IMG/VR virus record: IMGVR_UViG_3300045256_000753
Span: 37,638 to 101,637 of that record
DNA length: 64,000 nt
Origin: a virus
Strand: one strand, 5' to 3'
This document shows positions 1 through 64,000 of this stretch, one piece after another. The notes under the pieces are model-generated. The model saw nothing but the letters and a program-made list of their open reading frames with translations, was not told where the DNA came from and made no database searches. Each line of letters begins with the position of its first letter. Positions within the stretch are counted from its first letter, which is position 1. The position numbers and the translations under genes were made by a program.

Positions 1-1628
1 GCGCTCGTGTTCGTGACCGACACGCCCGAAACGCCAAGGATGTTCTTGATGCTTCCTGCGGGCAGATTTCCGGCGACGCCGACCTGCTGAGCAGTGATGT
101 CCGCCACGATCTCGTAGCGCTTCGTGTTGAAGTTGAAGAACGCTTGTGCGTTCGCGGCCGAAAGGACGAACGAACCGCCGATGACGAATCGAATGGCCGG
201 CGTGCCCGTCACCGGATCCGCGTCGGACGTGACGATGGTCCCGGCCGGGATGATGATGTCCTGCGTCGGTGCGGTCTCCGTGTAGATGACGACCTGGCCC
301 ACGGCGGGCCTGCCCGGCAAACGCGTCTTTTGGACGTTCGCGGAGAGCTTGTCGAATTGCTGGTCGATGAGCGATTGAACGGCGTCATCGCTCGTCAAAC
401 CGAGAGCTGCTTTGAGCGCCTGCTTGTACGCGCTGCCCGCAACGGAGTCGGACACACCGTTGCCACTCACGTTGTCGATCGGCAGGAGCGTCAAGAAGCT
501 CTGGCTTCGGTGAACGAAGTCGAGCAAGAACCAGATGCGCTCCGCCTCGCTGGAGAACGGGTCGATGTCCACGTCGCGCGAGATGGAGCCGGGAATGAGC
601 GAGATCTGGTTGTTGACTCGCTGCACGGCCTGCACGTAATCCGTGACGACCTGCGTCTGGTTGCGACCGGGGAGGTCCCGAATCGACGTGTCGATCGTGA
701 GAGGCGTCCCGAGGATCTCCTGCGAGTAGGGCGTTTCGATCTCCGTATTCGTGAGGGGGTCGAAGTAGATGCCCGTCACCACGAAGTACAGGGGATCGTT
801 CGCCTGGACGTTTGCGAAGAGATCCGTGTTGATGATGTTCGTCCCGCCCGCGCGGCTGAAATTGAACAGGACGAAGTTGTTGAGCTGGAAGTTCTCGACG
901 GTGCTCGTGAACCGGAAGCGGCCGGTGAGCGGCGAGATGTTGTGGATGGAGTCCAGTTTGACCGCAAGCTCGTTGCCGAACTCGTCGAGGTCCGTCACGC
1001 GGATACGAACATTCTTGTGGAACTGCTCGTCCCAAGTTACGGTGTCCGTGATCGTTCCGAGAACGTCTTCTTGAAATTGCGTCGCCGCCGAGACCGGGCT
1101 CTGGTTCACCTTGTGATAGCCGGTGACCGCTCCGCCAGGGTTCGCCGACGCGTAGTAATTGAATCCGATGAAGGTCGGCTGCGGGATCGGAATGCCCGAG
1201 GAGTTCGTGAGGGGGACGGGCTTGGCCGCGAGGATGTCGATCGAGTCGATGTGACGGACGACGCGGATACCAGTCGGAATCTGCGCGGTCGTCTCGCTGA
1301 TTGCGGCAACGCGCGTGACAGAAACCGTGGAGATGGGGCTCACGCCGCCAACGATGTCGATCGTTCGAATCTGGATCGTGTTGAGGCCCAGATTGAGCGG
1401 AAGTCCGCTCGGATAGTTCACCGGATTCGGAATGGTGAACGTCTGGAGGACGAAGCTGATGAGGGTCGGGTCCGTGACGAACGGGCTGCCGTTGATCGAC
1501 ACCTGGATGACCGAGGTGTTCACATCGACGGTGCCGGTGATGGTGATCGCATCCTCGTTCGTCGTGAAGACGAGGTTGGTCGTGAATCCACTACCGTCGC
1601 GAAGCGCGATTTGCGGTGCCGTTGCCAT
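1..1628 (-). CDS. Baseplate J-like protein (3' end lies outside window)
   Basis: Probable baseplate wedge protein of the gpJ/gp6-like family, which joins the wedges to the tail tip. The frame starts at an ATG at 1628 (MATAPQIALRDG) and stays open to the window edge, giving about 542 residues with no stop. The first 300 or so residues are Ig-like beta modules. Near residues 470-540 is a stretch typical of the Baseplate_J family: IIIPAGTIVTSD, then a phenylalanine-rich strand, then GVAGNLPAGSI. It follows the gp25-like gene with only 3 bases between, the usual W-J order of contractile tails. The assignment rests on motif and context; the C-terminal part cannot be seen. Confidence 0.75.
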   Translation of the reverse strand, partial: MATAPQIALRDGSGFTTNLVFTTNEDAITITGTVDVNTSVIQVSINGSPFVTDPTLISFVLQTFTIPNPVNYPSGLPLNLGLNTIQIRTIDIVGGVSPISTVSVTRVAAISETTAQIPTGIRVVRHIDSIDILAAKPVPLTNSSGIPIPQPTFIGFNYYASANPGGAVTGYHKVNQSPVSAATQFQEDVLGTITDTVTWDEQFHKNVRIRVTDLDEFGNELAVKLDSIHNISPLTGRFRFTSTVENFQLNNFVLFNFSRAGGTNIINTDLFANVQANDPLYFVVTGIYFDPLTNTEIETPYSQEILGTPLTIDTSIRDLPGRNQTQVVTDYVQAVQRVNNQISLIPGSISRDVDIDPFSSEAERIWFLLDFVHRSQSFLTLLPIDNVSGNGVSDSVAGSAYKQALKAALGLTSDDAVQSLIDQQFDKLSANVQKTRLPGRPAVGQVVIYTETAPTQDIIIPAGTIVTSDADPVTGTPAIRFVIGGSFVLSAANAQAFFNFNTKRYEIVADITAQQVGVAGNLPAGSIKNILGVSGVSVTNTS

Positions 1629-1631
1629 CAA

Positions 1632-2774
1632 TCACCCTGCAAGTACGAAGTTGGTGAGGGACTGCCGAATCAGACCCTGCTGTTGCGTGGAGCCGAGGAG
1701 GTCGAGCGGAAGCGGGATGCGCAGACCCCGCTCGATTTGGATCGGCTCGGTCGAACGGTTTTGAATCGCGACTTGCACGAAGATGACCGTGGGGTCTTGC
1801 GTGCTCTGTTGGAGGTTGACGGACAAGAGACGGAACGGGTACTCCTTGTCAGAGACGACCTGTCCGACCTTTTGCTCTTGCTGCTGTTTGATTTGCTGCC
1901 AGCGTGTGAACGCCTGGTAGATGTCCGACACGATCAGGTTCTGAATGAAGCCACCCGCCGTGAGCTTCTTTCCGATGGTGTCGAGGAGCTGCGTCCCGTA
2001 CCACGTGTGGAAAGGATTCGACCCCAACGTGGTGAAGAAGTCCTTCTGGACCTCCTGAATGAGCAGGGCTTCGTCCGAGACCGTGATCATCTGGCCGTTG
2101 CCTGCGTAGCGCCAATCGTGTTCGACGCCGACGCCACCGCATCGCCGGCACTCTTGGGCGACGGTCGCGTAGTCGATCTCCACGAAGTCAGTCGCGCTCT
2201 TGAGCGGCTCGTCGAAAATGATGTTGCGGCTCTGTCGTCCCGGCGTGATCGTCGTCGGGTCCACGACAATCGTCCAGCCAGGAACGAGTTGCTGTCCTCG
2301 GAACTCACGTGTCGTGAGAAAGCCGAGAGACGATGCCAACGTGCTCGCCGAGGTGAACTGCACCGTGGCGCCGCGACCGCTGCCGGTCGTTTGAAACATG
2401 ACGCGACGCCCTGCGGCCGAGAAGTAGATGCCTTGGAGCTGCTCGTTCAGGAGGAACGCGAGCTTGTCGGCCGGCATTTGCTTCGAGGCAGGAAGCGTGG
2501 CCGTTTGCGTCACCATCCCATTCAGCGTGACGACGAGCGTGTCATTGACGGCCGCCGTGATGTTGAACGGGCCATCCTTGCTGCCCACGGCTTGCGCGGG
2601 AATGGTGACGCCCACCGAGGGGACTTCGATCTCTCGATTGAGGCGCATCTTCACCGAGGCGATCGATGCAATTGGGCGAAGCGGACGAACCGTCTGCCGG
2701 TCGGTTGCGAGGAAGAGAGCTTCCTCCACAACCTCGTGCGGACAGATCTGATCGATCTGGCGGTCGTAGCTCAT
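1632..2774 (-). CDS. gp25/gpW-like baseplate wedge protein with inserted beta module
   Basis: 380 aa. The C-terminal half (about residues 228-380) has the layout of the GPW/gp25 family: a helix, ALLIQEVQKDFFTTLGSNPF, then a WYGTQLLD segment, a helix, and a final strand pair. Gp25-like proteins nucleate sheath assembly on the baseplate. Residues 67-160 are an extra beta module (GPFNITAAVNDTLVVTLNG to SSLGF) also found in the sheath protein of this window. A CRRC pair at 209-212 may bind zinc. At 380 aa it is much longer than the usual gp25 (about 130 aa). Its start overlaps the preceding stop by 4 bases. Family assignment is inferred from topology and from its place next to the J-like gene. 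Confidence 0.65.
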   Translation of the reverse strand: MSYDRQIDQICPHEVVEEALFLATDRQTVRPLRPIASIASVKMRLNREIEVPSVGVTIPAQAVGSKDGPFNITAAVNDTLVVTLNGMVTQTATLPASKQMPADKLAFLLNEQLQGIYFSAAGRRVMFQTTGSGRGATVQFTSASTLASSLGFLTTREFRGQQLVPGWTIVVDPTTITPGRQSRNIIFDEPLKSATDFVEIDYATVAQECRRCGGVGVEHDWRYAGNGQMITVSDEALLIQEVQKDFFTTLGSNPFHTWYGTQLLDTIGKKLTAGGFIQNLIVSDIYQAFTRWQQIKQQQEQKVGQVVSDKEYPFRLLSVNLQQSTQDPTVIFVQVAIQNRSTEPIQIERGLRIPLPLDLLGSTQQQGLIRQSLTNFVLAG

Positions 2775-3514
2775 TGACCGTCTCCCGTGGGCACGACCGG
2801 ACCATCGTAGGTGCGCTCGAAGTCGGTGACGTTGGCGCGCTTCGGTCCCGGCATGTAAGAGGCGAACGGCGCGTACGCCATCTTGCCGTGCGGATCCGGT
2901 TTGCCGGAATCGTTCTGCGCGGCGAGGTACGTGCGATCCGAGATGAGCTGCTGGACGCCGTTGAGGATGAAACCGAGCGCACCCTGCACGGAGGCTTGCG
3001 CCTTGATTTGGTTGAGCGTGTCGATCTCTGCCTGCAATTGATCGGCGTAGTCGATCATGCGACGGATTTTCCGTTCGAGGTACTCTCGGCGGTAGAAGAG
3101 CGCGTCGTAGGTCCAGTCGCGTGCCGATCGAACAAGCTCCGCCGACTCCTGGTCCGAGAGACCCGGGGTCCCCAATATTTCCCCGTTCGACATTTGCTGC
3201 GGCATTCCGTTCTCGGAACCTTCAAGCCGGAAGACCGCTTGGTTCATCGAACGGATCTGGAGGTCGTAGAAGGCGTCACCCCCAAGAGCCTCGTAGGCCA
3301 GGAAGAGCTTGCCGGCGTAGGTCTCGCTGTCCCCAGAGGACAGGTTGGTCGGGACACCCCCAGAATCGAAGGCGAAGGCAATCGCCCCGATGCGGTCCAG
3401 CTCGGCCTGGAGGTGGAGAACCCGGTCGTCAATTTGGGCAGTCTGCGCCCGCACCCAATCGGAAAACCGAGTGAATTGCGACGCTGTGAAGGTGCCCAGG
3501 AAGTCGAACGACAA
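2771..3514 (-). CDS. Baseplate-region protein of unknown function
   Basis: 247 aa, not recognised. The start looks like a TTG (MSFDFLGTFTAS) preceded by a GAGG Shine-Dalgarno 7 bases away; the next ATG would cost about 90 residues. The middle part (about residues 125-175) is helical and charged, with a heptad-like pattern around REYLERKIRRMIDYADQLQ, suggesting a coiled coil. The tail is proline- and glycine-rich. The stop overlaps the next gene's ATG by 4 bases, so translation of the gp25-like gene is probably coupled to it. Position between a 724-aa structural protein and the gp25-like gene suggests a virion baseplate component; no catalytic motif is seen. Confidence 0.6.
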   Translation of the reverse strand: MSFDFLGTFTASQFTRFSDWVRAQTAQIDDRVLHLQAELDRIGAIAFAFDSGGVPTNLSSGDSETYAGKLFLAYEALGGDAFYDLQIRSMNQAVFRLEGSENGMPQQMSNGEILGTPGLSDQESAELVRSARDWTYDALFYRREYLERKIRRMIDYADQLQAEIDTLNQIKAQASVQGALGFILNGVQQLISDRTYLAAQNDSGKPDPHGKMAYAPFASYMPGPKRANVTDFERTYDGPVVPTGDGQ

Positions 3515-3565
3515 ACTTCTGCCTCTACCCCTGCGGGCCTTACAAGAAGCAAAACGCAGCCTTTC

Positions 3566-5740
3566 TCAGAAGATGAGCTGTAGGGCGCTGGCGAACGAAG
3601 AAACGTCGGGCGCGATGTAGGCGAAGGCCACCCCGGCCGTGTACCCGCCCGGGCCGCTCGGCGGCTTGGTCCCCCCGGCGCTGTCCACTGCCTGCATCCA
3701 CTCGCCCACATCCCCCGTGCTCGACGGGACGAAAAGGACGAAGAACCCGACCTGGAGACCGATGATGAAATCCAGTAGTTCGATGAGGTACTTGAGGAAC
3801 TTTTCGAGGGTGTTGATCTTGCGCTCGATGAGGTCGATGTAGGCCTTGATCTCGTCGAAGACCCCCTGGAAGCCGTTGAGGAGGGCCTGAATCTTGGCGA
3901 GAAGCTCGTAGAGGAGCTGGCCCGCCCACGGCACGATGTCGCGAAGAACGCTGACCTGAATCCAGTCCGGGGGCGCTCCGCCCAACGTGAACGACTTGCA
4001 GAAGTTGACCGCGTTGAGGACGTTCAGGCGAAGGTTCGCATCGTTGGCGAACGCGTCCCCGTAAACCGTCATGACATCGCGCATCACGTTGGGATCCGTG
4101 CTGTCGGTCGTCAGATGGAAGCACACCGCCGAGAGACTCGTGTCTCCCGCCAAACCGCTCGTCGTCGGATTGCCCTTGACGAAGGGGCCGATCATGAGCT
4201 GCCGGAAGGCATCCGCGTTGTTTGCGCTCAAGATGGCGCCGGCCACAATCGTCGCAAGACGGGTAGCACTCCGTTTTACGCGAGAGGTCTGCCACGGCGC
4301 TTGCGGGAACTTCCCGGTCGCCGGATCCGCAACGAAGCCGCTCACGTTTCCGAGGCCAGCGGCAGCGCCAAGGATCGGGACCGACGTGAACGCCACTAGC
4401 GCGCCCGCCTGTTGCGTGAGCGAACCCTCGCCGATGTTCGAGATATGCGTGTCCGCGTTGCCGGGCAACCCTTGCGCATTGAACTGGGCGCCGGCCGGAA
4501 GCGGGAGATGGAAGTTCAACGAGAACGCAAGCTCGAAGAGCCGCTTGAGGTTTTCCACGACGTCGAAGAACGGGCCTGTCGGATAGACCGGGATGCGCTG
4601 CGAAGCGATTGGGCTCGCCCGACCCATGACGGGGTTGTCGCCGGGCCACTTCACGAGCCATTGCTGCGTAACCGGATCTTGTTCCGGCTGATCGAAGCTA
4701 ATCGTCCCATCCGAGTTGACCGTGAGATCGCCGCTGTACGCTCGAACGCGGTAGAAGTAGACCTTGCCCTGTTCGACGTCACTATCGATGTAGCGGAACT
4801 TCCCGAGTTGCCCGAGGAAGAACGTCCCAGAGTTGTGTGACGGATCGACGACGATGTACTTCTGGAATTTGATGAACGGGTCGTTGTAGATGTCCTTGAT
4901 CGCGAGTTTGCGGGAGATGGTCTTCCCGGGCTCGCCACGGACCTCGAAGTTCGTGGGCACGGTTGCCGTGACCTGACCCACTGCGCTTGCGTCGCCGATC
5001 TTCGTCGCGTCGAGTTCGACGTTCGGATTGGCGGCGCTCTTTTCGATGAGGAAGCGCGGCGGCACGAACTCGGTCGCAAACGAGGAGAACACGTCCGAGA
5101 AACCCGGGTCGCCAACATTCTGCGTCGTGGGCAGGGCCCATTCGACGACGAGCGACTTCGGTTGCGACTGGAAGATCTTGACGACCGAAAGAACCGGGTC
5201 GCCTTGATCGCCGACCGGCAGAACCTTCACGTTTGCTGGCGCAGCATAGTGCGGAGCGAGGAAGTCCTTGCCGAAGAAGCGGAGCAAAAGGGTAAGGCGC
5301 CGGAGCAGAACTTGAACGTTCTCTGCATCGACGACAAGGAGGATGAATCCGCTCTGCGTTGCTCCGGCGATCGGCTGCGGTCTGTTCGGGTCTCTCGAAT
5401 CGACGAGGGACCCTTTGAATCTTGTGACGAATCCTTGGTAGCCGCCCGCCACTCGGTTGAAGTTCGGATCACCGAGCGTGTCCGGGACGTCGTAAAGGGC
5501 GTAGAGACCCGTCTTCTTGAGGGTCTCGAACAACGTGTTGATGAGACTGATCAACGCTTGGACGAGCGCGATGATCGGGTTCGGGAACGAGATGAGAAGC
5601 GCCTTGACGATATCGAGGAGCGTCTTGAGGATTTCCAGAAACGTGACGAGCGTTTCGAGGATGTTCCTCGCCCCTTCGAGCAGATCCTTCCCCGGGAGCT
5701 GGAGAGAGAACGAGTTCCAGGTGGGGGTCGGCGTCGCCAT
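3566..5740 (-). CDS. Large baseplate-associated structural protein
   Basis: 724 aa, function not recognised. Residues 20-75 form a strongly hydrophobic, helix-prone stretch (ARNILETLVTFLEILKTLL, then ALVQALISLINTLF), which could be amphipathic helices or a membrane-active segment. The middle third looks like fibronectin-type beta domains (for example VVEWALPTT and VYFYRVRAYSGD). Near residues 620-680 is a second helix-rich hydrophobic region (LYELLAKIQALL, YLIELLDFIIGL). Both ends therefore carry hydrophobic helices around a beta core. It lies 5 bases after the small 64-aa protein and about 50 bases before the next gene. Probably a virion baseplate or tail-tip protein; an alternative is a membrane-contact protein used in DNA entry. 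Confidence 0.55.
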   Translation of the reverse strand: MATPTPTWNSFSLQLPGKDLLEGARNILETLVTFLEILKTLLDIVKALLISFPNPIIALVQALISLINTLFETLKKTGLYALYDVPDTLGDPNFNRVAGGYQGFVTRFKGSLVDSRDPNRPQPIAGATQSGFILLVVDAENVQVLLRRLTLLLRFFGKDFLAPHYAAPANVKVLPVGDQGDPVLSVVKIFQSQPKSLVVEWALPTTQNVGDPGFSDVFSSFATEFVPPRFLIEKSAANPNVELDATKIGDASAVGQVTATVPTNFEVRGEPGKTISRKLAIKDIYNDPFIKFQKYIVVDPSHNSGTFFLGQLGKFRYIDSDVEQGKVYFYRVRAYSGDLTVNSDGTISFDQPEQDPVTQQWLVKWPGDNPVMGRASPIASQRIPVYPTGPFFDVVENLKRLFELAFSLNFHLPLPAGAQFNAQGLPGNADTHISNIGEGSLTQQAGALVAFTSVPILGAAAGLGNVSGFVADPATGKFPQAPWQTSRVKRSATRLATIVAGAILSANNADAFRQLMIGPFVKGNPTTSGLAGDTSLSAVCFHLTTDSTDPNVMRDVMTVYGDAFANDANLRLNVLNAVNFCKSFTLGGAPPDWIQVSVLRDIVPWAGQLLYELLAKIQALLNGFQGVFDEIKAYIDLIERKINTLEKFLKYLIELLDFIIGLQVGFFVLFVPSSTGDVGEWMQAVDSAGGTKPPSGPGGYTAGVAFAYIAPDVSSFASALQLIF

Positions 5741-5745
5741 TCAGT

Positions 5746-5940
5746 TCAGGCTCCGTATTGGAGCTTCTCCAGCTTCTTCCGGAGGTGCGAGAGTTCGGCT
5801 TCGGTCGCTTCCACCGTCTTCTCGATGACCTCTTTCATCTTGTTGTTGATCCCGAAATTCTGTCGGTACTCCCACTTCGGGGGCTCCGGCTTCTTCTCTT
5901 CAGACTGGGCTTCGGGAGCCTTGTTCTCTTCGGTTTCCAT
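5746..5940 (-). CDS. Small charged coiled-coil protein
   Basis: 64 aa from the ATG at 5940 (METEENKAPEAQ). The ATG shares its A with the TGA of the 2091-aa gene (TGATG), which argues for this start over an in-frame GTG one codon upstream. The N-terminal third is acidic and proline-rich; the C-terminal 35 residues form a likely helix with heptads (MKEVIEKTVEATEAELSHL). No family is recognised. Position and coupling suggest an accessory baseplate protein or chaperone for one of the two large neighbours. Confidence 0.6.
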   Translation of the reverse strand: METEENKAPEAQSEEKKPEPPKWEYRQNFGINNKMKEVIEKTVEATEAELSHLRKKLEKLQYGA

Positions 5941-8900
5941 CACGAGCCTTCCACTGTGAGAAGTTTGATGAGTTGATTGAACACGTCCTGCTGTTGCTTG
6001 ACGCGATTTGCGGCTGCCGTCTGTTGCAAGACGAGGTACCCCGACTGCAAGTTAATGCGCGCATCGATCCACGTGAATCGCTTGTCGTACAGACGTTCGG
6101 ATGAGGCGAGAGCGCTCTGGAGGATGGCCCTCGGACCAACGCCCGGATCGGCGAGGTAGGTCAGCCGTGCCTGCACTTGCGCACTTCGCGTATCCAAATC
6201 GGCCGTCTGCAACCCGATGGCGAATTCGGCCGGATCCGGCACGCCGCTGAGGAGCACCGGCACTTGGGTGTTGAGCACCGGTTGGAATGCTTGCGTTTGG
6301 GTGAGGAAGGTCGCGTTCTGTCCGAGGATTCCGAAGATCGCTTGCAGCGTGGCGAGCGACACTCCGAACGCCTTGACGATCTGGTACGTCACTGCGCCCG
6401 CCAACGGGAAAGTCGTCGCGATGGTGATTTGGTGCGCGGTGACGTTGCCGATTCCGTAGATGCCCGCGTTCGTACCCGTTGGGATGTAGACGAAGTGTGA
6501 CGTGGTGACGCCCGACGTGAGGAAATTCACCGTACCATCGTTGAGGAGAGAAGAGCCGGGGCTGGGAACAGAGCCCGCTGCACTCGAAAGCACCGTCGTG
6601 AAGACCGTCGTGAAGAAGTTGAAGATCGACGTTTGTTCCGACTTGGGGTTGGTCGAGATGGTCGCGATCTCGGTCGCCACTGCCGTTTGCACGCCCGTGT
6701 AGATCGGGCCCGAGTACGTATCGAGCGGGTTGTCGATGCGGTACGTTCCGCCAGCGGGGTTCGGGAAGGCGCTGTCCAGAGTCAGAGTCGTCGCCGACGT
6801 GATGGCCACGATCTGCCGTCGCAATCCAATGTTCGGACCGCCCGTCATCACCACCGTGTAGCCAACCTCCGTGCCGTTCCCGAGGAAGTTGGCGAGGAGA
6901 TCCGTCAGCGTGGTGCCGGCTAGAGTGGCTGTTCCCGTGATGGCCGTCCCACTGACTGCCACCGTGAATTGGAAATTGGTGTCCACCGAGGCGAAGGCGT
7001 CGGCGAGACCCACGGTGACGGAGTTCGGGGTGACAGCCGTGATGCGTCGCCAGCTCGTTGCGCCGTTCGTTCCAGAAAGGATGCGAACGAGATCGTGGAC
7101 TTTCGGGACGGGCGAAGGAAAGTTGCCGGCCGTGAGCGTGATGATCGTCTTGGTTACATCGAGGTTGCCCGTTCCCAAGAATGGGGCTGTCGTGTTCGTG
7201 CGCAGCGTGCCCGTGATGGGGGTCTCCGCCTGGGCCTCGACGTTGAGCGGGCCGCCGCCAGAGGGGGTCAGCTCTCCGTCGAAGGTCGGGCCCACGATCG
7301 GAACCGACTGGTCGCCATCGTCGTTCAACGTGCCACCAAAGAGGGCCGAGAACTTGAACGGAGCCGTGTAGTTGACGTTCACCCCGGCGCCGTTGGCTTG
7401 GAGAACGTCCCCGTTCTGGATGGGATAGATGTCTGCCGACTTCGGGATGATGTTCGCGGGCGGGGGCAGAGAGCTAATGATGCCGTCGAAGGGAAACTTT
7501 CTTGTGATGTAGAGAAGCTCGCCCGTGCTCAGGTTCGCATCCACGTCTTTCCCGATGGGGTAGATCATCATGTACGCGCCGTTCGAGCTTGGAGTGGGCG
7601 GCGGGGCGTTACCGTCCTTGAGCATCGAGTTCGCGTCGCTTGGCGAGACGTAGATGGTCGAACCGGCCGGAACGAAACCCGGATCGGGACCCGGCGTGGG
7701 CGAATGTGCCCCAAGGCTGATCGTGATCGTCGTAGGAGTGACGCCGAGCACCGTCGCGGTGTCGGCATCGGTGATGTAGAAGCGGCCTTGTGGATCCTCG
7801 ATGACCACGCGCATCTGCGTGATGAAGGCTGGCCGCTGAAGGGCGTCGCTCGTGCCGTTCGCATTGTCCACGGTAAAGACCGTGGTTCCGTACGGGTAGT
7901 CGAATTGAATTTGTGCGCGCGGCCACCGCTTGAAGATCGAGGGAGGCAGAGAGAAAAGGCTCGTGTAGTTGAACTTCGCGATGATGTCGCCGTCGTGAGG
8001 GCTTCCTCCGACTTGGGCCGGCGACGGCGTGAAAATGTTCCGCCTGTTCTTGAAGAAGCGGCTGTGGGGCCCGGGGAGATAAATCTGTTGGACGAATCCG
8101 CCCGGAATAGGGAACGGAGAAGCGACGAGGAGATCGTCGATTTGGTTCGTCACCTGAGAGACGCTCGTACGGACCGGGTTGTTGATGTTTCCGTCGAAGA
8201 GGAATCGGCCGTCCGAGTCGCCAACAACGCGGCCATCGATCGCGTGAAGGACGTCTTCCAAATCGTTGACCGCATCGTTGAAGAACTTGAGGCAAGTCCT
8301 GGCGATGATGTCCACGTTCGCCAGGTGCCCTTCCTGGAAGTAGACGGAATCACGGCCCTGGTTGAAGAGTTGGGGCGACGACGAGTTCGAGGTCATCGGC
8401 CCGCTTGAGGGTGACCCGGCTTGGGCAGCGGCCTGAATCGTTTGCTGCACCTCGCCCTTGAAATTCGTCATCGTCTCGACGCGGTAGTAGAAGTTGTCCG
8501 GCGAGAAGACTGTGTAGTCCGCGTTGAGGACCTGGCCGAGAAGGCCATTCAATTGGTTCGGCGCGATCGTGCACGTGTAGGACGCTTTCAGATTCAGGCC
8601 AGCCGAGACCGTTCGGTGCTCGGTATCGAAGATCGAAAACTCCTCGTTCGGCAAGAGGGGCGACGCGTACACGATGGTTCCAGAGTCGTCGATTGTGTAA
8701 TCCGTGGGGGACGTGAGCAGCTTCCCGACCTGGCCGGCGATGCGCCGGAAGACCGTGATCGGTTGAGTGGTCACCGGAACCCCACGTGTGTGGACAACCG
8801 TGGGCGCCTTTTCGAAGATCGGTCGGATCGAATACGAAAGGAACTGCTGGCCAAAGACGTACTGCCGGATGGCGTTCGACGCCAAGGTGAGCGTCGTCTG

Positions 8901-11900
8901 GTTGACCGTCTCGTCGAACGTCGCTGCCGTGACGATGTAAAAGTCACGGAAGGACACGAGGCCATCGGTAAATTCGACGATCGTGTTCGTCGAATACGCG
9001 GACGTGCGGTCCCCTTGAAGGACGATCGCGTTCATGCCCCGCGCGACCGAACCGAACGCTTGAAGCTCTTGCACGAAGTAGGCAGGAGCGCTCGTGGGGG
9101 TCGGGCCAGAGACGATGTAGAGATTCGGGTTGATGTAGTCGTTTTGGAATGTCTGCGTACCGGACAGCGTGACCGTCGTCTGGTTCGCACCGGAGTCGTA
9201 GCTCGACGAGCCGATCTGGTAGACCTCAACCTGCTCGATACGGAGCAAGAAGTTCGGTTGGAAGATCGAAGTCTGGTCCCCGGAGATGATGACCGAATTC
9301 TGTCCTTGGGTGATGGCGACCTGAGCCGTCAGCATCGGCGGGTTGAGGACCGTGATCGACTTCTCGCCGCCATTCGCCTCGTAGACGAAGTAGTCGATGA
9401 GGACGCGTTCGGTCGGAGCGACAACTGCTCCGTGCGGAAGGGCATCCGTGAGCTGATTGTCCGGAAGGAACGTGATCGTCGATGCAGCCGTGTTGACAAC
9501 GACTTGCGAGCTATCTTGCGGACGGCCGCCTCGGTAAACCTTCGGCGCCGGGTTGCTTGCCACCGTCTTCCCAGTGGGGTTGAAGGTGAGAACGCTCGTC
9601 GGCGACGGGTGGGGCTGCGTCAGTTCCTTGCGAACGAGGAAGGTTCCGGGCTCTCCGACGATCGGCGGCGCCGGGGGTGTCGGTGGCGACGTGATGGGCG
9701 GTGCCTCGACATACGTGAGAAGGATCTCCTCGTTGGCCAACATGCGCTGCGCGAACGTGATGAACCCCAGCGCCGGCTGGACCTGGTAATCCGTCCCCAG
9801 CGTCAGCTTTCGCACCCAGTAGAAGATGCGCGGCGGAGCAAGGTCGCCCGAGTTGAAGTTGAGGTTGCCCGTTGCCTGGCTGACTTCGACGTGGCCCGCA
9901 GGGAGGATCGACGGATTGGTGAATCCCGTGTCCGTCGAAACGGTCGTGACGACAGAAGAAAACGTCGCCCCGCTACCATTTCCGAATCGGATTCGCGACA
10001 CGCCAATGGCGCTCTTCGGAATGTGCAAGCGCCGGTACACACGGTACGTGCTGGACGACAGAGTGACGAAGGGTTGACCGGAGTCCACCGTCAGAGCGTG
10101 CTGGGCCACGCTGGTCACCGAGCGACTGCTACCGGAGTCCGGTCCGGATGTGATCCGAATGGTGTCCCCGATCTGCACGCCCGATACAATGAAGTCCGTT
10201 GCCCCATCGCTGAGGGTGACGAAATCCGGGTAGGTTGCGGTGCCAGAGGAGACGATAGAAGTCTCGTTCTGCCCGGTGCCGAGAGCGACGATTCGTTCGA
10301 CCGACGTGTTCGGATCGATGAGCTGGACCTTTTGGAAGAACCGGTCGGCGAGGATCTCTTTCCCGCTCAAGATCTCGTACGAGAGAGGCCCGGAGCCAGC
10401 GGGGGGCGGAACGTCAGTGTCAACGCTGGTCGCGGCGACCGACGTAATCGTGTAGACGCCCTTTGCATATCCGGCGAGCCCGACCAAGTAGTCCCCAGCG
10501 ACAACGCCGTCAGAGATGAAGTTCGCGCCCGTGTCCGTGAAAGTCGTTCCGCTGAATGCGCCGGTCGATCCGACAGCACGGTTGACGCCCGATGTCGTCG
10601 TGAAAAGGACGATGCCGGCAGTGGGATCGAAGAGGCAATCGGTGCCGATCGTGAGGGGCGAGTAGATCCCAGTGCCCGGCGACGTTTCGAGCGAGAGCTG
10701 TACGTTACCCGCGAGTACGAGTGGATCCGAGAGCTGCGCGGCGCCGGCCGGCTTCTGGAGCGGGATGAGGATGTTGTTCTTGCGCTGCGCGAACTGGAAC
10801 GTCCCCGAATCGAAGTCGATCGTGTAGCCGAGACCGGCCGGTGGGCTCGTGAGGTCCAAACGCGGAAGCGTGCCAGTGAAGGTTCCCTGCCCTTGGTTGA
10901 CCGTAACGATGAGGGTGTTGTCGTCCACTGGAACGGACGGCAAGAAGACTTGAGGCGAGCCAATGATCGGGTTGGCCCAAACGGCATCCGTCACCGTGTA
11001 GAGCGCCGTGACGTCTTTCACACCCGCCGTCTGCGCATCGAGGTTCACCGGGGATCGGAAGAAGCGCATTGAGATGCCGTTCTCGATGGCGAGATCGCCG
11101 AAGATGACTTGAACTTGCGCGGCGCCGAAACGCGCCTTGTCCGCAAGCGAGAACTGCACTCCTCCCGTTCCAGGATTCACCTGCACGGTGCCCGCTTGCC
11201 CGATAGGATCGAAGCTCGACGTGTAGACGAACTGGGGGAACTGGTAGTACGGGTTGGCATTCGGCAAAGCGAAAATGAGGTCTCCGCCAGCAGGAGGAAC
11301 GCTGCCGATCACACCCGGTGCCGTGATGGTGTTGAGCGCCTGCCTTGGAAGGAGGAGATCACGAGCAAGGAGCGTCCCGTCGAAGTAGACACCAAGTCCA
11401 GGGTTGGCGATGATATCGGCGTTGCTGAAATTCAGCTTGCCAGTCGTGCGCGCCCACTGGACGGTGCCGGCCGGAGGGCTGCCAAAGCTACCCTCGTTCG
11501 GAACCTCGACGGTGAGAAGCCACCTGTGAGATCCGATCCGGATGAGCGGGTACTGGGTTGTCGCCGGGAGCGGGTTGAGCAGGATCGTCTGGTCGCCGAT
11601 CGTTCCGATGCGGCCCGTCGATTTGCTGAACGGGAAATATTGCTGCTGTTGCCAGCGAACCGTTTGACCGTTGTAGGTCGTGAGGTCGGCCGGGTTCCAA
11701 TTGAGGTGGCCGGTCGAGAGCGAAAGCTCCGTCGTGCCGGCCGGAGGACTGCCGAAGTCTCCGTCCGTGAGGACAAGAGCAACCGTCTGCGTCGTGCCGC
11801 TGCCCACGCTTCCGATCGACAGACGGTAGGGTGCGGTTGCGAGAAGCTGGAGGGGCGGTGTGACGGTGAGGCGCTGTGAGTTCGAGTTCGGGCCTAGGGT

Positions 11901-12215
11901 GCCCGCGACCGTGATCTGCCCACCGGGCAACGTGCGGAAGCGGCCATTCTTCGACTCGTAGTCGAAACGTTGAACGATTTCGTTCTTGGTCCATCCGAAC
12001 TTGGCGTGGGCGATCAGGCCGTCCACGTTCGGAAGATCGCCCTCCGAGGTGACGATGACGAGATAGTCGTCCCGGGGGTTGGCTTCACTCGATGGATAGG
12101 CAGCGTTGAACGCGCCCGAGTTCGAGATGAAGTTGTTGGGCGTGCTTGTGAACGGCGAGTTGGACTGCCCTACGCGGGGCGGTTCAAGCACATACCCTGT
12201 GATCGAGAAGCCCAT
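5940..12215 (-). CDS. Giant (2091 aa) modular virion structural protein
   Basis: 2091 aa, the largest gene here. It is almost wholly beta-rich and modular. One recurrent module of about 60 residues has the pattern D-G-x-x-x-F-x-x-x-G-V, a short strand, G-x-x-x-G, I-x-x-V and a closing Y-x-I; at least four copies can be seen (around FISDGVVAGDYL, FIVSGVQIGDTI, FLGNGTEVGYTV and FLTSGVTTSHFV). Another N-terminal module repeats as SPPAGT followed by TG-x-LN(F/W). The last 200 residues become helical, ending in a Gln-rich helix. Start is ATG 12215 with an AAGGAA ribosome site. It sits directly after the spike and tip genes, so a baseplate or tail-fibre-network role is likely. No enzyme motif was found. 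Confidence 0.7.
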   Translation of the reverse strand: MGFSITGYVLEPPRVGQSNSPFTSTPNNFISNSGAFNAAYPSSEANPRDDYLVIVTSEGDLPNVDGLIAHAKFGWTKNEIVQRFDYESKNGRFRTLPGGQITVAGTLGPNSNSQRLTVTPPLQLLATAPYRLSIGSVGSGTTQTVALVLTDGDFGSPPAGTTELSLSTGHLNWNPADLTTYNGQTVRWQQQQYFPFSKSTGRIGTIGDQTILLNPLPATTQYPLIRIGSHRWLLTVEVPNEGSFGSPPAGTVQWARTTGKLNFSNADIIANPGLGVYFDGTLLARDLLLPRQALNTITAPGVIGSVPPAGGDLIFALPNANPYYQFPQFVYTSSFDPIGQAGTVQVNPGTGGVQFSLADKARFGAAQVQVIFGDLAIENGISMRFFRSPVNLDAQTAGVKDVTALYTVTDAVWANPIIGSPQVFLPSVPVDDNTLIVTVNQGQGTFTGTLPRLDLTSPPAGLGYTIDFDSGTFQFAQRKNNILIPLQKPAGAAQLSDPLVLAGNVQLSLETSPGTGIYSPLTIGTDCLFDPTAGIVLFTTTSGVNRAVGSTGAFSGTTFTDTGANFISDGVVAGDYLVGLAGYAKGVYTITSVAATSVDTDVPPPAGSGPLSYEILSGKEILADRFFQKVQLIDPNTSVERIVALGTGQNETSIVSSGTATYPDFVTLSDGATDFIVSGVQIGDTIRITSGPDSGSSRSVTSVAQHALTVDSGQPFVTLSSSTYRVYRRLHIPKSAIGVSRIRFGNGSGATFSSVVTTVSTDTGFTNPSILPAGHVEVSQATGNLNFNSGDLAPPRIFYWVRKLTLGTDYQVQPALGFITFAQRMLANEEILLTYVEAPPITSPPTPPAPPIVGEPGTFLVRKELTQPHPSPTSVLTFNPTGKTVASNPAPKVYRGGRPQDSSQVVVNTAASTITFLPDNQLTDALPHGAVVAPTERVLIDYFVYEANGGEKSITVLNPPMLTAQVAITQGQNSVIISGDQTSIFQPNFLLRIEQVEVYQIGSSSYDSGANQTTVTLSGTQTFQNDYINPNLYIVSGPTPTSAPAYFVQELQAFGSVARGMNAIVLQGDRTSAYSTNTIVEFTDGLVSFRDFYIVTAATFDETVNQTTLTLASNAIRQYVFGQQFLSYSIRPIFEKAPTVVHTRGVPVTTQPITVFRRIAGQVGKLLTSPTDYTIDDSGTIVYASPLLPNEEFSIFDTEHRTVSAGLNLKASYTCTIAPNQLNGLLGQVLNADYTVFSPDNFYYRVETMTNFKGEVQQTIQAAAQAGSPSSGPMTSNSSSPQLFNQGRDSVYFQEGHLANVDIIARTCLKFFNDAVNDLEDVLHAIDGRVVGDSDGRFLFDGNINNPVRTSVSQVTNQIDDLLVASPFPIPGGFVQQIYLPGPHSRFFKNRRNIFTPSPAQVGGSPHDGDIIAKFNYTSLFSLPPSIFKRWPRAQIQFDYPYGTTVFTVDNANGTSDALQRPAFITQMRVVIEDPQGRFYITDADTATVLGVTPTTITISLGAHSPTPGPDPGFVPAGSTIYVSPSDANSMLKDGNAPPPTPSSNGAYMMIYPIGKDVDANLSTGELLYITRKFPFDGIISSLPPPANIIPKSADIYPIQNGDVLQANGAGVNVNYTAPFKFSALFGGTLNDDGDQSVPIVGPTFDGELTPSGGGPLNVEAQAETPITGTLRTNTTAPFLGTGNLDVTKTIITLTAGNFPSPVPKVHDLVRILSGTNGATSWRRITAVTPNSVTVGLADAFASVDTNFQFTVAVSGTAITGTATLAGTTLTDLLANFLGNGTEVGYTVVMTGGPNIGLRRQIVAITSATTLTLDSAFPNPAGGTYRIDNPLDTYSGPIYTGVQTAVATEIATISTNPKSEQTSIFNFFTTVFTTVLSSAAGSVPSPGSSLLNDGTVNFLTSGVTTSHFVYIPTGTNAGIYGIGNVTAHQITIATTFPLAGAVTYQIVKAFGVSLATLQAIFGILGQNATFLTQTQAFQPVLNTQVPVLLSGVPDPAEFAIGLQTADLDTRSAQVQARLTYLADPGVGPRAILQSALASSERLYDKRFTWIDARINLQSGYLVLQQTAAANRVKQQQDVFNQLIKLLTVEGS

Positions 12216-12227
12216 TCGATTCCTTCT

Positions 12228-12800
12228 TCATACGATCTTGCCAACGCCCACCCCGGTTCCCCCGACCGGCGTCGGCGCCCCCATAATGGCGACCGGAATA
12301 GCAAAATCCTTGAACACATGATCCAAAGCCATGCCGATTGCTGTCGCCTTCTTGACCGTTCCCTGACCTTTCAAATCCACGCTCTCGAAGCCCTGAATCA
12401 TCAAAGGTACCGCAGAGCCTGCCCCGACGATTCGCGCTACACCGGCTCCCGCCCCGACTCCGGCGTGTGTCGTCACAAGGATGGCCTGGGCAAAGCCGGC
12501 CGAAAGGCCCGCAGCGATGCCTGCGGCCAACAGAGGAGCCATGGGCCCCAAAATCTGCTGGGACTGCATGCCGAGCAGAAGGCTGGCCAGGAGGAGGGGC
12601 GGCGGGACAATCAGCGGAGTGACACCGGCCCCAACGCCGAGTGTGCCGGTGTCGATCGTAACGACCGTGGCGGACCCGGCGAACAAGACCGTACCAGTCG
12701 CGATTCCGAGCGCGAGCTTCGGCATACCGGCGCCGATTTGGCCCGTGCCCGCCATCGCAGGAACGAGAGTCCCAGTGAGACCCACCGGAGTGAGCGGCAT
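12228..12800 (-). CDS. Glycine-rich protein after the spike gene, possible spike-tip (PAAR-like) protein
   Basis: 190 aa from ATG 12800 (MPLTPVGLTGTLVP); this ATG overlaps the TGA of the spike gene (TGATG), so the longer upstream frame is not needed. The protein is extremely rich in Gly, Ala, Val and Leu, with short repeats such as GTGQIGAGMPKL and GVGAGAGVARIVGAG and a C-terminal APTPVGGTGVGVGKIV. Genes at this position after a gp5/VgrG-like spike often encode the PAAR tip that caps the needle, and the sequence is compatible with such a small beta fold, but the diagnostic His/Cys metal ligands of PAAR proteins are not evident. Alternative: a membrane-associated or tail-tip protein unrelated to PAAR. 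Confidence 0.5.
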   Translation of the reverse strand: MPLTPVGLTGTLVPAMAGTGQIGAGMPKLALGIATGTVLFAGSATVVTIDTGTLGVGAGVTPLIVPPPLLLASLLLGMQSQQILGPMAPLLAAGIAAGLSAGFAQAILVTTHAGVGAGAGVARIVGAGSAVPLMIQGFESVDLKGQGTVKKATAIGMALDHVFKDFAIPVAIMGAPTPVGGTGVGVGKIV

Positions 12801-14968
12801 CAGAACGACCTCGAAACCGCACACCCTTGAAGTGGGAGACCCGTGATCCAATCGAGGGATGGCGTGCCGGGAGGCATCATGGGCAGACCACGAGCGATAC
12901 CGAAGACCGCTGCGGGACCCCCAAGAAGGACTTGAGGAGCAATCAAGGACACGGCAACACCCGCGACCATGGTTGCAGCCAAGCCCGCTGTCAGCGTGAT
13001 GGCCCCGCCGGCGATCGTGGAGTACGCGCCACCGGCGAGCTGGGAGAGCGCTCCGCCTACGGTGAATGAAGCGGAAGCGCCAGCGACGAGGGAGTACGCC
13101 GCACCAACGTTGTCACTCATGGCACCCGCGCCGGCTGTCGTGACGATTGCGCCCGCCGCCACCGTTTGGATCAAACCGCCTGCCAGGATGGTCGAGACCT
13201 TGCCGCCAGCGCTGATATTCTCCAGCACCTGGAGAGCGTATTGGTACTGGCTCTTTCCTGCGATCGTGCTGCTCAAATCGGACGCGTTCACGGAGTAGCC
13301 GTTGTTCGCGTTGATGTTCATGCGGTCCGTGTGGATGTTGTAGCCACCGTTGACCGTCGTCACTTTGGCGCCGCCGACGTTCTGGATGTTGTCTCCAGAG
13401 CAGAAGGTTTGCCTCACGCCCTGAATGTCTTCGGACAGGGCTACGTCGTTCGTGTCGGGCACGCCCTGGTAGCTCGCTTGAACCGACGAGTGATACCGAA
13501 CGTCGATGGCCTTGCCTTCCGAGCTAGACCCGATGTCGAGCACGACGCCACCAACGCAGGTGAGATTGATCGAGACGTTGCTGGGGCTTGCCGCACCGAT
13601 GTACGCCTTGAGCGCGCCGGACAACATGGCCTCGACCGAGACGTTCTTCGTTCCGGACGGGTACCTTTCGAAGGACGAGCCCGGGATGTTCAGAAAGAGC
13701 TTCCCCTGCTTCGACACGGCTGCGGCGAAATAGTTGTCGGTCGTGCTGCGCGGGGGATGGATTGCGAGGAGCGCGGCGCCAGCGGTCGTGAACACTTCCA
13801 GGTCATCGAGCGGAGAGCGCGGAACCTCGTCCATCGAAAAGGTGCCGGCTGCTTGGCTGGTGAAATCGTCGAAGAGCTTGGGCTTCGTGACACGGGAATA
13901 GGTGCGCTGCCCGAGCGAGGTAGAGAGGTCGTTGCCGACCGTCGTTCCAAGGACGTGCTCGATGTATGGACGCTTGCGGTCGATTTGGAAACCATCGATC
14001 TCGTCGAGCACCTGTTGTGTGAGGTCCGACGTATGATTGATCTGCATGCGGTATTCGACGAAAGGCTCCGCGCCGGCTCCGTTGTTCGGATCCTCGAAGT
14101 TCACCGCAGGGAATGTTGAGGGATAGAAGACGCGGCGACCGTTCGAGTAGGTCGTAGGCGGGAATTCGTTCGTGTCGTTGAATGCATCCAGCAACTTGCC
14201 GGTTGCGTCAGCGAGCTTGTTCGAGCTTCCAGCAAATCCAGGTCCGGCGCTCTGATAGACCGAACGACCAAAGTACCGCTCACTGCCAGCGTCCTTGAGC
14301 GTCTTGCCATCTGCGTGAAGGATGTCCGGATACGTGAAGTAACCGCCTCGACGAATCGGGCCGGAGATGCGGGTGACGCCGCTCTCGTTCTCCACACGAT
14401 GGATCGACTGAGCAACAAGGGTCCGATCCGTGTCCCTCAACTCGATGAGGTCTCCGGCACGGTTGGCCATTCGCACGTCTTTGGTCAGCGCGAACTCGGC
14501 ACCAGCGGCAGACATGCCTCCGACGTCGCCGGGGCGGAGCTTCAGGCGTTTGACGCGGTAGCTCGGGCCAAGAATCTGGCGGACGTTGGTTGCGTCCGTG
14601 GGATCGATTCCACCGGGATCGGTCGGGGCAAACGGATCGAACCGATTGCCAAGACGCTGCCCTGTCGGGATGTACCCGAGAATCATCGCCTCGAAGAGCT
14701 GTTTGTGCCGGCGTCGGTACCCCAGGATGACGATCGAGTTGACCTCGGGGATGCCTCCGAAGAAGCTTCGCGGGCCGCACATGGCTTGTGTGAGATCGAT
14801 CTCGAAACGATCTCCGCCGCCCGTGAGGACCCTCACGTCGGCTTTCATCGTCACCTCATCCACGCGCGTGATGAGGCCGAGCTTCAGGCCAAACGGATCG
14901 CCCGTGCTAACGAATTCCTTCCCGGGCGTGTGCCCGAGAGGGTGCTTCGGAATGTGTTCATTGGGCAT
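12800..14968 (-). CDS. Baseplate central spike protein (gp5/gpV/VgrG-like)
   Basis: 722 aa. Residues 25-105 look like the OB-fold of gp5/gpV-type spikes (GLITRVDEVTMKADVRVLTG, then PEVNSIVILGYRRRHK). A long middle domain follows. From about residue 545 to 700 the sequence becomes a repetitive small-residue beta region (VSTILAGGLIQTVAAGAIV, AGASASFTVGGALSQLAGG) typical of the triple-stranded beta-helix needle. Spike trimers puncture the outer membrane when the sheath contracts. It follows the hub gene with a 3-base gap and overlaps the probable tip gene by 1 base, the classical hub-spike-tip order. No lysozyme motif is visible in this protein; the hydrolase-like domain appears in a neighbouring gene. 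Confidence 0.8.
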   Translation of the reverse strand: MPNEHIPKHPLGHTPGKEFVSTGDPFGLKLGLITRVDEVTMKADVRVLTGGGDRFEIDLTQAMCGPRSFFGGIPEVNSIVILGYRRRHKQLFEAMILGYIPTGQRLGNRFDPFAPTDPGGIDPTDATNVRQILGPSYRVKRLKLRPGDVGGMSAAGAEFALTKDVRMANRAGDLIELRDTDRTLVAQSIHRVENESGVTRISGPIRRGGYFTYPDILHADGKTLKDAGSERYFGRSVYQSAGPGFAGSSNKLADATGKLLDAFNDTNEFPPTTYSNGRRVFYPSTFPAVNFEDPNNGAGAEPFVEYRMQINHTSDLTQQVLDEIDGFQIDRKRPYIEHVLGTTVGNDLSTSLGQRTYSRVTKPKLFDDFTSQAAGTFSMDEVPRSPLDDLEVFTTAGAALLAIHPPRSTTDNYFAAAVSKQGKLFLNIPGSSFERYPSGTKNVSVEAMLSGALKAYIGAASPSNVSINLTCVGGVVLDIGSSSEGKAIDVRYHSSVQASYQGVPDTNDVALSEDIQGVRQTFCSGDNIQNVGGAKVTTVNGGYNIHTDRMNINANNGYSVNASDLSSTIAGKSQYQYALQVLENISAGGKVSTILAGGLIQTVAAGAIVTTAGAGAMSDNVGAAYSLVAGASASFTVGGALSQLAGGAYSTIAGGAITLTAGLAATMVAGVAVSLIAPQVLLGGPAAVFGIARGLPMMPPGTPSLDWITGLPLQGCAVSRSF

Positions 14969-14971
14969 GGG

Positions 14972-17900
14972 TCACTTTGGCAGCGTGGCGAGTTTGGCTT
15001 GGTTGTTCGCGACGTTTTGTTTGAGCTGGCCGATCTGTTGCTGCAAAGAAGAAATCTGACCGGCCGGGTCCCCGCTCGTCGAGGTGCCCGAGGAAAGTTG
15101 CTTCTGCAACGTTTGAACTTGCCCTTCCAGGCGGGTGATTTGCGTGATGTCCGCGCTGATTTGGTTCGAAAGTGTGGCCTTGTCCGATGCGGCCTTCAAT
15201 TGGTCGCCGAACTTCGTCCACTGACGTTGCAGGTCGTTTTCGGCGCTGTTCACGGCACCGGCGATGGCGTTGGGATCCCCAAGCGCCGCGCGGTTGTTCG
15301 GCGCGAACGGCGGAGCGAATGCGGGCGGATTGTTGGGGGTGAACGAATCTGGGCTGTTCGAGAGCTTTCCTCCTGGCAGATAGTCGCCACGGATCGCTCC
15401 TTCGAACTGCTGGTGCGGACCGTCAAGTGCCTTGTAGAGACGTGCCAAGAATTGTTCGACGCGGGAGATGACCTCTTCACGCGACGGCGCGAGAGTGTGA
15501 TGCTGGGTCTGCACCTGTTGGAGCTGCCCTTGAAGGTCCGCGAGCTGGCGCTGGTCTTCTTCGAGGTGGACTTGAAGATCGTTCACGTACTGAATCGCGC
15601 GTCGCACGTTCACGTCGTCCGGCCCCTGCGGTTTCAGCGCTTGTAGATCCGCTTGCGCTTGGGTGATGAATCCTTGCGTGTTGGCGATATCCGTTTGGAG
15701 CTGGGCGATCTGGTTCTCCAAGTCCGCCGTCTGGAAGCTTCCCCCGACCGGCTGACCAAGAAGGACCGCCGCTGCCGTCGTCCTGTCTCCCCCGATCGCA
15801 GCGGTTTGCTGTGCTGACGCAAACGCGGGCGACTGATTGAACAGGCTGGTGCTGTCTTGGGTAGCCTGATTGAGCGTGCGCACCTGGTAGCCAACGTTGA
15901 TGAAGGCGAGGTCCGAACGGCCGAGGAGGCAGGGGCACTTGTCGTCGGGATCTTGCTCTTGCTGACGAATCGACATCTCGGCCAACGTCAAGGCACTCGA
16001 CAATTGCGACGCTTCGACGCTCGCAATTGCCCCCTCTTGTTCGGGGGAACCGAGAGGTGCGGCATCCACGAAGTTGTCACCGACGTCGGTGAACTGACCG
16101 GGCGTCCCATCCGGATTGATGACGGCCGACGTCTGGAGATCCTCCGGAGCGAGGCGCGCCACGGCATCGGCCGGATTCGAGTAGGCGCTTGCGATAGCCG
16201 TGAGGCCTTGCGATTGGGCGTTGAGGGTTTCGAACAGACCGCCGCCCAAGGCAAGCTGCATGTCGATGTTGGCGGGAGAGTTGACGTTGCCCGTGAGCAC
16301 GAGACGCCCATCCCTGAGTGACACGCGCCGGCCATAGCGGAAGTGCCCCACGACTTCGAAGCCTCGCTCGTCCGAGACAGGGCGGATCATGCTCGTCTTG
16401 CCGCGAAGAAGCTTGTCGTCCGAGGACGACGGCGTGACGTTCACGTTGCTCGATGGGAGGAGGACAATCTCGCCAATGACGCCCTTGCCCTCGTCGGACG
16501 AGTCATGCGCGTAGACGTAAACGCCGGCAGAGTTGAGACCATACTGGTAACGGTTCGTCGTGTACTTCTCTTTGATGCGATCGAAGTCCAGGTCTCGCGT
16601 CGCCTTGTCGAGGGTCGCAAGCTCTTGCTGCGCGACGTTTTGGAGTTTTTGCTCGTTTTGCTGCGAGACGTTCGAGTTGGTCCCAGGTGCCTTTTGGCCC
16701 TTCAACGTGTCGAGGTCGGTGTTCGCGGGCGCAAACGGGCGCGTGTACACCATGACAACGTTTGGGTATCCAACGATGCGGCCAGTCTTCGGGTGGCGAA
16801 GAATGACCGGCTCGTAGGGGTTGTCGGTGCCAGCGGCGACAGCAGTGGAGGCGGCCGGCAACGTCGCAGCGTTGTTCAACTTGAGATCGAACACTCCACG
16901 TGCAGACAGCTCACGCGACGTGTACTTGAACGACAGGTTCGCTTTGGCCCGGACGGACTGAGCGGAAGGCTGCGGTCCGGTAACTGTTTTGAGATTGATC
17001 GACGCGATGCCGCGAGGAGCCTTGAACTTCTCCCTGAGCGCCGTGAGCGTCAAGCTCGTTGTCGCACGACCGCCAAACGCGATGTTGTGCGAGATTCCTT
17101 GGACGTACCAGATCTGATCCTTAGGAGCGAGGTAGATCGGGAACCCGAGACGCATTTCCGAGCGCATCGGGATGGTCACCGTGGCCCTGTGCCGACGCGA
17201 ATTGATGCGGTCGAGCAGGTCGAGCCCATGGTAGAACATGAGCTGCTCGTTTCCGAGGAACTCGCTGTTGTAGCTTTGCGGGCGCCAGCCGTACTTGCGA
17301 AGGAGGTGGTAATCCGTGACGGACGTGAAGGGCGTTAGTTCTTCGGAGAAACCGTAGTCCACGTTGCCGTAGAGCGCGCCCTGCATCGTGAGCTGCGTCA
17401 CAACTTCGGCTTCCGACTCCGATAGACCCCAGTCGATGATGTCGATGTCTTGAATCCACGACACCGGCTTGTTCGCGAGGATGTCGAGGTTGTAAAAGGG
17501 CGGTTTGAAAACGATGTCGCCCGAGGGATCCATGAAGAACTCGAACCCGGCCGCTTCTTTGGCCGCGTGCGCGAGTTCGAGCTTCGTCTGGTATTCGCTC
17601 TGCCAGAAGTTGATTTGCCCGGCCTGAGTGAACTGAGTGCGGAAGGCCGTGACGCTCGGATCGGTCGGATCGAACACCATCTGGCCGGCGTCGGGACCGC
17701 CGTTTGCGTTTCGGACCGCCGAGGATGCGTAAGGTCTTCCGGGTGTCCCCTTCGATTTGCGCGAGTAGAACTGGTAGAGCGAGTCGCCACGAACCGCGAC
17801 GCCGTTGATGCCGTAGAGCATCAAATTCGAGCGGATCTTCTGGAACCTCTGCTCCCAGTAGAGCATGAGATCCGAGAGCGCCGCATCGAAGGTGGGCCTT

Positions 17901-18517
17901 TGCTGTTGCTCCTTGTAGAGCGACACAAGCGACCCCGTTCCGATCACGACGTCTCCGTACGACTGGAGAGCAAGCGACCAAATGACGTCGTACGGATTCA
18001 TGCCGTAGAAGACGTTGCCGAAGATGCTCCTGCCTTGCTGACCACTCGGCGCCGTGTACGCCGGGTTGATGTTCATGCGGCAGAGTTCCCACCACTTTAG
18101 GATGTCGGCGCAGTTGATGCTGACCGTGTGCTCGCCGCCCGAGTAGTTGTCCGTGACCTCGGTTACGAGTCCCCAAAAGATGGGGTAGTATTGCGGCACG
18201 CCCTCGACCAAGTAGTACCCCTTGGCGAAGATCTCGATCTCCATCATCGGCGTGATGACCGGCCGACCGTCGAAGAAGAAATCATCCACCGTATGCCTGG
18301 GGATGGAGAGCGAAACCGAGGCGCTTCCGGGCACGCTGTCGATGTTGAGATCGACCTGAATGCTCGTGATGTACTTGTTGAGATCGAACGTGCGGTTGCA
18401 CGAGGGGCAGCCGGTCACGTCCATCTCGCCGTTGATGTAGACAATCGCATCCGGCGCGGTGACCACCGTGGGGCGAACGTTCGGCTGATAGGTTCCTTGG
18501 AACGGACTACGTGCCAT
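14972..18517 (-). CDS. Baseplate hub protein (gp27/gpD-like) with long coiled-coil extension
   Basis: 1181 aa from ATG 18517, whose A is shared with the preceding TGA (TGATG). The first 500 residues resemble gpD/gp27 hub proteins: a beta domain (ITSIQVDLNIDSVPGSASVS, then MMEIEIFAKGYYLVEG), a FWGLVTEV strand and later a KDQIWYVQGISHNI segment. A CPSC pair near residue 40 may bind zinc. The C-terminal 350 residues are Gln-rich and heptad-like (LENQIAQLQTDIANTQ, ITRLEGQVQTLQKQL), predicting coiled coils not present in standard hubs. The hub trimer joins the spike to the tube, consistent with its place directly upstream of the spike gene. The role of the extension is unknown. Confidence 0.7.
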   Translation of the reverse strand: MARSPFQGTYQPNVRPTVVTAPDAIVYINGEMDVTGCPSCNRTFDLNKYITSIQVDLNIDSVPGSASVSLSIPRHTVDDFFFDGRPVITPMMEIEIFAKGYYLVEGVPQYYPIFWGLVTEVTDNYSGGEHTVSINCADILKWWELCRMNINPAYTAPSGQQGRSIFGNVFYGMNPYDVIWSLALQSYGDVVIGTGSLVSLYKEQQQRPTFDAALSDLMLYWEQRFQKIRSNLMLYGINGVAVRGDSLYQFYSRKSKGTPGRPYASSAVRNANGGPDAGQMVFDPTDPSVTAFRTQFTQAGQINFWQSEYQTKLELAHAAKEAAGFEFFMDPSGDIVFKPPFYNLDILANKPVSWIQDIDIIDWGLSESEAEVVTQLTMQGALYGNVDYGFSEELTPFTSVTDYHLLRKYGWRPQSYNSEFLGNEQLMFYHGLDLLDRINSRRHRATVTIPMRSEMRLGFPIYLAPKDQIWYVQGISHNIAFGGRATTSLTLTALREKFKAPRGIASINLKTVTGPQPSAQSVRAKANLSFKYTSRELSARGVFDLKLNNAATLPAASTAVAAGTDNPYEPVILRHPKTGRIVGYPNVVMVYTRPFAPANTDLDTLKGQKAPGTNSNVSQQNEQKLQNVAQQELATLDKATRDLDFDRIKEKYTTNRYQYGLNSAGVYVYAHDSSDEGKGVIGEIVLLPSSNVNVTPSSSDDKLLRGKTSMIRPVSDERGFEVVGHFRYGRRVSLRDGRLVLTGNVNSPANIDMQLALGGGLFETLNAQSQGLTAIASAYSNPADAVARLAPEDLQTSAVINPDGTPGQFTDVGDNFVDAAPLGSPEQEGAIASVEASQLSSALTLAEMSIRQQEQDPDDKCPCLLGRSDLAFINVGYQVRTLNQATQDSTSLFNQSPAFASAQQTAAIGGDRTTAAAVLLGQPVGGSFQTADLENQIAQLQTDIANTQGFITQAQADLQALKPQGPDDVNVRRAIQYVNDLQVHLEEDQRQLADLQGQLQQVQTQHHTLAPSREEVISRVEQFLARLYKALDGPHQQFEGAIRGDYLPGGKLSNSPDSFTPNNPPAFAPPFAPNNRAALGDPNAIAGAVNSAENDLQRQWTKFGDQLKAASDKATLSNQISADITQITRLEGQVQTLQKQLSSGTSTSGDPAGQISSLQQQIGQLKQNVANNQAKLATLPK

Positions 18518-20235
18518 CACGTCCCCCTATTCGTCGGAGCGGGCGGCACGGTCGGCGACGGCTGCGCGTTCACGTTGGGGCCGAGCGCGTTCGGGGTCGT
18601 GTTCACCTGGTTCGTGGGAGCGTTGCCCTGCATGAAGCCCGGCGCGCCGTATGTGAGGGACTGGGCGTCGAGCTGGTCCAAGAGGAACGACGCGCGAACG
18701 GTGAATGTGAAGTTGTATTCGAGGGTGAACGGCGCAGTGTCGGTCTCGGCGATGCTGAAATTGTCGAACGAGCCGAGGTAAAGCGTCCCGTCGTAGTAGA
18801 TGTAAATCGAACCGACTGCCGAAAGGTTCGTCGTCCTCGAACTCGACGTGTTGATGAAGTCGTTGAGCCAGACCCCTCCGTTGTTCTTGTAGAGGAGCCA
18901 GAGCGACAGGAAGTTCTGGTAGCTCTTCGAGAATTGGCGCGCGATACGTGTGAGGCCGGGGCTGTTCCCTGCCGACCCGACACGACTCGGGGAGTTCTGC
19001 GGAATGAAAGCGCCCGCCACTGCATCGATGGAGTAGAAGCCAGCGATCTTTCCGCTTGCTTCGATCTTGTCTTGGTTCTCGCCCCAGTGCTCGACGATCG
19101 GCCCGTTGCGGCCCCAGCTTCCGTCCGCGATGATCTTTTCGGGCGCGATGCGGAACGATTGCGGATTGACGAGCATCCGCAGCGGCGGCGTGTTCTTCAT
19201 CCGGTCGATGGCCGCGAGCGTGGATTTGATGATCGCCGCCTGGGCCGCCAAGAAGCGGCTGCCGAGGTTCGTGCGATTCAGGTTCTTGTTCGATGCTTTT
19301 GAGGCATCCTTCTGCGCCTGGTTGGCGTTGTCCGATCCGGACGTCTGCCACGAGGTGGAGGAAAGAGAGTCGCCTCCGATTTGCTGCTTGAGGGGTGGCG
19401 GCAGGCTGTTCGGGTCGAGGTTCGCGACGTTCCCAACCTGTGCCTGGATGAAGGAGAGGTTGGGGAAGGCCGCTGCGTAGACGTCGGGGCTCGGAGGGCC
19501 GTAGTAGTGATGATCGAAGAGCGCCTGGGCGTACGCCTGCACGTCTCCGTTCTGAGCCGCTTCCAACCCACCCGAGGCGATGATTTGGGTGAGGAATCCG
19601 GACGCCCCGTCTTGAGCGCTTTGGTACGAGTTGAAGTAACGCGTGAAGCCTTCCGGAGTTCCGCCCGGATGCCACGCGAAGGTCTCGCGATTGTTCGGCG
19701 GCGTCGTGTAGTTGCCGATGAAGCCGAAGTTGTAGTTCGGAAGGTTGCCGCCCGTCTCGACCTGCGAATGGGCGACGAGGAGCGCCAAAGTGGCCGATGA
19801 GGGATCCGTGTGGAATCGTGCGCGCCACGCATCACGAATGGCCGTCGCTCTCTGCTGGAAGCTGAGTTGGTTCATGATGGGCGGGGCCGCGTTCGTGCCC
19901 GGTACACCCGTCCCGAGATTCGGTCCGCCATCTTTCACCTGAAGGGCGTTGATCTCCTGGCCCGGGTCTCCGGTGATTCGGGCGACGCTGGCCGATCGAT
20001 CGAGCAGACGTCCAGTGACGTTCGACGACGGCGGCAGCACTCCCACCGCGAAGATGAGGGTCTGGTGCGCGCTCTTGTAGGGAACGGACGTGAGCGGAAT
20101 GAATTGCCCGTCGAGTTCGTCCGGCTCGTTTTGCAGCGACGAGTAGAACGAGAGAAGCTCATAGATCGCCGGCTCGTAGTAGTCCGCCGACTGTTGAATC
20201 TGCTGGTAAACCCTCTGGTCTGAGCTGTCCGGCAT
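18517..20235 (-). CDS. Baseplate adaptor protein with peptidoglycan-hydrolase-like domain
   Basis: 572 aa, two parts. Residues about 120-275 resemble lysozyme-like or glucosaminidase-type cell-wall hydrolases: a helix ending LLVAHSQVETGGNLPNYNF gives a candidate catalytic Glu, followed by FIGNYTT, a RYFNSYQSAQDGASGF segment and YAQALFDHHYYGP. Such domains in baseplates open the peptidoglycan during injection. Residues about 350-530 are homologous to the next gene (309 aa): both contain VNP, an HWG motif, an LYKNNG or LYRNNG helix, a YYDGTLYLG or MYDRGTYIG strand and an ETD motif before the final strands. The gene is coupled to the hub by a TGATG overlap. Catalysis is inferred; no activity can be shown from sequence. 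Confidence 0.65.
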   Translation of the reverse strand: MPDSSDQRVYQQIQQSADYYEPAIYELLSFYSSLQNEPDELDGQFIPLTSVPYKSAHQTLIFAVGVLPPSSNVTGRLLDRSASVARITGDPGQEINALQVKDGGPNLGTGVPGTNAAPPIMNQLSFQQRATAIRDAWRARFHTDPSSATLALLVAHSQVETGGNLPNYNFGFIGNYTTPPNNRETFAWHPGGTPEGFTRYFNSYQSAQDGASGFLTQIIASGGLEAAQNGDVQAYAQALFDHHYYGPPSPDVYAAAFPNLSFIQAQVGNVANLDPNSLPPPLKQQIGGDSLSSTSWQTSGSDNANQAQKDASKASNKNLNRTNLGSRFLAAQAAIIKSTLAAIDRMKNTPPLRMLVNPQSFRIAPEKIIADGSWGRNGPIVEHWGENQDKIEASGKIAGFYSIDAVAGAFIPQNSPSRVGSAGNSPGLTRIARQFSKSYQNFLSLWLLYKNNGGVWLNDFINTSSSRTTNLSAVGSIYIYYDGTLYLGSFDNFSIAETDTAPFTLEYNFTFTVRASFLLDQLDAQSLTYGAPGFMQGNAPTNQVNTTPNALGPNVNAQPSPTVPPAPTNRGT

Positions 20236-20238
20236 GGC

Positions 20239-21168
20239 TCACTGCCCCCTGAGGATGTTGGTGACTTGTTGGTTGGTTCGTTGCAGGGTTTGGAACGCCT
20301 GGGTGACGTTGCCCTGATTGAAGTGCGCTTGGGCTTCCTGAATCCCCTGGTTGGCGGCGCTCACGGCGTTTGGATTCACCGGTGCACCCTGGTTCGAGGA
20401 GACAGCATTCGTCATGACGGCGTTGACGCGCTGATTGAACGCGTCCTGTTGGACGGAGTTGAGCTGCCCGATCGCCGTTTCGGTGGTCCCCTGAATGCCG
20501 TTTGCGCTTTGCAGAGCGTTTTGGGATTGGAATGGCGGCGCCGTCCCGGTCTTGTACATGCCGCGCGCAGCCGGATTCGAAATGAGGTTCGGGAGCTTCA
20601 TGATCTCCTCCTGAACCTTGAACGACCACGAGATGCGGAAAGCGAAAGGCTGGTCGTCCGTCTCTTCGACCGAGAACGTACGGAAGTAGCCGATGTACGT
20701 CCCCCGGTCGTACATCATCATGATGTTCCCCTGGAGAACGATGTTGCCGTAGGGGTCGTGAAGCGATCCGTTGTTTCGGTAGAGGTCCAAAAGATCTCGA
20801 TAGCGATCCCACGCGATCGTGCGCTGACGTAGTAGCGACGTGAGTCCCGTGTAGATGTTCATGAAGGCGCCGGTCGAGCCTTCCGCCGTGACCTCGGTGA
20901 GGTCGTCTCCCCAGTGCTGCTCGACGAAACCCCCTCGGGTCTGGATCCTCTCGATCTTCTTGGCGTGCTGCTCGTTGTAGTTCGAGGGGTTCACGTGCAT
21001 CACGAGAGCGTGGGGGAGAAGGACTCGCCGCGTGTTGAATGGACTCGTGACCTGGAAGGCCAGAGGGATGAAGCTCTTCCTGCTAGCCAGACCATGTGTG
21101 TAAGTCGGCTTTTCCGAGGGGACTTCGACGATCGGGAAGTCCGGGTTGGCGGAGTTGATGCGCGGCAT
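20239..21168 (-). CDS. Baseplate/tail adaptor protein, paralogue of the hydrolase-bearing neighbour
   Basis: 309 aa. Residues about 40-200 are related to the C-terminal half of the adjacent 572-aa protein (shared VNP, HWGDDLTEVTAEGSTGAF, LLDLYRNNGS, RGTYIGYFRTFSVEETD). The remaining 100 residues are Gln/Asn-rich and helical (QLNSVQQDAFNQRVNAVM). It lies between the tape measure and the hydrolase-bearing protein, the usual place for XkdP/gp53-type proteins that connect tube, tape measure and hub; whether it belongs to one of those families cannot be decided here. The two genes probably arose by duplication and may form a shared ring or successive layers around the hub. Confidence 0.6.
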   Translation of the reverse strand: MPRINSANPDFPIVEVPSEKPTYTHGLASRKSFIPLAFQVTSPFNTRRVLLPHALVMHVNPSNYNEQHAKKIERIQTRGGFVEQHWGDDLTEVTAEGSTGAFMNIYTGLTSLLRQRTIAWDRYRDLLDLYRNNGSLHDPYGNIVLQGNIMMMYDRGTYIGYFRTFSVEETDDQPFAFRISWSFKVQEEIMKLPNLISNPAARGMYKTGTAPPFQSQNALQSANGIQGTTETAIGQLNSVQQDAFNQRVNAVMTNAVSSNQGAPVNPNAVSAANQGIQEAQAHFNQGNVTQAFQTLQRTNQQVTNILRGQ

Positions 21169-21175
21169 TGGTCAC

Positions 21176-24100
21176 TCAGCGCAACGGCCTCCGTCGATCG
21201 TGATCGTTGATGGTGTCCATCGCCTGGGCACGGATGATCTGCTTGAGCATGTCGCCCTTGAGTTCGAGAACGACCTTGACCGGTCCGCCTCCCGCTCCGC
21301 CCGCAGGGACGATGTGCTCACCCGGTGCAACGGAAGCGATGACTTCGCCCGGCGCCGGTTGGAGAACCGTGCCACCTTGCGCGTTACCGCGAAGAACCTG
21401 GACGGCATCGAGAATGGCTTGGTCACCAGCGGCTCCGCTCTTTTGCATGGCCGCGACGACGTTCTCTCCGAAGTTGCGTCCGGTCATCCCGGCCTGAAGG
21501 CTCTTGAGGGCGATCGAGCGATTCGTTTGGCTGTAGAGCCAATACTCGAAGAGGGCGCGAGCCGATCCGTAATAGACCGACTCCTCCATCTGCGTGCCGA
21601 ACTGGTTCTTGAGGAAGGCCGTGTTGAGGACAACACCGCTGGCGGACGTTTTCAGATCCTTGGCGAGGCTGTCGCTGGCGGCCTGCGTGGACTCGACCTG
21701 ATTGTCCATGACCTTCTTGTCGTAAGTCGGGTCTCCGCGCTGGAAGGACAGCGCCTTGCGCGGTGCGGCTCCGCCTGTATCGGGGGAGCCGGCCGTTCGC
21801 TGTTGCGCTTTTGCTTGCTCGCCCCCGCCGCCTTGTTGCGTGGCCGAAGAAACAAGGCCCTCATTCTTCTTCAAACGGCTGTAGAAGATCGCCTGCTCGG
21901 CCGGGTCGAAGCCCTCGACTGCCGACTTCATGGCGAACATCTGCTTGTTGAATTCGGCGCCCGATTCGGAAAGAGCCTTGGAAAAGTCCTTGCCCTGTGC
22001 CAGAGCGTCCGTGACTTTCTGTTGCTGCTCGGCGCTCATACCCGCAGCACCCATGGCTTTGCGCGCCTTGTCGATTTGATGTACGTCGAAGCGCATCGAC
22101 GTGTTGATGCTCTCCACAATGGCGTTCATCGCATCGTGCAGCGGGCCCGCCATCTTCTCGGTAGGATCGGCCTCGACCCACTGCTTCATGATCTTGGGCA
22201 CGTCCGTGTAGACCGGAGACTTGAGCATTTCCGCTCGGAACTTGGCCGCGTCGCCTCCCGACTTTTCGAGTGCGTCCATCAGATCCTTGTCCTTCGACAG
22301 ACGAATCTGCTTTCGCTGCGACGTAGACAGCGAGTTCGTGTCCAGCGGATTCTTGATGATGGTTTCGATGCCCTCGACGGCATCGATGAGCACGTTGTAG
22401 ATCTGGTTCATCACGAAGTCCACGAGGACTCCGATCTTGTCCATGATCGTCTGGGTGAACTCGCCGACGCGCTTGTTGAGTTCCTCGGTCTTGGCCGCCT
22501 TGGTCAACTCGTCCTGCTGGGTCTTGCTCATGTTCTCCCAGACTTTGCGGGCGTCGATCTTTTCGAGGGCCTCGGCTTGGTCTTTGCCATTGGCCTTCAT
22601 GTCGATGCCGAGCTTCTCCAGGAGGCGCGTTTCATCCTCGGTGAGCTGGGTTCCGGCTTCGAGCTTCCCGACGAGCGTCTCCTTTGTGAGATCGAGGGAT
22701 GCCTTGAACTTCGTGAGCTGATCGAGTTGCTCGTCGTTGACCCCTGTGATTTGCTCGAACGCCACACGCTCGACATCGGAGAGATCTTCGACGGGCTTCT
22801 TGAAGAAGTTCTTCGCGATGTCGTCGAGGTGGTCCATGGCCGCCATCGGGCTCGCGTCTTTGAGAGCGCTCGCGACGTCCACGAGGCCACCCTTCGTGAG
22901 CTTGCTCGACATGCGCGAAGCATCGAGGAGGGCTTCACGGGTTGCCCCGTCGAGCTTGTCACGGGTTGCCCCGTCGAGCTTGTCCCCTTGCTTCGCCATC
23001 CACTTCATGAGGTCCTTCGGCTTCTTGATGACCTTCTTCAACTCCTCGCCCGTTCCCTTGCCGAGCTTGGTGTCAATGTCTTCCGCGAGACCGTCGATCT
23101 TCGTATTGAGATCGCGCTGAAGAAGATCGGTCGTCTTGCCTTTGCCGCCGAGGAGCGTGCTCTTCGTCCGATCCATCAACCCCATGCCCTTGAACATGTG
23201 GGTGATGGTTTGCATGAACTGCGCAGCGTTGCGCGGGCTCATGACCTTGCCGATCTGGCCAAGGAGTTTGGCCGCGTCGGCCATTCGCAGATTGAAGAGC
23301 GACATGTCCGACGAGATGCCACGGATGATGGCGAAGAACTTGTTGCTGGCGATGCCCGACTCACGCGCGCCGTCGAGGAGTCGCTGGAACGACCCTTTCA
23401 CCATGTCGAAGTTCATGCCCATCTCGGTCATCATTTCGCCTTGGAACTGACCGATTTCGCCTAGGCTCACGCCGAAGGCTCGCGAGAATGCGACGGACAT
23501 CTGGACCATCGAGCCCCAGTCCTTCACGTATCCGGTTGCCGTTGCGGCGCCGTTCTTCACGTCTTCGAAGTAGGTCGCCATCTTGTCGATCGCGACGCCC
23601 TCTGCCGTGAGAGAGGAGATGACCGCCGTGTGGGTCTCTTTGCTGATGCCCCATCGGAGGTTGTCAAGAGAGGTTGCCGCGTCGTACATGTCGCGGAGCG
23701 TGGATTCGAGATCCGAAGCGGCACCAACGGCCGAATCGAAATTGCGGGCCATGAAGCCCGCAGAGCCGGCCGTCGCCAAGACTTCCTTGTTGAAGTCCTT
23801 CGCCGCTGCATCTGCATCGATGAGGATCTTGACGATGCCAACGAGCACGGAGCTGAGCGTCGTGACAATCGGGCCGAGCTTCGATGCAAAGTTGAGGATG
23901 GGTCCGATTTTTCCAAGGATGCCGCCGATCGCACCAAGGGCCTTGCCGCCCGCGCCTCCGGACTCCATGCCCTTGGCCTGCATGCGAAGGCCCGCACCTT
24001 CGAGGTATTTGCCTGCGGCGCCCATGCCTTTGACGACGCTGCTCGCGAATCCGAAGACGTCGCGTCCCGAGACGGAACTGAGGGCATCGACGAAGGACTC

Positions 24101-24601
24101 CGCGAGATCCTCGCCTGCCTGACGACCGCCGTAGCCAACGGTCTCGGCGATCTTGGAGAACTTGCGTTCCTCCTCTTCCTGGCGGAGCTTCATGGCCGCG
24201 ACCTTGGCCATCTGGAGAGTCTTCACGTAGTCCTTCGCACCACGGATGCCGACCTTGTAGCGCTCTTGGACGACTTCGATTTCCTTCTCGATCTCGCGAC
24301 GCTCCTTGCCGTACGATCGGACAAGGCGCTCTTCGAGGTCCACGAGTTCCTCGGCGTGGGCCAAGGAGTCTCGCATCATGCGATCTTGGGCGTCGTTCTG
24401 GCGGGTCGCGTCACGGCGCCACTTCTTGAGGCCATCCCCAAGTTTCTTGGTGGCGTCGGTCAGCTTCTTCGTCGCCTTCGACATGATGCCGAAGCGCTTC
24501 GAGAAGGCCTTCTCGCTGGCAGCAACGTCGCGCTCGAACTTCCGCCGATCGAGTCTCGGCTCGAATTCAAGACCAACGCGCTCCTTCGAATCCGTCGCCA
24601 T
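21176..24601 (-). CDS. Tail tape measure protein
   Basis: 1141 aa from ATG 24601 (MATDSKERVGLEF); its A is shared with the TGA of the upstream chaperone-like gene (TGATG). Composition is highly helical and charged, with a hydrophobic, Gly/Ala-rich segment around residues 215-275 (LGAIGGILGKIGPILNFASK and following), as in tape measure proteins that enter the host envelope. The C-terminal region (GGTVLQPAPGEVIASVAPGEH) carries the PGE motif common at tape-measure ends. At about 0.15 nm per residue the length predicts a tail near 170 nm. It lies after the tube and two chaperone-like genes and before hub genes, the classical position. An exact 24-bp tandem duplication occurs inside it. Confidence 0.9.
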   Translation of the reverse strand: MATDSKERVGLEFEPRLDRRKFERDVAASEKAFSKRFGIMSKATKKLTDATKKLGDGLKKWRRDATRQNDAQDRMMRDSLAHAEELVDLEERLVRSYGKERREIEKEIEVVQERYKVGIRGAKDYVKTLQMAKVAAMKLRQEEEERKFSKIAETVGYGGRQAGEDLAESFVDALSSVSGRDVFGFASSVVKGMGAAGKYLEGAGLRMQAKGMESGGAGGKALGAIGGILGKIGPILNFASKLGPIVTTLSSVLVGIVKILIDADAAAKDFNKEVLATAGSAGFMARNFDSAVGAASDLESTLRDMYDAATSLDNLRWGISKETHTAVISSLTAEGVAIDKMATYFEDVKNGAATATGYVKDWGSMVQMSVAFSRAFGVSLGEIGQFQGEMMTEMGMNFDMVKGSFQRLLDGARESGIASNKFFAIIRGISSDMSLFNLRMADAAKLLGQIGKVMSPRNAAQFMQTITHMFKGMGLMDRTKSTLLGGKGKTTDLLQRDLNTKIDGLAEDIDTKLGKGTGEELKKVIKKPKDLMKWMAKQGDKLDGATRDKLDGATREALLDASRMSSKLTKGGLVDVASALKDASPMAAMDHLDDIAKNFFKKPVEDLSDVERVAFEQITGVNDEQLDQLTKFKASLDLTKETLVGKLEAGTQLTEDETRLLEKLGIDMKANGKDQAEALEKIDARKVWENMSKTQQDELTKAAKTEELNKRVGEFTQTIMDKIGVLVDFVMNQIYNVLIDAVEGIETIIKNPLDTNSLSTSQRKQIRLSKDKDLMDALEKSGGDAAKFRAEMLKSPVYTDVPKIMKQWVEADPTEKMAGPLHDAMNAIVESINTSMRFDVHQIDKARKAMGAAGMSAEQQQKVTDALAQGKDFSKALSESGAEFNKQMFAMKSAVEGFDPAEQAIFYSRLKKNEGLVSSATQQGGGGEQAKAQQRTAGSPDTGGAAPRKALSFQRGDPTYDKKVMDNQVESTQAASDSLAKDLKTSASGVVLNTAFLKNQFGTQMEESVYYGSARALFEYWLYSQTNRSIALKSLQAGMTGRNFGENVVAAMQKSGAAGDQAILDAVQVLRGNAQGGTVLQPAPGEVIASVAPGEHIVPAGGAGGGPVKVVLELKGDMLKQIIRAQAMDTINDHDRRRPLR
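22937..22984 (-). repeat. Perfect 24-bp tandem duplication inside the tape measure gene
   Basis: Two identical 24-base units lie back to back (22937-22960 and 22961-22984), encoding the octapeptide DKLDGATR twice in a helical part of the tape measure. The copies are perfect at third positions too, so the duplication is recent. It keeps the frame and adds eight residues, about two helical turns. Confidence 0.95.
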
Positions 24602-25872
24602 CACTTCCTCCCGAAGGGCGTGCCGCCCTGTTTACGCGGGACGATAGGAACAGCAGTGGAGGGATCCCTGTCCGTCTCCTCGACCTTGAAGTCCACCTCG
24701 GAGCCCGTCATCCCCCATTTATCGAGGAATTCACTGGTCTTGGGGTCGGACAGTTCGGGATAGACCATCGCACGGGCGGCCGTCTGGGCCTCGATCTGCT
24801 TGCGACGCCGGATCGCCTCCTCAACCTCAGCCGGAGTGAGCCCACGGAAGTCCGTGCCGCCGATGAGCTTCTTGTCGCCGAACTCCTCTTCGTGCGACTT
24901 GACGATTTCCTTGATTTGGTTCTGCCGGGCCTGGAAGTTCTCTCGGACCCGTTTCTCGTGCTCCTCGATCACCTGGTCGTGCCAGTCCTTGTCGCCTTTG
25001 AGGTCCTTTTCGAGCTGGCTCGCGAGTTCCTCTGCCGTACGCGCGCTGGTGACGACTGCCCCTTGGATCTGGAAGACGTTCTCCTGCGGCTTCTCCCCCA
25101 TAAGGACCTGCCGGAGCACCTTGTCCTTGCGGGTGAACCGCTCCTCTTTCTCCTTGCGGCGTCGCTCGGTATCTTGGTGGTAGACCTTCTGAAGGCTCTT
25201 GCCGGCAAAGCATGAGCCGACGAACTTGGCGTTCTCCCAGTTGCGCTCGATTTCCTCATTCCGATCCTCGAAGTGATTGAGAGCGCGCCACGCGAGCTGC
25301 GCCCAGTTCAACCCCAAACGCTCCGAACCCGGAAAGCCCGTGACCGTTGGACTGGAGAGGTCCAGCCCCCGAAGCTGCGCCCACCGATAGCGCGAGTACG
25401 TCTCGGTGAAGTAGCACTCGGTGAGGATGACGGCGTTGCTCGCCCGACGATTGATCTCACTCAGATACCGAATGACACGCTGCTTGGGCTTGTTGTCCAT
25501 CTCGGCGAACATCTTGGTGATCTGAGGAAGCCACCGGTCCCGATCGGGCAGTACGTTTTGCCCGTCGATCATCGCGACGCCGTAAGCGAGAAACGCGTCC
25601 CAGAACTTGTATGTGATGTTCTTCTCAAAGGCGCCGCTCAGACGAAGAAGCTCGAACTCGTGCTGGTTCAAGCTCTTGAAGACGAACACCACTTCGTTGA
25701 TCTCTGCTGGTAGGGTGATGAACCCCCGGAACAGCATCGGTTCAACGTCGCGATAGACCTCGGGCTTGACCTCCGGTTCTTTGGGGGCCTCGATGTGAAT
25801 ATCAGGATCGCCTTCCACCCTGCGGCGAAGTGCTTCCTGTTCCTTCTCGTAGGACACAGCGGGCTCACCCAT
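24601..25872 (-). CDS. Tail assembly chaperone-like protein (second of pair)
   Basis: 423 aa. Lies immediately upstream of the tape measure, where tail assembly chaperones normally sit. Residues about 48-150 are a helical domain beginning FRGFITLPAEINEVVFVFKS, followed by LNQHEFELLRLSG, a pattern seen in chaperones that coat the tape measure. The C-terminal half is very charged and helical (for example RRRKEKEERFTRKDK and DWHDQVIEEHEKRVREN), probably an extended coiled coil. It overlaps the tape measure start by 1 base. Family identity is inferred from position and pattern. Unlike the lambda G/GT arrangement, no frameshift joins it to the neighbouring chaperone-like gene, which ends 6 bases earlier. 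Confidence 0.55.
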   Translation of the reverse strand: MGEPAVSYEKEQEALRRRVEGDPDIHIEAPKEPEVKPEVYRDVEPMLFRGFITLPAEINEVVFVFKSLNQHEFELLRLSGAFEKNITYKFWDAFLAYGVAMIDGQNVLPDRDRWLPQITKMFAEMDNKPKQRVIRYLSEINRRASNAVILTECYFTETYSRYRWAQLRGLDLSSPTVTGFPGSERLGLNWAQLAWRALNHFEDRNEEIERNWENAKFVGSCFAGKSLQKVYHQDTERRRKEKEERFTRKDKVLRQVLMGEKPQENVFQIQGAVVTSARTAEELASQLEKDLKGDKDWHDQVIEEHEKRVRENFQARQNQIKEIVKSHEEEFGDKKLIGGTDFRGLTPAEVEEAIRRRKQIEAQTAARAMVYPELSDPKTSEFLDKWGMTGSEVDFKVEETDRDPSTAVPIVPRKQGGTPFGRK

Positions 25873-25878
25873 CGTTCA

Positions 25879-27015
25879 TCACGGCATCTTCTGCGGCGGA
25901 CGGAACCTGGGGTTGATCCCAGCGCTCGGTGGCTTCTCGACGATCGCCGAGAACTGCTTGACGTCCACTTGTTCTTTGCCCTTGACGCCAATCGTCGCGA
26001 CCTCCTCCGGTACCGGGGGCGGTTTGACGGCGGGATCTCCGGGGAGCGGAAGCGGGACCTCCATGCCCAACGCGCCTTGCTCCATTTCGGCGATGTCTCG
26101 AACGCGCTTGGCTACACGCGGATCCGAGGCGATTTGGTGCGCCGGCGGAATGACGGGCGGGGGCCCAGCAGGCTGGATGTTCGGCGGCACAGTCGGTGTC
26201 GGAACCGGAACGCTGACGGCCTGCCGATTGAGCGGGGTCCGGCGCGCCATGGCTTCTTCGGCTGCCGTGGGACGAGCCTGAGCGGACGGCGGCGCTTGGG
26301 GAGGTGGAGCTGCCGGCGCCGTTGGCGGTGCCGCAGGAGCAGCGGGCGGCGTTCCCCCACCTTCACCCTGGTAGCGCGGATCCTGCTCGCGTGCGAGTTG
26401 GTCGGCCTTCTCCATCGCCCGCTTGAGTTCTTCGGCGGTCGAAAGGCGCATGAGGCCCGCGTCTTCGAGGACGCGTTCGACGATCGGATCCGGAACATCG
26501 ACGAGTGCTTCACGCAGATCATCAACGACTCGACGAAGACGTTCTTCCGGCGTCTCCTCGGGAAGGATGAATTTCACTCCGTCCTTGGCCTTGTCCTCGG
26601 ACAGCTTGAGGAGGTCTCCGAATTTTCGCCACGCCGTGTGAAGCGTTTCTTTGCCCCACGAGTCCACGATTTCGCGACGAATGAAAGCGTGGCGTTCGAG
26701 TTTGACCGGCTTCGTCCGGGTCTCGCCGGTCTTGGAATCCACGAACTCTTCTTCGACCTCGATGAAGTCGGCGTCACGAAGATCCACACCGTTGATCTCG
26801 ACGATCGACCGGCTAAGGTGGGCCTTCTGGAAACCGAAGAGGTGCTCGATCTCTTCCAGATCTTTGCACTCTTGGAAGATGTCGTTGTATTCGTCGGGGC
26901 GAAGATTGCGCAACACGAGCGCGCAATCCCCCAACGTAAGAGGCTCTTCTACGAGGCCAATGTCCTTGGCCTTCGTGAGAGCCTCTGTGATCTTTTTCGC
27001 TGATACGATTCCCAT
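25879..27015 (-). CDS. Tail assembly chaperone-like protein (first of pair)
   Basis: 378 aa from ATG 27015 (MGIVSAKKITEAL). A GGAGG lies 5 bases upstream, favouring this over an in-frame GTG at 27027. Residues about 18-165 form a charged helical domain (LTLGDCALVLRNLRPDEYND, later SWGKETLHTAWRKFGDLLK) with the same outline as the next gene's domain. A long low-complexity linker follows, rich in Pro and Ala (APAAPPTAPAAPPPQAPPS), then a short conserved-looking tail. Position between tube and tape measure suggests a role in folding or coating the tape measure. It has its own leader region of about 200 bases. Function is inferred from context only. Confidence 0.5.
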   Translation of the reverse strand: MGIVSAKKITEALTKAKDIGLVEEPLTLGDCALVLRNLRPDEYNDIFQECKDLEEIEHLFGFQKAHLSRSIVEINGVDLRDADFIEVEEEFVDSKTGETRTKPVKLERHAFIRREIVDSWGKETLHTAWRKFGDLLKLSEDKAKDGVKFILPEETPEERLRRVVDDLREALVDVPDPIVERVLEDAGLMRLSTAEELKRAMEKADQLAREQDPRYQGEGGGTPPAAPAAPPTAPAAPPPQAPPSAQARPTAAEEAMARRTPLNRQAVSVPVPTPTVPPNIQPAGPPPVIPPAHQIASDPRVAKRVRDIAEMEQGALGMEVPLPLPGDPAVKPPPVPEEVATIGVKGKEQVDVKQFSAIVEKPPSAGINPRFRPPQKMP

Positions 27016-27215
27016 CCTGTCCTCCACATTTCTTGGGGGCCAAGGATGGCGACGAGCTTACGAAACGGAATCGATGTACATCTGGGTTTGGATTTGCACG
27101 ATGGAAACTACCGCGATCCACATGCTGTCTTGTCTGATTCGATTCACATCTGAGCCGTCGCCACTCATGGCGATGTGGCAGATAACGGTCTGCCAGCCGC
27201 CTAACTCGTTCCGGA
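27016..27215 (-). promoter_or_regulatory. Leader upstream of the chaperone-like genes with element shared with the sheath leader
   Basis: About 200 bases separate the tail tube stop from the next ATG. Two blocks, 27069-27091 and 27133-27145, recur in the leader of the sheath gene (46998-47021 and 47055-47067); the first matches at about 20 of 23 positions with one gap, the second is identical over 13 bases. Spacing between blocks differs by 8. No clean sigma-70 boxes were seen. The region could be a phage late promoter or processing site, or a diverged small gene: an ORF of 36 codons (27058-27168, ending IQTQMYIDSVS) runs through it without a good ribosome site. Confidence 0.4.
27158..27194 (-). 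other. Pair of perfect hairpins after the tail tube gene
   Basis: Two perfect 6-bp stems lie about 20 bases downstream of the tube stop: 27177-27194 (loop of 6) and 27158-27173 (loop of 4). Neither is followed by a T tract on the transcript, so simple intrinsic termination is unlikely. They could protect the 3' end of the tube mRNA or act as an RNase processing site, allowing the tube gene to be expressed above its downstream neighbours. Confidence 0.4.
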
Positions 27216-27929
27216 TCAGACCGGGACGATGAGGTTCGAGTTCGCAGCGAAGCGGAGCGAGTAGCCCTTGCCCGGGCCACCGCTCGCCGACGTGGGCGCG
27301 AGACCCGTGTCGATGAACTCGCCGTACTGCGAGATGCCGTCGATGATGTCGGTGACGGTGACGGAGGAGTTCTCCGCGACCATCGCCGCATCCGACGTGA
27401 ACGAGGCGCTGTACGAGTTGAGCCAGCAACCCTCGAAGAACGTGAGCAGAGCGCGCGGCGTCACGATCGGGTTGTCGGCCGACGTCGGACCGTTGGTCAC
27501 CGTCGCCTGAATCGAGGTGCCGTTCGGATCTTGCAGGACCGCGATCTCCGAGAAGACGAGTTCTTGCTTGATGTCGAATGGCCAGCGGTGGTGACGGAGC
27601 GAACGAGCGAGGCCGTCGATGCCGCCCTTGTAGCCGAGGACCTGGAACAGGTTCGCGGTGTAGAGCAGCGTCTTGTTGAGGGTGAGCGTCATCGGCTCGG
27701 TGACGGACGGAACGAGTTCCGCGATCTGGTCACCGAAACCCACCCCGCGCACCGGGTCGATCGTACGCGACTCGTCGAAGCCGAACTCCGAGATGACGCC
27801 GATCTGCTGGAAGGCTTGCGCGTTGGTCGCGTAGCCGTAGACCTTGTTCTTTTGAGAGACCGCCGCCCTCGTGTTGGGGGCAGTCCCCATACGGTAGATG
27901 TAGTTGGCGGTCGAGACGTTGCTCGGCAT
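27216..27929 (-). CDS. Tail tube protein (gp19-like)
   Basis: 237 aa. Size, all-beta character and position (before chaperone-like genes and tape measure) fit the inner tube of contractile tails. Segments include QIGVISEFGFDESRTIDPVR, VPSVTEPMTLTLNKTLLY and FEGCWLNSYSASFTSDAAMV followed by a central ENSSVTVTDI strand, similar in outline to myovirus tube proteins where the EGCWLNSYS-type strand belongs to the beta-sandwich core. The tube polymerises inside the sheath and channels DNA. Not adjacent to the sheath gene, which lies 15 kb upstream past the fibre region; this separation is unusual since sheath and tube are often neighbours. Confidence 0.7.
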   Translation of the reverse strand: MPSNVSTANYIYRMGTAPNTRAAVSQKNKVYGYATNAQAFQQIGVISEFGFDESRTIDPVRGVGFGDQIAELVPSVTEPMTLTLNKTLLYTANLFQVLGYKGGIDGLARSLRHHRWPFDIKQELVFSEIAVLQDPNGTSIQATVTNGPTSADNPIVTPRALLTFFEGCWLNSYSASFTSDAAMVAENSSVTVTDIIDGISQYGEFIDTGLAPTSASGGPGKGYSLRFAANSNLIVPV

Positions 27930-27947
27930 GGCTTACCCCTTCTCCCC

Positions 27948-28784
27948 TCAGACCTTTGCGCTCGCGAACATGGCGTGAAGGTGTGACGACTTCTCCCCGA
28001 GCTTCGAGAGCGCGGTCTTGGCTTCCGGCTCCTTGAACTTGGGGTGGCTGACGATGAGGTTCACGTTGCTCGCGATCTTGTGCAGATCGCCCTTCGCGCG
28101 GGCAACGTCGAATTTCTTGCCGGCGAGAACGAGCTGGTCGATCTTCTCCTCGGTCATGGTGACCTGGGCGAGGATCGCGTTCGCCATCTTGGCGTGCTCG
28201 TCCGAAGCCGTCATCGAGCGGGCACTCTGGCCGCTCGGGAGCTTCTCCGGGAGTCCGTAGTAGGACGAATTCTGGCTCTGGTTGCCGTAGACCGAGGGAC
28301 GACGCAGCCAGGCAACGAGATCGTTGAGGCGATCGATGTCGTCCTTCATCGACTGGGCCGAGATCGAGCCCGCACCAGCCTCTTTTGCGTGCTGCTGGAG
28401 GTTGGCGATCTGAGCCTCGATGCGAGCCACCTGGTTCGCAATCGCATCCTTCGTGAACTGTTCCGCGTCAGCCATGGTCCTGCCTTGCCTGTGTGAAGGG
28501 GTTCGATTTGACGGGAGAATAAGTGGAATAGAGCGACCAGACGACCACCTGGCTCGGTGGGGCTTGAGAAGCTCCCACATTCGCTCCAGATCGACCGTCA
28601 ACATCGATTCCCCCTCGGCCAAAAAGGTGTCCAGCGTCTGTTTTGCGGACCTGGACCCCACCGCCAGCTCGGTCACAAACTTGAGGACCGAGACGGACCC
28701 GAGCATGTACTTGACCCCATCGGGGGTCCGTACCCAATCGCTAAGCCCATCCGTACCAACGGTGACGAGCGCCTTTTGGGCCAT
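27948..28784 (-). CDS. Helical protein of unknown function upstream of tail tube
   Basis: 278 aa, not recognised. The N-terminal 75 residues look like a compact domain (MAQKALVTVGTDGLSDWVRT ending in ELLKPHR); a basic low-complexity linker follows; residues 104-278 are helical (ANQVARIEAQIANLQQHAK, KMANAILAQVTMTEEKIDQL). An internal ATG at 28475 (MADAEQFTKD) preceded by a purine-rich GGCAGGA could start a separate 175-aa protein, so this may be two products from one frame. It sits 18 bases before the tube gene. Probably a virion or tail-assembly protein. Confidence 0.55.
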   Translation of the reverse strand: MAQKALVTVGTDGLSDWVRTPDGVKYMLGSVSVLKFVTELAVGSRSAKQTLDTFLAEGESMLTVDLERMWELLKPHRARWSSGRSIPLILPSNRTPSHRQGRTMADAEQFTKDAIANQVARIEAQIANLQQHAKEAGAGSISAQSMKDDIDRLNDLVAWLRRPSVYGNQSQNSSYYGLPEKLPSGQSARSMTASDEHAKMANAILAQVTMTEEKIDQLVLAGKKFDVARAKGDLHKIASNVNLIVSHPKFKEPEAKTALSKLGEKSSHLHAMFASAKV

Positions 28785-28808
28785 CGCCTACGGAGGCACA
28801 CGAAAGGA

Positions 28809-29645
28809 TTACACGCGGACGAGCACCTGGATCAGGTGGCTGCTCAAGATGGTCGTGCCGTCCTCCGGATACAGCCAAAGGCCATTCGTTTTCCAGCCGG
28901 GAAGCTCCCCCATGGCGGTTTCCATCTCGTTCAGGATCTTTGCCGCCATCTCCAAACGGAACGGCACATGGGGCCCCTTCCGCCCGATCAAGACATTTTG
29001 GCGCCCGTCGATGACGGGCCCAAAGAGAGCCCCACGGAGGTAGCCCCTACGGAAGAGGCTCTCCCACCCATCTTCGAACGAGCCCTTCGTCTCGGCAACA
29101 ACGAAGCCCTGACTCCCTGCATCGATCAACCACGGCTCGGGGGGTTCCTGGCCAAGGTGAGGAAGTTGGCCCGTCTCGATATAGTCCTTGATGAAGTCCA
29201 CGCAATTTTCCAACCGAGAATCGATCTCGGATTGGACAAGGCCGTTGGGAAATTGGGTCCGCAGGAATTTGAGGAGGCGTGACAGCTCCGGATCAACGTG
29301 AGCGTGCCCAATGATCCCTCGTCGGTGCACGAGATCGGTCGCGGCAACGAAAGCTGCCGTTGCCGGCATGTCGATGAAGCGCCTGTTGCTCGCCAACACG
29401 ATCGCCACGAGAGTGTCCACGTCCCGAATGCCTTTCGTCGCGAACACCGGCGGCATGGGCCGTCCCTGAATCAGATCGTCGAAGAAGCTTGTGAGGGCGC
29501 CTGGGTCTGCCCAACCGAACTCCTCACCGTGATGCTCGTAGACGTAGAGCGATGAGTCGCCCGTTTGTGCCCTTGAGGCACCCGTCTCGAAAGAGATCGC
29601 GTTCGGAACCACCCCGGATAGAGAATCATCGAGGATGATCTGCAT
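28809..29645 (-). CDS. Possible metal-dependent hydrolase-like protein of unknown function
   Basis: 278 aa. Contains an EHHGEEFGW motif near residue 38 and a GIRDVDTLVAIVLASNRRF stretch near 68, followed by ATDLVHRRGIIGHAHVDPEL. Clustered His and Asp residues of this kind resemble metal-binding phosphoesterases of the DHH type in a loose way, but the order and spacing do not match a canonical family with certainty. The C-terminal half (SLFRRGYLRGALFG, GPHVPFRLEMAAKILNEME) is mixed alpha/beta. It lies between the repeat-fibre protein and a helical protein upstream of the tube gene. It is not obviously structural, so an enzymatic or regulatory role in virion assembly is possible. Function unassigned. 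Confidence 0.5.
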   Translation of the reverse strand: MQIILDDSLSGVVPNAISFETGASRAQTGDSSLYVYEHHGEEFGWADPGALTSFFDDLIQGRPMPPVFATKGIRDVDTLVAIVLASNRRFIDMPATAAFVAATDLVHRRGIIGHAHVDPELSRLLKFLRTQFPNGLVQSEIDSRLENCVDFIKDYIETGQLPHLGQEPPEPWLIDAGSQGFVVAETKGSFEDGWESLFRRGYLRGALFGPVIDGRQNVLIGRKGPHVPFRLEMAAKILNEMETAMGELPGWKTNGLWLYPEDGTTILSSHLIQVLVRV

Positions 29646-29653
29646 GAGGGTGC

Positions 29654-31111
29654 TTACACCCGTGCCCTATGGACGTGAGGTCGTGGGAAGCTAGCGAGGT
29701 ATTCGGGGTGGATGCGAACGAGACGATTTTTGGTGTCCTCCCACGGAAGAACAGCCAAGTCCGATGGGGCTCCTCGGTGGTCTTGAGCCGCAACGTATGC
29801 TGCGAAGTTATCCCAGACAATGCGGGGGATTGGGATTGTTCCGTTCTCGTACCCCCGGATTACGGAGAGGGGTGTATCGAACAGGAGCGCCAGATCCTCC
29901 GGGTCCAATTGCACAGCTTGCCGTAGGAAGACCCATGTTTCCGGCGTAATCTGGCCCCAAGAGATCACGATGCTGGCAGCACGGAGCCTGGCGAGTTTCT
30001 TGTTCGTGTCTGCGAAGTACGTCTGCCCGCGTCGAGTTTTGACTCCGGGGATCAAGGCAACGAAGGTCGTGCCCGTATTCTCCATGGGGATGAAAAAGTC
30101 GAAGAAGCCCTTCGTTCCACGCGGCAGATCGTTAACGGTTGCGTAGAGTCGTGGCGCGGGCGTTTCGGCGATGTCGATCGCATCGCTTACGCGTATGTTG
30201 TAGGTGAAGCTTCCGCTGATCGCAACGTCGTCTGTGACCGAGACGGCATCCGAGATGAAGTAATTCCCGGAAAAGCTCTCAACACGAACGACGTCGGTGA
30301 CCCCCAGCGTGTCCGTGTTCCGACGAATGAAGTCCACCTGACGAGAACCGTCGTCGGTGGCGTTCATACTGTCTGTCAGGGCCCGACTATTGTCCGTGGA
30401 TGTCCGGAGTGCGTCCGTCGCGGAAAGGGCGTCTGTCGATGTGCGGTTGAACGTAGTGCTTCGGCTGACACTATCGAGGATCGTTGCGGTGTTCGCATCG
30501 GTCCTGGAGAAATGGGCCGTTCGCTGTGTCGAGTCCGTGACGGTGGCAGTATCTTGCTGCGGTCGGTTGAATTCCCTACCTGCGACGGCGCTGTCGGTGA
30601 CCGTCGCTGAATCAGTTGCACTTCGAGCGTACACTGCCGAAGTAAGAGTGTTGTCCGAAACGTCGAGATCTTCAGTGACCGAGATCTCGATACGCCCAGC
30701 AATTTGAATTGTGAGCGAATCCGTAATCGTGGCGCTGTCCGTTACCTTCTTGGCGTACTGCGCCGATAGGGCGAGGGCATCGGTAACAGACGGGCTGTCC
30801 GAAAGCTTCCGGTTGTACCCCAACGATGTCTTTGGGGTGTCGCTGACCGAAAAGCTGTCCGATGTGCTTCGGTTGAATTGCGAAGAGATCTTGGTGGTGT
30901 CCGTGAACGACGCGCTGTCCGTCGCCGCCCGGCTGTTTTGTGCGGCGATCTTGGTCGAATCCGTAACGGCTACGCTGTCCGATGCGAGCCGGTTGGCTTG
31001 CAATGATCGGGTCGTAGTGTCCGTAACAGAGACCGAATCGCTCAGAGAAACGCTATACGCTATCCCGAGCGCGAGATCTTGATTGAATAGGATCCAGACG
31101 CCACCGGGCAT
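29654..31111 (-). CDS. Repeat-rich fibre-like protein with C-terminal MqsA/XRE-like helix-turn-helix
   Basis: 485 aa. Residues about 24-318 consist of some fifteen 20-residue repeats with the core SDSVSVTD followed by a basic strand ending in NR; these resemble beta-repeat stalks of phage fibres and the repeats of the next protein upstream. From about residue 370 the sequence changes: KKLARLRAASIVISWGQITP, then an RQAVQLDPEDLALLFDTPLS segment and GYENGTIPIPRIVWDNF. This matches the layout of the C-terminal helix-turn-helix of MqsA/YgiT antitoxins and XRE regulators (turn, Y/W-E-x-G, then P). Zinc-ligand cysteines of MqsA are absent. A DNA-binding-like domain on a fibre-type protein is unexpected; it may be structural in this context. 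Confidence 0.6.
   Translation of the reverse strand: MPGGVWILFNQDLALGIAYSVSLSDSVSVTDTTTRSLQANRLASDSVAVTDSTKIAAQNSRAATDSASFTDTTKISSQFNRSTSDSFSVSDTPKTSLGYNRKLSDSPSVTDALALSAQYAKKVTDSATITDSLTIQIAGRIEISVTEDLDVSDNTLTSAVYARSATDSATVTDSAVAGREFNRPQQDTATVTDSTQRTAHFSRTDANTATILDSVSRSTTFNRTSTDALSATDALRTSTDNSRALTDSMNATDDGSRQVDFIRRNTDTLGVTDVVRVESFSGNYFISDAVSVTDDVAISGSFTYNIRVSDAIDIAETPAPRLYATVNDLPRGTKGFFDFFIPMENTGTTFVALIPGVKTRRGQTYFADTNKKLARLRAASIVISWGQITPETWVFLRQAVQLDPEDLALLFDTPLSVIRGYENGTIPIPRIVWDNFAAYVAAQDHRGAPSDLAVLPWEDTKNRLVRIHPEYLASFPRPHVHRARV
30130..31045 (-). repeat. Fifteen degenerate 60-bp coding repeats
   Basis: About fifteen tandem 20-codon units encode the fibre-like stalk, each built around S/T-D-S-x-S/T-x-T/S-D and ending with a hydrophobic-x-x-N-R segment. 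Units are diverged at DNA level, unlike those of the upstream 790-aa gene, so this array is the older or less homogenised one. Confidence 0.8.
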
Positions 31112-31193
31112 GGTCTAGCCTAACCTTCGACCTGTAGGCCGTCGAAGTTTCCCGGATGAGTTGTGGCGATCTTGGGCACGACTTCCTATCCCC
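31112..31193 (-). other. 82-base gap between two fibre genes
   Basis: No terminator or promoter is evident. A 19-codon GTG-initiated frame (31120-31179, MPKIATTHPGNFDGLQVEG) has an AGGA six bases upstream but is too short to claim as a gene. Confidence 0.4.
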
Positions 31194-33566
31194 TCATTCG
31201 AAGTCATCAAACCAAATGAAGAAGCGCGTGGAATTGTGGGTCGTGATCTGAGATACGAAGTCCGAAGGCGTTGAGATGCTTTCGGAAATCGTACGCGACC
31301 CAATGTACCGGCGAACAACAGCATCGTTGATGCTGATGGCTTCACTAATCGTGCGGCTGCCAGAGAATGCACGAGTGATCGCATCAGAAATGCTGACCGA
31401 TTCCGAGATCGTTCGGCTCTGCACGAGAGCCCGAGCGATCGAATCGCTGGGTTGGGTGATGCTCTCACTGACAACCCGTGCTCCTGCGAACGCACGAGCT
31501 ACGGAGTCTGAAGGCGTCGTGATGCTCTCAGAGATCGAACGCGCCGAGACCACATGCCGCGCAATGGCGTCGGTGGGGGTCGTAACGCTCTCCGAGATGT
31601 TTCGGAATCCCGTGAACTGTCTGGAGATCGCGTCGCTGATCGAGATGGATTCGGCGAGCGCACGAGAGCCCGCGAAGGCTCGTGAGATTGCGTCGCTGAT
31701 AGAGACGCTCTCGGAAATGGTGCGCGCATTGACCGCTCGACGGGTGACCGCATCGCTAACGGAAACGGACTCTGCGATTGTTCGGGCACCAGCAAAGGCT
31801 CTCGCGACCGAATCGCTGACGGACACGGATTCGGAGACCGTCCGGGCGCCCGCAAAGGCTCGCGCAATTGCGTCTGAGGGTTGAGTGATGCTGTCGGAGA
31901 TTGTCCGAAGGAGCTGGGCCGTCCGGGCAATTGCATCGGAGGGCTGGGTAATGGATTCAGAAACGGTCCTCGCTCCAGCGAAGGCACGGGCAACTGCATC
32001 CGAGATGCTGACGGTTTCGCTTAGCGCACGTGACCCGGCAAAGGCACGCGTAAGGGCATCGGAGGGTTGCGTGATCGATTCAGCAACCGAACGGAAATCG
32101 GCGACCGCACGAGCAACGACATCACTCGGTTGTGTGATGGAGTCGGAGATGCTTCGAGAGCCGGCAAAGGCACGGGTGATGGCGTCCGAGATGCTGATGC
32201 TCTCGCTAATTGCTCGTATTGCTGCATACACACGAGCAACGGAATCGGTCGGTTGGGTGATCGAGTCGGAGATCGTTCGGTTCGCGGCAACGACCCGAAC
32301 GAGCGTATCACTAGGCTGCGTGATGGAGTCGGAGATGGCGCGAGAGGCAGCGATTGTTCGAGCAACGGCGTCCGAGACGCTGACGCTTTCACTGAGTGCA
32401 CGAGAGCCAGCAAAGGCACGCGTAAGGGCATCGGAGGGTTGCGTGATCGAGTCGGAGATCGTTCGGTTCGCGGCATCGACCCGAGCGATGGCATCACTCG
32501 GCTGCGTGATGGAGTCAGAGATCGTTCGACGCCCGACGAATTGCCGGGAGATAGCATCCGAGATCGATATCGATTCGGAAATGGCGCGTGCTCCGACGAA
32601 GACACGAGACACGCCTGTGACAGCAGAGGGGACGACAGCGAGGAGGGTCGTCGCCCAGTCGTCGTTGCCCGTGGAGGTCGCTTGGTAATTGCCGGTCGCG
32701 CCTTGGGAGGCGTTGGCGATCTTGCCGAGATTCCAGATCGTTCCGAATGACGCGAAGGTATTGTCTTGGCCAGGCCCCATGAAAGTAAACGATGGGAAGT
32801 CCGACGAGATCGTGGCGTTGTTGTCTCCCAGCCAGAACAAGAAAAGCCACTCGTTGGCCTTCGTGGTCGTGAGGCCGTTCGCTGTCAATGTGCTGGAGAA
32901 GCCGCTGTTTGTCGTTGGTGCTCCGGCGCCTGAGTCGATTGGACTGACCGAATCAGCCCCACGCAAACAAACACACGCGATACCAACTCCAAAAGTGCTC
33001 GTCGGAGATGTGCTGAATGTGTAGTTCGCAGCCGGGGAGCCGGAGAGCTGAAGGATGTAGACTGCCGAAGAGATCGCGTCATCGCCCCCGCTCGGGTGAT
33101 CGATGCGTGTACCGGAAACAAGTGTCGCGCCAGTTGGGGGCGTGACGGTCGCACCAGTTTGGTCATACCAGGCGACGAAGAAGACGAGAAGATCGCCGGA
33201 CTGAGCGCCCGCAGGAGTGCTTACGACACCTGGGTTTGTCGCCGTCGCAGCCGAAGTCGTCATCGACCCGACTTGCGTGATGGTCGAAGAGCCGCTGCCA
33301 TCCGTAGGAGTCGTAATCGACTCCGTGATGGTGCGCGCATAGTGAGCGATCCTCGTGATGGCATCGCTGATGGAAATCGATTCGCTGATGGTCCGTGCAC
33401 CAACGAACCGACGTGCGATGGCATCCGAGATCGAGATCGACTCGGTAATCGTTCGGGCGCCGACAAATACTCGTGAGCTTACCGAATCGGACGGAGTGGT
33501 GATGGACTCCGGGATCGATCTTGTGTAAGACTGCGCGCCACCTAGAAGAGCGAGTAGGAGCGACAT
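31194..33566 (-). CDS. Repeat-rich tail fibre protein with inserted beta domain
   Basis: 790 aa. About 25 tandem units of 20 or 21 residues of two kinds: 20-residue units with ESISISDAI and 21-residue units with DSITQPSDAI, each ending in a G-S/A-R-type turn. Three complete units precede, and 22 follow, a domain of roughly 235 residues (91-327) containing GAQSGDLLVFFVAWYDQTGA, VYILQLSG and VCLRGADSVSPID, the outline of a beta-sandwich found in adhesins and fibres. The array is probably a long fibrous stalk and the inserted domain a side binding site. The C-terminus is a short aromatic peptide (TRFFIWFDDFE). ATG 33566 is preceded by GGGAG. Likely a host-recognition fibre; trimerisation is presumed. 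Confidence 0.65.
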   Translation of the reverse strand: MSLLLALLGGAQSYTRSIPESITTPSDSVSSRVFVGARTITESISISDAIARRFVGARTISESISISDAITRIAHYARTITESITTPTDGSGSSTITQVGSMTTSAATATNPGVVSTPAGAQSGDLLVFFVAWYDQTGATVTPPTGATLVSGTRIDHPSGGDDAISSAVYILQLSGSPAANYTFSTSPTSTFGVGIACVCLRGADSVSPIDSGAGAPTTNSGFSSTLTANGLTTTKANEWLFLFWLGDNNATISSDFPSFTFMGPGQDNTFASFGTIWNLGKIANASQGATGNYQATSTGNDDWATTLLAVVPSAVTGVSRVFVGARAISESISISDAISRQFVGRRTISDSITQPSDAIARVDAANRTISDSITQPSDALTRAFAGSRALSESVSVSDAVARTIAASRAISDSITQPSDTLVRVVAANRTISDSITQPTDSVARVYAAIRAISESISISDAITRAFAGSRSISDSITQPSDVVARAVADFRSVAESITQPSDALTRAFAGSRALSETVSISDAVARAFAGARTVSESITQPSDAIARTAQLLRTISDSITQPSDAIARAFAGARTVSESVSVSDSVARAFAGARTIAESVSVSDAVTRRAVNARTISESVSISDAISRAFAGSRALAESISISDAISRQFTGFRNISESVTTPTDAIARHVVSARSISESITTPSDSVARAFAGARVVSESITQPSDSIARALVQSRTISESVSISDAITRAFSGSRTISEAISINDAVVRRYIGSRTISESISTPSDFVSQITTHNSTRFFIWFDDFE
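31235..32595 (-). repeat. Higher-order coding repeat array (60/63-bp units, 186-bp period)
   Basis: Twenty-two tandem units follow the inserted domain. The first twelve run as one 20-residue unit plus two 21-residue units repeated four times, a 62-residue (186-bp) higher-order period; the remainder is less regular. A 41-base stretch is identical at 32038-32078 and 32410-32450, exactly 372 bases (two periods) apart, indicating recent homogenisation or unequal exchange. Confidence 0.85.
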
Positions 33567-33579
33567 GCTCCCTCACTCC

Positions 33580-35046
33580 CTAAATCCAGTAGCCGTCGAA
33601 CGTGACCAGGAAGGTGATGACGCCAGAGGTAGTCACCGTTCCGACGTTCTTGGCACAGATCGCAATGAATTCACCCGGGTTGACTGGGATCGGCGAGTTG
33701 AAAGCCATGTATTGGCCGCTGGCCGAACCAATCGTACCAACGGCGGCGGCAGCGGCGAAAAGCTCCATGCCGATTGGGATGCGGCGTGGTGCCTTTGCTG
33801 TGTTGGTAACGAAGCTTCCGGATTCGGCCGTCGCCATCGAGACAGCCGTGTGGCCGTATGCGAGAGAGTAGAAGTATTGAACGGGACCACCAACGAGGAC
33901 GGTGGTCACCATGCTTTGAATGCGGACGCCCGTGCACATGAATGTGCGAGGTGTCTGCGTAGCGCTGCCTGCCGGGTTCTGGTAGCTGCAAACGATCCCG
34001 TCCGTGTTCGCCGCCAACGTCGGCAACGTCGCAAATTGACCCCCAAGACCGGTACCCAGGGCGGCGGTGGTATTGGTCATCGCTGCACCCGCGCCAGGAG
34101 CAAGCGAGTTCGTGTAGAGAGCAAGCGAACCCATGGTGCCGCCCGAAAGACCTTGACCAGCTCCTTTCTGGAGGGCCATCTGGTGCGAGTAGGGTGCAGC
34201 GAGCTGGAGGGACCGCTGGATTACGCTACAGTCGCTCCATTTGAGCTGCATCTGCGGCGAACCAGAAACCGTGTTGGAGTTGCGGTACTGAACCGCAATG
34301 GGCAACGCCGTGGTCGCAAACGGCTCGCTCTGCGCTGCCGGAGTTGCGAGCGTCCCGTACAGCACGGGACCGGTACCCATGTCGATCCAGAACTCCGTGC
34401 TTCCTTCACCAACGATGATGATGAAGGCGGATACAGTGTTGGGCGTGATCGTGGCCAGCAGGACGCTAGTAGTGGTTTCCACGCCGTTGTAATTGATGAC
34501 GCCGATCAAACCGGCCGACGAATAACGGTAGTAGATACCATCCGTGGGTGCTGCAACGGGCGAAGTAGCAGGCAAGAACAGTCCCGCCTCCCAGACCTCG
34601 TTTGTCAATGCGGCAGCAGTGATTTGAAGCGACATCGACACACGAAGCGACGCGCCGCCGAGGAGCTGAAAGTAGCGCCAGGAGGAGAGTGCACAGCCCG
34701 TTGCCGTCGTGGCCGTCGAGTTCGCGTTGAACAAGACCGAACCGCTCGATTGAGTACACGTCATCGTGGTGAAGACGTGCTTCCAGACACCCGTGTCCTG
34801 CGCGGTGGCGTTGAACGTGTAGTCGAAAATCGGCGTGTCGAGGCCGACTGCCAGGCGTCGCTGGGAGGTGATCCAGGGACTACGACGCAGAGAGGAGCCC
34901 GTGATGGTCCCAGGATCTTGCTCAATGAGCGCTAGCGCGTAGCCGGCCTGCGCCGCCGTTGTGGGCAGATTCGCCTTGAGGTTGTTGTTTGCATCAACCT
35001 CTGCGACGTTCCCGCTAGTATTTCCTTCAATGCGGATGCCCGACAT
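33580..35046 (-). CDS. Fibre-region beta-rich virion protein
   Basis: 488 aa from ATG 35046 (MSGIRIEGNTSGNVAEVDAN); GAGAGG lies 6 bases upstream, favouring this over the preceding GTG. The N-terminal segment GIRIEGNTSGNVAEVDANNN is of a type found at the start of fibre-region proteins in many phages and may be the attachment peptide. The rest is beta-rich with many small residues (VLFNANSTATTATGCAL, GEGSTEFWIDMGTGPVLYG), ending in a strand pair ITFLVTFDGYWI. The middle resembles lectin-like sandwiches (FQLLGGASLRVSMSLQI). No enzymatic motif. Probably a receptor-binding or virion surface protein. Confidence 0.6.
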   Translation of the reverse strand: MSGIRIEGNTSGNVAEVDANNNLKANLPTTAAQAGYALALIEQDPGTITGSSLRRSPWITSQRRLAVGLDTPIFDYTFNATAQDTGVWKHVFTTMTCTQSSGSVLFNANSTATTATGCALSSWRYFQLLGGASLRVSMSLQITAAALTNEVWEAGLFLPATSPVAAPTDGIYYRYSSAGLIGVINYNGVETTTSVLLATITPNTVSAFIIIVGEGSTEFWIDMGTGPVLYGTLATPAAQSEPFATTALPIAVQYRNSNTVSGSPQMQLKWSDCSVIQRSLQLAAPYSHQMALQKGAGQGLSGGTMGSLALYTNSLAPGAGAAMTNTTAALGTGLGGQFATLPTLAANTDGIVCSYQNPAGSATQTPRTFMCTGVRIQSMVTTVLVGGPVQYFYSLAYGHTAVSMATAESGSFVTNTAKAPRRIPIGMELFAAAAAVGTIGSASGQYMAFNSPIPVNPGEFIAICAKNVGTVTTSGVITFLVTFDGYWI

Positions 35047-35056
35047 CACTAACCTC

Positions 35057-35347
35057 TCAGTTCCAAACCCAACGAACTTGGAATGTGCTCGTCAACCGCC
35101 ACGAACTCTCCGCAAAAATAGTGAAACCCGTACCAGCAACAACGCTTCCGCACGTCAGCTTGATCGGCACGAGCTTGTGCTCTTCTGCATTGTGACCGGT
35201 AGCTCCGGACACGGTGGAATCTGCCATCATGAAAGCCTCGGCAAATGAGCCCGATAGAATGCCCGTTTGTCCGGTCACCACCACGCTCGTGACGTTGGTT
35301 CCCGGAGCGGCACCGAAATCGATGGTGGCAGTTCCTGTTGCTCCCAT
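35057..35347 (-). CDS. Small beta-rich virion protein
   Basis: 96 aa beginning MGATGTATIDFGAAPGTN, with SVVVTGQTGILSGSFAEAFM and a His-rich loop (GHNAEEHK), ending in aromatic strands (FQVRWVWN). Predicted as a single all-beta domain. Small proteins of this type (with the motif ATIDFGAAPG) occur in fibre or head clusters of other tailed phages. It lies 10 bases before the 488-aa protein and 4 bases after the 277-aa protein. A role as a fibre adaptor or decoration protein is plausible but unproven. Confidence 0.55.
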   Translation of the reverse strand: MGATGTATIDFGAAPGTNVTSVVVTGQTGILSGSFAEAFMMADSTVSGATGHNAEEHKLVPIKLTCGSVVAGTGFTIFAESSWRLTSTFQVRWVWN

Positions 35348-35351
35348 GGCT

Positions 35352-36185
35352 TCAGATGGTGATCGTGACGGTGTTTTGGAGCGTGTCGCCGCTCACGAGA
35401 GTGGGCGGGCTGGGCTCGGCAGATTCGAACGGCATTACGCCGCCGCCCGTGGTGTTGCATGCACCGAAGACGGCCTCGTTGTTGATCGTCTGGGTACCCG
35501 TGGCGGTCCAGAGGTGAACGAGCGAGTACGTCGAGGCTGCCGCCGTGTGGGAGTACGTACCGACTGCACGTGTGAACCCGTTCGTCGTGAGTTCGCCAGC
35601 CAAGGTCGTATCGGACGTTGCGGGCGTGAACACGTTCGACGTGACCGCGAGCCACGATGCCGGGTTTTGCCCCGGAAGGATCACGTACGCGCCGGTCGAG
35701 TTTGGGGTGGATCCAGCGGCGCCCGTGGTGGACGTCGGATCGTACCACTGATCGACCGTGAGCACGGTCGCCGTGTTCGACACGATGACGCCGTAAACCG
35801 TGGCTCCGGTTCCGGAGGAGTTACGGGACGCGACAACGATCGATCCCGCCAACCCCTGACCCGCCGTGGGGAATGCTGCACCGGAGTTGGTGAGCGAGGT
35901 TGCCGAGGTTGCCGTGGCGTTGCCCGTGATGGTCGCGAACGCCATCGAGGGGCCTTGTCCCATCGCCTTTGCGAGCCAGTCGAACGCGTTCGTGTAACCG
36001 GTCGCGGTCGTGGTCGTGAGATTGTGGCGCCAGGTCTTGCGACGCTTCTTGCCGTTCTTGGGGAAGAGGGTCGTCAGCCAGCACGAGTACATGTCGGACG
36101 GTTTGGCTTTGCGCGATGCCGCTCGGCTCGCCTGAGCCACCGTACGAGTTCGTTTCTGGGCCTCTTGACGAAGATGCGCTTTCAT
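35352..36185 (-). CDS. Fibre-region structural protein with basic N-terminus
   Basis: 277 aa. The first 55 residues are strongly basic (RQEAQKRTRTVAQASRAASR, then KNGKKRRKTWRH) and the remainder is Ser/Thr/Gly-rich beta sequence (GLAGSIVVASRNSSGTGATV, VDQWYDPTSTTGAAGS). The contrast suggests an N-terminal segment that binds nucleic acid or an acidic partner, followed by a virion surface domain. The start overlaps the preceding stop by 4 bases (ATGA). Not assigned to a family; the beta part resembles other virion proteins nearby in composition only. Confidence 0.5.
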   Translation of the reverse strand: MKAHLRQEAQKRTRTVAQASRAASRKAKPSDMYSCWLTTLFPKNGKKRRKTWRHNLTTTTATGYTNAFDWLAKAMGQGPSMAFATITGNATATSATSLTNSGAAFPTAGQGLAGSIVVASRNSSGTGATVYGVIVSNTATVLTVDQWYDPTSTTGAAGSTPNSTGAYVILPGQNPASWLAVTSNVFTPATSDTTLAGELTTNGFTRAVGTYSHTAAASTYSLVHLWTATGTQTINNEAVFGACNTTGGGVMPFESAEPSPPTLVSGDTLQNTVTITI

Positions 36186-36685
36186 TTCGACTTCCCCTTC
36201 ACCTTGAAGTGCGTGTGGAGATGATCGATGTGATCCTTGTCCGTGGCGGGCTCCATGTAGGCCTCCACGTGGGCATCGACATCTTCTGCCGCGATGTTTT
36301 CGGCGGCAACGTGTGGTGCAAGTGCTGCACGGAAGAGAGCCTCGTCGGGCCCGTCATCGTGAACATCGACCTTGGAGACCCACGAACGATGGGCGTGATG
36401 GGGCATCACGTGCTCCGAGAGGTAGAACGCAATTGCCTGTTTCCGGGTCAATTCGCGCCCGCCTTCCGGACGAGTCTTGTCGTGAATGATCTTGGCGATC
36501 ACCTGCGACTCGGGGATTTGGATCTCGGTGTGCGTGTCCATCTCTTTAGTCACACGCATGAGCCAGCCACCCCCACGACCGGCAGGTTTGACCTTTCCGG
36601 AGGCGATGTCGGTCTGAGTCACAACGACATCCTCGGGGACCGGATCCCAATCGTAAAATTTCGAGTGATGTACAACGATCCGCAT
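36182..36685 (-). CDS. His-rich protein of unknown function
   Basis: 167 aa with an AGAGG ribosome site upstream of ATG 36685. Starts MRIVVHHSKFYDWDPVPED, has a basic middle (EGGRELTRKQAIAFYLSEH) and an unusual density of His, Asp and Glu towards the C-terminus (VMPHHAHRSWVSKVDVHDD, DKDHIDHLHTHFKVKGK). His/Asp clustering suggests metal binding. Translation of the next gene is coupled through an ATGA overlap. No family recognised. Confidence 0.5.
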   Translation of the reverse strand: MRIVVHHSKFYDWDPVPEDVVVTQTDIASGKVKPAGRGGGWLMRVTKEMDTHTEIQIPESQVIAKIIHDKTRPEGGRELTRKQAIAFYLSEHVMPHHAHRSWVSKVDVHDDGPDEALFRAALAPHVAAENIAAEDVDAHVEAYMEPATDKDHIDHLHTHFKVKGKSK

Positions 36686-36710
36686 AACAGCCTCTTTCTA
36701 GCGAGTGTGA

Positions 36711-37379
36711 CTAGACCTCTTCATATTCAATCGTGGCATTAACAGTTTCTGAACCGCTCAAGTTCAGGGAGAGCGCCTCGTTGACGGCGCCTTGGATGTA
36801 TCGCCGGCCTGCACCAATGTTCCGCCCAAAGAGCGACCCCGCGCTGAGGCTCAACTTGAAAATGAGCGCGCCGGATCCGAACTTCAGTGCCGCTGTAACA
36901 GCCGCCGAATTCGAGGCGTCGGCGTTGAGGGCGAGATAGTGCAACCGAATGCTTTTGCCCGATGCAGGGGCAACCAATTGGGTATCCCCAGACGTGCTCG
37001 CAGTCACGGACAGCACGTTGTAGGTATCGAGCGGCAGAGAATCTCGGCAGACCAACCCAATGCTGACATCCCCAAAAGAGGCGCCCGCACCGGTCACTGT
37101 CCAGGACACCAAGAGTGCCGAGCTGGTAACATCGGTTAGTTTCACCGATCCCGAGCCCGCACTGGTGATCAACGACGTGGAGGCTGACCGTCCCGTCGTG
37201 GTGGGCAGATCATTGGGATCGAGTTCGGAGATGGTGATTTGGAGCTGCGGCGACGTGCCGGATACGGTCCCATCGACACGCCAGAAGAGGACCGTTTCGC
37301 GGCTCAATCCGCCATCGCACACTTGCGAGCCGGAGGCCGTGACAGTTGTCGAACGGAGGACTTGAATTAGGTTGCCCAT
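36711..37379 (-). CDS. Beta-rich virion protein of fibre region
   Basis: 222 aa from ATG 37379 (MGNLIQVLRSTTVTASGSQ); AGGAGG lies 8 bases upstream, inside the end of the preceding gene, so the longer frame is rejected. All-beta, with VLFWRVDGTVSGTSPQLQIT and ALLVSWTVTGAGASFGDVSI strands, and a C-terminal domain with KSIRLHYLALNADASNSAAV and a final TVNATIEYEEV strand. Sandwich domains like the latter occur in virion decoration and fibre proteins. It is followed by a 25-base gap. Probably a fibre or decoration component. Confidence 0.5.
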   Translation of the reverse strand: MGNLIQVLRSTTVTASGSQVCDGGLSRETVLFWRVDGTVSGTSPQLQITISELDPNDLPTTTGRSASTSLITSAGSGSVKLTDVTSSALLVSWTVTGAGASFGDVSIGLVCRDSLPLDTYNVLSVTASTSGDTQLVAPASGKSIRLHYLALNADASNSAAVTAALKFGSGALIFKLSLSAGSLFGRNIGAGRRYIQGAVNEALSLNLSGSETVNATIEYEEV

Positions 37380-37380
37380 C

Positions 37381-39519
37381 TCACAGCTCCTCCTGCCAAT
37401 TGATGGCCCCAAACATCGTAAGAGCGCCGTTCGCAGGAACGGGTTGGATCGCAAGAACTGCGTATGTCGAGGTCCCGTCGATCAATGATCCGAGGCGAAC
37501 TGAGCTTGCCAATTCGGCGTTGACGGCTGCCGACTTGTTTGTGGTCGCATACTCGCTGTAGACTTGGGTAGCCCCAGCATTGACAGTCAAGAGATTCGAG
37601 GCGGCCGGAAGCGCCACCTCCACGGCTGAATTGGAGACTGGCGAGAATGAGAGGGCAGCCCCTGCGAAGGTGAAATCAGTCGGGCGCCCGATGTAAACCG
37701 CCAGGCGGAAGGAGGCGGCCGTCGTCGTGCTGATCACCGATGCACTCTCCAAGGTGATGTCGGCCATCTGCTTCGTCGATTGCAGGCGCAACACCAGGAG
37801 CGGATAGATGTTCGTGTCGTTTCCTGTTGTAATGCTGGTGGCTCCTCGGTCGGCCGAGACCGTGATGCCGGTCGCGTTCTGCCCTCCCTCGGTGATGACG
37901 GTCGTGCACACGTGGACGATGGAGCCCGCCGCACCGGTCCCGGAGTTCGAGATCTCGTAACGTAGCGGAAGGTTCGGATTCGAGATGTAGACCGAGGTCA
38001 CCACGTTCGCGTGGTTCGACTGGTGCGCCACAATGATTTTTCCGCCGATGATGAAGCCGAAGCGCACACGACCGGTGCCAAGCCACTGGTAATCGATGAA
38101 GAAGATCTGCTGCTTTGTGATGTCGAGCGTGAGTCCGCTTGCACCAGTGCCATCGAGTTTATCGACGTTCCAGTTTGCCTGCGTCGTAACGGTATCGACG
38201 CCGCCCTTTCGTTCGACAAACGAAACGGTCGTTCCGGACACCTGCCAGAAGAGTCCGTTGTTCCCATCGAACTGGCCCATCCGGCGAGTGTTTCCCGCCT
38301 GACCCCCTTCGGGCGCCAGCGTTCCCGTCATAACGATCAACTGAGATTTGCCGGGTTCGTAATTGAACCTACGAATCGTCTGGCGAACGCGTGTCCCTGC
38401 TGTCGTGTTCGAGACCGCGAGCGTCGAAGATGCGTTCGCATTGCTGTACGTCGAGGACGTTCCGGACCCGGACGTTTGAGCATCGTCCCAGTAGAAGGAC
38501 TGTGCGTCGATGAGCTGTTTGGAATCGAAGAGCGTTTGGGGGTTGGAGACTCGAAGTCGGCCGGACGCGTCCAGATTGGCGGAATCTGAGTAGCTGACGG
38601 CACCGGAGATCGTGCCCGAAACTGCGACCGTACCCGAGACAGGAATGGCCGATTGATCGTTGGCAATGACGACGGGTGCGGAACCCGCCATGGCCTTCTG
38701 GCCAAGCGTTCCAAGACGAGCAGTAATCGTTGCGTCAGCGGCTCTTGTTGCCAGCGTCGCTTCTGTCGCCGCTCCCGTGGGCAACGCACTTGCTTTGACT
38801 GCAACATCCAGTGCCTGGTGATCGGCATCGATCGACGTGCTGGTAACGTCGGCGGCCGTCGTAGCCCCTTTGGCACCACCGCGTGCAATCGATTTCTGAG
38901 TCCCATCCGTCTGATGGGTTGCGAGGTTGTCCAGATCCGTCTTCGCTGCGGAGAGGGTTGCGTCTTTCGCGAGCCCCGTCTCGACAGCGGGGATCATATT
39001 CGAGACTGCCACCGTCCCGCTCACGGGCTGGATGACACCAGACCCTTCCACCTTGATGGCGTCGTCGTTGCCGAAGGCGACGGGATGGAAACTGCCGTCT
39101 GGTTTTTGGGCATGAAGGATCGACTTCACGACCTCAGTCGGTTCGTTGCTGTCGATCGGTTGAGAAAGAAAGCGCGACAGACGCGTAGACGTCTGTCGGT
39201 GAAACATCGTCGTGAGACGGAACGCCGTTTGGGCTGTGCCGCCATTCACGTACCGCACACGGAAGTACGGAAGGATGGCGCGAAGAATCGTCGGGACGAG
39301 TGTTGGACCCGTAAGCACCAACGGAACCGAAACGTCCCAGTTGGTACCGTCCGGGCTGAACTCGAAGTAGAGCGTTCCAGGGGCGTTGCTAGGAGAGCCT
39401 GCAACGTTGATGTCGATCTCTTGGAACGACAACATCGTGTCGGCCGCGCCCGTGAACATCTCATTGGCGCCAAGCGCGTTGGTCGTCGTATTGTTTTTGC
39501 TGACGAAGAGCTGCGTCAT
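37381..39519 (-). CDS. Large tail fibre / receptor-binding candidate
   Basis: 712 aa. N-terminal domain (LFVSKNNTTTNALGANEMFT, then SFQEIDINVAGSPSNAPGTL) typical of phage surface proteins that average signal over a beta-sandwich. A middle section of short helices and Ala-rich linkers (GLAKDATLSAAKTDLDNLAT) carries repeats of VSGTVAVS. Residues about 380-560 have a lectin- or LamG-like beta pattern (QFDGNNGLFWQVSGTTVSF, then FFIDYQWLGTGRVRFGFI). The C-terminal domain ends NGALTMFGAINWQEEL. No depolymerase motif is visible. It overlaps the following 147-aa gene's stop by 4 bases. The best candidate receptor-binding protein in this region, by composition and context. Confidence 0.6.
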   Translation of the reverse strand: MTQLFVSKNNTTTNALGANEMFTGAADTMLSFQEIDINVAGSPSNAPGTLYFEFSPDGTNWDVSVPLVLTGPTLVPTILRAILPYFRVRYVNGGTAQTAFRLTTMFHRQTSTRLSRFLSQPIDSNEPTEVVKSILHAQKPDGSFHPVAFGNDDAIKVEGSGVIQPVSGTVAVSNMIPAVETGLAKDATLSAAKTDLDNLATHQTDGTQKSIARGGAKGATTAADVTSTSIDADHQALDVAVKASALPTGAATEATLATRAADATITARLGTLGQKAMAGSAPVVIANDQSAIPVSGTVAVSGTISGAVSYSDSANLDASGRLRVSNPQTLFDSKQLIDAQSFYWDDAQTSGSGTSSTYSNANASSTLAVSNTTAGTRVRQTIRRFNYEPGKSQLIVMTGTLAPEGGQAGNTRRMGQFDGNNGLFWQVSGTTVSFVERKGGVDTVTTQANWNVDKLDGTGASGLTLDITKQQIFFIDYQWLGTGRVRFGFIIGGKIIVAHQSNHANVVTSVYISNPNLPLRYEISNSGTGAAGSIVHVCTTVITEGGQNATGITVSADRGATSITTGNDTNIYPLLVLRLQSTKQMADITLESASVISTTTAASFRLAVYIGRPTDFTFAGAALSFSPVSNSAVEVALPAASNLLTVNAGATQVYSEYATTNKSAAVNAELASSVRLGSLIDGTSTYAVLAIQPVPANGALTMFGAINWQEEL

Positions 39520-39959
39520 GTCAACTCCGTCACGCGAAGACTGCCAGTTGCGGTTTCCCAGATCGCGCGCACCTCACCGGAGAAGTGAAAGGGAAGCTGC
39601 CATCCCGTGTGCGCTGCAACGATGACGGTGCAGTCTGCCAACGTGACCGCGACGGTTCCCAATCCGATGTGGACTGCGGAATCGGAATCGTTGTAAAAGA
39701 AGGCTCCGCGCCTTCCCGCATTCGCAGCCAAAACGAGCGTGTCTGAGATCGCTGCGGCGATGCTGGTCCGTGCTGCCGTAGACGCATAGTCCGTGATCGT
39801 CGGGAACGGATTTGTTGCCGTGACCGGACCGCCGTTTGTGCCGTGCGGACCCGTGTAGATCTTGCTGACGGGAAGTTTGACTCCGCCGCCGACATCCTCG
39901 GTCGCGATGACATCGCCGCCGGCTACCGTTGTGGCATTGAGTGTTGTGTTATCGGCCAC
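39516..39959 (-). CDS. Small virion protein of fibre region
   Basis: 147 aa from a GTG start at 39959 (ADNTTLNATTVAGGD) with AAGGTGA upstream. N-terminal segment with DVIATEDVGGGVKLPVSKIY, a type of adaptor start seen in many phage virion proteins, followed by a beta-sandwich (GRRGAFFYNDSDSAVHIGLG, WQLPFHFSGEVRAIWETATG). This second half resembles small decoration domains. Its stop overlaps the ATG of the 712-aa protein. Probably binds the fibre or the capsid surface. Confidence 0.55.
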   Translation of the reverse strand: MADNTTLNATTVAGGDVIATEDVGGGVKLPVSKIYTGPHGTNGGPVTATNPFPTITDYASTAARTSIAAAISDTLVLAANAGRRGAFFYNDSDSAVHIGLGTVAVTLADCTVIVAAHTGWQLPFHFSGEVRAIWETATGSLRVTELT

Positions 39960-39967
39960 GACTCACC

Positions 39968-40177
39968 TTAATTCGTGACCGATTGCGGCACTTCCTCGGG
40001 CGACTGCACGTTCCGGCACAGAGGCATTGCGCAAATGCGTTGGGGGTCGCCGTTCGCGTCCGGCACGTGCTCCTTCGTCTCGCGTCCGCACTTGACACAC
40101 GGATGCCTTGCGGCGGTCGGCGTCTGGGAGACGCCCGCCTCGGCTCGATCCGTGGCGGAGACGCGATCGTTGCTCAT
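39968..40177 (-). CDS. Small zinc-ribbon-like protein
   Basis: 69 aa from ATG 40177 (MSNDRVSATDRAEAG); the ATG overlaps the preceding TGA by 4 bases, so the longer open frame upstream is antisense noise. Cysteines at 27, 30, 49 and 54 (HPCVKCGRE and ICAMPLCRN) form a likely four-Cys zinc site. Such ribbons are short stabilising folds rather than enzymes. Function unknown; one of several zinc-site proteins in the window. Confidence 0.55.
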   Translation of the reverse strand: MSNDRVSATDRAEAGVSQTPTAARHPCVKCGRETKEHVPDANGDPQRICAMPLCRNVQSPEEVPQSVTN

Positions 40178-40668
40178 GTCACCCGTGCCGTGTAGGTGAT
40201 GCGGAGCTTGTCGGCTGTCGTCTTGTTGACCGCCGTGAAGGTGCTGCGAGACAGGATCGACCCACCAGGGCTCGTGTGCTGGTTGGCGAGAATGACCTCT
40301 TTGATGTTCGTCGCCGACTTCGTGCCCGGACCGCTGGGGTAGCTGATGATCCATTGCATCGAACGGGTGCCCGCGAGAAGGGACTTCGAGTCCACCGTCT
40401 TGAGGGTCCCGGTGATCGGTGTCGTCAGGTTCGTCTGTCCGGAGTTCGCCGCCTGAGAAGACGTCCCGATGCGCATGAAGTTCCACGACTTGCTGTTCAA
40501 GCCGGACGACATGCGCCAGATCTGACGCTTGCCCGTGTTGACGATGAGATTCGGACTCCGGCGATACTCGATGACCTCCGGGCCGTTCTTTCCGTCTCGG
40601 ATGACTTCGATCTCGAACCATCCGCCCATGTCATCGATGGTCTCTGTAACGGCCTTGGGCGCGCTCAT
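40174..40668 (-). CDS. Fibre-region structural protein
   Basis: 164 aa. The pattern YRRSPNLIVNTGKRQIWRMS followed by FMRIGTSSQAANSGQTNLTT is characteristic of the head domain of phage fibre-associated proteins, where NLIVNTG begins the first strand and the IGTSS motif a loop. The rest is beta-rich, ending LRITYTARVT. Starts overlap on both sides (ATGA with the enzyme gene upstream and with the zinc-ribbon gene downstream), so the three genes are translationally coupled. Probably a fibre subunit, and a conceivable target of the adjacent glycosyltransferase. Confidence 0.55.
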   Translation of the reverse strand: MSAPKAVTETIDDMGGWFEIEVIRDGKNGPEVIEYRRSPNLIVNTGKRQIWRMSSGLNSKSWNFMRIGTSSQAANSGQTNLTTPITGTLKTVDSKSLLAGTRSMQWIISYPSGPGTKSATNIKEVILANQHTSPGGSILSRSTFTAVNKTTADKLRITYTARVT

Positions 40669-42452
40669 GTCGATATCTCCTGTTTGATCAATGCAATGTT
40701 GTTGGTGGCCTCCTCTACAGCTTCTTTGGGAGAACCCTCAGGCAGAAGTTCAAGGACCCTTGTGGCCCAGTGCAGAGCGCGCGGTGCGTCCCCCAAGGCG
40801 GAGTAACACATCGCCAACCGTTGAGCTGGGATGTAGCTGTAGAAACTCAGATCGATCCACCAAAGCGTGAATGGGGGGTGCCCGATCATGGTGGACGCAT
40901 AGGTATAAAACTGGAGAGCTTCCTCGTACTTCTCCGCGTCAAAGGCGAGATCCCCAAGCCACACCCAATGGTCCGTGCGACTCCAATCGTCCCGCACACA
41001 GTCGAGTAGAATCTCTCGTGCTTCCGCGTACTCTCCGCGACCCGACAACATCTTCGCCAAGATGAGTCGCGTCTGGTAACGCATCGGGCCATTCTCGCGA
41101 TGGACCGCCAAGAACTCTTTGAGATACTTAATGGCGCGGTTCTCGTCATACTCGCGCCACTCGCTCCCAAGATACCAAAGGCTCAGGTGGCTGTTGTTCG
41201 CCATCCAGTCTTCGAGGAGCGTCTTCCGATTCTGAATTTTTCGCTGACCCTTGCGAGCCAGTTCTCGTTCATGGTCGCGTTCGTGCAATGTCTTCACTTG
41301 GGGAAGACGGATGACGTACGCCTTCTCCGGGAAATGGAGATCGTTGTGCGTGGCCCGCTGGAAGTAGATGGTGTCCGGCTGATTGCGGAACAACCACGGA
41401 TACCCCCACTGCTGGCCTTGTCCCGTGCGCAGCACGAATCCAACAGAGGCTTCCTTGGGTAGAAGCTCTCCAAGGCGCAGAAGCGTGTCTTTCCCCTGCC
41501 ACAGGCGCTCGTGGCCTTCCGTCATGAACACCCAGTCGCCCGAACAACGTCGGATGCACTGGTTGCGTGCATGCGAGAAGTGAAACCCGCCTTCGGGAAC
41601 CTCTTCTCCCGGGGGCCCGCGCAGCTCCGTGAGATCGAACACGATGTCCGCGTACTTCTCCGCGATCTCTCTCGTGTTGTCCGTCGTTCGCGGATCAATG
41701 CCGATGACGATCTCATCGGCGATACCCGAAAACGAAGCGAGGACGTTCTCGATGTCCTTGCCCTCGTCACGCACCGGCATCGTCATGCTCATCTTGAAGT
41801 TGTTCGGTTTTGGCAGGTTGCAGACTGCCAATAGGAAAGCCGGCTGCATCCTCGGGTCGGCTTTCGGTCCGAGCACCTCGACCCTGACGTCCGTGAAAAA
41901 TCTTTGCAGGTATCGCTTGAACTCGATGGCCGTGAACTTGCGCGTATGCTGCGGTTCTTCGTCGGGCCCGAGGCGATCGTTTGGAACCGAGAAGAACGCA
42001 CACGTGCACTTCGACGCGACGTTCATGAGCGTGTCTCGGGCGCGATCCGAGAGGTGCTCCAACGTTTCTGTCGAGACCATCACGAGAGGCCCGTCGTCTT
42101 CGCTACGGAGGAAGTCGAGCGGCAGAGGATCTTCGAGATTCACCTGGTGGGTTGTGAATCCGTTGCTCCTCGCTTGGGCGAGGGCTTCCGCACTGTGATC
42201 GAGGACTTCCGGAAAGCAGCAACCCTCATCACGAAGACGTGCTGCAAGAATTCCGACGCCGCCCCCAACATCGATCACACGAGCGTTCCGAGGAATCAGC
42301 TCGATGATGCGATCGTAGACCTCTTCGAGAGCACTCTTGCGCCAGCTCCCTGTGCCCTCGGCCGCCCAAAGACGATCCCACTCTGTTGAGGAGTTCGCGA
42401 TTCGCGCGGCTTCCTCAACATTCTGCGGGCGAAATGCGTCCGAGTTCATCAT
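40665..42452 (-). CDS. Fused methyltransferase-glycosyltransferase-TPR protein
   Basis: 595 aa with three regions. Residues about 25-210 are a class I SAM methyltransferase: RVIDVGGGVGILAARL is motif I, and a VSTETLEHL segment at 126-134 is motif IV-like. Residues 218-390 resemble a family 2 glycosyltransferase (MSMTMPVRDEGKDIENVLAS, GIDPRTTDNTREIA, ARNQCIRRCSGDWVFMTEGH), but the usual DxD or DADE is replaced by TEGHE, which may alter metal binding. Residues about 430-590 contain TPR-like helices (RYQTRLILAKMLSGRGEYAE, HWVWLGDLAFDAEKYEEALQ). The gene stands after an isolated leader and before coupled fibre genes, suggesting it modifies fibre or cell-surface glycans. Substrate is unknown. Confidence 0.75.
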   Translation of the reverse strand: MMNSDAFRPQNVEEAARIANSSTEWDRLWAAEGTGSWRKSALEEVYDRIIELIPRNARVIDVGGGVGILAARLRDEGCCFPEVLDHSAEALAQARSNGFTTHQVNLEDPLPLDFLRSEDDGPLVMVSTETLEHLSDRARDTLMNVASKCTCAFFSVPNDRLGPDEEPQHTRKFTAIEFKRYLQRFFTDVRVEVLGPKADPRMQPAFLLAVCNLPKPNNFKMSMTMPVRDEGKDIENVLASFSGIADEIVIGIDPRTTDNTREIAEKYADIVFDLTELRGPPGEEVPEGGFHFSHARNQCIRRCSGDWVFMTEGHERLWQGKDTLLRLGELLPKEASVGFVLRTGQGQQWGYPWLFRNQPDTIYFQRATHNDLHFPEKAYVIRLPQVKTLHERDHERELARKGQRKIQNRKTLLEDWMANNSHLSLWYLGSEWREYDENRAIKYLKEFLAVHRENGPMRYQTRLILAKMLSGRGEYAEAREILLDCVRDDWSRTDHWVWLGDLAFDAEKYEEALQFYTYASTMIGHPPFTLWWIDLSFYSYIPAQRLAMCYSALGDAPRALHWATRVLELLPEGSPKEAVEEATNNIALIKQEIST

Positions 42453-42612
42453 ATACAGTTACTTCTGTACTTGGCGCTCGGATAAGAGGATCCCCCACGA
42501 CCGGTGGAACTTGGCAGCGTCTTGACATTTACCGAGCGGAAAATTTCATTGGAATTCCAACTAAATGGACGTTCCAAATTGCCCCGTTGACAAGGACTTG
42601 ACCGTGCCTGTC
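42453..42612 (-). promoter_or_regulatory. Leader of the methyltransferase-glycosyltransferase unit
   Basis: 160 bases between the sheath terminator and the enzyme ATG. Locally AT-rich. It holds a perfect 12-bp palindrome (TTGGAATTCCAA, 42549-42560) and a short inverted repeat TACAG/CTGTA just upstream of the ATG. TTGTCA is present on the minus strand as a possible -35 box but no convincing -10 box is at normal spacing. A promoter is expected because an intrinsic terminator lies immediately upstream. An ORF crossing the terminator here is not credible. Confidence 0.4.
42549..42560. promoter_or_regulatory. Perfect 12-bp palindrome, possible operator
   Basis: TTGGAATTCCAA is a perfect dyad in the leader of the methyltransferase-glycosyltransferase gene, about 95 bases before its start. 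It could be a repressor site but is short enough to occur by chance. Confidence 0.25.
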
Positions 42613-42652
42613 GGTTAAACGACAAGAGGCGCAAAAGCAGCGCCTCTTGTCG
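42613..42652 (-). terminator. Intrinsic terminator after the sheath gene
   Basis: A 13-bp perfect stem (42620-42632 with 42640-42652) with a 7-base loop, followed on the minus-strand transcript by TTTAA. It begins about 20 bases past the sheath stop. This separates the sheath transcript from the fibre region and explains the need for a new promoter beyond it. Confidence 0.85.
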
Positions 42653-42669
42653 GGTTCGGGTCAACGAAC

Positions 42670-45600
42670 TCAGATGTTCGCGCGGAGATTGAACGTCAGG
42701 ACCAGGTACTCCAACGGGAAGATCGGAGCGTAGAAGGCCTGGAAGTTCAGGATGGTCGGGTCGTTCGGGTCGATCTGCGCGCTGAGGCCGGTGAAGGCTG
42801 CGACGATCTCGGCCTGAACGAGGCTCTTGAAGAGACCCGTCATCGTCACGACGACCTCGGTCGTACGCGACTGGAGGAACTTGGTTCCGACGAACGAGTC
42901 GAGGATCGTACGCGACTGCTGTTGCACGAAGTCGCTGATCTGCGTCACCGTGGGCAGGCGCGTGAGGATCGACGCCATGTTGGTCGTCAAGCCCTGGCGG
43001 ATACGGAGGAACCCGTTGCCGAGGTCTTCGAGGAGGGTGATGCCAGCGACCGCCGTCTGCGTGGCCTCGACCGGATCGAGGATGCGCGGGATGCTGGTGA
43101 AGCCCTGGAGACGGCGCCGCGTGTACGGCGTCGCCACGTCCACCGAGGGAGCGACCACGGCGCCAGCAACTGCCGCACCGAAGAACGAGCCGTCGATGAT
43201 CGACTGGAACGACTGCCCGGTCTCGTCCGTGAGGGTCACGACCGAGCTGTCCGGGTAGAAGGCCACGATACGCGAGGACACGAGGGACTTCGCGATCGTC
43301 TGCGCGCTGGTCGGCGACGTTCCGCTTGCGAACCCGATGAAGCCCATGCGCTCCGCCTGGTTGCGGATGTTCGACTGGACTTCGCAGTGGTTCGTGAGGA
43401 ACGAGTAGACCGCCGTGCTCGTCGCCAACGGGACCAGGATGTCCGGCTTCACGTTGCCCGGAAGCGGCGTGGCCAGGCCTGCGATGGCGTTGATGAACGA
43501 CTGGTCGCTCGCCTGGTTCGTGTTCGGAACCTTTAGCACCTGCGTGATGCCGATGAGGACGGCGCCGTTCAGGATGGCGAGGTAGGCCGCGAGGCTGACG
43601 CGGTTTTCCGGGCTCGTCGCACCGAAGTTGGCTTCGATGGTCTTGAGGGTCTGGAAGATGCGCGTCGAGAAGTCCTGCTTCTTGTAGCGGTACGAGATGA
43701 AGTAGAAGTCACCGACCGCAGGCTCCAAACCGCCCGGGTTGAACGTCTGGATGACGCCCGTGTCGTTGACTGCCACGTTGACCGTGTTCGACACGATCAT
43801 CTCGATGCCCGGGATGGAGAGGCGGGGCACGCTCGGGTCCACGTGGAACGTGGGGCTGACGAGCAACGTGAAGTTGCCTGCCGGCGTGTAGCCGCCCGTC
43901 GAAGCCGGAAGGATGGTGAACCGGAGGCCGGTCACCGCGTCCGTGTACGTCTGGCCCGGGACACCGGTACCAGCCGAACCGTTCGGCGACGACGACGAGA
44001 CCGTGTACTGGTCGTGTGCGTCTTCACCGACATCCCCATCAACGCCCGGCGTGAGGCCGATGCCCGTCGAGGTGTTGAACGCCGAGTTCGCCGAAGCGGC
44101 GAAGCCGATGCTCGACCCCGATGCGCCCGTCGTGAGCGACTCGATGGTGATGTAGTTCTTGCTGTTGAGGGCATCGACGTAGGCCACGGCGCCGGCAGCG
44201 AAGCCGCCCGTCGCCATGAGTTCGTCCACGACTTCTTGAGCAGTGACGAGCGCCTGGCTCGCGAACTGGTTCTGGGTGAACCCGAGGACCGCGTTTGCCG
44301 ATCCGTTCTGGATGAGGATCGACGAGTTCGCGTCGTTGGTCAGGCTGGTGAGGCGCACGTGGTTGGCGTTGCCGAGCGTGCCCGACGACGGAACGCCGCC
44401 GAGGCCCGAAACTGCGCCGATGGCCGTCACGACCGATGCCGCCGAAACCGCCGCGCCTGCCGGGAGCGTCACCGAGTAGTCGGTGCCGTTCACGCGAAGG
44501 AGCAACTTGTCGTTGAGGCCCGCCGTGATGTTGTACGGACCCGCAAGGCCGCTGAGCAGCGTTGCCGGCTTGTTGATCGCGCCGGGGGTGCCCGCCGCCG
44601 CCTGGAAGGTCTTGAAGCCGAGCGTGTGCTCGACCGTGCCCTGGAGGATCTTCACCGTCGAGACTGCATCGAAGCCGCCCGGGAGTGCCGCCGGCGTCGA
44701 GTAGCTCTTGATGATGAAGATGATGTCGCCCGTGCCCGGTCCGCCGATTTGGACCGACGAGCAGAGGTTGTTCGGGGCCGTTCCGACGAACGCGGCGTTC
44801 GCATCGATCCCGGTGTTGATCTCGCTGACGATCTGAGCCGGCGTGCGGTTACCCGCCGTCAGGTTGATCGTCGCGACGGTCACACCGTCGATCTGGACGT
44901 TGAACGCGTTGTTCGGCGAAGCCGGGATCGTGATCTTGCCGGTGTCGGGTCCCGTTTGAATCGGGGTGACGTGACCGCCGACGAGGAAGCCCTTCGCCTG
45001 GTTGGACAGCGTGGTCGTTTGCGAGCCGCCGTTGACGACGGTGACCCACGTTGCCGAGTACGGAGCGAAGAAGCTGTAGGGCTCCGCATTGCGGTTCGTG
45101 AATGCCGCGTTTTCCGGTGCGCTCTGGCTGAACGTGATCGTGACGATCTCGGCAACCGGCGTTCCGTTGCCCGTGTGGAACGCATCCGGGATGTTCTCCA
45201 CGCCGCGCGGCCACTGGACCGTCTGGGCGAAGCCGGACTTGGTTCCGAAGCGGACCTCGAAGAGGTTCGCGTTGCGGAGCGACGAGAAGACCGTGTACTG
45301 GCCCGAGCCGATCGGTCCAGGGACCGTGCAGGTCAGGATGTACGTGTCATCGACGATGTTGTTGTACCAGAAGGTCGCGAACACCGTGTAGTCCGGGGGA
45401 ACCGGACGCTGGAGGGTGATGACGCGATTCGGACCATCGACGGCGATCACGGGGATCGCGGCGCGGCCGAGAGCGTCACGGAGGTTGCGGCCCGCGTAAA
45501 CCGTCACGAGGTCCGGACGGTTCGACACGAGGTCCATGCGACCGTTCGTGACCGAGTTGTAGAGCGGCAAGCCCAGGGGCGTGTCGCGTCCGTTTCCGGT

Positions 45601-46971
45601 CGTCGGAATCTCGGGCAGGAGGAACTGCGTCGCCGAGACCGTGGCCGGGATCGTCGTGGTGTCCGTCACGGGCGTGCATGCCGCGAGGAACATCTTGTCA
45701 TCGACGAGCGTCGTGCCGATCTGGCCGCCGAGACCCGAAACGCCATCGAACGGCGCGGCACCGGGGCTGGTCTTCGTCGCTTGCGTGACGACACCGGTAC
45801 CCCAGTTGACGAGCGAGACATCCGGAGTCGGATTCGCGATCGTGAAGTCCGCACCCTGGATGTAGTCGTTGCGCTGCGGCGAGATGCCGGCGCGAATGAC
45901 CTGCGTGACGTTCGAGTTCGGGAGGTAGTCGAACGTTTGCTGCCAGGTGTTGGCGAAGTATTGGATGCTGACCGTGCTGCCCGGAGCCGGCGCGAACGGC
46001 AGCGTGACGACGCCGTTCTTGCCATCGACCGCCGAAGCAACGACCTGCACGTTGTTGACCTTCACGACGACCTTGGTCGGGTCCGTGGTCGTGATGCCGC
46101 CGCCGCTGCCATCCACGATCGGGATGTTGAAGAGACGGAACTGGGCGTTGCGCGACGTCTGCGCACCGGACGAGAAGCCGAGCGGGCCGTTCGCCGTGCC
46201 GGAGCCGATCACGATCGATTGCGTGGCGGTGAGCAGGATGTGGTTGAGTCCCGCGTTGTCCACGAAGACGGTCGCGAGGAGGTTCGGGATCGCCGCCGCC
46301 ATGATGGCGGAAACGACGCCGGCCGCCGTGAGCGAGCCCGGGGGCAGGGTGACCGTCGCCTGGACGCCGTTGACCGTCAGAACGAAGTTGTCGTTCGATC
46401 CGGCCGTGATGAGGAAGGGCTCGAAGCCCGGGCTCGTGAGGGTCGCGTTCGTCGAAGTGACCTGGCCCGAAACGTCGTCCGTGAAGCTCGTGTCCCCACG
46501 GTGGAAGTGGTAGGTCGCGCGAACCGTGTCGGTCGGCTGCGTCGGGATCTGGAGTCCGACGAGACCCTTGGCGCCTTGCACCGAGGCAACGGCCACCGGG
46601 GTCCCGTTGACGGTCACCGTCACCGAGCGGGTGTCGTTCGTCGTGCGGCCGATTCCCTGGCCGTCCACGATCGGGAAGTTCTTGACGCGGAACTGCGTGA
46701 GCTGACCGTTCTGCGCACCGAGAACGAGGTTGTTGGGGTTGGTCGCATCGACCACCCAAGAGAGGCTGACGTCCTCGTTGACGATCAACTCGTCCACCGT
46801 GGCCGAGCTGCCACGAACGAGTTCGATGTCGTCTTGCTCCAGCTCCTCTTGGCCGACGCCAATGATGACCGGGATGCGAAGACCAGCCACCAAGTTGGAG
46901 ACGTTGGCCTCCGTCAAGGTGCGGGTGTAAACGCCGGGCGGAACGTACGTGACAAACGGGCCGAGAGCCAT
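42670..46971 (-). CDS. Tail sheath protein, exceptionally large
   Basis: 1433 aa; sheath proteins are usually 400-700 aa. The N-terminus has the sheath motif (PFVTYVPPGVYTRTLTEAN) and the last 350 residues have the conserved sheath core: FQTLKTIEANFGAT, KPDILVPLATSTAVY, YTRRRLQGFTSIPRILDP, GITLLEDLGNGFLRIRQG and a C-terminal LVLTFNLRANI strand. The ~900 residues between are beta modules. A segment with QFR, IVDG, VNGTPV and TYHF (93-166) is duplicated at about 275-350. Another module, with ITAG-x-ND, VNG, TLPPG and LGF, occurs at about 184-270 and 800-905, more weakly near 677-770, and also in the gp25-like protein. ATG 46971 has a GAGGAG site. The extra modules probably decorate the outside of the tail. 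Confidence 0.85.
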   Translation of the reverse strand: MALGPFVTYVPPGVYTRTLTEANVSNLVAGLRIPVIIGVGQEELEQDDIELVRGSSATVDELIVNEDVSLSWVVDATNPNNLVLGAQNGQLTQFRVKNFPIVDGQGIGRTTNDTRSVTVTVNGTPVAVASVQGAKGLVGLQIPTQPTDTVRATYHFHRGDTSFTDDVSGQVTSTNATLTSPGFEPFLITAGSNDNFVLTVNGVQATVTLPPGSLTAAGVVSAIMAAAIPNLLATVFVDNAGLNHILLTATQSIVIGSGTANGPLGFSSGAQTSRNAQFRLFNIPIVDGSGGGITTTDPTKVVVKVNNVQVVASAVDGKNGVVTLPFAPAPGSTVSIQYFANTWQQTFDYLPNSNVTQVIRAGISPQRNDYIQGADFTIANPTPDVSLVNWGTGVVTQATKTSPGAAPFDGVSGLGGQIGTTLVDDKMFLAACTPVTDTTTIPATVSATQFLLPEIPTTGNGRDTPLGLPLYNSVTNGRMDLVSNRPDLVTVYAGRNLRDALGRAAIPVIAVDGPNRVITLQRPVPPDYTVFATFWYNNIVDDTYILTCTVPGPIGSGQYTVFSSLRNANLFEVRFGTKSGFAQTVQWPRGVENIPDAFHTGNGTPVAEIVTITFSQSAPENAAFTNRNAEPYSFFAPYSATWVTVVNGGSQTTTLSNQAKGFLVGGHVTPIQTGPDTGKITIPASPNNAFNVQIDGVTVATINLTAGNRTPAQIVSEINTGIDANAAFVGTAPNNLCSSVQIGGPGTGDIIFIIKSYSTPAALPGGFDAVSTVKILQGTVEHTLGFKTFQAAAGTPGAINKPATLLSGLAGPYNITAGLNDKLLLRVNGTDYSVTLPAGAAVSAASVVTAIGAVSGLGGVPSSGTLGNANHVRLTSLTNDANSSILIQNGSANAVLGFTQNQFASQALVTAQEVVDELMATGGFAAGAVAYVDALNSKNYITIESLTTGASGSSIGFAASANSAFNTSTGIGLTPGVDGDVGEDAHDQYTVSSSSPNGSAGTGVPGQTYTDAVTGLRFTILPASTGGYTPAGNFTLLVSPTFHVDPSVPRLSIPGIEMIVSNTVNVAVNDTGVIQTFNPGGLEPAVGDFYFISYRYKKQDFSTRIFQTLKTIEANFGATSPENRVSLAAYLAILNGAVLIGITQVLKVPNTNQASDQSFINAIAGLATPLPGNVKPDILVPLATSTAVYSFLTNHCEVQSNIRNQAERMGFIGFASGTSPTSAQTIAKSLVSSRIVAFYPDSSVVTLTDETGQSFQSIIDGSFFGAAVAGAVVAPSVDVATPYTRRRLQGFTSIPRILDPVEATQTAVAGITLLEDLGNGFLRIRQGLTTNMASILTRLPTVTQISDFVQQQSRTILDSFVGTKFLQSRTTEVVVTMTGLFKSLVQAEIVAAFTGLSAQIDPNDPTILNFQAFYAPIFPLEYLVLTFNLRANI

Positions 46972-47155
46972 CCGAATCTCCTCAGCAGGTGGGCGAAAAT
47001 CCGATCTGCGTCTGGGTTTGGGCTAGTTGCAGGTTACGGACTGCAAGCCGTGGGTCTGATTCGATTCGGATTTGGATCTGAAGGGAGCGCACGGTGATAC
47101 CGGCTGGTTCCTTACCTGCGCGCCAAAACAACACTTTATCAACGGACCACCGTGA
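46972..47155 (-). promoter_or_regulatory. Leader of the sheath gene with element shared with the chaperone leader
   Basis: 184 bases. Blocks 46998-47021 and 47055-47067 match the leader of the chaperone-like genes at 27 kb in the same orientation and at comparable distance from the start codon. No clear sigma-70 boxes. An open frame also runs through it, in frame with the preceding stop (about 44 codons, ending QLAQTQTQIGFSPTC), without a good ATG or ribosome site. A promoter or processing site for late, high-level transcription is the simplest reading because it precedes the sheath gene; a small diverged gene pair is the alternative. Confidence 0.45.
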
Positions 47156-47590
47156 CTATTTCGGGGCCTCCCGGCTCGAACGGATGGCCGTGAGGGCTTC
47201 CTTCGCCAGACGGCGCCGGGCGCTCAGGCCAACGTCGCTCATCGGCTCGTAGTCGATGTAGTCCGTTCCCGTATGACGGATGAGAGCGTGGGTGCCTCCC
47301 TGTTTTCGCGCCTCATCCTTCACCTTGTCCCTCTCGCGAATGAGGGCCCAGCGCTCGTCGGCGCTCCTCCCAACGGCCCGATCGGCATCCGGGTAGTCGT
47401 GCCCGTGTACGCCTGAGTTAGCCGGAGCGGTCCCCCCGGGGGCGAAGTTGAACGCGAACGCCGTTCCATCAAGGAGGCGCGGCGCCAAATCCTTGCACGA
47501 CGGGCATTCGTGCGTGGGGTGATCCCCCATCTTGAGGGATCGTTCGAAGCGAATGTTGCAGGTCTGGCACTCAAATGCGTATTTCGGCAC
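47156..47590 (-). CDS. FmdB-type zinc ribbon protein (first)
   Basis: 144 aa from a GTG start (PKYAFECQTCNIRFER) with GGAGA upstream. Cys 8, 11, 29 and 32 (FECQTC and ECPSC) match the FmdB/CxxC regulatory zinc ribbon, with the usual basic-aromatic start. The C-terminal 80 residues are charged and helical (RWALIRERDKVKDEARKQ). The family is often annotated as putative regulatory protein, but in phage clusters its role is unknown. A second member lies at 61.7-62.2 kb. It is the last gene before the sheath leader. Confidence 0.65.
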   Translation of the reverse strand: MPKYAFECQTCNIRFERSLKMGDHPTHECPSCKDLAPRLLDGTAFAFNFAPGGTAPANSGVHGHDYPDADRAVGRSADERWALIRERDKVKDEARKQGGTHALIRHTGTDYIDYEPMSDVGLSARRRLAKEALTAIRSSREAPK

Positions 47591-47605
47591 GATTCATCTC
47601 CATTT

Positions 47606-48766
47606 TCATCCAATGCGTTCGTAGGAATTGTTTCGCCCGGTGATGATGGGCACCGTGGCGAAGAACAGGGGGTCTGCTTCTTGGGTAAGGGGCGGGCTGT
47701 CCACACCGCTTGGACCGGTGACCCGGCTGATGGTGAGCAAGAGCGGGAGATGGATCTCCCAATCCGCCTGAATCTCGATCGACATTCCGGCTTGGTAGTA
47801 GAAGAGTTCCGCCTGCTCGTCGTAGGCTTCCTCGGTCTCGCCACCCATCGAAATGTTCGTGATCTCAATGCCTTCGAAAGAGAGGAGGGGCCGCTTCTCG
47901 CCCCAGAGGTACATGATCACGAGGTCCGCAATCTCCTCCATTTGAATGGGGTCGCGGGCGATCACGTCGAACTCAAACGTCGCATCGAAGCGTCCGCCGT
48001 AGGCGTTGGCAGCTTCCACGCGATCCGGGTAGACCACAACCGCCACCTTGTCCCCTACTTTGGCGCGCTTGCCGAAAGCGAGGACAACGCCGGGAAGGGT
48101 CTTGAAGTCCGACGTGTTCCAGGTGAAGGGGATGGGGCCGACCGATGGCGCCGCGAAGCGATAGTCCGCACTGACGAGGGTCTCCGGCGCGAAGCGAGTG
48201 AGGAATAGAATCGCTCCGTTCGAGTAATCGACTTGGTAGTCACGACCCTCAACGAGCATGTAGTGGTGATTTTGCCAGAGACGTAGCGTCCCTTTGACCG
48301 GCACGTTTTCGAGCTGCCCCTCCTGCTCGATTCCCGTGACGAAGTGAAGGACGGGTTCGTCGGTGACCGTGAGTAGAGGATCGATGGCGTACGAGCCCTG
48401 CTCGTCAGCCGTTGTCGGAACGGTGAGGATCTCGATGTAGTAGACGCCAGGAGGCGTCGGCATCTTGTCCCCATGGTCGCGGACGCACGTGAGATCTTCG
48501 CGCACCCATTCGAGCGGGTACGCGGGCTGACCCACGTAGGCAAGCATCACGTGGCTTTGAACGGTCCCCACGAAGTTGTCGGCGGAGAGCGCCACCTTGT
48601 TCGCGGACGAGTTCTTGACGACGATGCCGAACTGCGGGCGTTCGTTGAACGAGAACTTGTTCTCGATGAAGGGGACGATCTTTTCGTAAAGGGGATGCCT
48701 CCCGAAGCTGTCTTTCAGCTCCAGGATGAGCCTTCGCTTTAGTGCACCGACGAGGTTGTAATACAC
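47606..48766 (-). CDS. Neck or tail-completion protein candidate
   Basis: 386 aa from a GTG start (MYYNLVGALKRRLILELKD) directly after the actin-like gene's stop. N-terminal helix followed by beta domains (QSHVMLAYVGQPAYPLEWVR, GVYYIEILTVPTTADEQGSY), then a section AGMSIEIQADWEIHLPLLLT. The middle contains ARDPIQMEEIADLVIMYLWG, which has the helix pattern of tail terminator or neck proteins that sit on top of the tube. Position before the sheath gene and after HK97-gp10-like and connector genes supports a neck role. The shared DNA with no other family is noted; assignment is contextual. Confidence 0.5.
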   Translation of the reverse strand: MYYNLVGALKRRLILELKDSFGRHPLYEKIVPFIENKFSFNERPQFGIVVKNSSANKVALSADNFVGTVQSHVMLAYVGQPAYPLEWVREDLTCVRDHGDKMPTPPGVYYIEILTVPTTADEQGSYAIDPLLTVTDEPVLHFVTGIEQEGQLENVPVKGTLRLWQNHHYMLVEGRDYQVDYSNGAILFLTRFAPETLVSADYRFAAPSVGPIPFTWNTSDFKTLPGVVLAFGKRAKVGDKVAVVVYPDRVEAANAYGGRFDATFEFDVIARDPIQMEEIADLVIMYLWGEKRPLLSFEGIEITNISMGGETEEAYDEQAELFYYQAGMSIEIQADWEIHLPLLLTISRVTGPSGVDSPPLTQEADPLFFATVPIITGRNNSYERIG

Positions 48767-48769
48767 GGG

Positions 48770-49789
48770 TTACCCCGCGTGCTCTTCGATGGCCAAAACG
48801 AGAAGGCCCTCGGCAACGGCCGTCATGGGGTCCTTCGCGCTTCGGACCTCGCTGATTTGGATGGGGAAGCCCTTCTTCTTCACCGCCTCGAACTCCTCCT
48901 TGAACAGGTCGAGGAATCCGCCCGCCTTGGTGGTTCCGCCCGAGACGACGAACGGGATCGGGTTCGGCAGATCGAGCGACGTTTGGACCTTGCGGAACTG
49001 GATCGCGATGTTGTCGAGGCAGTATTTGACGAGCGACCGGATGTAGAGCGCGATGGCTTCTTCGTCGCGGTTCTTGGGGGCCATCAGATCGACGCCCTTT
49101 TCCTTGATCGCGCACATGCGGGCCGTCGTCGAGCCCATGGCCTTCGCCGCGTGCGTGTCGATCCAGTCACCCCCACGGGCGACGGAGAATTCGAGGCCGC
49201 ATACCGTCTGATAAGCGAGCGCGACGTTGCACATGCCGGAGCCGAAGCTCACCGACAGGCCCGAGAAGTTCTCTTCCGCGCACTGGCTGTAGATGATGGC
49301 CATCGCCTCGTTCATCGGATGCGGCTCGTACCCGTGCTCCGAGATGATTTTGCGGAAGACCTCGGTGTGGTAGATGACGTCCTGGTCCGGGTCATCGATC
49401 GGTGCGGCCGGAACGCTGTAGAAGCAGTGCTCCCCCTCTTTGACGGGCTTGCCGAGCACGTGCTTGACGAGGAGGCTGAGAATCTGCTGGGCCTCGATCT
49501 CGCCGGCGGCGATGACACCGCGCGAGAGCGGCCGACGCAGCTCCTTCTTGAAGAGGTTCACCATGTTGAGCGCCGAATCGCCGATGACGATCAAACGGTC
49601 GCCCTTCTCGACGTAATCGACCTTCGAGAGGCGAAGCGTCTTCTTCGCCTCCACATCGAGATCGATGAACGCATCGCGGACACGGCTGCTCACAACCTTG
49701 TCCTTCTCGTTCATGCGTGCGCTCACGATGTTCATCGTGCCCACGTCGAGTCCAACGGCTGGTTTGAATGTGATTTGATTCGCGCTCAT
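48770..49789 (-). CDS. Actin-like ATPase (MreB/ParM type)
   Basis: 339 aa. Actin/Hsp70-fold motifs are in order: phosphate-1 loop GLDVGTMNIVSAR (residues 13-25), connect-1-like NEAMAIIYS (about 160), phosphate-2 loop VSFGSGMCNVALAY (about 179), an MreB-like ARGGDWIDTHAAKAMGS stretch, and an adenosine-like motif PFVVSGGTTKAGGFLDLF (about 275). A GVIAAGEIEAQQIL segment recalls the MreB GVIAD-type region. Such proteins bind ATP and form filaments that segregate plasmids or shape cells; phage actin homologues are known, but one inside a tail gene cluster is unusual. Filament formation is not shown. It lies between a Dps-like gene and a neck-type gene. ATG 49789. Confidence 0.8.
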   Translation of the reverse strand: MSANQITFKPAVGLDVGTMNIVSARMNEKDKVVSSRVRDAFIDLDVEAKKTLRLSKVDYVEKGDRLIVIGDSALNMVNLFKKELRRPLSRGVIAAGEIEAQQILSLLVKHVLGKPVKEGEHCFYSVPAAPIDDPDQDVIYHTEVFRKIISEHGYEPHPMNEAMAIIYSQCAEENFSGLSVSFGSGMCNVALAYQTVCGLEFSVARGGDWIDTHAAKAMGSTTARMCAIKEKGVDLMAPKNRDEEAIALYIRSLVKYCLDNIAIQFRKVQTSLDLPNPIPFVVSGGTTKAGGFLDLFKEEFEAVKKKGFPIQISEVRSAKDPMTAVAEGLLVLAIEEHAG

Positions 49790-49809
49790 TTGGGTCCTCT
49801 ATTCATCTT

Positions 49810-49824
49810 GGGGTCTGAGACCCC
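49810..49824 (-). other. Perfect hairpin between the Dps-like and actin-like genes
   Basis: GGGGTCTGAGACCCC forms a perfect 6-bp stem with a 3-base loop, plus tight spacing to the actin-like gene's start. There is no T tract, so termination is doubtful; an mRNA processing or protective hairpin is possible. Confidence 0.4.
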
Positions 49825-49828
49825 TTGT

Positions 49829-50620
49829 TCATTTGCGACGGTCGTAGCCGACTTTCGTCTGTGCTCTTTGGCGGAGCAGATAGACGAATTCCTCATGCTT
49901 GTCGGCGACGTCCTGAAGTAGGTTGTCGGTCCCGTTGCTCAGCATCGCTGTCGCTTCGAGCGACTTGTATGCGAGCCCCAAGATGGACAGCAGGTAAAGC
50001 TCCGTGAGGAAGCTGGTGACCGCGTACTGGTCCGGTCCGGGATCGGTCTGGATGTCCCCGCTGAAAAACTTGACGAGGGCTCCGACCTGCGAAGCTTGAA
50101 CGACCGGGTGCACCAGCAGACGGTGACCGGCGCCCACTGCACGCTCGGCGACGCGATCGATCAGATCCAGCGAATCGTTGTACAGGCGCTCGTAGAGCAG
50201 GTGGTCGCCGTAGAACGTATCGCCTCTTGTCTGCCAGTGGTGTGACTGGTGGACCATTGCCGCTGCGCGCATGCTCGCAACAAGGACACCGAGTTCTGCC
50301 ATCGCGATGTTCTGGTAGTCCCCAAGAAGGGTGAGGAACATCTGTTCGATCGGAGAGGCATTTGCGACCTTTTCGACGAGGGACTTGATTTCGGCTTTCG
50401 AAGAGCGGGCGAGTCGAACCTTCGGCTCGGGAAGGTACGGCGGACCCATGCTCATGTGGTCGTACGTCGTCGGATCGTGCCAGAGCGCGTAGATCGACTC
50501 GGCATGCAAGCCCGAATAGGGGTCCACGGTGTTGGAGGGGGCCTCTTCTTGGGCCTCTTCGTCCGGATCGGCCTCTTCTTCGGCCCCTTCCAGCTCCAAT
50601 TCGTCGAGTTCTTCGGGCAT
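49829..50620 (-). CDS. Dps-like ferritin-superfamily protein
   Basis: 263 aa. Core helices lie at about residues 90-250. The motif AAAMVHQSHHWQTRG is the Dps H-x-x-H-W signature, followed by FYGDHLLYERLY and LIDRVAER. His128, His140, Asp155 and Glu159 have the same spacing (12, 15 and 4) as the ferroxidase ligands His51, His63, Asp78 and Glu82 of E. coli Dps, and Glu144 sits where Dps has Asp67. Dps proteins store iron and bind DNA against oxidative damage. An acidic N-terminal 35 residues (DELELEGAEEEADPDEE) is extra. AGGGAA precedes ATG 50620. Cage assembly and iron binding are inferred. Confidence 0.75.
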   Translation of the reverse strand: MPEELDELELEGAEEEADPDEEAQEEAPSNTVDPYSGLHAESIYALWHDPTTYDHMSMGPPYLPEPKVRLARSSKAEIKSLVEKVANASPIEQMFLTLLGDYQNIAMAELGVLVASMRAAAMVHQSHHWQTRGDTFYGDHLLYERLYNDSLDLIDRVAERAVGAGHRLLVHPVVQASQVGALVKFFSGDIQTDPGPDQYAVTSFLTELYLLSILGLAYKSLEATAMLSNGTDNLLQDVADKHEEFVYLLRQRAQTKVGYDRRK

Positions 50621-50652
50621 GGGTTCCCTACAGGCCCCAGCCGGAAAGAACT

Positions 50653-51264
50653 TTATTTGTCCCCACCCTTACGAAGCTTCCGAAGGCGCCCAGCCGCGTC
50701 GGAAAGGCCTGAATCGTCCGCCTCTTGCGCAACCACGTCGATTCGGGCCGAAGCGTCTTTCGGAGCGATCTCGGACGGGATGAACTGGGGTGCCGCGCCG
50801 TCCGCAATCTCGTCGGTAGGCCGCACCACGGCGCCCGGGACCCCGCCCTGTACGATGACGGGCACGCTTTTGACCTTCTCAATCGCGCTCAGAATCGAAT
50901 CGAGGCGGTCTTGCTGTGAGAGCGCCGTTTGCAGGGCACTTTGCAAACCGTCGCGATCCTTCCGAAGTGCCTCGTTCTCGGCTTCGAGTTGTTTGACCCG
51001 CTGGTCGAGAAACTGGACCCGCGCTTGGAGGACATCATCCTGAACGGCCGTGGGTGGGGTCGGGTAGCGCTGCGGAAGGGCCGTTCCGAAATGTCCGGGA
51101 ACGCGGACGATGAGTTTCTGCCCGATCGCACGCCAGAGATCCTTTGATCGTGCCGCTTGGAGACCGGGGATGGTCACGACCTGGCCGAAAGGAACATCCA
51201 TCTGAATGTCTTCGAGGAGGTGTGTACCGGCCACGAGTCCGTACACGAAGATGTCGTCACTCAT
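50653..51264 (-). CDS. Coiled-coil neck-region protein of unknown function
   Basis: 203 aa from ATG 51264 (MSDDIFVYGLVAGTHLLED); GGAGAG lies 6 bases upstream and the ATG overlaps the preceding TGA (ATGA), so the longer frame is rejected. An N-terminal beta domain (FGQVVTIPGLQAARSKD, QKLIVRVPGHFG) is followed by a clear coiled coil at about 75-125 (FLDQRVKQLEAENEALRKDR) and a Pro/Asp/Ala-rich tail with RLRKLRKGGDK at the end. Its place between an HK97-gp10-like protein and the Dps-like protein suggests a structural neck component. Confidence 0.5.
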   Translation of the reverse strand: MSDDIFVYGLVAGTHLLEDIQMDVPFGQVVTIPGLQAARSKDLWRAIGQKLIVRVPGHFGTALPQRYPTPPTAVQDDVLQARVQFLDQRVKQLEAENEALRKDRDGLQSALQTALSQQDRLDSILSAIEKVKSVPVIVQGGVPGAVVRPTDEIADGAAPQFIPSEIAPKDASARIDVVAQEADDSGLSDAAGRLRKLRKGGDK

Positions 51265-51782
51265 CGAACTCTCCGGGAAGCTGCTTTGACAAAGCGTTCG
51301 CGCACGTGGTCCTTCAACTCTTGAACGAGCTGCTTCTTGATGTACTCGCGCGTCTCCTTCTTCGCCTTCGTCAAGAAGTCGGAAGGATCTCGCCCGGGGT
51401 GCCACCACCGCCCGTTCATCATCGAGCGCGGCGAGGCTTTGCGGAAAATGAGCTTGCCGCTGTCAAGAACGATCGGGATCGGTCGCTTTGCTTTCGTCAG
51501 CCAGGTCATCTGCTGACGACGTTGCCCTTCAACAAGGGGCCGGAAGGCAGGATGGTTTGCCACGATCTGCAAGCTCGACGGCTTGATGCGGACCGTGAGC
51601 GATCGTTGAAGCGCGGCCTTGGCCTCGGGCGAAAAGGGCGTTTGAAGGAGCTGCGCTCGGAGGCGCCGGATCAAGTTCCGCTTCGTGCGGTTCAGGATCT
51701 GCTCTATCGAAAAGTGGCGAAGAATGCCGCGCGGCAAAAGCGGCCGTGCGTAAATGCGGTTGGAGACGTACCCCTGCGACAT
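51261..51782 (-). CDS. HK97 gp10-like minor tail/neck protein
   Basis: 173 aa. The segment GRWWHPGRDPSDFLTKAKKE is typical of HK97 gp10-like tail components (HPG, then P-x-x-F and a helix), followed by a long C-terminal helix EYIKKQLVQELKDHVRERF. The N-terminal part is basic with an RLRAQLLQTPFSPEAKAALQ helix. Such proteins join tail tube and head completion ring. The ATG overlaps the TGA of the upstream 451-aa gene (TGATG) and its own stop overlaps the next ATG (ATGA). Confidence 0.6.
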   Translation of the reverse strand: MSQGYVSNRIYARPLLPRGILRHFSIEQILNRTKRNLIRRLRAQLLQTPFSPEAKAALQRSLTVRIKPSSLQIVANHPAFRPLVEGQRRQQMTWLTKAKRPIPIVLDSGKLIFRKASPRSMMNGRWWHPGRDPSDFLTKAKKETREYIKKQLVQELKDHVRERFVKAASRRVR

Positions 51783-53137
51783 CAGTATTCGATGTTCTCC
51801 CAGACCTTGGTGCGGCCACGGAGCTGCCGTTCCTCAGGGATGCTGGGGTTGTTGGTGATCTCGGACGAGGCCTCTTGTTCGGGGCCGCTCGGTGCGAATT
51901 CCAACGCCACTGCGCGCGTCGGATTGGACATCGGCACGCGGTAACGGATGTCTTTCTCGTCGATGTGACCGATCGTGAAATGCTGCTGGAGGACGGCGCC
52001 GCGATTCTGCGGGAATCGCACGGCGCTGACCGAGTAGCGGTCGCCGTTGATCTTCACCAGGAAGTCGCGCATCGACATGATGGGCGCCGGTCCGGTCCAC
52101 ACTTCGTAGTTGTGCGTGGCGGTGCGTCCGATGTTCGATTGTGAGATGCGGCGCTCCGCATCATCCGGTGCGACGATCGCATCGTACGGCCCGTCGTACC
52201 CGCCAACGAAGCTCGTTCCGAAGCAAATGTGGCAGTCGCTGATGGGCTGACCGTGGTAGTCGTCCGGAATGCACGGACACGAAATGCCAGCATGCTTCTG
52301 GAGGAAGATCTTCACGCGCTCGCCGCCCTGTTCCAGAATCCAGCGGTTGCGGCGAATCGCTTCCTTCCAGATGTAGTCGAGCTTCTCGATCTCCATCGTG
52401 CTCGTCGCGGTGGCCTTCTCGATCGGCGTCTCGACGAAATCCTCCGATGAAGCCGTCGCGATGTTGCAGCCGATCGGAATCCCGACCGTCGTCACGCGGT
52501 AGAAGATTCGCTGCATCAGGTCGGTTCGAATGAGCTTGCGCGTGAAGCGATAGACGCACGTCACACGGCTTTGAGGCTGCGGAACCAGGGAAGGATCCCA
52601 CGCTTGCTTCGCAACGTCCACGTACACGAACGGGTCGATCTCGATCTCGCCCGTCGATCCGTAGACGTGAAGGACACGCGCGGGCCTGCCATCGATGAAG
52701 ACGTGGACGTCATCGGGGCTGTCCGCGTTGACCTTCTGCGAGCCCTCTTTGACGATGGGGAAGTTCTGCGTCTTGAAGACGTATCGAGGCGCGTTCGAGC
52801 CAGAGGCCGTGCAGTCGCCGAAGAGCACGAATTGCCCGGTGACGTCCTCCTCGACAAGCTCGTTGTCGGTTCGATCTCTCCAGAACCGGGCTCCGACGAG
52901 CGTGTCCGTCACGCGTTCGAAAGGGCCGAACTCGCTGTCGAAGCTCCGGTAGATGTTGACGCCCACCAATCGGAATCGACTGTTGATGGCAAGCTCGGTC
53001 GGATCGTCCCACGTGAGGTCGATCACTCCCGGCTCGAAGCCGCTCGTCATGAACAGGTTGAGCGGGGGCGCCGGCCAGGGCGCTTTCGTCAGCTCCAGCT
53101 CTGTCGTTTGACGGTCGCGATTAGATGCGTACGGCAT
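51782..53137 (-). CDS. Neck-region structural protein with fibronectin-like and cysteine-rich segments
   Basis: 451 aa. N-terminal fibronectin-like domain (FEPGVIDLTWDDPTELAINS, RLVGVNIYRSFDSEFGPFER). Middle beta domain ends near residue 230. At about 272-300 four cysteines and a His lie in CPCIPDDYHG and DCHICFGTSF, a likely zinc knuckle. The C-terminal section has a PAPIMSMRDFLVKINGDRYS strand and a GRAVLQQHFTIGHI-type segment resembling head-tail joining proteins, which often carry a cysteine-rich loop and contact capsid. GGAAAGG lies before ATG 53137 inside a hairpin. Family assignment tentative. Confidence 0.5.
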   Translation of the reverse strand: MPYASNRDRQTTELELTKAPWPAPPLNLFMTSGFEPGVIDLTWDDPTELAINSRFRLVGVNIYRSFDSEFGPFERVTDTLVGARFWRDRTDNELVEEDVTGQFVLFGDCTASGSNAPRYVFKTQNFPIVKEGSQKVNADSPDDVHVFIDGRPARVLHVYGSTGEIEIDPFVYVDVAKQAWDPSLVPQPQSRVTCVYRFTRKLIRTDLMQRIFYRVTTVGIPIGCNIATASSEDFVETPIEKATATSTMEIEKLDYIWKEAIRRNRWILEQGGERVKIFLQKHAGISCPCIPDDYHGQPISDCHICFGTSFVGGYDGPYDAIVAPDDAERRISQSNIGRTATHNYEVWTGPAPIMSMRDFLVKINGDRYSVSAVRFPQNRGAVLQQHFTIGHIDEKDIRYRVPMSNPTRAVALEFAPSGPEQEASSEITNNPSIPEERQLRGRTKVWENIEY

Positions 53138-53176
53138 GCACCTTTCCCATGGACCGATCCCATAAAGGGAAAGTGC
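53138..53176 (-). promoter_or_regulatory. Hairpin enclosing the ribosome site of the 451-aa gene
   Basis: A stem of about 9-10 bp with one bulge pairs 53138-53147 with 53167-53176, with a further ATGG/CCAT stem inside. On the transcript the 3' arm contains GGGAAAGG, the Shine-Dalgarno sequence directly before ATG 53137. The site is therefore occluded when folded, which suggests translational control. Confidence 0.5.
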
Positions 53177-53186
53177 GGCTTACGGC

Positions 53187-53543
53187 TCAACCCGTTGATC
53201 CGCCTTGGGTATCCGCTGGCGGCGTCGCCGGAGCGGTCGGAGGCTTCGCCGGCTGCTCGATGGGGCCGATGAGGGTGATGAGGCCGGTCTGCGCGTTGAT
53301 GTTGGCCGGAGTGTTGGGAGCAAGACCGCGCTCCATGAGGCATCGCTCGAAGAGGCGGTACCGCTCTTCATCGACCTTGCGGGCTGCCGCAAGAAGTTTG
53401 ATCTCCTCGTTTTTGATGTCGAGAAGCTGGTTGCCGATTTCCGAGCGGACGCCCTCCAGCTCCCCGAGCTTGTCGAGGGTCTCTTTGCCGACCGGATCGT
53501 TCAAGGTCAGCTTCGTCGTTGTCGTGTTCGATTCAGATCCCAT
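53187..53543 (-). CDS. Small coiled-coil protein of neck region
   Basis: 118 aa from ATG 53543 (MGSESNTTTTKLTLNDPVG); GGGAG lies 6 bases upstream, so this start is preferred to MQMG or MRP further upstream. Central helix (KETLDKLGELEGVRSEIGNQ, NEEIKLLAAARKVDEERYRL) suggests a coiled coil. The C-terminal third is Pro/Ala-rich (EQPAKPPTAPATPPADTQGG). No family recognised. It is the last gene before a hairpin-controlled gene. Confidence 0.5.
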   Translation of the reverse strand: MGSESNTTTTKLTLNDPVGKETLDKLGELEGVRSEIGNQLLDIKNEEIKLLAAARKVDEERYRLFERCLMERGLAPNTPANINAQTGLITLIGPIEQPAKPPTAPATPPADTQGGSTG

Positions 53544-53591
53544 TTGCATCTCCCGTGTGTTGGGTCGCAAACGGGCTACACCACAAGAGCT

Positions 53592-53951
53592 TCACTTCGG
53601 CTCGGGTTCGTACTTTCTCGCCAGGCAGCGAAGAAAAACCTCGAACAGCATCGGATCGATGTCGTGCTTCTTCAAGCGCGCCCGCCGCACCGCCTCACCC
53701 TGTGAATCCGGGCAGGCCGCGTCGTGGTGATCCAAGCGCTTCCGGCAATACTGGCACCGCTCGACCTTGATGCCTTCGCTGGTGCGTTCGTTCCGCGTCT
53801 TCTTGCGACGCGCGATCATCATGCTCAACGGATTCGGGCGATTCTGCCAGTCCGCACACGACTCCCTGTGGTGCTTCATCTGCGAATACTTGTCGCAGGT
53901 GAACCCGCAAAGGCAGGGATGAATGCGCGGCTCTGCCGCATCGATCGTCAT
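53592..53951 (-). CDS. Small C2H2-like zinc finger protein
   Basis: 119 aa. Two probable zinc sites: residues 13-32 (CLCGFTCDKYSQMKHHRESC) with C13, C15, C19, H27, H28 and C32, and residues 66-80 (CQYCRKRLDHHDAAC) with C66, C69, H75, H76 and C80. A basic linker (MMIARRKKTRNERTSEG) lies between. This looks like a nucleic-acid or protein-binding finger pair, a type uncommon among phage structural genes. It lies 140 bases downstream of the neck-type gene at 54.1 kb and so may start a new transcript. Function unknown. Confidence 0.55.
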   Translation of the reverse strand: MTIDAAEPRIHPCLCGFTCDKYSQMKHHRESCADWQNRPNPLSMMIARRKKTRNERTSEGIKVERCQYCRKRLDHHDAACPDSQGEAVRRARLKKHDIDPMLFEVFLRCLARKYEPEPK

Positions 53952-54091
53952 TGGGAACCGCCGCTCAGATGACTTGCTCGGGTCTCATCACATAGGATTT
54001 ACACCAACGGATTACCGTTCCAGACACCACGGTACAGCTCACAGGGCGCCCGTTATACCGTAACGATCCCGCTATGTTATGAACGACTATT
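53952..54091 (-). promoter_or_regulatory. 140-base intergenic leader before the zinc-finger gene
   Basis: Relatively AT-rich for this genome. TATAAC with a weakly matching upstream hexamer 16-17 bases away could be a promoter on the minus strand. The hexamer ACGGTA and its complement TACCGT occur three times and allow a 6-bp stem. Nothing here is decisive. Confidence 0.3.
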
Positions 54092-54988
54092 TTAGAAGCC
54101 CACGAACTTCCGAGGGCTCAAAACGCCTCGGCCGACGAAGGGACCGAAGGCTGAGCGAATGCCCGTGCCGAACTTCGGCTGCTGGAGGCCGCGAACGAAG
54201 TTGACCGTCGCTTTGGCCTTTTCGAGCTGCTTGTCGAACTGTTCGCTCGACGCAGTGTAGGCCGCTTCGTATTTGGTGGCCTTGTCCAAATTGAGGGACA
54301 CGCCACCGATCGAGTATTCGAATTCGTCGGCGACCCAGTTGATCCGAAGCGCTTGTAGCGCGTGGAGCATCGCGCCCGTCAGAAGAACCGTCGTCCATTC
54401 ACGGCGCATCTGGATCATCTGCTCGACGTTCGAAAACGGCGTGCGCGGCGGGTACGCGATGATCATGTCGAGAGCGCGTTGGATGTATTCGTCGAGTTCT
54501 CCGTCTTCCCAGATGAAGCCGAAGACGCGATTGAATTGGCCGACCGTTTCTTCGTGCGCCGGCGGACGGAAGTGGTAGTTCCGGTCCGGGTTGTTGTCGC
54601 GGAGAAGGATTCGCAAGCGCCGGATCAGGTCCTGCACGATGTCGCTCGTGAAGTGCTGCGCCGTATCCACGGTCATCTTGTCCGAGACCGCGAACTCCTG
54701 AACGACTTCTTGCTTGGGACCCCCAACGACTTCCTGGAACGTCCAGCGAATGCGATACGTCCCCATGTTGGCATCGAGGGGGATGATGATGCTTGCGTAG
54801 TATTCGCCGATGCTAGGATTTGCCGGGATGCGGAACGGAGAGCCAACGACCGCTTCGACGCCGGTCGTGTAATCGTAGATCGCGTACGTGATCGAGGAGG
54901 CGTTCGTTGGCCTGTCCGCCGAGTTCGTCAGCAGAATGAACAGGTCGTTTCGACCGAGCTGTTGTCCGCGAAAGAATTGGACCGCCAT
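54092..54988 (-). CDS. Head-tail adaptor or neck protein candidate
   Basis: 298 aa. The first 115 residues form an Ig-like or delivery-type domain (GRNDLFILLTNSADRPTNAS, ITYAIYDYTTGVEAVVG, then IIPLDANMGTYRIRWTF). The second half is helical (SDIVQDLIRRLRILLRDNNP, LDEYIQRALDMIIAYPPRTP, GAMLHALQALRINWVADEFE) and resembles connector adaptors in outline. The N-terminal domain is related to the C-terminal domain of the 301-aa protein at 55.8-56.7 kb (GDIEILLEDRFGN, YTMLMAAP, VRWRYQRSYGEP). Probably a virion neck component. It ends in an AT-rich gap and is immediately followed by a new transcriptional segment. Confidence 0.55.
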   Translation of the reverse strand: MAVQFFRGQQLGRNDLFILLTNSADRPTNASSITYAIYDYTTGVEAVVGSPFRIPANPSIGEYYASIIIPLDANMGTYRIRWTFQEVVGGPKQEVVQEFAVSDKMTVDTAQHFTSDIVQDLIRRLRILLRDNNPDRNYHFRPPAHEETVGQFNRVFGFIWEDGELDEYIQRALDMIIAYPPRTPFSNVEQMIQMRREWTTVLLTGAMLHALQALRINWVADEFEYSIGGVSLNLDKATKYEAAYTASSEQFDKQLEKAKATVNFVRGLQQPKFGTGIRSAFGPFVGRGVLSPRKFVGF

Positions 54989-54989
54989 G

Positions 54990-55583
54990 TCACGCCTTGA
55001 GGATGTTAGCCATCACGGCCACCGTGTGCATGAGCGCACCGTAGAGTTTGGCCATGTGGGTCGAGATGAAGTGGACGTCGAGATCGGTGATCGTATCGAG
55101 GCCTTTGTTCGCGGTGATGGCTTTCAACTCGGTGAGTTCCTTCTCGGCCCGTCCCGCTGACTCACCGGCGAACTGCACCCAATGATGTTCGGCCACTCCA
55201 AGCTTCTTCGACTTGGCCGTGCGTTCGAGGAGCTTGACCTCTTCGATGACGGTATCGGCGGCGCCCATCAACTGCGCGCGGGCAAGAATGATGAACTTGT
55301 CCTTCACCTCGCGAATCTTGGCCGGGTCTGCGCGGTGATCGGCTCGCAGGCGATCCCATTGCCCGAAGAGGCGCTGCCCCGTCTTGAGCGCCTTTTCGGC
55401 TTTCTCGCGAGCTTGATGAACAGCCCGGTAGGCACGCGGATCGGCGAGGAGCTTCTCTTCTTGGGGTTGGGGGTCGAGTCCGAGCTTGTACGACGTTTCG
55501 AAGGCGTACCGATCCGCCACCCGCTTCGCGAGTTGTTGCGCGGCGTACTTGGCCGCAACACGGAGGGCGGAAAGGCTTGCCAT
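54990..55583 (-). CDS. Helical virion or capsid-associated protein
   Basis: 197 aa from ATG 55583 (MASLSALRVAAKYAAQQLAK). The preceding gene stops 3 bases upstream, so the longer frame is not used. Helical throughout (KALKTGQRLFGQWDRLR, KIREVKDKFIILARAQLMGA, FAGESAGRAEKELTELKAI). The N-terminal VAAKYA and later KRVADRYA motifs resemble VALRYA in the neighbouring 60-aa protein; such a motif could be an amphipathic targeting peptide. No enzyme motif. Confidence 0.5.
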   Translation of the reverse strand: MASLSALRVAAKYAAQQLAKRVADRYAFETSYKLGLDPQPQEEKLLADPRAYRAVHQAREKAEKALKTGQRLFGQWDRLRADHRADPAKIREVKDKFIILARAQLMGAADTVIEEVKLLERTAKSKKLGVAEHHWVQFAGESAGRAEKELTELKAITANKGLDTITDLDVHFISTHMAKLYGALMHTVAVMANILKA

Positions 55584-55585
55584 GG

Positions 55586-55768
55586 TCACTTGTGCGATTC
55601 GTAACCCTGGTTCTTCATCCACCAGGCGAGCGCCCAGGGATTTTCGACTTTGCCCTCGTCCTTCATTTCTTTGACGGTGTTCTCCCAGCCAGGAGGAGCA
55701 ACCGCGACGGGCTCCTTCTTTTGGTCTTGGGCGTACCGTAGAGCTACTTTCTTTGCGAGCGGGTCCAT
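55586..55768 (-). CDS. Small virion protein with W-x-NTVKEMK and NPWALAWWMKNQG motif
   Basis: 60 aa. Starts MDPLAKKVALRYAQDQ, then GWENTVKEMKDEGKVENPWA and LAWWMKNQGYESHK. The Trp-rich motif with ENPWALAWWMKNQG is distinctive and is found, in related form, in small proteins of other large phages, but its function is unknown to me. ATG 55768 follows the 301-aa gene with a 9-base gap. It probably belongs to a virion assembly set with the two neighbouring genes. Confidence 0.55.
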   Translation of the reverse strand: MDPLAKKVALRYAQDQKKEPVAVAPPGWENTVKEMKDEGKVENPWALAWWMKNQGYESHK

Positions 55769-55777
55769 CGTCTCTCC

Positions 55778-56683
55778 TCAGGTGTCGTCACCCCATCCGT
55801 ACTTGCACTTGCGCTGCGTGATGTCGTGCGGATCGTGGGCCAAGACGGTATCAAGGACCCTGAACTGCCCGATCACTTCAATAATCGGCTCACCATAACT
55901 TCTTTGGTAGCGCCAGCGAACGGCCCAAAAGCAGCCCGGTTGGCCGCCTTCCCCTGCCGTCCCGGTGACGTAGTAGCGGCCGGTCGAGGCCCTGGCCGGC
56001 TTGTGGTCTTCCGGTCCCACGGGGAGGAGCACCCCTGTCGGGGCAGCCATCAACATCGTGTACCCGATGAAGACCGGATCGCGTCGATTGCCGAAACGGT
56101 CCTCAAGGAGGATCTCGATGTCTCCCTGTTGGAAGACGTCGCGCCAACGGAAGCTCGGCATCTTGCACGGGCCGTCATGGCCTCGGACATCCCTCTGGGT
56201 ACGGTTCTCGAAGCGAATCTTGTGGTGATGATGCCTATCTCGCCGATGGTGTTCGTGCCTCCACCGACACTGTTGGCAGACGCGCCAATCGCGTGATGGG
56301 TCGCACCCACGGAAGAATCTTCGGTGCACCTCTTCACACTCGTCGCACGGATGTCTTTCGCATGCGCACGCAGGATTGCACGGCGGCGTCGGGACTTTCA
56401 GAACCTCGACGAAAGCGGAGATCTCTCCTTGCCCGAAGATCTGTTCCGGGACCGACACCTGGAATCGGCCGCCGCCCGAGGCTTGCCCAAAAAGACCGAC
56501 TTCCCTGACCGGCGTTCCAGCCAAGATGCCGGCGCCAGTCGCGTGGCCGCTGAGTGTGATGAGGAGTCCGTCCGAGAGCGTACCAGCGCCCTGCGGTTGT
56601 GCAGAGAAGATGAGGACGCGATAGGGAGTCGCCGAGGCGGACCCGCCGCCTGCCGCATGACCGCTAAGATCGAAGAGGGTCAT
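55778..56683 (-). CDS. Gly-rich, Cys/His-rich virion protein with neck-type domain
   Basis: 301 aa with three parts. Residues 1-90 are Gly-rich beta repeats (DLSGHAAGGGSASATPYRVL, TLSGHATGAGILAGT). Residues 100-175 are rich in Cys (102, 106, 108, 113, 116, 127, 136, 139, 173) and His, including HEHHRRDRHHHH at 143-154, suggesting metal binding. The last 120 residues are an Ig-like domain related to the N-terminal domain of the 298-aa protein nearby. Repeats like LSGHAAGGG are seen in adhesive or self-associating phage proteins. No family match for the whole. Confidence 0.5.
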   Translation of the reverse strand: MTLFDLSGHAAGGGSASATPYRVLIFSAQPQGAGTLSDGLLITLSGHATGAGILAGTPVREVGLFGQASGGGRFQVSVPEQIFGQGEISAFVEVLKVPTPPCNPACACERHPCDECEEVHRRFFRGCDPSRDWRVCQQCRWRHEHHRRDRHHHHKIRFENRTQRDVRGHDGPCKMPSFRWRDVFQQGDIEILLEDRFGNRRDPVFIGYTMLMAAPTGVLLPVGPEDHKPARASTGRYYVTGTAGEGGQPGCFWAVRWRYQRSYGEPIIEVIGQFRVLDTVLAHDPHDITQRKCKYGWGDDT

Positions 56684-56695
56684 GGAACCCTCCCA

Positions 56696-57079
56696 TCATG
56701 TCTCGGAGACGAGGAGCTGCCCTGTGGGGAATCGGACTTGATCGTTCGTCAAGACGGTTCGCGACGTGCTGAGGTTCGCGAAGTAGAGCAGGTTGCCGCC
56801 GCTCGGTTGATCGTGGAGAGCAAAGGCGACGACCGTTCCGTAATCCGCTGAAGCGACCGCAAAGTTCACATCCACGTTGTTCGAGCAAAGGCCGTTGACG
56901 GGGACCGTGAACGTGACTGCCTGCCGAGCGTACCCGCCGCCCGTGACTTCCGTTCCACCACCCCCAACGCCGGGCGACACCGTGTAGAGCGCCACGTAGA
57001 CGGTGACCGGAGGCGTGAACACCTGCTGGCGCAGAATGATGCCCAAGAAGGTGTTGTCGAGGTACGTGCTCTTCGGCAT
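56696..57079 (-). CDS. Fibre- or capsid-surface protein, first of a paralogous pair
   Basis: 127 aa from ATG 57079 (MPKSTYLDNTFLGIILRQQV). The pattern YVALYTVSPGVGGGGTEVTG, then YARQAVTF, VALHDQPSGGNLLYFANL and a final FPTGQLLVSE is found in virion proteins of other phages. A paralogue lies at 57985-58386 (YAALFTVAPTATTGGTEV, YARLAATF, GGTAHVLYFGNL). Beta-rich; presumably a surface decoration or fibre-head domain. It is 7 bases from the next gene. Confidence 0.6.
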   Translation of the reverse strand: MPKSTYLDNTFLGIILRQQVFTPPVTVYVALYTVSPGVGGGGTEVTGGGYARQAVTFTVPVNGLCSNNVDVNFAVASADYGTVVAFALHDQPSGGNLLYFANLSTSRTVLTNDQVRFPTGQLLVSET

Positions 57080-57086
57080 GGTGGAC

Positions 57087-57485
57087 TCAGCAACGCGGTT
57101 TGATAAATGAAGCACTGAGGCTCGAATCGATGAGCGGCGCCTCGCTCTTCACGTCGTACCCAAGAGCCACGGTCTGCTGGCCAGCCGCGTAGTTGAGCAC
57201 GAGGCGCCAGAAGCCAACCCCGCTGGGTCGCCATCGGACGCTGTAGTAGCCCGGGGCCCCGGCGATCTCGTTGAAGTAAACGCTCCCCGAGACGACTTGT
57301 GCGTCCGTGATCCCTTGCCCATTGATGAGCGGCCAGCTTTGAAGCTGGTTGTTGAAGAAGACCTTGAGGGAGAGTTGCGGAACGGTGATGCCGACGATGC
57401 GGGTGAACACGTCCCCCGCAAGAAAATCAACCTGGTCGTCGATTTCCTCGTTGTTCTGAACAAGTCGCCAAAGCGACGTGAGCAT
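57087..57485 (-). CDS. Small beta-sandwich virion protein
   Basis: 132 aa. ATG 57485 shares its A with the TGA of the upstream 60-aa gene (TGATG). Beta-rich: TRIVGITVPQLSLKVFFNNQ, then VSGSVYFNEIAGAPGYYSVR and WRLVLNYAAGQQTVALGYDV. The GYYSVRWRP strand resembles that of the Ig-like neck domain in the 298-aa protein. No family recognised. Probably a virion surface or neck component. Confidence 0.5.
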   Translation of the reverse strand: MLTSLWRLVQNNEEIDDQVDFLAGDVFTRIVGITVPQLSLKVFFNNQLQSWPLINGQGITDAQVVSGSVYFNEIAGAPGYYSVRWRPSGVGFWRLVLNYAAGQQTVALGYDVKSEAPLIDSSLSASFIKPRC

Positions 57486-57667
57486 CAGCGCTCCTGACCC
57501 TTGTCAAAGGGCAGTTCCTGTTGAACGGGCTCCGGAGGAGGCGACGGCGGACGGGGACCCGATCCGCCCCGTCCCGTGAGAGTCGCTCGAACTTGCATGC
57601 AGACTCCGGCCCTTGCCTCGGCCGACGAGGACCCCTCCAGATGCGCGCTCATCTCGATGATGGCCAT
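57485..57667 (-). CDS. Small Gly/Ser/Pro-rich virion protein
   Basis: 60 aa from ATG 57667 (MAIIEMSAHLEGSSSAEARA). The start lies 1 base after the preceding TGA, which rules out the longer frame. EGSSSAEARAGVCMQVRATL recalls the small-residue beta repeats of the two neighbours. The C-terminal GPRPPSPPPEPVQQELPFD is proline-rich. Function unknown. Confidence 0.45.
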   Translation of the reverse strand: MAIIEMSAHLEGSSSAEARAGVCMQVRATLTGRGGSGPRPPSPPPEPVQQELPFDKGQER

Positions 57668-57668
57668 G

Positions 57669-57965
57669 TCACCCTTCGTTGGGAATGCCGCCGCCCTGTG
57701 TGTTCGGAGGCTTGCGGCCTGGAACCCCAACTTGGAAGCTGTGGGTCACCGGAGCCGGAATGGTTCGGACCGTGGGAACCGAGGATCCTCGAACCGCCGC
57801 AGGAACCTGCGTCGGCTTGAAGAGGGACTTGATCGTCACGAGCGACAGATCGAGGAAGAGGATCGAGCCGCCAACGATCGATGTGGATGCGTGATCCACA
57901 TCGTTGGCTGTTGCCGTTACGGACGAGTTTCCAGCGAGTGTAGCGCTTGCCGATTGAACGGGCAT
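57669..57965 (-). CDS. Small beta-rich virion protein
   Basis: 98 aa (MPVQSASATLAGNSSVTATA). The N-terminal ASATLAGNSSVTATA repeat resembles the Gly/Ser strands of the 301-aa protein. A hydrophobic stretch, GGSILFLDLSLVTIKSLF, follows, then a Pro-rich end. Possibly a short fibre or surface protein. No homologue is recognised. Confidence 0.45.
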   Translation of the reverse strand: MPVQSASATLAGNSSVTATANDVDHASTSIVGGSILFLDLSLVTIKSLFKPTQVPAAVRGSSVPTVRTIPAPVTHSFQVGVPGRKPPNTQGGGIPNEG

Positions 57966-57984
57966 GGGGACTTACCTCCCCCGC

Positions 57985-58386
57985 TCACTGCTCGGTGACG
58001 CTGAGGGCCGTCGCTGCGAACTGGAGGGTGTCGCCCGTCGAGACCACCTTCGAAACCGCGAGGTTACCGAAGTAGAGGACGTGAGCCGTCCCACCGAGGG
58101 TGAGGTCGTCCATGATCGCCACGGCGACGATCGTGTACGGACCCGCAGCCGCACCGGCGCCGAAGAAGGTCAGCGTGCCGGAGTTCGACGTCGCACCTGC
58201 AACAGGTGCGCTGAACGTCGCGGCGAGACGCGCGTAGTTGGCGTCCACGACCTCCGTGCCGCCCGTCGTGGCGGTCGGTGCAACCGTGAAGAGCGCCGCG
58301 TAAACCGTCGCCGGGGACGAATACGCAACGTTCCGAAGAACGGCGGAGAGAAAGGCGTTTGCGAGGGTCTGAGACTTGGCGGCCAT
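57985..58386 (-). CDS. Fibre- or capsid-surface protein, second of a paralogous pair
   Basis: 133 aa from ATG 58386, with GGAGG 10 bases upstream. Strongly related in pattern to the 127-aa gene at 56.7 kb (FLSAVLRN, TVYAALFTVAPTATTGGTEV, YARLAATFSAPVAGATSN, VLYFGNLAVSKVVSTGD). The two are separated by three small genes. Likely a virion surface domain duplicated and diverged. Confidence 0.6.
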   Translation of the reverse strand: MAAKSQTLANAFLSAVLRNVAYSSPATVYAALFTVAPTATTGGTEVVDANYARLAATFSAPVAGATSNSGTLTFFGAGAAAGPYTIVAVAIMDDLTLGGTAHVLYFGNLAVSKVVSTGDTLQFAATALSVTEQ

Positions 58387-58413
58387 GGACGTAAATCCTC
58401 CGAATAGGTCAAC

Positions 58414-58442
58414 CCAAACGAACCATAAGAAGATTCGTTCGG
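58414..58442 (-). other. 9-bp hairpin downstream of the DUF5659-like gene
   Basis: A 9-bp stem with one wobble pair and an 11-base loop lies about 20 bases past the stop. No T tract follows, so it may be a weak terminator, a processing site or incidental. Confidence 0.3.
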
Positions 58443-58460
58443 AGCCCTACAGCCCGAAGA

Positions 58461-58724
58461 TCAAGCCATGTGGCAGACGGACTTCAGGCTTTTGATGTTG
58501 TGGGCGTAGGGCTGCGCTGGGACCTTCGCCGTGTTGTTGAACCATCCCGTTTTGAGGTCGTCGATGTTGGCGATGGTTGAATCGAAAACGAAGTAGACGC
58601 GGCCGTTCTCACGGTCGGTTCGCTTCATCTCGACGCCTGCCGTTTGGAGGTAGGCAGCGAAGTACAAATCGGGTGTTTTGAACTCGCCGTTTTTGGACGA
58701 ATCCTTCGACGGTCTGGTCATCAT
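58461..58724 (-). CDS. DUF5659-like small protein
   Basis: 87 aa from the ATG at 58724 (MMTRPSKDSSKNGEFKTPDL) with GAGG 6 bases upstream; a further ATG at 58736 is possible. The pattern FKTPDLYFAAYLQTAGVEMK, then RENGRVYFVFDS and IKSLKSVCHM fits the DUF5659 family, small domains found in phages and bacteria, of unknown function. It lies in its own short unit between a terminator and a hairpin. Confidence 0.5.
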   Translation of the reverse strand: MMTRPSKDSSKNGEFKTPDLYFAAYLQTAGVEMKRTDRENGRVYFVFDSTIANIDDLKTGWFNNTAKVPAQPYAHNIKSLKSVCHMA

Positions 58725-58740
58725 CTGTGTCCTCATCTGA

Positions 58741-58755
58741 GCGCCCGGTGGGCGC
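58741..58755 (-). other. GC-rich hairpin upstream of the DUF5659-like gene
   Basis: GCGCCCGGTGGGCGC forms a perfect 6-bp GC stem with a 3-base loop, just upstream of the ribosome site of the DUF5659-like gene. It could influence its translation. Confidence 0.35.
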
Positions 58756-58814
58756 TTCTACGTCATCCACATTCCGTATCCGCTTCTACATCTAGGCAGC
58801 TCCGAAGAGCTGAA

Positions 58815-58842
58815 ACGACAAGGGCTCCCTTTTGGGGAGCCC
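58815..58842 (-). terminator. Intrinsic terminator after the 370-aa virion gene
   Basis: An 8-bp stem (58822-58829 with 58835-58842) with a 5-base loop, followed on the transcript by TTGTCGTTT. It lies 8 bases past the stop of the 370-aa gene, marking the end of a transcript; the DUF5659-like gene beyond needs its own promoter. Confidence 0.7.
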
Positions 58843-58849
58843 TCCGTCA

Positions 58850-59962
58850 TCAGGTGACCGTGAACGCGTTCGACGCGAGGCTCGTGTACTGAACCTGCAC
58901 CTTCGAACCGGCGACGCCGAGGCCCGCGAGAAGCGAGGCCGGGATCACGATCGAGGTTGCGCTCACGGAGCCGGTCGTGCCGCCCGAGACCGTCGTGCGG
59001 ATGATCTTCTGCACGAGGTGGACGAACTTCGAGCCGTCCGCGCTGGTCACGTGAACGGACGTGAGATCGTCTTCTGCGTTGGCCAAGCCGGTGCCCGTGA
59101 TGGTGATGTCACCACCGTTCGGCGAGTTGTGCGCCGCGCCCGAGATGTTCGGAACGGGAGCCGTGAAGAGCGTGTTGCCGTCGTCCTGCACGACCGTGAT
59201 TGCCGCGCCCGTGGGGAGTGCCGGCTTGCGCGACGGATCGGGCGTGTAGCTCGCGGAGAGGTAGCCCTTCATCATGCCGACCTCGAACGACTTGATCGCC
59301 ACGTCCGTCTCCACGAACTGCGGGGCGATGGCGTTCGCGATGATCTTGCCCATCGCGGCAGTGACCATCGGGCCGATGTTCGTTTCGAGGGTCGCAAGAC
59401 GAACGTCGAGCGGGCCGCCGACCGGCAGGAACGCCGTGATGAGGGTCGTCGCGGACGGGACCGTGAAGTTCGAGCCGCCTGCGGCAAAGACCGCCGGCGT
59501 GTTGAACGTCGAGCCGTTGCCGGTCGTGTCGATCTCGATGTAGCTGCCCGGCCCGTAGGTCAGGCTGAAGAGATCGATGCGAAGCGGGAACGACGGGCTC
59601 ACCTGAGCGCCCATGCCCACCGGTGCGAGCACCGTGTTCATGGCAGCGACGAGCGAAGCAGCGTTCGTGTACACACCGGTCGGAATCAGGATGACCGTGA
59701 AGGCTCCCGAGTTCTTGAGACGTGCACGGAGCGTCTGATTGCCGCCGTTGATCGTCAGGTTGAAGGTGATGTTGCCCGTGGACTCGATGCTCGCACCCAC
59801 CTTCGCCGCGATGATGGCGTTGGTGACGAGCGTCGGATCCGGACGCGAGACGTAACGCGTCTGTCCGGGCGGATCGACCGGATCATCCATCTGTGAAGTG
59901 GGCTCCAGGTCCGCCATGAAGAGGGGTCCCGGAAGGTCCCCACGAATTACACCGACGCGCAT
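58850..59962 (-). CDS. Abundant virion protein candidate with repeated beta domains
   Basis: 370 aa (MRVGVIRGDLPGPLFMADLE) with AAGGGAG upstream and a strong terminator downstream, suggesting high expression. The N-terminal GDLPGPLFMADLEPTSQ and GQTRYVSRP motifs belong to a conserved protein of unknown function in large phages as I recall it. Residues 83-190 have the ingredient strands of a flagellin-hook-like or sheath-like module (FTVILIPTGVYTNAASLVAA, LTYGPGSYIEID). The last 100 residues are an IPT/TIG-like domain shared with the 208-aa protein at 60.4 kb (HNSPNGGDITITG). It could be a major capsid decoration or tail protein; no capsid protein fold is proved. Confidence 0.55.
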   Translation of the reverse strand: MRVGVIRGDLPGPLFMADLEPTSQMDDPVDPPGQTRYVSRPDPTLVTNAIIAAKVGASIESTGNITFNLTINGGNQTLRARLKNSGAFTVILIPTGVYTNAASLVAAMNTVLAPVGMGAQVSPSFPLRIDLFSLTYGPGSYIEIDTTGNGSTFNTPAVFAAGGSNFTVPSATTLITAFLPVGGPLDVRLATLETNIGPMVTAAMGKIIANAIAPQFVETDVAIKSFEVGMMKGYLSASYTPDPSRKPALPTGAAITVVQDDGNTLFTAPVPNISGAAHNSPNGGDITITGTGLANAEDDLTSVHVTSADGSKFVHLVQKIIRTTVSGGTTGSVSATSIVIPASLLAGLGVAGSKVQVQYTSLASNAFTVT

Positions 59963-59966
59963 GGTA

Positions 59967-60356
59967 TCAGACTCCCTTCGTCATCTCGTTGCTACGGTTC
60001 TCGTCGAACGTCCCACGTTGCTGCTCGAATCGAAGGAACCGCAAAATGGTCCCCAAGTCCGTGTAGAAACGCGAGGCTGCCCGCAAGAACCTGAGTTGGT
60101 CAGCCTTCCACTGAAAGTTCGCCTCGCGGAGAGCGAGGCGCATGTCGTTGAGGAGCTTGATGTAGCGGTCCGCTCGGACAAGCGATTGAAGCTCCTCGTG
60201 CGCCGCTGCAACTCGATCGTACCGGCCTTGCATGTCGCGCAGTAGCCGGCGTACCTGTTGGAGCAGGAGCAGTTCGGTCGGCCGCCAGAAGTTCTGAACT
60301 TGCTGGAAGTGCGTCCCTTCCTGCCGAAGAAGTTGGGGGAGGAGCTGGTACTGCAC
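59967..60356 (-). CDS. Helical protein of unknown function
   Basis: 129 aa from a GTG start (QYQLLPQLLRQEGTHFQ). Entirely helical and Gln/Arg/Leu-rich (ELLLLQQVRRLLRDMQGRYD, DRYIKLLNDMRLALREANFQ), suggesting a coiled-coil assembly factor or scaffold. It lies between two beta proteins that share a domain. Its stop is 4 bases before the 370-aa gene. No family recognised. Confidence 0.5.
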   Translation of the reverse strand: MQYQLLPQLLRQEGTHFQQVQNFWRPTELLLLQQVRRLLRDMQGRYDRVAAAHEELQSLVRADRYIKLLNDMRLALREANFQWKADQLRFLRAASRFYTDLGTILRFLRFEQQRGTFDENRSNEMTKGV

Positions 60357-60357
60357 A

Positions 60358-60984
60358 TCAAGTGATGGTGAACTGGTTCGAGTTCTGCTCGTTGGCCTGG
60401 ACCGTCACCTTGTTGAGCGCCACCGGCACCTGGCCGGTGAACATGGCGGCCGGGATGACGATCGACGTTGCCGTGAAGGTTCCGCCGCCCGCCAGGATCT
60501 GCGCCGCCGTGAAGCTTGCCGGGTTCGCTGCCGTGCCGGCGCTGCCCTGAGCGAAGGTCACCGTGCTGACGTCCGGGGCAACCGACAAGAATGTCGTTCC
60601 CGTGATCGTGATGTCACCGGCGCCCGGCGTGTTGTGAACGGCGGCCGTGATGACCGGCGCCACGATCTGAGCGGCCGTGAGCGAGACCACGGTGATGTAG
60701 CCCGCCTGAGCGAGCTTCGCGATCTTGCCCGTGCCAGCCGAGAAGTTGATCCTCTTCGTCTGGTTCAGGTTCACGTAACCAGCGACTGCCGGAAAGCCGT
60801 TCAGCGTGCGGGAGTACGGAACGTAGCAAGCCTGCTTCGGCTTGTTTGCGTACCCGTCTCGCTCGTACGCTTTGGGGTCCGCCGTCGATCCGAGACGGTA
60901 GACTGCCTTGTTGGGCAGACCGTCGTCGATGTCATCGACGAGGATTCCTGCGACAGTGGTCTGGTTGTGGATGAGCCTCAGCAT
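60358..60984 (-). CDS. Virion protein with IPT/TIG-like C-terminal domain
   Basis: 208 aa with GAGGAG upstream of ATG 60984. N-terminal 100 residues: MLRLIHNQTTVAGILVDDID, PKQACYVPYSRTLNGFPAVA, AGYVNLNQTKRINFS. Residues 115-208 are an IPT/TIG-like beta domain (HNTPGAGDITITG, TATSIVIPAAMF, NSNQFTIT) related to the C-terminal domain of the 370-aa gene. Such domains are common in phage virion surface proteins. The two genes probably exchanged or duplicated this domain. Confidence 0.55.
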   Translation of the reverse strand: MLRLIHNQTTVAGILVDDIDDGLPNKAVYRLGSTADPKAYERDGYANKPKQACYVPYSRTLNGFPAVAGYVNLNQTKRINFSAGTGKIAKLAQAGYITVVSLTAAQIVAPVITAAVHNTPGAGDITITGTTFLSVAPDVSTVTFAQGSAGTAANPASFTAAQILAGGGTFTATSIVIPAAMFTGQVPVALNKVTVQANEQNSNQFTIT

Positions 60985-61036
60985 GGTGCTCCTCGTCCCG
61001 AATTGGGCGTAAAGGTCCTCGTCGGAGATGGAGCAT

Positions 61037-61073
61037 AAAAGGGCTATCGGGCCCGAGGGGTTATCACCTCGGG
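61037..61073 (-). terminator. Weak intrinsic terminator after the 211-aa gene
   Basis: Two alternative stems overlap: CCCGAGG/CCTCGGG (61052-61073) and GGGC/GCCC with a 6-base loop (61041-61054), the latter followed by TTTTA on the transcript. Moderate strength; it overlaps the end of the gene. Confidence 0.45.
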
Positions 61074-61699
61074 AATGCGACGGTCATGACGGCCGAAAAG
61101 GCCACCACGGCACCCCCACCACGGACCCAAATCGACGATTGGGTACCTTGTAGGTGTTGCCACTGGGGGAACGTGTCAGCCTTGAGCTGCTGTTCCGGGC
61201 CGTTTTGCTCGGTCGCAACGAAGAGGTTGTTCGTCCCGTCCTCGTTGTGAATGCGAATGTCGCTCATGAGGAAGGGGAAATCGAGCTGCAAGCTGTTCGC
61301 GCTCGATGCCGCATTCGGGGCGTTCCCGTGAATGGTCACCGACCCGACGCCCTTGTTGGCCGAGTCCGGCAGGATGAGCGTGGGGGCGCTCGCGGTGCCC
61401 TCGACGCCGCCTGTCACCGGCACGAATTGCAGCCAAAACGACTGGGTGTCCGTGATGCCGTAGGTCGTGGGGTCGAACACGATGCGAACGTCTTTGCCCG
61501 TGGTCGGCTGGGATTCGATCACCATCGGGTTGATGTTGGAATCGACGAAGCCAACGTTCGTCGAGCTGATGATGGTCGCGAAAGCCCCATCGAAGTTCGC
61601 TGCCCACTTGATGCGGTACAGGTCCACGCCATAGGTGAACGGCGTGTAGAAGTCCACGATGTGGGGTCGGCGACGTGCGATTTTGAATAGCCGGTTCAT
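61064..61699 (-). CDS. Beta-rich virion protein
   Basis: 211 aa. N-terminal fibronectin-like domain (TPFTYGVDLYRIKWAANFDG, IISSTNVGFVDSN, VRIVFDPTTYGITDTQSFWL) and a C-terminal beta-sandwich (SSANSLQLDFPFLMSDIRIH, TNNLFVATEQNGPEQQL, SIWVRGGGAVVAFSAVMTV) typical of decoration proteins on capsids. It ends in a terminator. The ATG overlaps the upstream FmdB-like gene's TGA (ATGA), so the two are coupled. Confidence 0.55.
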   Translation of the reverse strand: MNRLFKIARRRPHIVDFYTPFTYGVDLYRIKWAANFDGAFATIISSTNVGFVDSNINPMVIESQPTTGKDVRIVFDPTTYGITDTQSFWLQFVPVTGGVEGTASAPTLILPDSANKGVGSVTIHGNAPNAASSANSLQLDFPFLMSDIRIHNEDGTNNLFVATEQNGPEQQLKADTFPQWQHLQGTQSSIWVRGGGAVVAFSAVMTVAFPR

Positions 61700-62163
61700 G
61701 TGCCCGTTACCTCGGTTTTGACAAGAGGTTCATACGTCTTGGCGCTCTCGGCCGCCGCCTGGGCTGCGGTCGCGGTTCCATGCTCCTGGCGAACCTTCTC
61801 GTAGGTCTGTTCGTATGCCAGCTCTTTGGCGTTTTGCCAGGTGTCCGTGAGTACACCCCCAACATTCGGTTGCAGCCGCGTCCGAGGTGCGTGATCTCGC
61901 TGGCGTTTGTCCATCACCTTGTTGTGACGGGCCCGGTAGGCGTTCTCCTTCGTAGCCTTCGAGATCCAGCCGCCTGACTCCCCATCCTTGAGGACGAAGC
62001 TGACGTTTCCCGGATCAAAGACCACGGACGCCCAGCCGCCGCAGGCCGAACAAGACACCTCGCGCTTGCCCGCTTTCACCTCGTCGTACTCGGCGAAATT
62101 GAGCTTGGTGACACCTTGTTTCTCGCAAACGTTGCAAACGATCGTGTACATCGGCATTTTCAT
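61696..62163 (-). CDS. FmdB-type zinc ribbon protein (second)
   Basis: 155 aa. Cys 10, 13, 38 and 41 (TIVCNVCEKQG and VSCSACGGW) fit the CxxC/CxxC zinc ribbon of FmdB-like proteins. A charged C-terminal half follows (ENAYRARHNKVMDKRQRDHA, then QTYEKVRQEHGTATAAQ), longer than the family norm. It shares the ribbon-plus-charged-tail architecture with the 144-aa protein at 47.2-47.6 kb. It may start at ATG 62163 or at the internal ATG at 62151. Role unknown. Confidence 0.6.
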   Translation of the reverse strand: MKMPMYTIVCNVCEKQGVTKLNFAEYDEVKAGKREVSCSACGGWASVVFDPGNVSFVLKDGESGGWISKATKENAYRARHNKVMDKRQRDHAPRTRLQPNVGGVLTDTWQNAKELAYEQTYEKVRQEHGTATAAQAAAESAKTYEPLVKTEVTGT

Positions 62164-62166
62164 TTC

Positions 62167-63042
62167 TCATTTCTTGGCCGGGATCTCCCAGCCACGTACG
62201 GAAGACAAGACAGCGGCCACGTGTTTGCACACGCGGTTGACTCCTTGGGGGTCACGCACGACGGGATTCGAAGCCGTCCCGCGTGGGCTGCCGTCCAAGT
62301 AGTCCTCGCTCTTTGCGTGGTGCTCCGGTCCGAGCCACTGCCATGCCGGGCACGAGCACGAGACATCCACGTCCATCTTGCCAAGGCGAACGACGTTCTT
62401 CGCACGCGAAGCCTTGAGCTTGACGACTTTCGGCCCGTTACCGCAGTTGACCGAAAAGAGCCAACGAAGGTTCTTGATGTCGGCGCGCTTGAGCGTCACG
62501 CCGCACGATCGAGACCGCTGTTCGAACTTGGGGTTGAGGCCCGTCACGATGTCGTCCGGTCGTGCGCTGAGAAGCACTCGGTTGCCCGGGCGCACGTGAA
62601 GCTCATGAGCCCTATCCACGAGGTAGAGGCCCATGACAAAGGCGGCACGATCACTCGCGTAGTGCTGGTGCGGCAAGCCATCACGATAGGGATAGTCGGT
62701 CACCGTAGGATCTCCCGGGGGCCGGCCGCCAGGCGGTTCGGTCCTCGGTTTGAAATCCTGATGATCGCGCTCGTCCTGCTTTCGATCCCTTTGCGGCTTG
62801 TTGAGATCGTCCGGGCCGTCTTTGCGGTAGATCGATCCCTCGTCCGCTTTGTCGAACTCGCGGATGTCGTCTTCGGGCTTGTTGAACGTCGAACTGCCCG
62901 GGATGTCCGGGTCCAATTGGACGCCCTTGCCTCCGGGTTCCCCCGAAGGCAGGCCCGATTCCGCGACAGGCGTTGACGGCCGCGCCCCGCCATAGGCTGG
63001 GCGTGTGACGAGAGGCTGCGTCAACGCCAAAGCATTTCGCAC
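62167..63042 (-). CDS. SWIM-type zinc finger protein
   Basis: 291 aa from a GTG start (RNALALTQPLVTRPAYGG) with AGGTCC upstream. Cys229, Cys231, Cys272 and His274 (VSCSCPAWQ and VCKHVAAVL) form the SWIM zinc finger CxCx(n)CxH, with a long loop of about 40 residues between the pairs. The N-terminal 130 residues are disordered, Pro/Gly/Asp-rich. SWIM fingers bind DNA or proteins and are found in transposases and helicases; this protein is in the virion cluster, so a role in DNA packaging or assembly is possible but unproven. Confidence 0.65.
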   Translation of the reverse strand: MRNALALTQPLVTRPAYGGARPSTPVAESGLPSGEPGGKGVQLDPDIPGSSTFNKPEDDIREFDKADEGSIYRKDGPDDLNKPQRDRKQDERDHQDFKPRTEPPGGRPPGDPTVTDYPYRDGLPHQHYASDRAAFVMGLYLVDRAHELHVRPGNRVLLSARPDDIVTGLNPKFEQRSRSCGVTLKRADIKNLRWLFSVNCGNGPKVVKLKASRAKNVVRLGKMDVDVSCSCPAWQWLGPEHHAKSEDYLDGSPRGTASNPVVRDPQGVNRVCKHVAAVLSSVRGWEIPAKK

Positions 63043-63052
63043 GTCGTGGACC

Positions 63053-63904
63053 TTACTTGTTCTTGTCCTTGACGACGTTCTTGTGCTTCTCCCACATGTC
63101 CGCCGCCTTCTCCAGCTCCTCTTGCGACATGTCCGGATTGGCTTCCTTGAAGCCCTTCATGACGTCCTCGCGCGAGTTCGCCGTCTGGTAGATCTGCGCG
63201 GCGACCTGAGCAGAGGTCATCGGCATCTGGTCCCCAACGACGCGACGAAGCTGGTTCGCGAGAGCGAATCGGCTCGGGTTCGGGGTGGTCGTGAGAGCCT
63301 GGGCAACCTCACGGAGGTAGCCCGCAACCTTCGCCGGAGCGGCGTTTGCTTCCTTCTTGCCCGTCTCCAAAGCGGCGATGAGCGAGAGGAGCTGAGCCAT
63401 CGGGACCGTGCCGGTCGCCTCCGTTTGCTCGGCGATCTTGAGAAGTCGTTCGGCCGCAGTCTTCGCGTTCATGATCTCGTCCTTTCCGGATTCTTGTTGC
63501 TCGTCGCCCGATCGACGACGAAGCTGACGAATACGCACTTCTTCGAGTGCCTTTTCCAGCTCTTCGATCTTCTCGGGTTTCAGGTTGTTCTCGATCTCTT
63601 CGGCATCGAGCTTGTTCGCCGCGAGGGACGCAGCTTCGAGTGCCTTGCCCAATTTGAAGAGGACGTCGGGGATGCCGTGAATGAGATGCCCAGCGACTTC
63701 GAAGAAGTGGTCCCTGTGTTCGGACTTCTCGATGAGGCTTGTGGCCTCGTCGAGGTACTTCTTCAACTGGGCATGTCGAACGCGTGCGTCCCCTAGCTCT
63801 TCCAGAAGGAAGACGGAGATTCCCGAGGCCGTTTTGGTGGCGGCTGTTTTGGCCGCCACCTCACGACGCATGCAACCATCCACGGGCTTGTCCGCGACTC
63901 CCAT
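63053..63904 (-). CDS. Helical virion or assembly protein
   Basis: 283 aa from ATG 63904 (MGVADKPVDGCMRREVAAK); a TTG just before is less likely, and MRREVAAKTAATKTASGIS at 63871 is an alternative start without a good site. Long helices (LDEATSLIEKSEHRDHFFEV, PEKIEELEKALEEVRIRQLR, VPMAQLLSLIAALETGKKEA) alternate with an Ala-rich N-terminal segment and a C-terminal NPDMSQEELEKAADMWEKHK motif of a kind I associate with phage capsid-linked proteins. The preceding gene ends 46 bases upstream. No enzyme motif seen. Confidence 0.5.
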   Translation of the reverse strand: MGVADKPVDGCMRREVAAKTAATKTASGISVFLLEELGDARVRHAQLKKYLDEATSLIEKSEHRDHFFEVAGHLIHGIPDVLFKLGKALEAASLAANKLDAEEIENNLKPEKIEELEKALEEVRIRQLRRRSGDEQQESGKDEIMNAKTAAERLLKIAEQTEATGTVPMAQLLSLIAALETGKKEANAAPAKVAGYLREVAQALTTTPNPSRFALANQLRRVVGDQMPMTSAQVAAQIYQTANSREDVMKGFKEANPDMSQEELEKAADMWEKHKNVVKDKNK

Positions 63905-63950
63905 CAACGGGAGCCGGAAACAAGAGGACTAGCGCCCACCTGTGGGTGAC

Positions 63951-64000
63951 TCAGGCAGAAAACGCCTGGGGAAACTCCTCGATGAGGAGCGCCTTCATCT
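63951..64000 (-). CDS. C-terminal end of a gene beginning outside the window
   Basis: The frame ends in TGA at 63951-63953 and reads KALLIEEFPQAFSA before the stop, running to the right edge. Only about 16 codons can be seen, so product cannot be named. Its 3' end has a short CAGGC/GCCTG hairpin that may be a processing site. Confidence 0.35.
   Translation of the reverse strand, partial: MKALLIEEFPQAFSA

Follow-up and report, generated by a model that had tools for sequence, protein, structure and literature searches.

A Dps-type mini-ferritin encoded in a neck/tail operon of huge phages

The locus described here raises the question of why a gene for a Dps-type ferritin should reside among the neck and tail genes of a phage, and whether its product serves the infected cell or the phage particle. 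It lies in a stretch of 64,000 nucleotides (referred to as the window), which is part of the 101,637-base IMG/VR record IMGVR_UViG_3300045256_000753. An initial annotation of this DNA had proposed a Dps-like ferritin with a full ferroxidase ligand set, encoded next to an actin-like gene in a tail cluster. The features concerned, in the order of transcription, are:

54092-54988, minus strand: conserved 298-aa protein with a weak head-tail connector match (phrog_17327, E 0.004; synteny)
51782-53137, minus strand: conserved 451-aa protein with a weak virion structural match (phrog_1004, E 2e-4; synteny)
51261-51782, minus strand: conserved 173-aa operon protein (synteny)
50653-51264, minus strand: coiled-coil protein directly upstream of Dps (start inferred; synteny)
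49829-50620, minus strand: Dps-type mini-ferritin, 263 aa, single copy, ATG start (sequence, profile, AlphaFold model)
50429-50482, minus strand: W47-P64 motif confined to operon Dps (WHDPTTYDHMSMGPPYLP), a candidate docking segment (motif scans, operon linkage)
50144-50239, minus strand: codons for residues 128-159 with the ferroxidase ligands H128, H140, D155 and E159 (invariant in 65 sequences; ungapped E. coli Dps alignment)
49810-49824, minus strand: perfect hairpin GGGGTCTcAGACCCC, located within the 39 bases that separate the Dps stop codon from the start of the actin gene (sequence)
48770-49789, minus strand: Volactin-family (Pfam) actin-like protein, 339 aa, directly downstream of Dps (PF25216, E 1.9e-74; synteny)
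47606-48766, minus strand: 386-aa protein, possibly neck-, gateway- or terminator-like (best matches of the predicted model)
47156-47590, minus strand: zinc-ribbon protein, 144 aa (PF09723)
42670-46971, minus strand: tail sheath protein, 1433 aa (phrog_2839, E 1e-26)

Relatedness to Dps proteins and the ferroxidase site

Sequence, profile searches and an AlphaFold model concur in identifying the product of 49829-50620 as a Dps-type ferritin, which, as judged from its sequence, represents a divergent branch of the Dps or mini-ferritin family. A phmmer search of the PDB lists Dps proteins as matches, with residues 120-168 pairing with residues 43-91 of E. coli Dps. Because these spans are equal in length, at an offset of 77, H128, H140, D155 and E159 correspond to H51, H63, D78 and E82, and the spacing of 12, 15 and 4 residues given for them by the initial annotation is correct. 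A profile built from 22 relatives retrieved 56 PDB sequences, nearly all of them Dps or Dps chimeras, with Nostoc Dps4 as the best match (E 6e-12), and PHROG 3636 matches the window protein at an E value of 1e-12. The Pfam Ferritin profile (PF00210) scores it at 17.7 bits, below the curated cut-off of 24.5, which is a database threshold and not a biological feature; 42 of the 65 relatives are matched by this profile at E <= 0.001.

In Dps proteins, the ferroxidase site is made up of two histidines from one subunit (H51 and H63 in E. coli) and an aspartate and a glutamate from its partner (D78 and E82), and D67 provides a fifth, additional acidic ligand in E. coli Dps. The four ligands are invariant across the 65 aligned relatives, down to about 31% identity, as are W129, Y137, D139, L142, G230 and E243. 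Of 88 family members, 87 contain the pattern Hx11Hx14Dx3E and one, a 76-aa fragment, does not; the absence of the pattern from 5,865 further ORFs, comprising 0.9 million residues, rules out a chance ligand spacing. The invariance of the ligands argues for metal chemistry being retained in the window protein, as far as can be judged from sequence. The position of E. coli D67 is occupied by E144, and only 48 of the 65 sequences have E or D there, the others carrying Q, S, M or A; the set of ligands was thus slightly overstated as full, with four invariant positions and a variable fifth one.

An AlphaFold2 model was calculated from the 65-row alignment (mean pLDDT 86, pTM 0.74); averaged over blocks of ten residues, its pLDDT values are 92-99 between approximately residues 81 and 250. 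Its predicted helices at residues 108-130, 136-164, 172-187 (BC), 196-223 and 229-254 follow the helix order of Dps, and additional ones are placed at 71-88 and 91-100. The top 50 listed Foldseek matches in the PDB consist of Dps proteins throughout (probability 1.00, target TM up to 0.84), and among viral entries a phage Dps matches best (rmsd 1.4). The comparison with Dps suggested at the outset therefore returned a four-helix ferritin-like bundle of Dps topology and, together with the phmmer and profile searches, confirms the assignment as a Dps-like ferritin; whether the ligands point outward was addressed through homology to the E. coli Dps site only. The Dps fold is also matched by three BFVD entries from uncultured phage annotated as prohead protease (A0A6J7XDU5, A0A6J7WPK9 and A0A6J7WIS1), hinting at other links of Dps domains to virion assembly as far as such model matches go.

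The window protein shares its fold, four-ligand spacing and BC-helix topology with bacterial Dps (PF00210; Nostoc Dps4, 5hjf; Thermosynechococcus DpsA, 2vxx; E. coli Dps, 1f30), but is about 20% identical to them and differs by its extra N-terminal helices, an operon-specific motif, the variable fifth ligand position of its family and the lack of a basic N-terminal tail. The phage proteins of the PHROG 3636 type (Salmonella phage 7-11, cyanophage S-SRM01) are likewise Dps-like, but have about 145 aa and no N-terminal motif, and the gene of phage 7-11 lies outside a neck/tail operon, adjoining thyX.

A defined position in the neck/tail operon

The setting in a tail cluster is borne out by the tail sheath gene 2.9 kb downstream of Dps, and the adjacent actin-like gene is confirmed by its match to Volactin, a family named after a haloarchaeal actin. 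The best matches of the model of the 386-aa protein are neck structures of phages 812, E217 and Pa193; since the TM scores are low, its identity as a neck or terminator protein is only suggestive. The coiled-coil ORF as listed begins at 51408, the internal ATG at 51264 probably being the start. A promoter and terminator scan returned nothing informative.

Two scans of viral contigs, from which 80 of 193 loci were kept, revealed the same gene order in about 60 metagenomic phage loci: the 451-aa protein, the 173-aa protein, the coiled-coil protein, Dps, the volactin-like actin, the 386-aa protein, the zinc-ribbon protein and the tail sheath. The number of independent cases is smaller, because the loci include near-duplicate contigs. 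The operon-bearing contigs reach 529 kb, and the identity of the operon Dps to the window protein falls to roughly 32-40%. The Dps and actin genes overlap or are a few bases apart in several operon loci, and in a few they are separated by additional ORFs (up to about 0.9 kb). Exactly one Dps was found per record in all 24 records tested. The Volactin-family gene is fixed in the operon of the window and the approximately 60 loci; in named phage records, Volactin matches were limited to LR745208 and LR756511 (595 kb). A pattern scan of limited sensitivity detected no relatives in 84,980 bacterial and archaeal genomes.

In the huge phage LR745208 (485 kb), the genes for the 451-aa, 173-aa, coiled-coil, actin, 386-aa, zinc-ribbon and sheath proteins follow one another as described above, except that Dps is missing from its place and the coiled-coil and actin genes overlap. 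Its sole Dps gene is located about 142 kb from the operon and lacks the N-terminal motif. Operons of this type can thus occur without Dps; where the gene is present, it fills a defined slot.

Dps proteins encoded outside the operon have about 145-215 aa, and the genes of those examined lie among genes for thymidylate synthase, thymidylate kinase, HNH endonuclease and DNA polymerase III. The proteins from such nucleotide- or DNA-metabolism modules are presumably soluble. Four loci with a non-operon Dps (L070, L074, L084 and L088) contain a Volactin-family gene of lower relatedness (about 35% identity) 2.7-6.2 kb downstream of Dps, and no volactin was detectable in several non-operon phage records carrying Dps. 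The tree has long branches and does not settle whether Dps entered or left the operon; parsimony needs four changes, and a single origin is possible.

An N-terminal segment linked to the operon

The operon Dps proteins carry the sequence WxDPxxYDxxxxGPPYLP ahead of the ferritin domain. All 50 strict occurrences of this motif are in Dps of the neck/tail operon, and none of the 24 Dps outside the operon contains it. Apart from L047, the 14 operon Dps that do not fit the strict motif are either fragments at contig ends or, for the most part, variants of it (e.g., GPPYMP). In an independent scan for the motif alone, all 35 loci had it inside a Dps ORF with actin downstream. A motif search of 13 genomes yielded one significant copy each in 12 of them and none in LR745208, with just two weak partial matches outside Dps (E 0.02 and 0.08). 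On the basis of these two scans, a general virion-targeting peptide was rejected.

The N-terminal extension is under purifying selection (dN/dS 0.08-0.24), as is the core. The acidic N-terminus reported for the window protein is real (net charge of -17 for residues 1-45, compared to +3 for the C-terminal tail), but the conserved part is the segment of residues 47-64. DNA binding is a property of some Dps proteins only; as the extension is acidic here and mostly mildly acidic in the relatives, the sequences do not suggest a protection of DNA through a basic Dps tail. A C-terminal peptide (KxAS..WK or YxYDRR) was considered as a feature common to Dps and virion proteins and rejected, being found on Dps and a few small genes just upstream and absent from the named operon neighbours. 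In three loci (L001:7514-8017, L028:7159-7989 and L041:4548-5027), a small protein encoded directly upstream of Dps has a ..TAS..WKA-type end resembling the C-terminal tails of many operon Dps.

Possible roles of the operon Dps

The reading we prefer, with a probability of roughly 0.5, is that of an active mini-ferritin made late in infection, whose N-terminal segment binds a neck/tail partner or the actin and which performs iron and peroxide chemistry on assembling or finished particles. It builds on the homology to Dps, the predicted fold, the conserved ligands, the fixed operon position and the linkage of motif and operon, from which we infer enzymatic activity, cage assembly, late expression and docking. 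Paired subunits would oxidize Fe(II) at H128, H140, D155 and E159, using up peroxide or oxygen, and the oxidized iron would be kept in a Dps-like cage. In a huge phage with a contractile tail, the protein would be produced along with those of neck and tail, and the conserved segment W47-P64 would bind a neck/tail assembly partner or the neighbouring actin-like protein, thereby locating the chemistry on the particles. Operon position and motif together point to a function connected with assembly of the neck and tail. The more specific version, in which working cages are docked via WxDP...GPPYLP either at the neck or next to the portal within the head, is tentative and perhaps unlikely as it stands.

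The operon position may, against a role on the particle, set the timing only. The protein would then be a soluble late-infection Dps that reduces the levels of free iron and peroxide in the infected cell, thereby protecting phage DNA and enzymes, and residing in the operon merely for late and strong expression, with a role of the N-terminal segment unrelated to the particle. This alternative is serious, if on balance unlikely: it agrees with the non-operon relatives next to genes of nucleotide and DNA metabolism, including thyX in phage 7-11, and with earlier work, in which phage Dps are already known and proposed as stress proteins with roles in oxidative stress (PMC8008677, PMC6669764), but leaves unexplained why the motif is restricted to operon Dps and why the insertion point is identical in about 60 loci. 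The fixed place between connector-like and terminator/sheath genes, along with the prohead-protease-annotated proteins matching the Dps fold, would also suit a structural part of the neck or tail that uses the fold as an oligomeric building block, with a metal site serving folding only or no longer catalytic. Such a part is improbable in view of the invariance of the four ligands and E243, and LR745208, which keeps the rest of the neck operon, indicates that an operon Dps is not needed for a neck. The initial interpretation as a virion component thus fits in so far as fold, ligands and fixed residence in the operon are compatible with a virion or assembly role, while the invariance of the four metal ligands makes a purely structural neck ring less likely. 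It appears highly improbable that Dps particles act as partners of the actin, binding or regulating volactin-like filaments which position or segregate phage DNA or particles: the actin gene follows directly downstream in about 60 loci, and a Volactin-family gene also occurs within several kilobases of some non-operon Dps, but the operon of LR745208 includes the actin, with the single Dps gene of this phage lying far away, and several phages with non-operon Dps lack a detectable volactin.

The nearest precedent is the predicted ferritin gp217 of the Vi01-like phage Sajous1, which is likewise encoded in a putative tail-linked operon, together with a tail-completion gene; it was detected in the phage proteome by mass spectrometry, and a role in iron was proposed, although tonB and feoB (iron uptake) mutant hosts gave no effect (PMC10892097). 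No homology to this ferritin was found when 47 kb of Vi01 were searched with the Dps profile. The DPS of the gut phages 'Gratiaviridae', proposed as an oxidative-stress helper for anaerobic hosts, is a phage-encoded Dps-like enzyme as well, for which the accessible parts of the report describe no structural operon (PMC8008677). Two overviews of jumbo phages do not mention Dps or ferritin, and no description of a neck/tail-operon Dps with an N-terminal segment was found in the literature searched, most subscription journals being outside its scope.

Phage Dps have so far been read as accessory stress genes, whereas the present case is a fixed single-copy Dps with an intact metal site in the neck/tail operon of a widespread huge-phage lineage, whose N-terminal segment tracks the operon, while a related huge phage lacks Dps at this place. 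If the cages are docked, each virion would carry its own iron- and peroxide-handling enzyme, which would protect the large genome or deliver iron chemistry at entry. Iron in phage particles, a matter of long discussion, thereby becomes testable on a defined protein with a short candidate docking segment.
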